Source of the DNA: Saprospirales bacterium
Lineage (GTDB): Bacteria > Bacteroidota > Bacteroidia > Chitinophagales > Saprospiraceae
Assembly: GCA_003448025.1 (NCBI GenBank)
Contig: DLXL01000578.1
Span: 3,463-16,040 of the forward strand
DNA length: 12,578 nucleotides
Reading direction: 5' to 3'
Part shown: positions 1-12,578 of the stretch, piece by piece
Numbering within the stretch: the stretch's first letter is position 1
Layout: each line of letters begins with the position of its first letter
The notes under the pieces: generated by a model
What the model was told of the DNA's origin: nothing
The model's input: only the letters and a program-made list of their open reading frames with translations
Database searches by the model: none
Position numbers and translations under genes: made by a program

Positions 1-28
1 TGGTGTCAGCAGTTTTGTTTATTATGAT

Positions 29-52
29 ACGCCTGACTGGCCAGACAGGCGT
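29..52. repeat. 24-bp near-perfect palindrome
   Basis: The sequence from ACGCCTG to CAGGCGT forms an inverted repeat in which 11 of 12 base pairs match, with one A/A mismatch and no loop. It could be the terminator hairpin of a gene ending left of the window, although no T-tract follows closely, or a REP-like dispersed repeat. Its closeness to the heptamer array favours a repeat-rich spacer. Confidence 0.6.
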
Positions 53-94
53 GAAGCGTTCTGCATGAATGCTGAAGCCCGGCAGGCGCACCAC

Positions 95-136
95 TTGGAC
101 ATTGGACATTGGTTATTGGATATTGGATATTGAATG
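95..136. repeat. Heptamer tandem repeat (TTGGACA / TTGGATA)
   Basis: Six consecutive 7-base units can be read: TTGGACA twice, TTGGTTA, TTGGATA twice, and a decayed TTGAATG. The period is exact. From memory, similar TTGGAYA heptamer arrays are scattered between genes in many Bacteroidota genomes; I could not search to confirm it. It lies 78 bases upstream of the TPR-CHAT start and is not in a credible reading frame. Confidence 0.8.
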
Positions 137-213
137 GCGTCGGTATCGCGCGAATGGTGAATCTTTACGTAATTGTGGTTTTTTGTGGCAATTTTCCATC
201 AATGCATTAAAGG

Positions 214-3000
214 ATGAAAACAATCTTATGCTTATCCGTGATAACGCTGCTATCCCTTCAGTCGCAGGCTCAGGTAGCAGATTCCATGTCTGTAGCCAGA
301 CAAATCGACAGCATCATCCAGGTTTCTCGTGCCCTCACAGGTAAAAGAGATTTTGAAAAGGCCCTTGAACTCAATGCCATAGCCGAAAAGATTACCCTAA
401 GTAACTTTGATCGGGTATCGGTGGCCTATGGCAGTGTTTGTTTCAACTATGGACGTATATATCATAATACAGGAGACTATCAAAATGCAGAAAAATGGTA
501 TCTCGAAGCTAAGGACATAAGGTCTCGGGTACTAAAGGGTGGCAGTAAGCATCCCGATTATGGATGGTGCCTAAATAATCTGGCGATTTTATACAAGAAC
601 ATGGGTCACTACGAGAAAGCTGAACCACTCTATCTCGAAGCCATAGATTGCAGATCTCATGCCCTTGGGAAGGAGCATCCTGATTATGCTTCGAGTCTGA
701 ATAACCTGGCGGCCTTTTACTGGGACATGGGCAGCTATGAAAAAGCCCAACCCCTTTACCTCGAAGCCAAAAACATTCGGTATAGAGCACTGGGTGAAGA
801 ACATCCAGACTATGCATCCAGCCTGAATAACCTTGCGGAGTGTTACCACCGAACTGGCGATTTAGAGAAAGCCGAGCAGTACTTCCTCGAAGCTAAAGAT
901 ATCCGGTTACGCGTTCAGGGGAAAGAACATCCCGCCTATGCAGCAAGTTTGAATAATCTGGCAAATTTATATTGGGACCTTGGGAGTTATGAAAAAGCCG
1001 AATCACTCTATCTCGAAGCCAAAGACATACGGTTAAAAGCATTGGGAAATTGGAATCCCGATTACGCAGCGAGCCTGAATAAACTGGCTGAGTGTTACCA
1101 GCTTAAAGGCAACTATGAAATGGCCGAACCACTCTATCGTGAGGCGAAAGAAATTCGGGAAAAGATGTTAGGGAAGGAACATCCTTTGTATGCCCTAAGC
1201 CTACTTAATTTAGCCAGACTTTACCAGATAACAGGACGAATCCCGGAATCTTCCAGTTTGTTTCTGGAGTTATGCAAGCTCAATCGACTGCTTGTGGAAC
1301 GATCTGTTTCTTTCGCATCAGAAAATCAAATCATTGCCTATCTGAAGACCTTTAATACCTCTCTGGCGCAATTTCAGTCCTTTACGCAGCAATACCCCAA
1401 TTCGGAGCTGTTACAAGAAAGCTACAATAACGCCTTGTTTTTCAATGGCCTGACCCTGGAGAACAATCGGCTGCTTTCCAGGGCTGTTGGGCAAGCCGAC
1501 AGCCTTACGCGCCAGATTTACGAAAAGTGGCTGGGCTGTAACCGCCGCCTGGCCAAACGATACGCCCGCCCTGTTGAAGAAAACAAGAAAATAGCCGAGG
1601 TGGAAGCTGAAGCCGAAGGCTATGAAAAACTGATTATGCGCAGCCTGCCCGCCTTGCAGCAGGCGCGCAAAGTCCCTGCGTGGCAGGATGTGCGTAACCA
1701 TTTGAAACCAGGGGAGGCAGCGGTGGAGTTTTTACACTATCCATTCCTTGATCCCCAAAATCCGGACAGTGCTGCCTCTCTGATATACACCGCTCTGATC
1801 ATCCGCCCCGGCTGGGAGGCGCCAAAACAGGTGTTACTTTTTGAAGAAAAACAACTCGATTCTCTTCTGCTGTCCCAGGGAGACCGAAAGGTGGATTATG
1901 TTGCTGCTCTTTACTCCATTAAGAACCGGGGGATTATTGTGGTGAAAAAAAAACAAAAAACCTTGTACGAATTGATCTGGAAGCCGATAGAAAAGGAAAT
2001 GGAGGGGGTAACAACTACATATTTCTCCCCCAGAGGCCTGCTGCACCGGATTAATCTGGCGGCCATTCCCCTGCCCCCCGATGAGAGAGGACACGAGGGG
2101 ATGGATTCCACCCTGGCCGACAAGTATCACCTCATCGAATTGGGTAGTACCAGACAATTGATTATGCATGGCCAGTCCAGTTTCACCGGTAATGAAGCGA
2201 TTCTATTTGGCGGCATACGGTTTGATATGGACTCCACGGCTATTTTTGCGGCTAATGACAGCCTAGCAGACCTGGCCAGCCGGGGGCCAGTGGAGGAGGT
2301 AGATTTCGGTACATCCTCCACCGGAGAGCAATGGAACTACCTGAAATGGACCGAAAAGGAAGTCAAGACCCTTGCGCAGATCATGAGTGCGGCGGGATTC
2401 TCATCTGAGTCGCGAACCAGCTTTAATGCTACTGAAGAAGCTTTCAAATGGATTGGAGCAAAAGGGAACTCTCCCAGAATCCTCCACATAGCTACCCACG
2501 GTTTTTTTTCCCCTGATCCCAAAACTATGGGCAAAAAGCAGATGGAACTGGGAAGTGAAGTGGGTTTCAAAGCCAGCGACAACCCGCTGATCCGCTCCGG
2601 GTTACTCCTGGCTGGCGCCAATCATGCCTGGAAGACCGGCAAACCCTTTAAAAAAGGTATGGAAAACGGCATCCTCACAGCCTTCGAGATTAGCCATTTG
2701 AACCTGTCTAACACGGAACTGGTAGTACTCTCTGCCTGCGAAACCGGCTTGGGCGACATCCAGGGCAACGAAGGCGCGTACGGGTTGCAAAGGGCGTTTA
2801 AAATAGCAGGAGCCAAATACCTGATCATGAGTCTTTGGCAGGTGCCGGATTTTCAGACCCAGGAGTTGATGACCACCTTCTATACCAAATGGCTGGAGGA
2901 GAAAATGACGATCCCCGATGCTTTTCGTTTGGCCCAGCAAGAGATGCGGGAGAAGTATGAGAATCCGTATTTCTGGGCAGGGTTTGTGTTGGTGGAGTGA
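214..3000 (+). CDS. Exported TPR-CHAT domain protein (putative clan CD cysteine protease)
   Basis: The 928-residue product starts with a Sec signal peptide (Lys2, hydrophobic 4-15, likely cleavage Ala19/Gln20). Residues about 74-355 hold seven kinesin-light-chain-type TPR units with NLA motifs at about 79, 123, 165, 207, 249, 291 and 333, an almost exact 42-residue period. A helical linker follows, then a CHAT domain from about residue 600 to the end: LYELIWKPIE, SPRGLL, IATHGFF with His762, LSACETGLG with Cys842, and the family-typical ending YFWAGFVLVE. The His/Cys dyad is intact, so protease activity is plausible. CHAT is a caspase-related fold, best known from TPR-CHAT (Csx29) of type III-E CRISPR, but no cas gene is present and the signal peptide implies a periplasmic or surface location. 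Substrate unknown. The ATG at 214 is chosen because it begins the signal peptide; AAAGG abuts it too closely to be a normal ribosome site. Convergent with the caspase gene. Confidence 0.93.
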   Translation: MKTILCLSVITLLSLQSQAQVADSMSVARQIDSIIQVSRALTGKRDFEKALELNAIAEKITLSNFDRVSVAYGSVCFNYGRIYHNTGDYQNAEKWYLEAKDIRSRVLKGGSKHPDYGWCLNNLAILYKNMGHYEKAEPLYLEAIDCRSHALGKEHPDYASSLNNLAAFYWDMGSYEKAQPLYLEAKNIRYRALGEEHPDYASSLNNLAECYHRTGDLEKAEQYFLEAKDIRLRVQGKEHPAYAASLNNLANLYWDLGSYEKAESLYLEAKDIRLKALGNWNPDYAASLNKLAECYQLKGNYEMAEPLYREAKEIREKMLGKEHPLYALSLLNLARLYQITGRIPESSSLFLELCKLNRLLVERSVSFASENQIIAYLKTFNTSLAQFQSFTQQYPNSELLQESYNNALFFNGLTLENNRLLSRAVGQADSLTRQIYEKWLGCNRRLAKRYARPVEENKKIAEVEAEAEGYEKLIMRSLPALQQARKVPAWQDVRNHLKPGEAAVEFLHYPFLDPQNPDSAASLIYTALIIRPGWEAPKQVLLFEEKQLDSLLLSQGDRKVDYVAALYSIKNRGIIVVKKKQKTLYELIWKPIEKEMEGVTTTYFSPRGLLHRINLAAIPLPPDERGHEGMDSTLADKYHLIELGSTRQLIMHGQSSFTGNEAILFGGIRFDMDSTAIFAANDSLADLASRGPVEEVDFGTSSTGEQWNYLKWTEKEVKTLAQIMSAAGFSSESRTSFNATEEAFKWIGAKGNSPRILHIATHGFFSPDPKTMGKKQMELGSEVGFKASDNPLIRSGLLLAGANHAWKTGKPFKKGMENGILTAFEISHLNLSNTELVVLSACETGLGDIQGNEGAYGLQRAFKIAGAKYLIMSLWQVPDFQTQELMTTFYTKWLEEKMTIPDAFRLAQQEMREKYENPYFWAGFVLVE
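433..1278 (+). repeat. 126-bp tandem repeats encoding 42-residue TPR units
   Basis: Seven in-frame units lie inside the TPR-CHAT gene. Six are spaced exactly 42 codons apart; the gap between units one and two is two codons longer. DNA similarity is strong: a TAT/TAC-CTCGAAGC segment encoding YLEA recurs in most units, as do AATAA(C/T)CTGGC segments encoding NNLA. Shared codons point to fairly recent unit duplication or homogenisation rather than old divergence. Confidence 0.85.
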
Positions 3001-3023
3001 ATCATTGTGCAACAGGTTTGGGT

Positions 3024-3158
3024 TCCGATCGCTATGGCATAAGTGGCGCCTGCAGGAGTTGCCTGTATGTTGGCAATGGGCGTAAGGCTTTTTTCTGTTT
3101 GAGCTGCTACCCTAAAGGCAAGCAACCCGAAAGTGAGGGCAAGGCATAGTTTTCTCAT
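3024..3158 (-). pseudogene. 5' remnant of an exported caspase-family gene
   Basis: From the ATG at 3158 the minus strand encodes a signal peptide (MRKLCLALTFGLLAFRVAAQ), a short linker starting TEKSLTP, and then ATYAIAIG, which matches the first beta strand of a peptidase C14 domain. The next gene has the same order: MRTIF signal peptide, EKGVTP, then VYAVVVGISDYQ. After Gly45 (3024) homology stops: the frame reads on as TQTCCTMIHS, antisense through the end of the TPR-CHAT gene, to a stop at 2880. The rest of the gene (caspase core, TPRs) is missing. It is most simply a third member of the caspase array cut by a rearrangement with a breakpoint near 3000-3024. The 92-residue hybrid frame is unlikely to be functional. 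The homology call rests on a short stretch, so confidence is moderate. Confidence 0.6.
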
Positions 3159-3160
3159 AG

Positions 3161-3175
3161 GTTCAAGTGTTGAAC
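3161..3175. promoter_or_regulatory. Perfect palindrome GTTCAA-GTG-TTGAAC
   Basis: The two 6-bp arms are exact reverse complements around a 3-base centre. It lies between the putative -7 element and the ATG of the caspase remnant, where an operator or a small 5' UTR hairpin would sit. I did not find the same palindrome upstream of the other caspase-type genes here. Confidence 0.4.
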
Positions 3176-3206
3176 AAATGAAGTTGCTCTGATGGGGTAT
3201 GACAAT
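3175..3206 (-). promoter_or_regulatory. Candidate Bacteroidota-type promoter of the caspase remnant
   Basis: On the minus strand ATTG is followed by 20 bases and then TTCATTTG, one mismatch from the TAnnTTTG -7 consensus, with spacing close to that of the known -33/-7 class. The -7 element ends about 16 bases before the remnant's ATG. Motif reading only; no transcription evidence. Confidence 0.3.
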
Positions 3207-3272
3207 TCTATCCTTGGGGCGGAAGACTGCCTGGATTATAAGTGTTCCATGAATAAATATATTTCCTGTCGC

Positions 3273-3294
3273 CGTTTGCTTAATTCGGCAAACG
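3273..3294. terminator. Hairpin downstream of the caspase-TPR gene
   Basis: CGTTTGC and GCAAACG form a perfect 7-bp stem with an 8-base loop, about 75 bases past the minus-strand stop at 3366. No T-tract follows on either strand, so it may stabilise a 3' end rather than terminate by the intrinsic route. Confidence 0.3.
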
Positions 3295-3365
3295 ACTCAT
3301 CCATTATTAATGAAAGATAGGACTCTCAAAGTGAACCAAATGTACAAAAATTCTCTACTCAAGAC

Positions 3366-6152
3366 TCAGGGCCTATCCGGAAAGTACTTTTTCATCAACA
3401 CTTTCCACTCCAGCGTAACACGCAACGGAGCAAGGTCCTGGTCTGCCTCCAACTGTTCGAAAGTGCTTCCCTTACCGATGGCCTGCTCCACGTAGCCGAG
3501 GGCCTCGGCGGTTTTGCCTTCGGAAAAAAGGAGGTAGGCCATACCGAGCATCGCATTCGCATAGTCGGGGTTGAGTACGATCGCTTTGAGGAAGTTTTGC
3601 CGCGCCTCTTCGGGGTGATTGATTTTAAAATAGGCCATTCCGAGGTGTCTGCGGGGGTTCGCAAACATGGAATCGAGTGAAATAGCCTTTTTTAATACCG
3701 GTATTGCTTCCGTATAACGTTGGATTTGAAGGTATATAAAACCGAGGTTATTCCAGACCATTGATTGCGTTGAATCAATCGAAATGACTTTTTTAAAAGC
3801 AGTCTCCGCTTCGCCGTAACGTCGGGTTTGTATGTAATTCATACCTAAACCTACCCAGGGAGCGAAATTGGTGGAATCAAAAACTATAACTTTTTTAAAA
3901 ATCGGTTCCGCTTCAGCAAAACGGCGGGTATTGTTGTACAGCCACCCCAGGTTATTCCAGTGTGCCATGAAGGTCGAATCGATGGAAATGGCTTTTTTAA
4001 AATGATATTCTGCTTCAGCATATCGACCGATTGCCTGGTAAACCTTGCCGAGGTTGTCCCAGGCATAGTGTTGCGTTGAATCCAGTTCAATCACTTTTTT
4101 CAGCGCTTGTTCCGCTTCATTAAATCGGTTGGTATGGAAGTAAAAATAGCCGAGCAGGTTCCAGGTAGCTGCGAACGTAGCATCAAGTGAAATAGCTTTT
4201 TTAAAGGCATGTTCCGCTTCTTTAAAGCGGTTAGTATCGTCGAACAGTCCACCCAGGTTGCTCCAGGCTGCGATATCTGTAGAATCCATTGCAATGGCTT
4301 TTTTAAACATGGCCTCTGCTTCTTCATAGCGGCCGGTTAAGTTGTACATATAGCCGAGGTTATTCCAGATTGTTGCATTTGTAGCATCCAGTGCAATGGC
4401 TTTTTTCAACTGCCATTCTGCCTCTTCGAAGTTTTTTTGACCAAAATTGAAAATAGCCCATTTATGCCATACTTCTACCGAACTGGAATCAATCCGGGTT
4501 GCCTGCTCCAAAAACCACCTGGCCCGTTCTTGTTGATTGTATTTATAGGAGAGCAGATAGGCTGCTTCTGTGCAGGGCACTGTCCAGTTCGGGTACAGTT
4601 CCAGTGCCCTTCGGGAATAGTATTCCACCGAATCGGGTTGCAGGAAATTATAACCAAATACCAGGAGCATTTGCCAGTAAACATGGGGCTGTTCAGGCTG
4701 ATAATTCAATGATTTTCGGAACAGGGTTAGCGTACGTTCGCCCAGTTCCTGATCCGGATTCCGGTTGGAATTAGCCAACAGGTACCCTTCGAAAAAATAC
4801 TTCCTCGCTATCAGGTCAGCGTACATGTAGTGCTTTTCGCCCAGTAATTCGGCTGCCCGTTCGAGGCATCTGGGGTAGGTCTTTACCTTTTCTGTGAAGA
4901 CTTTTTGCGGCATTCGTCCGCTAACAGCAGCCTGGAGGGAAATCTCCTTATCGGGTTTGAGCCATCCGTTGATGGTTTGCTGGGCATCATCCTGCAGTGC
5001 TGCGGCGTAGTTGCGCTTCATGATACCCCCCAGTGGCGCCAATGATTCCACCCCGCTGAGTTGTGTGTACAAATCATCGGCGCAGTTCCCCGCGGGTTCA
5101 AAAAAACGCTTTTCCTGAACCGCCAGTTTGAATGCCAGGTACTGTTTCCGAACCGTGGAGTCCACTTTTGCCAGTACCTCTTCTTCCAGACCCCGGCTCT
5201 CTGTGGCGGCGAAAACGGGCAGCCCGCCGGATTTGTTTTTCCTCAGGTCGGCCAGTACCGCGGCATTAACGGTGGAAAGCCGGTCGGTCTTGTTGCCGAG
5301 CAGCATAGGCACCTGGCTTTGCGGGGCGGCTTCGGCCGTCACGTGATCTTCCAGGTAGCGGTCAATTTCGCCTACGGTAACGGCGCCATCGTTGTTGCGG
5401 TCTGCCAGACCAACCAAACCTTCCACAAGGTGGTAGCTGAAAGCGCCACGCCCGCCGCCCCATTGTTCGCCCTCCAGTGAGAACTCGTTGGGCTGGCAGG
5501 AAAGGATTTTTATCTCATTGGCATACTGTTTGGCCAGGTTGGCACTGGTGAGCTGCGCTCCACCGATCTGGCTGCCCGCCAGTTTTCCGGCGTGACAGGC
5601 ATCGGTGATGACAGTGACCCTGGCCTTGTTCTGCATCGACAGGGTGGAAATAACTTCCTGCAAAAACGACAGGGAATAAGTGCCCCCGCCCATGTATACC
5701 CTTGATGGCGAGTCCCAGCAAAGCAGGAATCCCGGTTGCGAGATCTTCTTGCCTTCCACGTCGCCGTGGCCGCTGAAGTAAATGATGACCTGATCGCCCT
5801 CTTTCACCTGCTCGATCAGACCATCGAGAGCCTCGGCGATTCTGCCGGCCGTTGCCTGGCCGTTGGTAAGCACCCTGAGGTGATCGTCATCCAGCGCGCC
5901 CCCCGCCGGCGAACGCAGAAAGTTGGCGAAAGCCAGCGCATCCTTATCAGCAAAGCGCAGGTCTGGGATGGCATGGTCCTGGTAATCGGAGATGCCGACA
6001 ACTACGGCGTAGACCTCCCCCTGGCCCTCTCCTCCAGGAGGGGGAGTGGATAGGGGTGTGACGCCCTTTTCCTGGGCAAAAAGCGCAACCCAGGTCAGCA
6101 GGGCGAGGAAGGTGAAGATTGTTCTCATTGTATTAGACTTTTTTTGCTTCAA
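3366..6152 (-). CDS. Exported caspase (peptidase C14)-TPR protein, catalytic dyad intact
   Basis: The 928-residue product has a signal peptide; translation may start at 6152 or, matching its relatives better, at Met9 (6128, MRTIF). Likely cleavage is Ala26/Gln27. The caspase domain spans about 47-285: VYAVVVGISDYQ, YFSGHG with His129, VITDACHAG with Cys186, GGGRGAFSYHL of the substrate pocket, and a perfect EF-hand loop DRNNDGAVTVGE at 251-262. Such a loop is common in prokaryotic caspase homologues and suggests calcium dependence. Residues 338-460 form a helical middle region shared with the next gene. Two degenerate TPRs precede ten 34-residue TPRs starting near 562, 596 and onward to 868. 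A cap (DQDLAPL, EWKVLMKKYFPD) ends the protein. Known relatives cleave after Arg/Lys; the substrate here is unknown. It lies 60 bp downstream of the pseudo-caspase gene, probably in one transcript. Residues 31-46 look repeat-derived. Confidence 0.92.
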   Translation of the reverse strand: MKQKKSNTMRTIFTFLALLTWVALFAQEKGVTPLSTPPPGGEGQGEVYAVVVGISDYQDHAIPDLRFADKDALAFANFLRSPAGGALDDDHLRVLTNGQATAGRIAEALDGLIEQVKEGDQVIIYFSGHGDVEGKKISQPGFLLCWDSPSRVYMGGGTYSLSFLQEVISTLSMQNKARVTVITDACHAGKLAGSQIGGAQLTSANLAKQYANEIKILSCQPNEFSLEGEQWGGGRGAFSYHLVEGLVGLADRNNDGAVTVGEIDRYLEDHVTAEAAPQSQVPMLLGNKTDRLSTVNAAVLADLRKNKSGGLPVFAATESRGLEEEVLAKVDSTVRKQYLAFKLAVQEKRFFEPAGNCADDLYTQLSGVESLAPLGGIMKRNYAAALQDDAQQTINGWLKPDKEISLQAAVSGRMPQKVFTEKVKTYPRCLERAAELLGEKHYMYADLIARKYFFEGYLLANSNRNPDQELGERTLTLFRKSLNYQPEQPHVYWQMLLVFGYNFLQPDSVEYYSRRALELYPNWTVPCTEAAYLLSYKYNQQERARWFLEQATRIDSSSVEVWHKWAIFNFGQKNFEEAEWQLKKAIALDATNATIWNNLGYMYNLTGRYEEAEAMFKKAIAMDSTDIAAWSNLGGLFDDTNRFKEAEHAFKKAISLDATFAATWNLLGYFYFHTNRFNEAEQALKKVIELDSTQHYAWDNLGKVYQAIGRYAEAEYHFKKAISIDSTFMAHWNNLGWLYNNTRRFAEAEPIFKKVIVFDSTNFAPWVGLGMNYIQTRRYGEAETAFKKVISIDSTQSMVWNNLGFIYLQIQRYTEAIPVLKKAISLDSMFANPRRHLGMAYFKINHPEEARQNFLKAIVLNPDYANAMLGMAYLLFSEGKTAEALGYVEQAIGKGSTFEQLEADQDLAPLRVTLEWKVLMKKYFPDRP
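3450..4469 (-). repeat. 102-bp tandem repeats encoding ten 34-residue TPRs
   Basis: Ten in-frame units occur at exact 34-codon spacing, most opening with Trp-x-x-Leu-Gly and carrying an (A)(F/L)KK(A/V)I segment. Eight units contain an A6 run on the coding strand at the Lys-Lys codons, for example plus-strand T6 runs at 3688-3693 and 3789-3794. The short paralogue upstream has only four such units, so the array has expanded here or contracted there. Confidence 0.85.
6003..6062 (-). repeat. Repeat-like insertion in the caspase linker (TPLSTPPPGGEGQGEV)
   Basis: Between the signal peptide and the first caspase strand the coding sequence passes through a GC-rich, purine/pyrimidine-biased block with inverted arms CTCCCC (6015-6020) and GGGGAG (6041-6046) around a smaller dyad CCTCC-A-GGAGG. 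The peptide resembles the translation of a CCCCTCTCC...GGAGAGGGG repeat family that I recall as dispersed in Bacteroidota. The pseudo-caspase lacks the block: its signal peptide runs almost directly into KALVVGISQYQ. Confidence 0.55.
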
Positions 6153-6212
6153 TAACCCAAAATTGATGAATAAAGCGCTCTTTTGAAGTCGGCAGAAAAT
6201 GTTTCGTACACC

Positions 6213-8090
6213 TTACTCTTTCACCTTATCCGGGTAATATTTCCGCACCATAGCCTTCCACTCAGACAAGGCATGCAGGGAAACCAGGTCTTCGTCATTG
6301 TTCAGGATATCAAAATCATCCCATCCTTTTTCATGTGCCTGCAAAAGCCAGTCGATAGCCATTCCCTTTTCTGCTTTTTTAGCTTCCAGACATGCCAGAT
6401 TATAGTACACCACAGGCCTTTCGGCGCCCAACCTGACAGCGCGCCGGAACAATGTTTCCGCCTGCGCCCAATCCTTTTTCTCCGCATATACCACTCCGAG
6501 ATTGGCATATCCTCCCGGATTGTAGGGCGCATGCCTGATGGCTTCAATACCATAGTAATTGGCAGCCTGCCAGTCGCCGGCATTTAAGGCCAGGATGCTC
6601 AGATTATTGTAAGGGATACTCCAGGTGGGTGAATATTCTATGGCTTCGAGAAATTGCTTTTTAGCTTCTGCAGTGTCGTTCTTGTTGATACAAACAACTC
6701 CCAGTTCGTTGTGGATATAAGCAGCCTCTGGCTCCAGGTGGAGGGCTGCCCGTTGTTTCTCCATTGCCTCAGATAGCCAGGAACTGTCTTTTTCTGCCAG
6801 GGACCTGAGTCGCAATTCCAGGCCTTCAAAGTACAGACGTTTGGCTTCAAGGGTGTTGCTCATCATGTGTTGCTTACCCAGTAGTTCGTTTGCCTTCTGT
6901 AACTGTTGGGCGTAACGTTTGTATGGTTCGGTATACTTTTGCCTGCGGGCCAGTTCATTGGCACTGGTGTTGAGATAGGCGTTCAGGGCCTGTTGGGTAT
7001 CGTCGAGCATGGCAGCAGCCAGGCGGCGGCGCAAATAGCCGGCAATGGGTAGAAGTTCTGGAACCAGCAGAAGACTGTCGTATAAAGCTGCTGCATTTCG
7101 CTCCCGGGGTGGAAGAAAGTTTTTGACTTTGATCGCCAGGATAAAATCTTCATACAGACGCCGGGTAACAGGTGCTGATTTTTGCAGCAACCTTTCTTCT
7201 GCAGGCATGGATTCCAGTTGTACAATGGGGGGGAACAATTCGTTGTTCCCGCGCTGCTCCAGCTCATTCAGGATTCGCTCGTCAACTTTTGACAGGTTTT
7301 TTTCTTTGTCGGTTACGGACAGGTATAAGCAGGCGCCAGGGGGATAGTAAAAGGAAGATTGGTTGCTGATATGCCGGAATATCTCAGGGCCACTGACCAT
7401 CCTGTTGCCATCATAATCAGCCAACCCAAGCAGACCGGTTACCAGATCGCTCGAGATAGACTTTTGTCCTTTGGAAGAAAAGGCGGAAGACGACAAGCCG
7501 GCGTCCGGCATGGTTTGGCTCCATTTCAGCCAACTGGATCTTTTCGTTTTTCCTGTTCCTTTCCACTCAAAGCCCAGGGAGTCGCTCTTTTCGAAGGGGC
7601 TTTTGAAAGATACTGCCAGGAAAACCGGGGAGCTTAGGATTGTCTCACCTTGTTTTTCTAACCTTTTCTTTATGCCCTTCAGTGAGCAGGTATTTCCCTG
7701 AAAAGGGGTGGCAGGTGAGTCGTTGAAAAACATCAGCACATCTTCTTTTTTTTGACCAGGTGTCATGTAAAGTGCGGAACCGGCGAAATACAGCAGACGT
7801 GTGGACGGGATTGGCTTTTCCGACATCAGCCATTCAAGTCCGGCCATAAATCCTGCCAGTGTGGCCTCTTCATCGGTCAGTAACAGGATCTGGTCGCGTT
7901 CGATGCTGCCACCAGAAGGGGATTGAAGAAAGGCGGCATACTCCTCCGCATCGCGCCGGGCAGCGGAGAAAGCATGGAGAGAGGTGTCCTGATACTGACT
8001 GATCCCTACCACCAGGGCTTTTGCCGTTCTGGATTGTGCGGACGAAACACTGCTCAGAAATAATGATATGAAGAAAAAAAGTGACTTCAT
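6213..8090 (-). CDS. Exported pseudo-caspase-TPR protein (both catalytic residues replaced)
   Basis: The 625-residue product starts with a signal peptide (MKSLFFFISLFLSSVSSAQ, likely cleavage Ala18/Gln19). The caspase fold begins with KALVVGISQYQD, and the FSAARRDAEEYAAFL helix is retained. The HG motif reads YFAGSALY, with Ser105 at the His position; the DACH motif reads FLAVSFKS, with Ser161 at the Cys position and the preceding Asp replaced by Ala159. The pocket motif GGGRGAFSYHL has no equivalent. An EF-hand-like loop, DYDGNRMVSGPE at 225-236, is kept. Residues 311-426 match the middle region of the downstream gene. Four TPRs follow (key Leu 463, 497, 531, 565), then the cap DEDLVSL, EWKAMVRKYYPD. 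Peptidase activity is not expected; a scaffold, inhibitor or activator of the neighbouring active caspase is the natural inference. The frame is open over its full length, so it is not a decaying gene. Stop at 6213, 60 bp before the next gene. Confidence 0.9.
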   Translation of the reverse strand: MKSLFFFISLFLSSVSSAQSRTAKALVVGISQYQDTSLHAFSAARRDAEEYAAFLQSPSGGSIERDQILLLTDEEATLAGFMAGLEWLMSEKPIPSTRLLYFAGSALYMTPGQKKEDVLMFFNDSPATPFQGNTCSLKGIKKRLEKQGETILSSPVFLAVSFKSPFEKSDSLGFEWKGTGKTKRSSWLKWSQTMPDAGLSSSAFSSKGQKSISSDLVTGLLGLADYDGNRMVSGPEIFRHISNQSSFYYPPGACLYLSVTDKEKNLSKVDERILNELEQRGNNELFPPIVQLESMPAEERLLQKSAPVTRRLYEDFILAIKVKNFLPPRERNAAALYDSLLLVPELLPIAGYLRRRLAAAMLDDTQQALNAYLNTSANELARRQKYTEPYKRYAQQLQKANELLGKQHMMSNTLEAKRLYFEGLELRLRSLAEKDSSWLSEAMEKQRAALHLEPEAAYIHNELGVVCINKNDTAEAKKQFLEAIEYSPTWSIPYNNLSILALNAGDWQAANYYGIEAIRHAPYNPGGYANLGVVYAEKKDWAQAETLFRRAVRLGAERPVVYYNLACLEAKKAEKGMAIDWLLQAHEKGWDDFDILNNDEDLVSLHALSEWKAMVRKYYPDKVKE

Positions 8091-8210
8091 GTCATTTTTA
8101 TTTGATGAAACATGCCTTAAACATCTGAATTATTTTTAAAATATGCTGAATGCCGGTGAATTCTTCTGAAGGAGCCAATTTTGCAGGAAGTCTGATGTAT
8201 TTATAGAAAA

Positions 8211-8244
8211 TGAGCCACCCCCAACATTCATAGGGGATGGCTCA
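8211..8244 (-). terminator. Terminator hairpin after the first NTF2-like gene copy
   Basis: TGAGCCACCCC and GGGGATGGCTCA form an 11-12 bp stem with one C/A mismatch and an 11-base loop. On the minus strand it is followed by TTTTC, and on the plus strand by TGTTTT, so it may work both ways. It lies about 50 bases past the stop at 8297 and would insulate the caspase-type genes from the genes upstream. Confidence 0.7.
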
Positions 8245-8296
8245 TGTTTTCATTTAAAGACGCTTATTGAAGCGCCTGCTGTTTAGGGAATCAAGT

Positions 8297-8860
8297 TTAG
8301 TTAGGGAAATCGGTCATTTCACGAATCACCCAACCTTCAGCAGTTTTACGGAAAACGTACATGAAACGGCCAGAGCGAACCATATTGGTCACAGCGCCTT
8401 TTTCATCCATGGTGCTTACGGTGTAGCTGCCCAAAACCCGTGCGCCGTCTTCGCCGATAAGCTGAACTTCATAGCCATAAAGGTCAATGATTTCTTTGCC
8501 GGCTGCACTAAAGGCATCTTTCAGCAACTTGATAAATTCAGACTCAGGCAAAGTTCTGGAAGAACCATCAGGCTCAGAAATAACCACTGAAGCGTCAACC
8601 GTTGGTGCAACCGCAGTTGAATTTTCCGTGTTAACGGCTCTTTCATAATTGCCAATCTGAGCATCAACGGCTTGTGTAACCGTAGCAAGAGATACTGAGG
8701 AGGATGTTGTTGTGGTTGGCGTCTTGGAAACTGTGGTTTCTACAGATGAAGGCAGAATACCGGTAGAGGTAGTGCGCGTCTGAGCGGATACTGGAGTTGC
8801 CAGGATTGCGAGCAGAAAGGCAGCTGTGAGGCCAAAGCAAATTTGATTTGCGTTCTTCAT
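8297..8860 (-). CDS. Exported NTF2/SnoaL-like small protein, copy A
   Basis: The 187-residue product has a signal peptide (MKNANQ, hydrophobic 8-22, likely cleavage Ala26/Gln27), a Ser/Thr-rich linker at about 28-60, and a compact domain at about 62-187. That domain, with an opening helix (VDAQIGNYERAV), a strand-rich middle (DASVVISEPDGSSRTLPESEF) and a closing sheet (GRFMYVFRKTAEGWVIREMTDF), resembles the NTF2-like/SnoaL/DUF4440 superfamily, whose members bind small ligands or are enzymes or immunity proteins. No catalytic residues can be assigned. Its paralogue lies immediately upstream. Nearly all of the last 135 residues are identical between the two copies. The start is supported because the signal peptide begins there in both copies. 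Confidence 0.85.
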   Translation of the reverse strand: MKNANQICFGLTAAFLLAILATPVSAQTRTTSTGILPSSVETTVSKTPTTTTSSSVSLATVTQAVDAQIGNYERAVNTENSTAVAPTVDASVVISEPDGSSRTLPESEFIKLLKDAFSAAGKEIIDLYGYEVQLIGEDGARVLGSYTVSTMDEKGAVTNMVRSGRFMYVFRKTAEGWVIREMTDFPN

Positions 8861-8968
8861 GATATTGTTATGTTTTAGTTGGTGAAAAAATAGTGAAAAA
8901 GGTGTTGTTCGTTTTATTTCGATAAGCCTGAGCAGATTGTTTTACTTGCTGTTGGTTTATTGATGATT

Positions 8969-9006
8969 CAAAGGTGCCTGATTATAGTCCACTCATTTAA
9001 GCGTGG
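8969..9006 (-). promoter_or_regulatory. Conserved upstream block of copy A (CAAAGGTGC and CCAC-N10-GTGG)
   Basis: Two motifs are kept in both copies at the same spacing. GCACCTTTG on the minus strand (8969-8977) resembles a Bacteroidota -7 element (TAnnTTTG) with one mismatch. An imperfect dyad, CCACTCATTTAAGCGTGG (8989-9006), lies upstream where a regulator could bind. No -33 TTG is present at the usual distance, so the promoter reading is weak; the conservation is the stronger signal. Confidence 0.3.
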
Positions 9007-9044
9007 AAAGACGTGTATGATTAAATCAGGTGTTTCTACGTGGT

Positions 9045-9201
9045 CATTAAACGCTTGCCTTATATTAGCTCACCAGCTTCCTGGAGCGGCATATACCGCA
9101 GAGAAACAAGAACAGTACAAATATATCCGGCGACATGAGGCCGGGCGCAAATTGGGTTGTGAATGGCCGGTTTTGTGTTGCCAGTGGGGTCAAATATGTA
9201 C
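9045..9201. other. Spacer between the two duplication units
   Basis: This part of the gap between the two NTF2-like genes is not shared by the units. I see no gene, repeat or clear promoter in it. The 81-residue plus-strand frame covering 8960-9205 crosses the conserved regulatory block and has no recognisable protein features. Confidence 0.5.
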
Positions 9202-9253
9202 GTAAATGAAAATCGCCCTTGCTGTGGGAATAGCAAGGGCGATTTTCATTTAC
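9202..9253. terminator. Perfect 22-bp stem-loop after copy B
   Basis: Arms 9202-9223 and 9232-9253 are exact reverse complements around an 8-base loop (GTGGGAAT). The GC-rich core CGCCCTTGC is flanked by ATTTTC/GAAAAT, so each strand carries a T-rich stretch at the end of the stem. It sits about 40 bases past the stop at 9293 and would act as a strong bidirectional terminator. It has no sequence similarity to the hairpin at the same place after copy A. Confidence 0.75.
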
Positions 9254-9292
9254 AGACGCCTCATGAAGCGCCTGTTGTCTTTGCAGTCAAGT

Positions 9293-9847
9293 TTAGTTAG
9301 GGAAATCGGTCATTTCACGAATCACCCAACCTTCAGCAGTTTTACGGAAAACGTACATGAAGCGGCCAGAGCGAACCATATTGGTCACAGCGCCTTTTTC
9401 ATCCATAGCGCTTACGGTGTAGCTGCCCAAAACCCGTGCGCCGTCTTCGCCGATAAGCTGAACTTCATAGCCATAAAGGTCAATGATTTCTTTACCGGCT
9501 GCACTAAAGGCGTCTTTCAGCAACTTGATAAATTCAGACTCAGGCAAAGTTCTGGAAGAACCATCAGGCTCAGAAATAACCACTGAAGCATCAACAGTAG
9601 GTGCCACCGCAGTTGAATTTTCCGTGTTAACGGCTCTTTCATAATTGCTGATCTGAGCATCAACAGCTTGCGTAACCGTAGCAAGAGATACTGAGGAGGA
9701 TGTTGTTGTGGTTGGCGCCTTGGAAACGGTGGTTTCTACAGATGAAGGCAGAATGCCTGTGCGATTCTGAGCCGACACTGGAGTGACGACAACTGTGAGC
9801 AGAAAGGCTGCTGTAAGGCCTAAGCAGATTTGATTTGCGTTCTTCAT
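9293..9847 (-). CDS. Exported NTF2/SnoaL-like small protein, copy B
   Basis: The 184-residue product is a close paralogue of copy A. The signal peptide is recognisable but changed (FLLTVVVTPVSAQ), the linker is three residues shorter (NRTGILP against TRTTSTGILP), and the mature domain is almost identical, with QISNYE for QIGNYE and SAMDEK for STMDEK. The differences concentrate in the exported leader and linker, so the folded domain is under constraint or has been homogenised. It is the first gene of the minus-strand series and has its own conserved upstream block and a very strong downstream hairpin, so the two copies are probably separate transcription units. Function is unknown beyond the NTF2-like resemblance. 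Confidence 0.85.
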   Translation of the reverse strand: MKNANQICLGLTAAFLLTVVVTPVSAQNRTGILPSSVETTVSKAPTTTTSSSVSLATVTQAVDAQISNYERAVNTENSTAVAPTVDASVVISEPDGSSRTLPESEFIKLLKDAFSAAGKEIIDLYGYEVQLIGEDGARVLGSYTVSAMDEKGAVTNMVRSGRFMYVFRKTAEGWVIREMTDFPN

Positions 9848-10202
9848 AATGTTGTTATGCTTTTGATTGTGAAAAAAATAGTGAGAAAGGTGTTGGGTGT
9901 TTAATTTCGATAGACCTGAGCAGATTGTTTTACTTGTTGTCGGTTAATTCATGATTCAAAGGTGCATGAACATTGTCCACTCATTTAAGCGTGGAAATAC
10001 GTGGATTATTAAATCAGGTGTTTTTACGCGGTGCCTTGATTGCACCTTGCTGCAGATGTAGTGTCCGGTTGCCTAACGATTGGATGTTAATCATGCTGTT
10101 ACGGAATACCTCGTAAAAGATTCCCCTAATTGCCGAGGATATTGTTCTGCCAAAGTCGTTCCTTTGGAAGAAGATTTTTTACTAACCAAACCATAACTGA
10201 TC
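9848..10202. other. Divergent intergenic region between copy B and lemA
   Basis: The first 185 bases are the duplicated upstream block of copy B. The rest (10033-10202) is the lemA leader. TTCCTTTG at 10159-10166 is one base from a Bacteroidota -7 element and lies 37 bases before the lemA ATG, but the nearest TTG is only 14 bases upstream, too close for a normal -33. No gene is supported here. Confidence 0.5.
9957..9994 (-). promoter_or_regulatory. Conserved upstream block of copy B
   Basis: CAAAGGTGC (9957-9965) and the dyad CCACTCATTTAAGCGTGG (9977-9994) are identical to the motifs in front of copy A, at the same offset, although bases between and around them have changed. This supports a shared promoter or operator role. 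Confidence 0.3.
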
Positions 10203-10763
10203 ATGTCTGTATTGATGGTAATCATTGCAATCACCCTGATCCTGCTGATTTTCGGGGTTATGATGTACAACCAGCTGGTAAAACTGCGCAACCTGGTGGA
10301 AGAGGCCTGGAGTGGCATTTCAGTTCAGTTAAAGCGCCGCTTCGACCTGATTCCCAATCTGATCGAAACCGTAAAAGGGTATGCCACACACGAAAAAGCC
10401 ACGCTGGAAAACGTGATTAATTTGCGCAACGCCGCCATGAGCGCCGCACCGGGCGACGTTGCCCAGCAGGCTCAGGCAAATGCAGCTTTATCGCAGGGGA
10501 TCAAAGGCATTTTCGCCCTGGCTGAAAACTACCCCGATCTGAAAGCCAATCAGAACTTTATTGAATTACAAAACGCCCTGCAAACCGTTGAAGATAACCT
10601 GCAGAACAGCCGACGGTATTACAATGCCTGTGTCAGGGACCTGAATACGGCTTGCGAAAGCTTCCCATCTGTTCTGATCGCCAACGCATTTGGTTTTGAA
10701 AAACGCAGCTTCTTCGAATTGGACAATCCCGAAGAGGCACAAAACATAAAAGTTTCTTTTTAA
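10203..10763 (+). CDS. lemA: LemA family membrane-anchored protein
   Basis: The 186-residue product is a full-length LemA protein. An N-terminal membrane segment (about residues 4-22) is followed by the family signature YNQLVKLRNLVEEAWSGISVQLKRRFDLIPNLIETVKGYATHE, split here as YNQLVKLRNLVEEAW and QLKRRFDLIPNLIETVKGYA. The C-terminal half keeps the helical motif NSRRYYNACVRDLN and the closing ESFPS, FGFEKRSFFEL and VSF elements. LemA forms long helices anchored in the membrane with most of the protein outside the cytoplasm; its role is not settled. The DUF2207 gene begins one base after the stop, a pairing common for this family, so the two are probably co-transcribed and translationally coupled. 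The ATG at 10203 precedes the membrane segment; Met5 (10215) is a possible alternative start. Confidence 0.95.
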   Translation: MSVLMVIIAITLILLIFGVMMYNQLVKLRNLVEEAWSGISVQLKRRFDLIPNLIETVKGYATHEKATLENVINLRNAAMSAAPGDVAQQAQANAALSQGIKGIFALAENYPDLKANQNFIELQNALQTVEDNLQNSRRYYNACVRDLNTACESFPSVLIANAFGFEKRSFFELDNPEEAQNIKVSF

Positions 10764-10764
10764 G

Positions 10765-12578
10765 ATGCGAAAGGTCATTCTGTTTTGCACGGCCCTGCTT
10801 GTTTGCCTTTTGCCGCGTGTCCAGGCGCAAGGTTTCAGCATCACGCAATATGATATCGATGTCACTATTCAAGAAAATGGTTCCCTGAAGATCCGCGAGA
10901 CCATCGACGTCTTTTTTACGGAAAAAAAACATGGCATCTATAAAGACATTCCAACCCGCTACACCATTGACTTTGCGGAACTTGGCGATAGTGCAAAATA
11001 CCGGTACCTAAACGGGAATATCTTAAAAATGCCTGTTCGGAATATTGCAGTACCAGGCAACCCCTACCAACTGGAATTTGATGAAAATCAACTCAGGATC
11101 CGGATAGGCGATGAAGACGAAACCATTGAAGGGGCAAAACAGTATGTGATCTCCTATGAGGTGGATAATATCATGGCTTTTTTTAAAAACCATTCCCAAC
11201 TGAGATGGAACCTGATCGGCGAATACTGGGATGCCAACATAGAAAAAGCACTTTTTACTATTCACTTGCCTAAGCCCTCGCCCGATCAAAATTTGATTAA
11301 GATCCAAACCTATTCCGGCAATTATGGCAGTACGGAATCGGATGTAACCCTTCAATGGAAGGACGCTTCAACTATAGGCGGAACCTTAAACCAATCCATG
11401 GGGCCGCGGGAAGCATTAACGGTAATCCTGGACTTTCCGTTGGACTACATTCGGTACGAGCCGGCGGATGCTGCTATGCTGGCGGAAAGAATGTTCATTA
11501 AAAACTATAACACCACCCTGACGGTCAATAAAGATGGCACAACGGATGTGGTCGTGCAGGCAGATATAAAGTTCCTCAACACCGTACGTGAGCTTTGGGT
11601 GGTGCTGGAACATCAGGCCGCAGGCGAGTCATTTGGCTTGTCGGGCCGCTGGCTGCCCGGTGGAGCCTATTATCCTGTCAAAAACGTACGCTGGACGGGC
11701 GGCGAGCAGGATAAAAGTAATCCCTTTAAAATACACCTGAACGACATCAATGGCGGGGATGAGCATACCCTGACTTTACGCTACACGCTGGAAGGAAATA
11801 TGGTGGAAGACGGGAAGCACCCAGGATTCAAAAAGGTGCTTTTCTCCCACCAAAACCTGTTCCGTGAACCCATTGGGCATGCCATCACAGAGCTCCGGCT
11901 GCCCGACATGGATGAAGCGGCCGTATACGAGATCAATACGAATAAAGACTTTGACACCCGGCAACTCCAACAACGCATTGAAGGGAACTCCCTGTTTATA
12001 GAAACCACCGGCCCGATCGTGGAGCGGGACCTGTTGTTCCGGCCAACCTTCAGTATTCCGACTCGTGCAGTTGCAGACACAAGTTTTGGCACGGCACTCC
12101 ACCGATGGTGGATGAACAACGAATTCCTGTTTTTCCCACTGCTGATCCTGGGATTCTTTATTTGGTGGTGGTTTAAAAAAGGCAAGGACAGTACAGTGCC
12201 TGTTTATCCGCAATTTTATCCGCCGGAACACATGACCCCGGCAGAGGCAGGCATTCTCATTGATGATAAACTACATGAAAGGGATATCATCGCCCTGATC
12301 CCGTACTGGGCTGCCAGGGGACATATCAGAATAGAGGAAGTGGAGGTCAAAAAACTGTTGGGCTTGTTGAAGGACACCGATTATAGATTCATTCAACTCA
12401 AACCCTTGCCGGAAGTCGCTCATGATTATGAAAAAAAACTGTTTGCCGGCTTGTTTGGCAGTAGTGGCCAAGTAGAAAGCGTAATGTTGTCCTCCCTGCA
12501 ATACTCCTTCTATACCACCATGAATACCGTTAAATCCCTGCTGAAAGAGAAGATTAAAAAAAACAGGCAATATGAAGA
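10765..12578 (+). CDS. DUF2207 (YciQ-like) membrane protein, 3' end outside window
   Basis: The frame stays open from the ATG at 10765 to the window end, giving 604 codons with no stop. It starts with a signal peptide (MRKVILFCTALLVCLLPRVQAQ). The DUF2207 pattern follows: YDIDVTIQENGSLKIRETIDV, HGIYKDIPTRY, and RWNLIGEYWD. A second, similar beta-rich segment begins near residue 239 (FIKNYNTTLTVNKDGTTDVVV). One membrane helix is clear at about 454-470 (FLFFPLLILGFFIWWWF), followed by a cytoplasmic part with MTPAEAGILIDDKLHERDIIALIPYWAARGHI, a winged-helix-like stretch typical of the family. Family members end with further membrane helices, which would lie beyond the window. The start is supported by the signal peptide and its one-base distance from the lemA stop. 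Function is unknown; these proteins are often encoded beside LemA. Confidence 0.9.
   Translation, partial: MRKVILFCTALLVCLLPRVQAQGFSITQYDIDVTIQENGSLKIRETIDVFFTEKKHGIYKDIPTRYTIDFAELGDSAKYRYLNGNILKMPVRNIAVPGNPYQLEFDENQLRIRIGDEDETIEGAKQYVISYEVDNIMAFFKNHSQLRWNLIGEYWDANIEKALFTIHLPKPSPDQNLIKIQTYSGNYGSTESDVTLQWKDASTIGGTLNQSMGPREALTVILDFPLDYIRYEPADAAMLAERMFIKNYNTTLTVNKDGTTDVVVQADIKFLNTVRELWVVLEHQAAGESFGLSGRWLPGGAYYPVKNVRWTGGEQDKSNPFKIHLNDINGGDEHTLTLRYTLEGNMVEDGKHPGFKKVLFSHQNLFREPIGHAITELRLPDMDEAAVYEINTNKDFDTRQLQQRIEGNSLFIETTGPIVERDLLFRPTFSIPTRAVADTSFGTALHRWWMNNEFLFFPLLILGFFIWWWFKKGKDSTVPVYPQFYPPEHMTPAEAGILIDDKLHERDIIALIPYWAARGHIRIEEVEVKKLLGLLKDTDYRFIQLKPLPEVAHDYEKKLFAGLFGSSGQVESVMLSSLQYSFYTTMNTVKSLLKEKIKKNRQYE

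Follow-up and report, generated by a model that had tools for sequence, protein, structure and literature searches.

The stretch of DNA analyzed here (the window; 12.6 kb of contig C596 of draft genome G000, 84.5% complete) encodes a dead caspase-fold/TPR protein that belongs to an old family and is probably exported. We consider it evenly balanced whether this pseudo-caspase is a non-catalytic partner of the caspases to which its gene is linked, serving them as adaptor, scaffold or allosteric regulator. The core observation of the preliminary description, a 625-aa caspase-fold/TPR protein without the His/Cys pair encoded directly upstream of an intact paralogue, was confirmed. Its interpretation gained from clade-wide loss of the site, purifying selection in relatives and recurring linkage, but the Ser/Ser replacement was not conserved.

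Table 1. Features of the window and of the other pseudo-caspase loci (positions without a locus name refer to the window)
Feature	Position or locus	Strand	Details
Pseudo-caspase gene	6213..8090	-	625 aa, ATG; hydrophobic N-terminus, dead caspase domain, helical middle region, TPRs
Dead caspase-fold domain	7287..8027	-	about residues 22-268; alignments and domain profile
Codon of Ser105, catalytic-His position	7776..7778	-	three alignments; His in 1/30 rows
Codon of Ser161, no more than two residues from the catalytic-Cys position	7608..7610	-	alignment uncertain; Cys in 0/30 rows
EF-hand-type loop	7383..7418	-	residues 225-236; D-x-[DN]-x-[DN]-x-x-[ILV]-x-x-x-E in 30/30 pseudo-caspase rows
Helical middle region	6792..7283	-	about residues 270-433; AF2 helices
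TPR region	6237..6782	-	about residues 437-618; Pfam TPR matches, AF2
Intact-site paralogue, caspase-middle-TPR	3366..6152	-	928 aa from TTG, likelier ATG at 6128; PF00656 58.4 bits
Catalytic His codon of the paralogue (YFSGHGD)	5766..5768	-	
Catalytic Cys codon of the paralogue (TDACHAG)	5595..5597	-	
Terminator-like hairpin separating the pseudo-caspase gene from the SnoaL-like gene upstream of it	8210..8245	-	fold -26.5 kcal/mol, z -5.0
Linked intact-site member	window		60 bp downstream of the pseudo-caspase
Linked intact-site member	G294		at 69 bp
Linked intact-site member	G337		at 24 bp
Linked intact-site member	G428		at 68 bp
Linked intact-site member	G363		at 116 bp
Linked intact-site member	G263		at 88 bp
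Linked intact-site member	G367		at 704 bp; one small gene intervening
Linked intact-site member	G041		at 705 bp; two opposite-strand ORFs intervening, one PemK/MazF-like
Linked intact-site member	G040		781 bp upstream; one gene intervening
Linked intact-site member	G413		390 bp upstream; truncated copy 12 bp downstream
Pair of ~520-aa and caspase-DUF4384 genes	G019, G440, G294, G337, G428, G390		adjoins the pseudo-caspase gene
Pair of ~520-aa and caspase-DUF4384 genes	G367		~6 kb from the pseudo-caspase gene
~520-aa family, examples	L136 14680-16248; L138 7134-8747; L047 4787-6382; L199 7074-8639		

The pseudo-caspase ORF runs from its ATG through 625 aa with zero internal stops, and the reading frame is thus intact, as first described. 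A full-length 625-aa protein 99% identical to it (P0004; longest contig 32,199) was found on a different, longer contig, which disfavours an assembly error in the gene. The caspase framework and the middle and TPR regions had been reported as shared with the downstream 928-aa paralogue, and a BLASTP alignment spanned all three (25% identity, 605 columns, E 2e-44). A 14-sequence profile of the dead domain alone matched yeast metacaspase-1 (4f6p/4f6o) over its first 94 positions with an E value of 5e-5. By homology, through this profile match and the paralogue alignment, the protein can be assigned a p20 caspase fold. The full-length AF2 model had a pLDDT of 86.8 and a pTM of 0.82, with a low-confidence stretch at residues 196-206. 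Both PDB structural searches with this model gave listings full of TPR matches, which left no room for a caspase match. Standard family models hardly recognized the protein. Pfam Peptidase_C14 (PF00656) scored 13.8 bits, below the gathering cut-off of 21.4, and NCBIfam NF047832 (EACC1-associated caspase) scored 27.3 bits against a cut-off of 140. PF00656 at E 0.01 detected 8 of 30 family members and missed most, and the three caspase proteins submitted to PADLOC matched its caspase models weakly. The hydrophobic N-terminus suggests that the pseudo-caspase is probably exported.

The catalytic site was dismantled across the whole family. Ser105 was paired with the catalytic His in each of three alignments, as previously proposed. 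The proposal that Ser161 replaces the Cys held in part: no alignment placed a Cys or His there, but the exact residue depended on the alignment, the catalytic Cys of the paralogue pairing with Phe162 in one and with Lys163 in another. Because the loop of the pseudo-caspase is shorter, the Cys position can be placed only to within one or two residues. Among 30 aligned pseudo-caspases, the Cys column was occupied by D (9), E (6), N (6), A (4), S (3), T and I, never by Cys, and the His column by Y (10), N (6), A (4), V (3), S (2), G (2), T, Q and, in G390, one H; a Cys occurred elsewhere within residues 152-168 in three rows. Ser occupied both columns only in the window protein and P0008, which rules against Ser/Ser as a conserved signature. 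Judging from these alignments, the site residues drift across the family and its conserved trait is the absence of the site. A His/Cys dyad restored in relatives had been named as a finding that would count against a pseudo-caspase, and none was seen among the family members.

The remains of the substrate pocket bear on one alternative, in which the dead site still binds basic peptides as a trap or decoy and competes with the active enzyme. The Asp47 column, which we take to be the first pocket Asp of metacaspases, contained Asp in 24/30 rows and would favour such binding. Against it, the Asp before the Cys was lost in 30/30 rows, the Cys loop was shortened, and the paralogue stretch SCQPNE..S..E..GGGRG had no counterpart in the pseudo-caspase; the losses of this Asp and of the pocket motif had both been noted from the window gene. 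Conservation of both pocket Asp is a reported trait of pseudo-orthocaspases, outside their definition, and differs from the pattern found here (0/30 before the Cys and 24/30 at Asp47); in the available text of the survey of Klemencic et al. (2019), the published pseudo-orthocaspases keep both (PMC6426788). A substrate trap therefore appears very improbable.

An EF-hand-type loop lies within the dead caspase domain. A looser form of its pattern, with S and M also allowed at some places, was present in 30/30 pseudo-caspases and 90/92 intact-site rows. The 122 whole proteins (94,561 residues) contained 120 occurrences of this form, equal to the number of rows with the loop, and it is therefore probably absent elsewhere in these proteins. 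The loop segment of the dead-domain profile matched Ca-binding proteins (3akb, E 0.0018). The loop of the pseudo-caspase may thus bind Ca2+. The accessible part of the same survey reports EF-hand motifs for seven archaeal homologues (PMC6426788). A loop of this type closes the caspase domain also in the window paralogue at 3366-6152 (minus strand), and Ca2+ might control the whole group.

The order first described, with the pseudo-caspase first and the intact paralogue next on the same strand, was correct. The gap is 60 bp to the TTG start of the paralogue and 84 bp to the ATG at 6128, the latter being the likelier true start. The paralogue is presumably catalytically active, given its intact site motifs; the caspase part of its AF2 prediction was poor. 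A terminator-like hairpin precedes the pair (Table 1); a terminator pattern scan, whose loop limit is 8, did not list it. The same scan listed no terminator hairpin on their strand between the two genes. A hairpin ahead of the pair and none between the genes are consistent with a single transcript. An Rfam scan of the window gave zero matches.

Other genes of the window were recorded as well. A TPR-CHAT gene (214-3000, plus strand) is convergent to the caspase pair, and the pseudo-caspase genes of G440, G337 and G367 likewise have TPR-CHAT genes nearby. Two nearly identical SnoaL/DUF4440-like genes stand in tandem at 8297-8860 and 9293-9847 (minus strand). Matching opposite-strand ORFs (8267-8590 and 9206-9586) suggest that the likeness of these duplicates extends slightly beyond the gene ends. 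Elsewhere in the same genome (L048 1-6479, contig C227), another intact-site paralogue is located near a CHASE2-domain gene and genes without clear family.

The pseudo-caspase family was detected in 16 genomes of the window's family, Saprospiraceae, one copy having a stop, and also in metagenomes. A five-member profile search identified the full-length relatives without the dyad P0001-P0022, in which P0004 stands for the window's own cluster. In a sample of 398 Saprospiraceae genomes, 15 encoded a pseudo-caspase, to which G040 is added. These 15 genomes matched at 429 bits or more and the site was inspected in every one; weaker matches (375 bits or less) were inspected in part and those had an intact site. 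The order scan, covering 396 genomes, yielded seven pseudo-caspase matches. Every one belonged to the window's family, and the scores showed a gap between 719 and 506 bits. The class scan with the pseudo-caspase profile yielded one in 345 genomes at E 1e-90, the window's own. Absences of the pseudo-caspase or of its partner are uncertain, since only the three or four best candidates per genome were scored in the family, partner, order and class scans. No relatives were found in the viral contigs searched. Literature searches, with most subscription journals outside their scope, found no paper on this Saprospiraceae pseudo-caspase family.

Phylogenetic analysis separated the pseudo-caspases from intact-site proteins. 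In an unrooted IQ-TREE analysis (LG+C20), 28 pseudo-caspase and 25 intact-site rows split with 100/100 support and in 200/200 bootstrap trees, and a FastTree tree of 30 pseudo-caspase and 92 intact-site rows gave the same split. Duplicate loci (L084, L097-L100) and ORFs without both regions were left out before pseudo-caspases and intact-site ORFs were aligned. Near-identical P0001, P0002, P0004, P0005, P0018 and P0021 and two short rows were left out before the 122-row tree, and P0003, P0006 and 67 of the 92 intact-site rows, by choice, before the 53-row tree. The 30 rows of alignment A2 and those of the tree represent the same lineages, with G147 in neither. Intact-site ORFs covering both columns retained His and Cys. 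Since caspases commonly have the dyad, a single loss in the pseudo-caspase clade is the simplest reading, the root not being inferred. On these trees, the pseudo-caspases have one origin.

Loss of catalysis had been proposed to be selected rather than decay, and whole-clade loss, purifying dN/dS in measurable relatives and the recurring gene arrangement supported this. Four of 11 pseudo-caspase pairs had dS under 2, all in genus g93, and their dN/dS values were 0.168, 0.148, 0.156 and 0.143. For the caspase domain alone, the values were 0.243 and 0.157 in the two g93 pairs with finite dS, and 0.31-0.45 in near-saturated pairs. Five of the 11 pairs were saturated. Pairs with the window gene were saturated or nearly so (window-G294, 0.34 at dS 2.2); G040-G428 gave 0.27 at dS 2.6. 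The pseudo-caspases are under purifying selection, as seen in the relatives where it was measurable. In agreement with decay on the way to loss of a duplicate, the copy in G147 (L140 6290-8146, minus strand) is interrupted by a single in-frame TAA, which is either real or a sequencing error. That reading is extremely unlikely, being largely refuted by full-length copies found in 15 genomes from five genus groups, by dN/dS of 0.14-0.17 and by the second intact copy in the window's cluster (P0004).

The constraint was reversed between the dead and intact-site clades. Of 435 pairs of pseudo-caspases, 431 resembled each other more in the middle region than in the caspase domain (mean 43% vs 32%). 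Among intact-site members the caspase domain was more alike than the middle region in 4176 of 4186 pairs (56% vs 34%). The pattern was present at each tabulated divergence level, the pairs not being independent. The dead domain nevertheless remained under constraint, with G29, A48, A52, L55, A76, T77, D124, A224, D225 and E236 as invariant residues. One pair, G440-G428 (L131 12813-14729 and L136 12312-14243), was 86-92% alike in the caspase and middle regions and 62% in the TPR part, with saturated dS; the TPR part was perhaps exchanged by recombination.

Stronger constraint on the middle region is also what would be expected under the main rival to a non-catalytic partner, namely a scaffold with a caspase-independent job, in which the caspase domain is a spacer or Ca2+-binding module and the adjacency is a relic of ancient tandem duplication. 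We regard this as possible but rather unlikely. It accords with the unicellular cyanobacteria, which, as far as the accessible text of two reports goes, mostly hold the pseudo-variant only (PMC7889975, PMC6426788), so that proteins of this kind can function where no active partner exists. On the other side, pseudo-caspase rows stood apart from every intact-site row in the tree, and therefore the adjacency does not stem from recent duplication.

Genomic linkage was analyzed at 16 loci, the ten of Table 1 with a linked intact-site member and six others; six of the 16 came from one genus (g93). At the ten loci, an intact-site family member lay within 1 kb on the same strand. No such neighbour was found within 1 kb in G029 (3.8-kb contig), G170 (contig start), G019, G440, G390 and G147, and these six loci fit a scaffold acting on its own. 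In contrast to that reading, linkage recurred although the pseudo-caspases of G294, G428, G363 and G040 were 32-41% identical to the window's. In G041, a PemK/MazF-like toxin gene (L044 9263-9880) and a small neighbour separate the pseudo-caspase from the intact caspase. Adjacency is raised because the caspase genes of these genomes sit in tandem arrays. Within the arrays, the pseudo-caspase gene often headed clusters of intact-site caspase-middle-TPR genes, being first among the intact family genes in 8 of the 10 linked loci, where random order expects 3.6 (P 0.004). When an 89-aa fragment in G041 was counted, it was first in 7 of 10 (P 0.024). The array sizes behind the expected value were set by hand from inspected loci, several of which share a genus.

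Seven pseudo-caspase loci (Table 1) had, upstream on the same strand, a caspase-DUF4384 gene and a gene for a ~520-aa protein that matched no Pfam or NCBIfam model where tested. Among 65 other loci, four of them duplicates of pseudo-caspase loci (L097-L100), the DUF4384 type occurred in six and the 520-aa type in five.

Lack of co-occurrence in other genomes had been named as evidence against the pair, and co-occurrence was found. All 15 pseudo-caspase-bearing genomes fell within the 37 of 398 genomes that held a close partner homologue (E 1e-110 or lower), in addition to the linkage within 1 kb at 10/16 loci. Not one of the 15 was without a close intact-site homologue, which argues against an independent scaffold. 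The hypergeometric probability was 1.6e-17 when genomes were counted and 1e-5 when genera were (6 falling within 19 of 112); since these and the gene-order probabilities ignore relatedness, the genus figure is safer. Both scans covered the same 398 genomes, as judged from matching handles.

The reverse relationship was different. Of the 37 genomes holding a close partner homologue, 22 gave no pseudo-caspase match, and the genes beside the homologue in G332, G223 and G348 included no pseudo-caspase. The partner therefore does not need the pseudo-caspase, which again suits an independent scaffold, and the dependence looks one-way. Near relatives of the window's intact gene sat in the pseudo-caspase-linked clusters of G294, G428, G337, G363 and G040. 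Equally near homologues were present in G332, G223 and G348 (no pseudo-caspase match), G019 (other contig) and G038. We rejected the idea that the nearest relatives all lie in linked clusters: the seven best other genomes (G332, G294, G428, G223, G337, G348 and G019) comprised three linked, three without a pseudo-caspase match, and G019, where the two are on different contigs. The ten-row partner clade contained six linked rows (window, G428, G294, G337, G363 and one of G040) and four not linked (G038, two of G019 and one of G040), in a tree whose row choice favours linked loci. The pairing is recurrent, not strict.

Under our preferred reading, a non-catalytic partner, the pseudo-caspase would bind the active protein via the helical middle and TPR regions common to both. 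Its caspase fold would be kept as a structural, perhaps Ca2+-responsive module through the EF-hand-type loop, and no substrate would be held in the old active site, since that site is dismantled. In this proposed physical partnership, the pseudo-caspase may activate, restrain or recruit the linked caspases. Gene linkage would also suit a cascade, in which the active caspase cuts the pseudo-caspase and frees its TPR part as a signal, by analogy with the processing of TbMC4 by TbMC3 described in the available text of one survey (PMC6426788). The low-confidence stretch in the model could be an accessible linker for such a cut. We consider this improbable. A wider form of the partner reading, doubtful at present, is that bacteria independently evolved a dead/live caspase pair, an exported and Ca2+-responsive assembly in which the head-of-cluster pseudo-caspase would be a dedicated subunit recruiting or restraining several active caspases via the middle region.

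In eukaryotes, cFLIP-L is cytosolic, carries death-effector domains and forms a proven dimer with caspase-8. Unlike cFLIP-L, the window pseudo-caspase is TPR-based and probably exported, and its interaction is a predicted one. Coexistence with an intact paralogue, as for cFLIP, was found in 15/15 genomes. Both systems place an inactive caspase fold beside an active paralogue (PMC6426788, in the text available), with the activity of the partner predicted in our case. TbMC4 of T. brucei is likewise a pseudo-metacaspase working beside an active one, TbMC3, but is eukaryotic and processed by its partner, according to the portion of the survey at hand (PMC6426788).

Among bacteria, the pseudo-orthocaspases are the closest comparison. 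The accessible text of Klemencic et al. (2019) gives 862 sequences, 8.6% of bacterial homologues, concentrated in Alphaproteobacteria and Cyanobacteria, with 10 of 1078 in Bacteroidetes (PMC6426788). The window protein lacks the catalytic His/Cys dyad, an absence by which pseudo-orthocaspases are defined. It resembles them in a p20-type caspase fold without the dyad, and Alphaproteobacterial FS types also carry TPRs, as the available text states (PMC6426788). It differs from them, for which the same text gives two retained pocket Asp, in that the family lost the pre-Cys Asp, shows no constant pair of replacements and largely escapes PF00656 (PMC6426788). In the same available text, the authors judge prokaryotic pseudo-orthocaspases most likely not regulators of active ones, which speaks against a partner role (PMC6426788). 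SyOC of Synechocystis is also a dead bacterial caspase homologue, whose deletion alters oxidative-stress tolerance; unlike this family it is cyanobacterial, and most unicellular cyanobacteria have the pseudo-variant only, in the sections available (PMC7889975). A 2012 survey reports, in its accessible part, 28 metacaspases in Haliscomenobacter, like the window's a Bacteroidota genome with many caspase genes, and lists Bacteroidetes among groups with operons holding more than one (PMC3501461). Its model was built from dyad-bearing sequences and others were discarded, as stated there (PMC3501461), unlike the dyad-less family described here.

Bacterial pseudo-caspases as such are already known, as the available survey text makes clear (PMC6426788); what is new is a genetically linked variant. 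Families of this kind can escape surveys that depend on PF00656 or the dyad. This one is often linked to intact caspases and was never found without them among the sampled genomes, and its constraint has shifted to the shared helical region, which makes the question of regulation directly testable. If the partner reading is true, the family would be an independent bacterial parallel to the eukaryotic pseudo-caspase partnership, and broken caspases may serve as partners of active ones in bacteria too.
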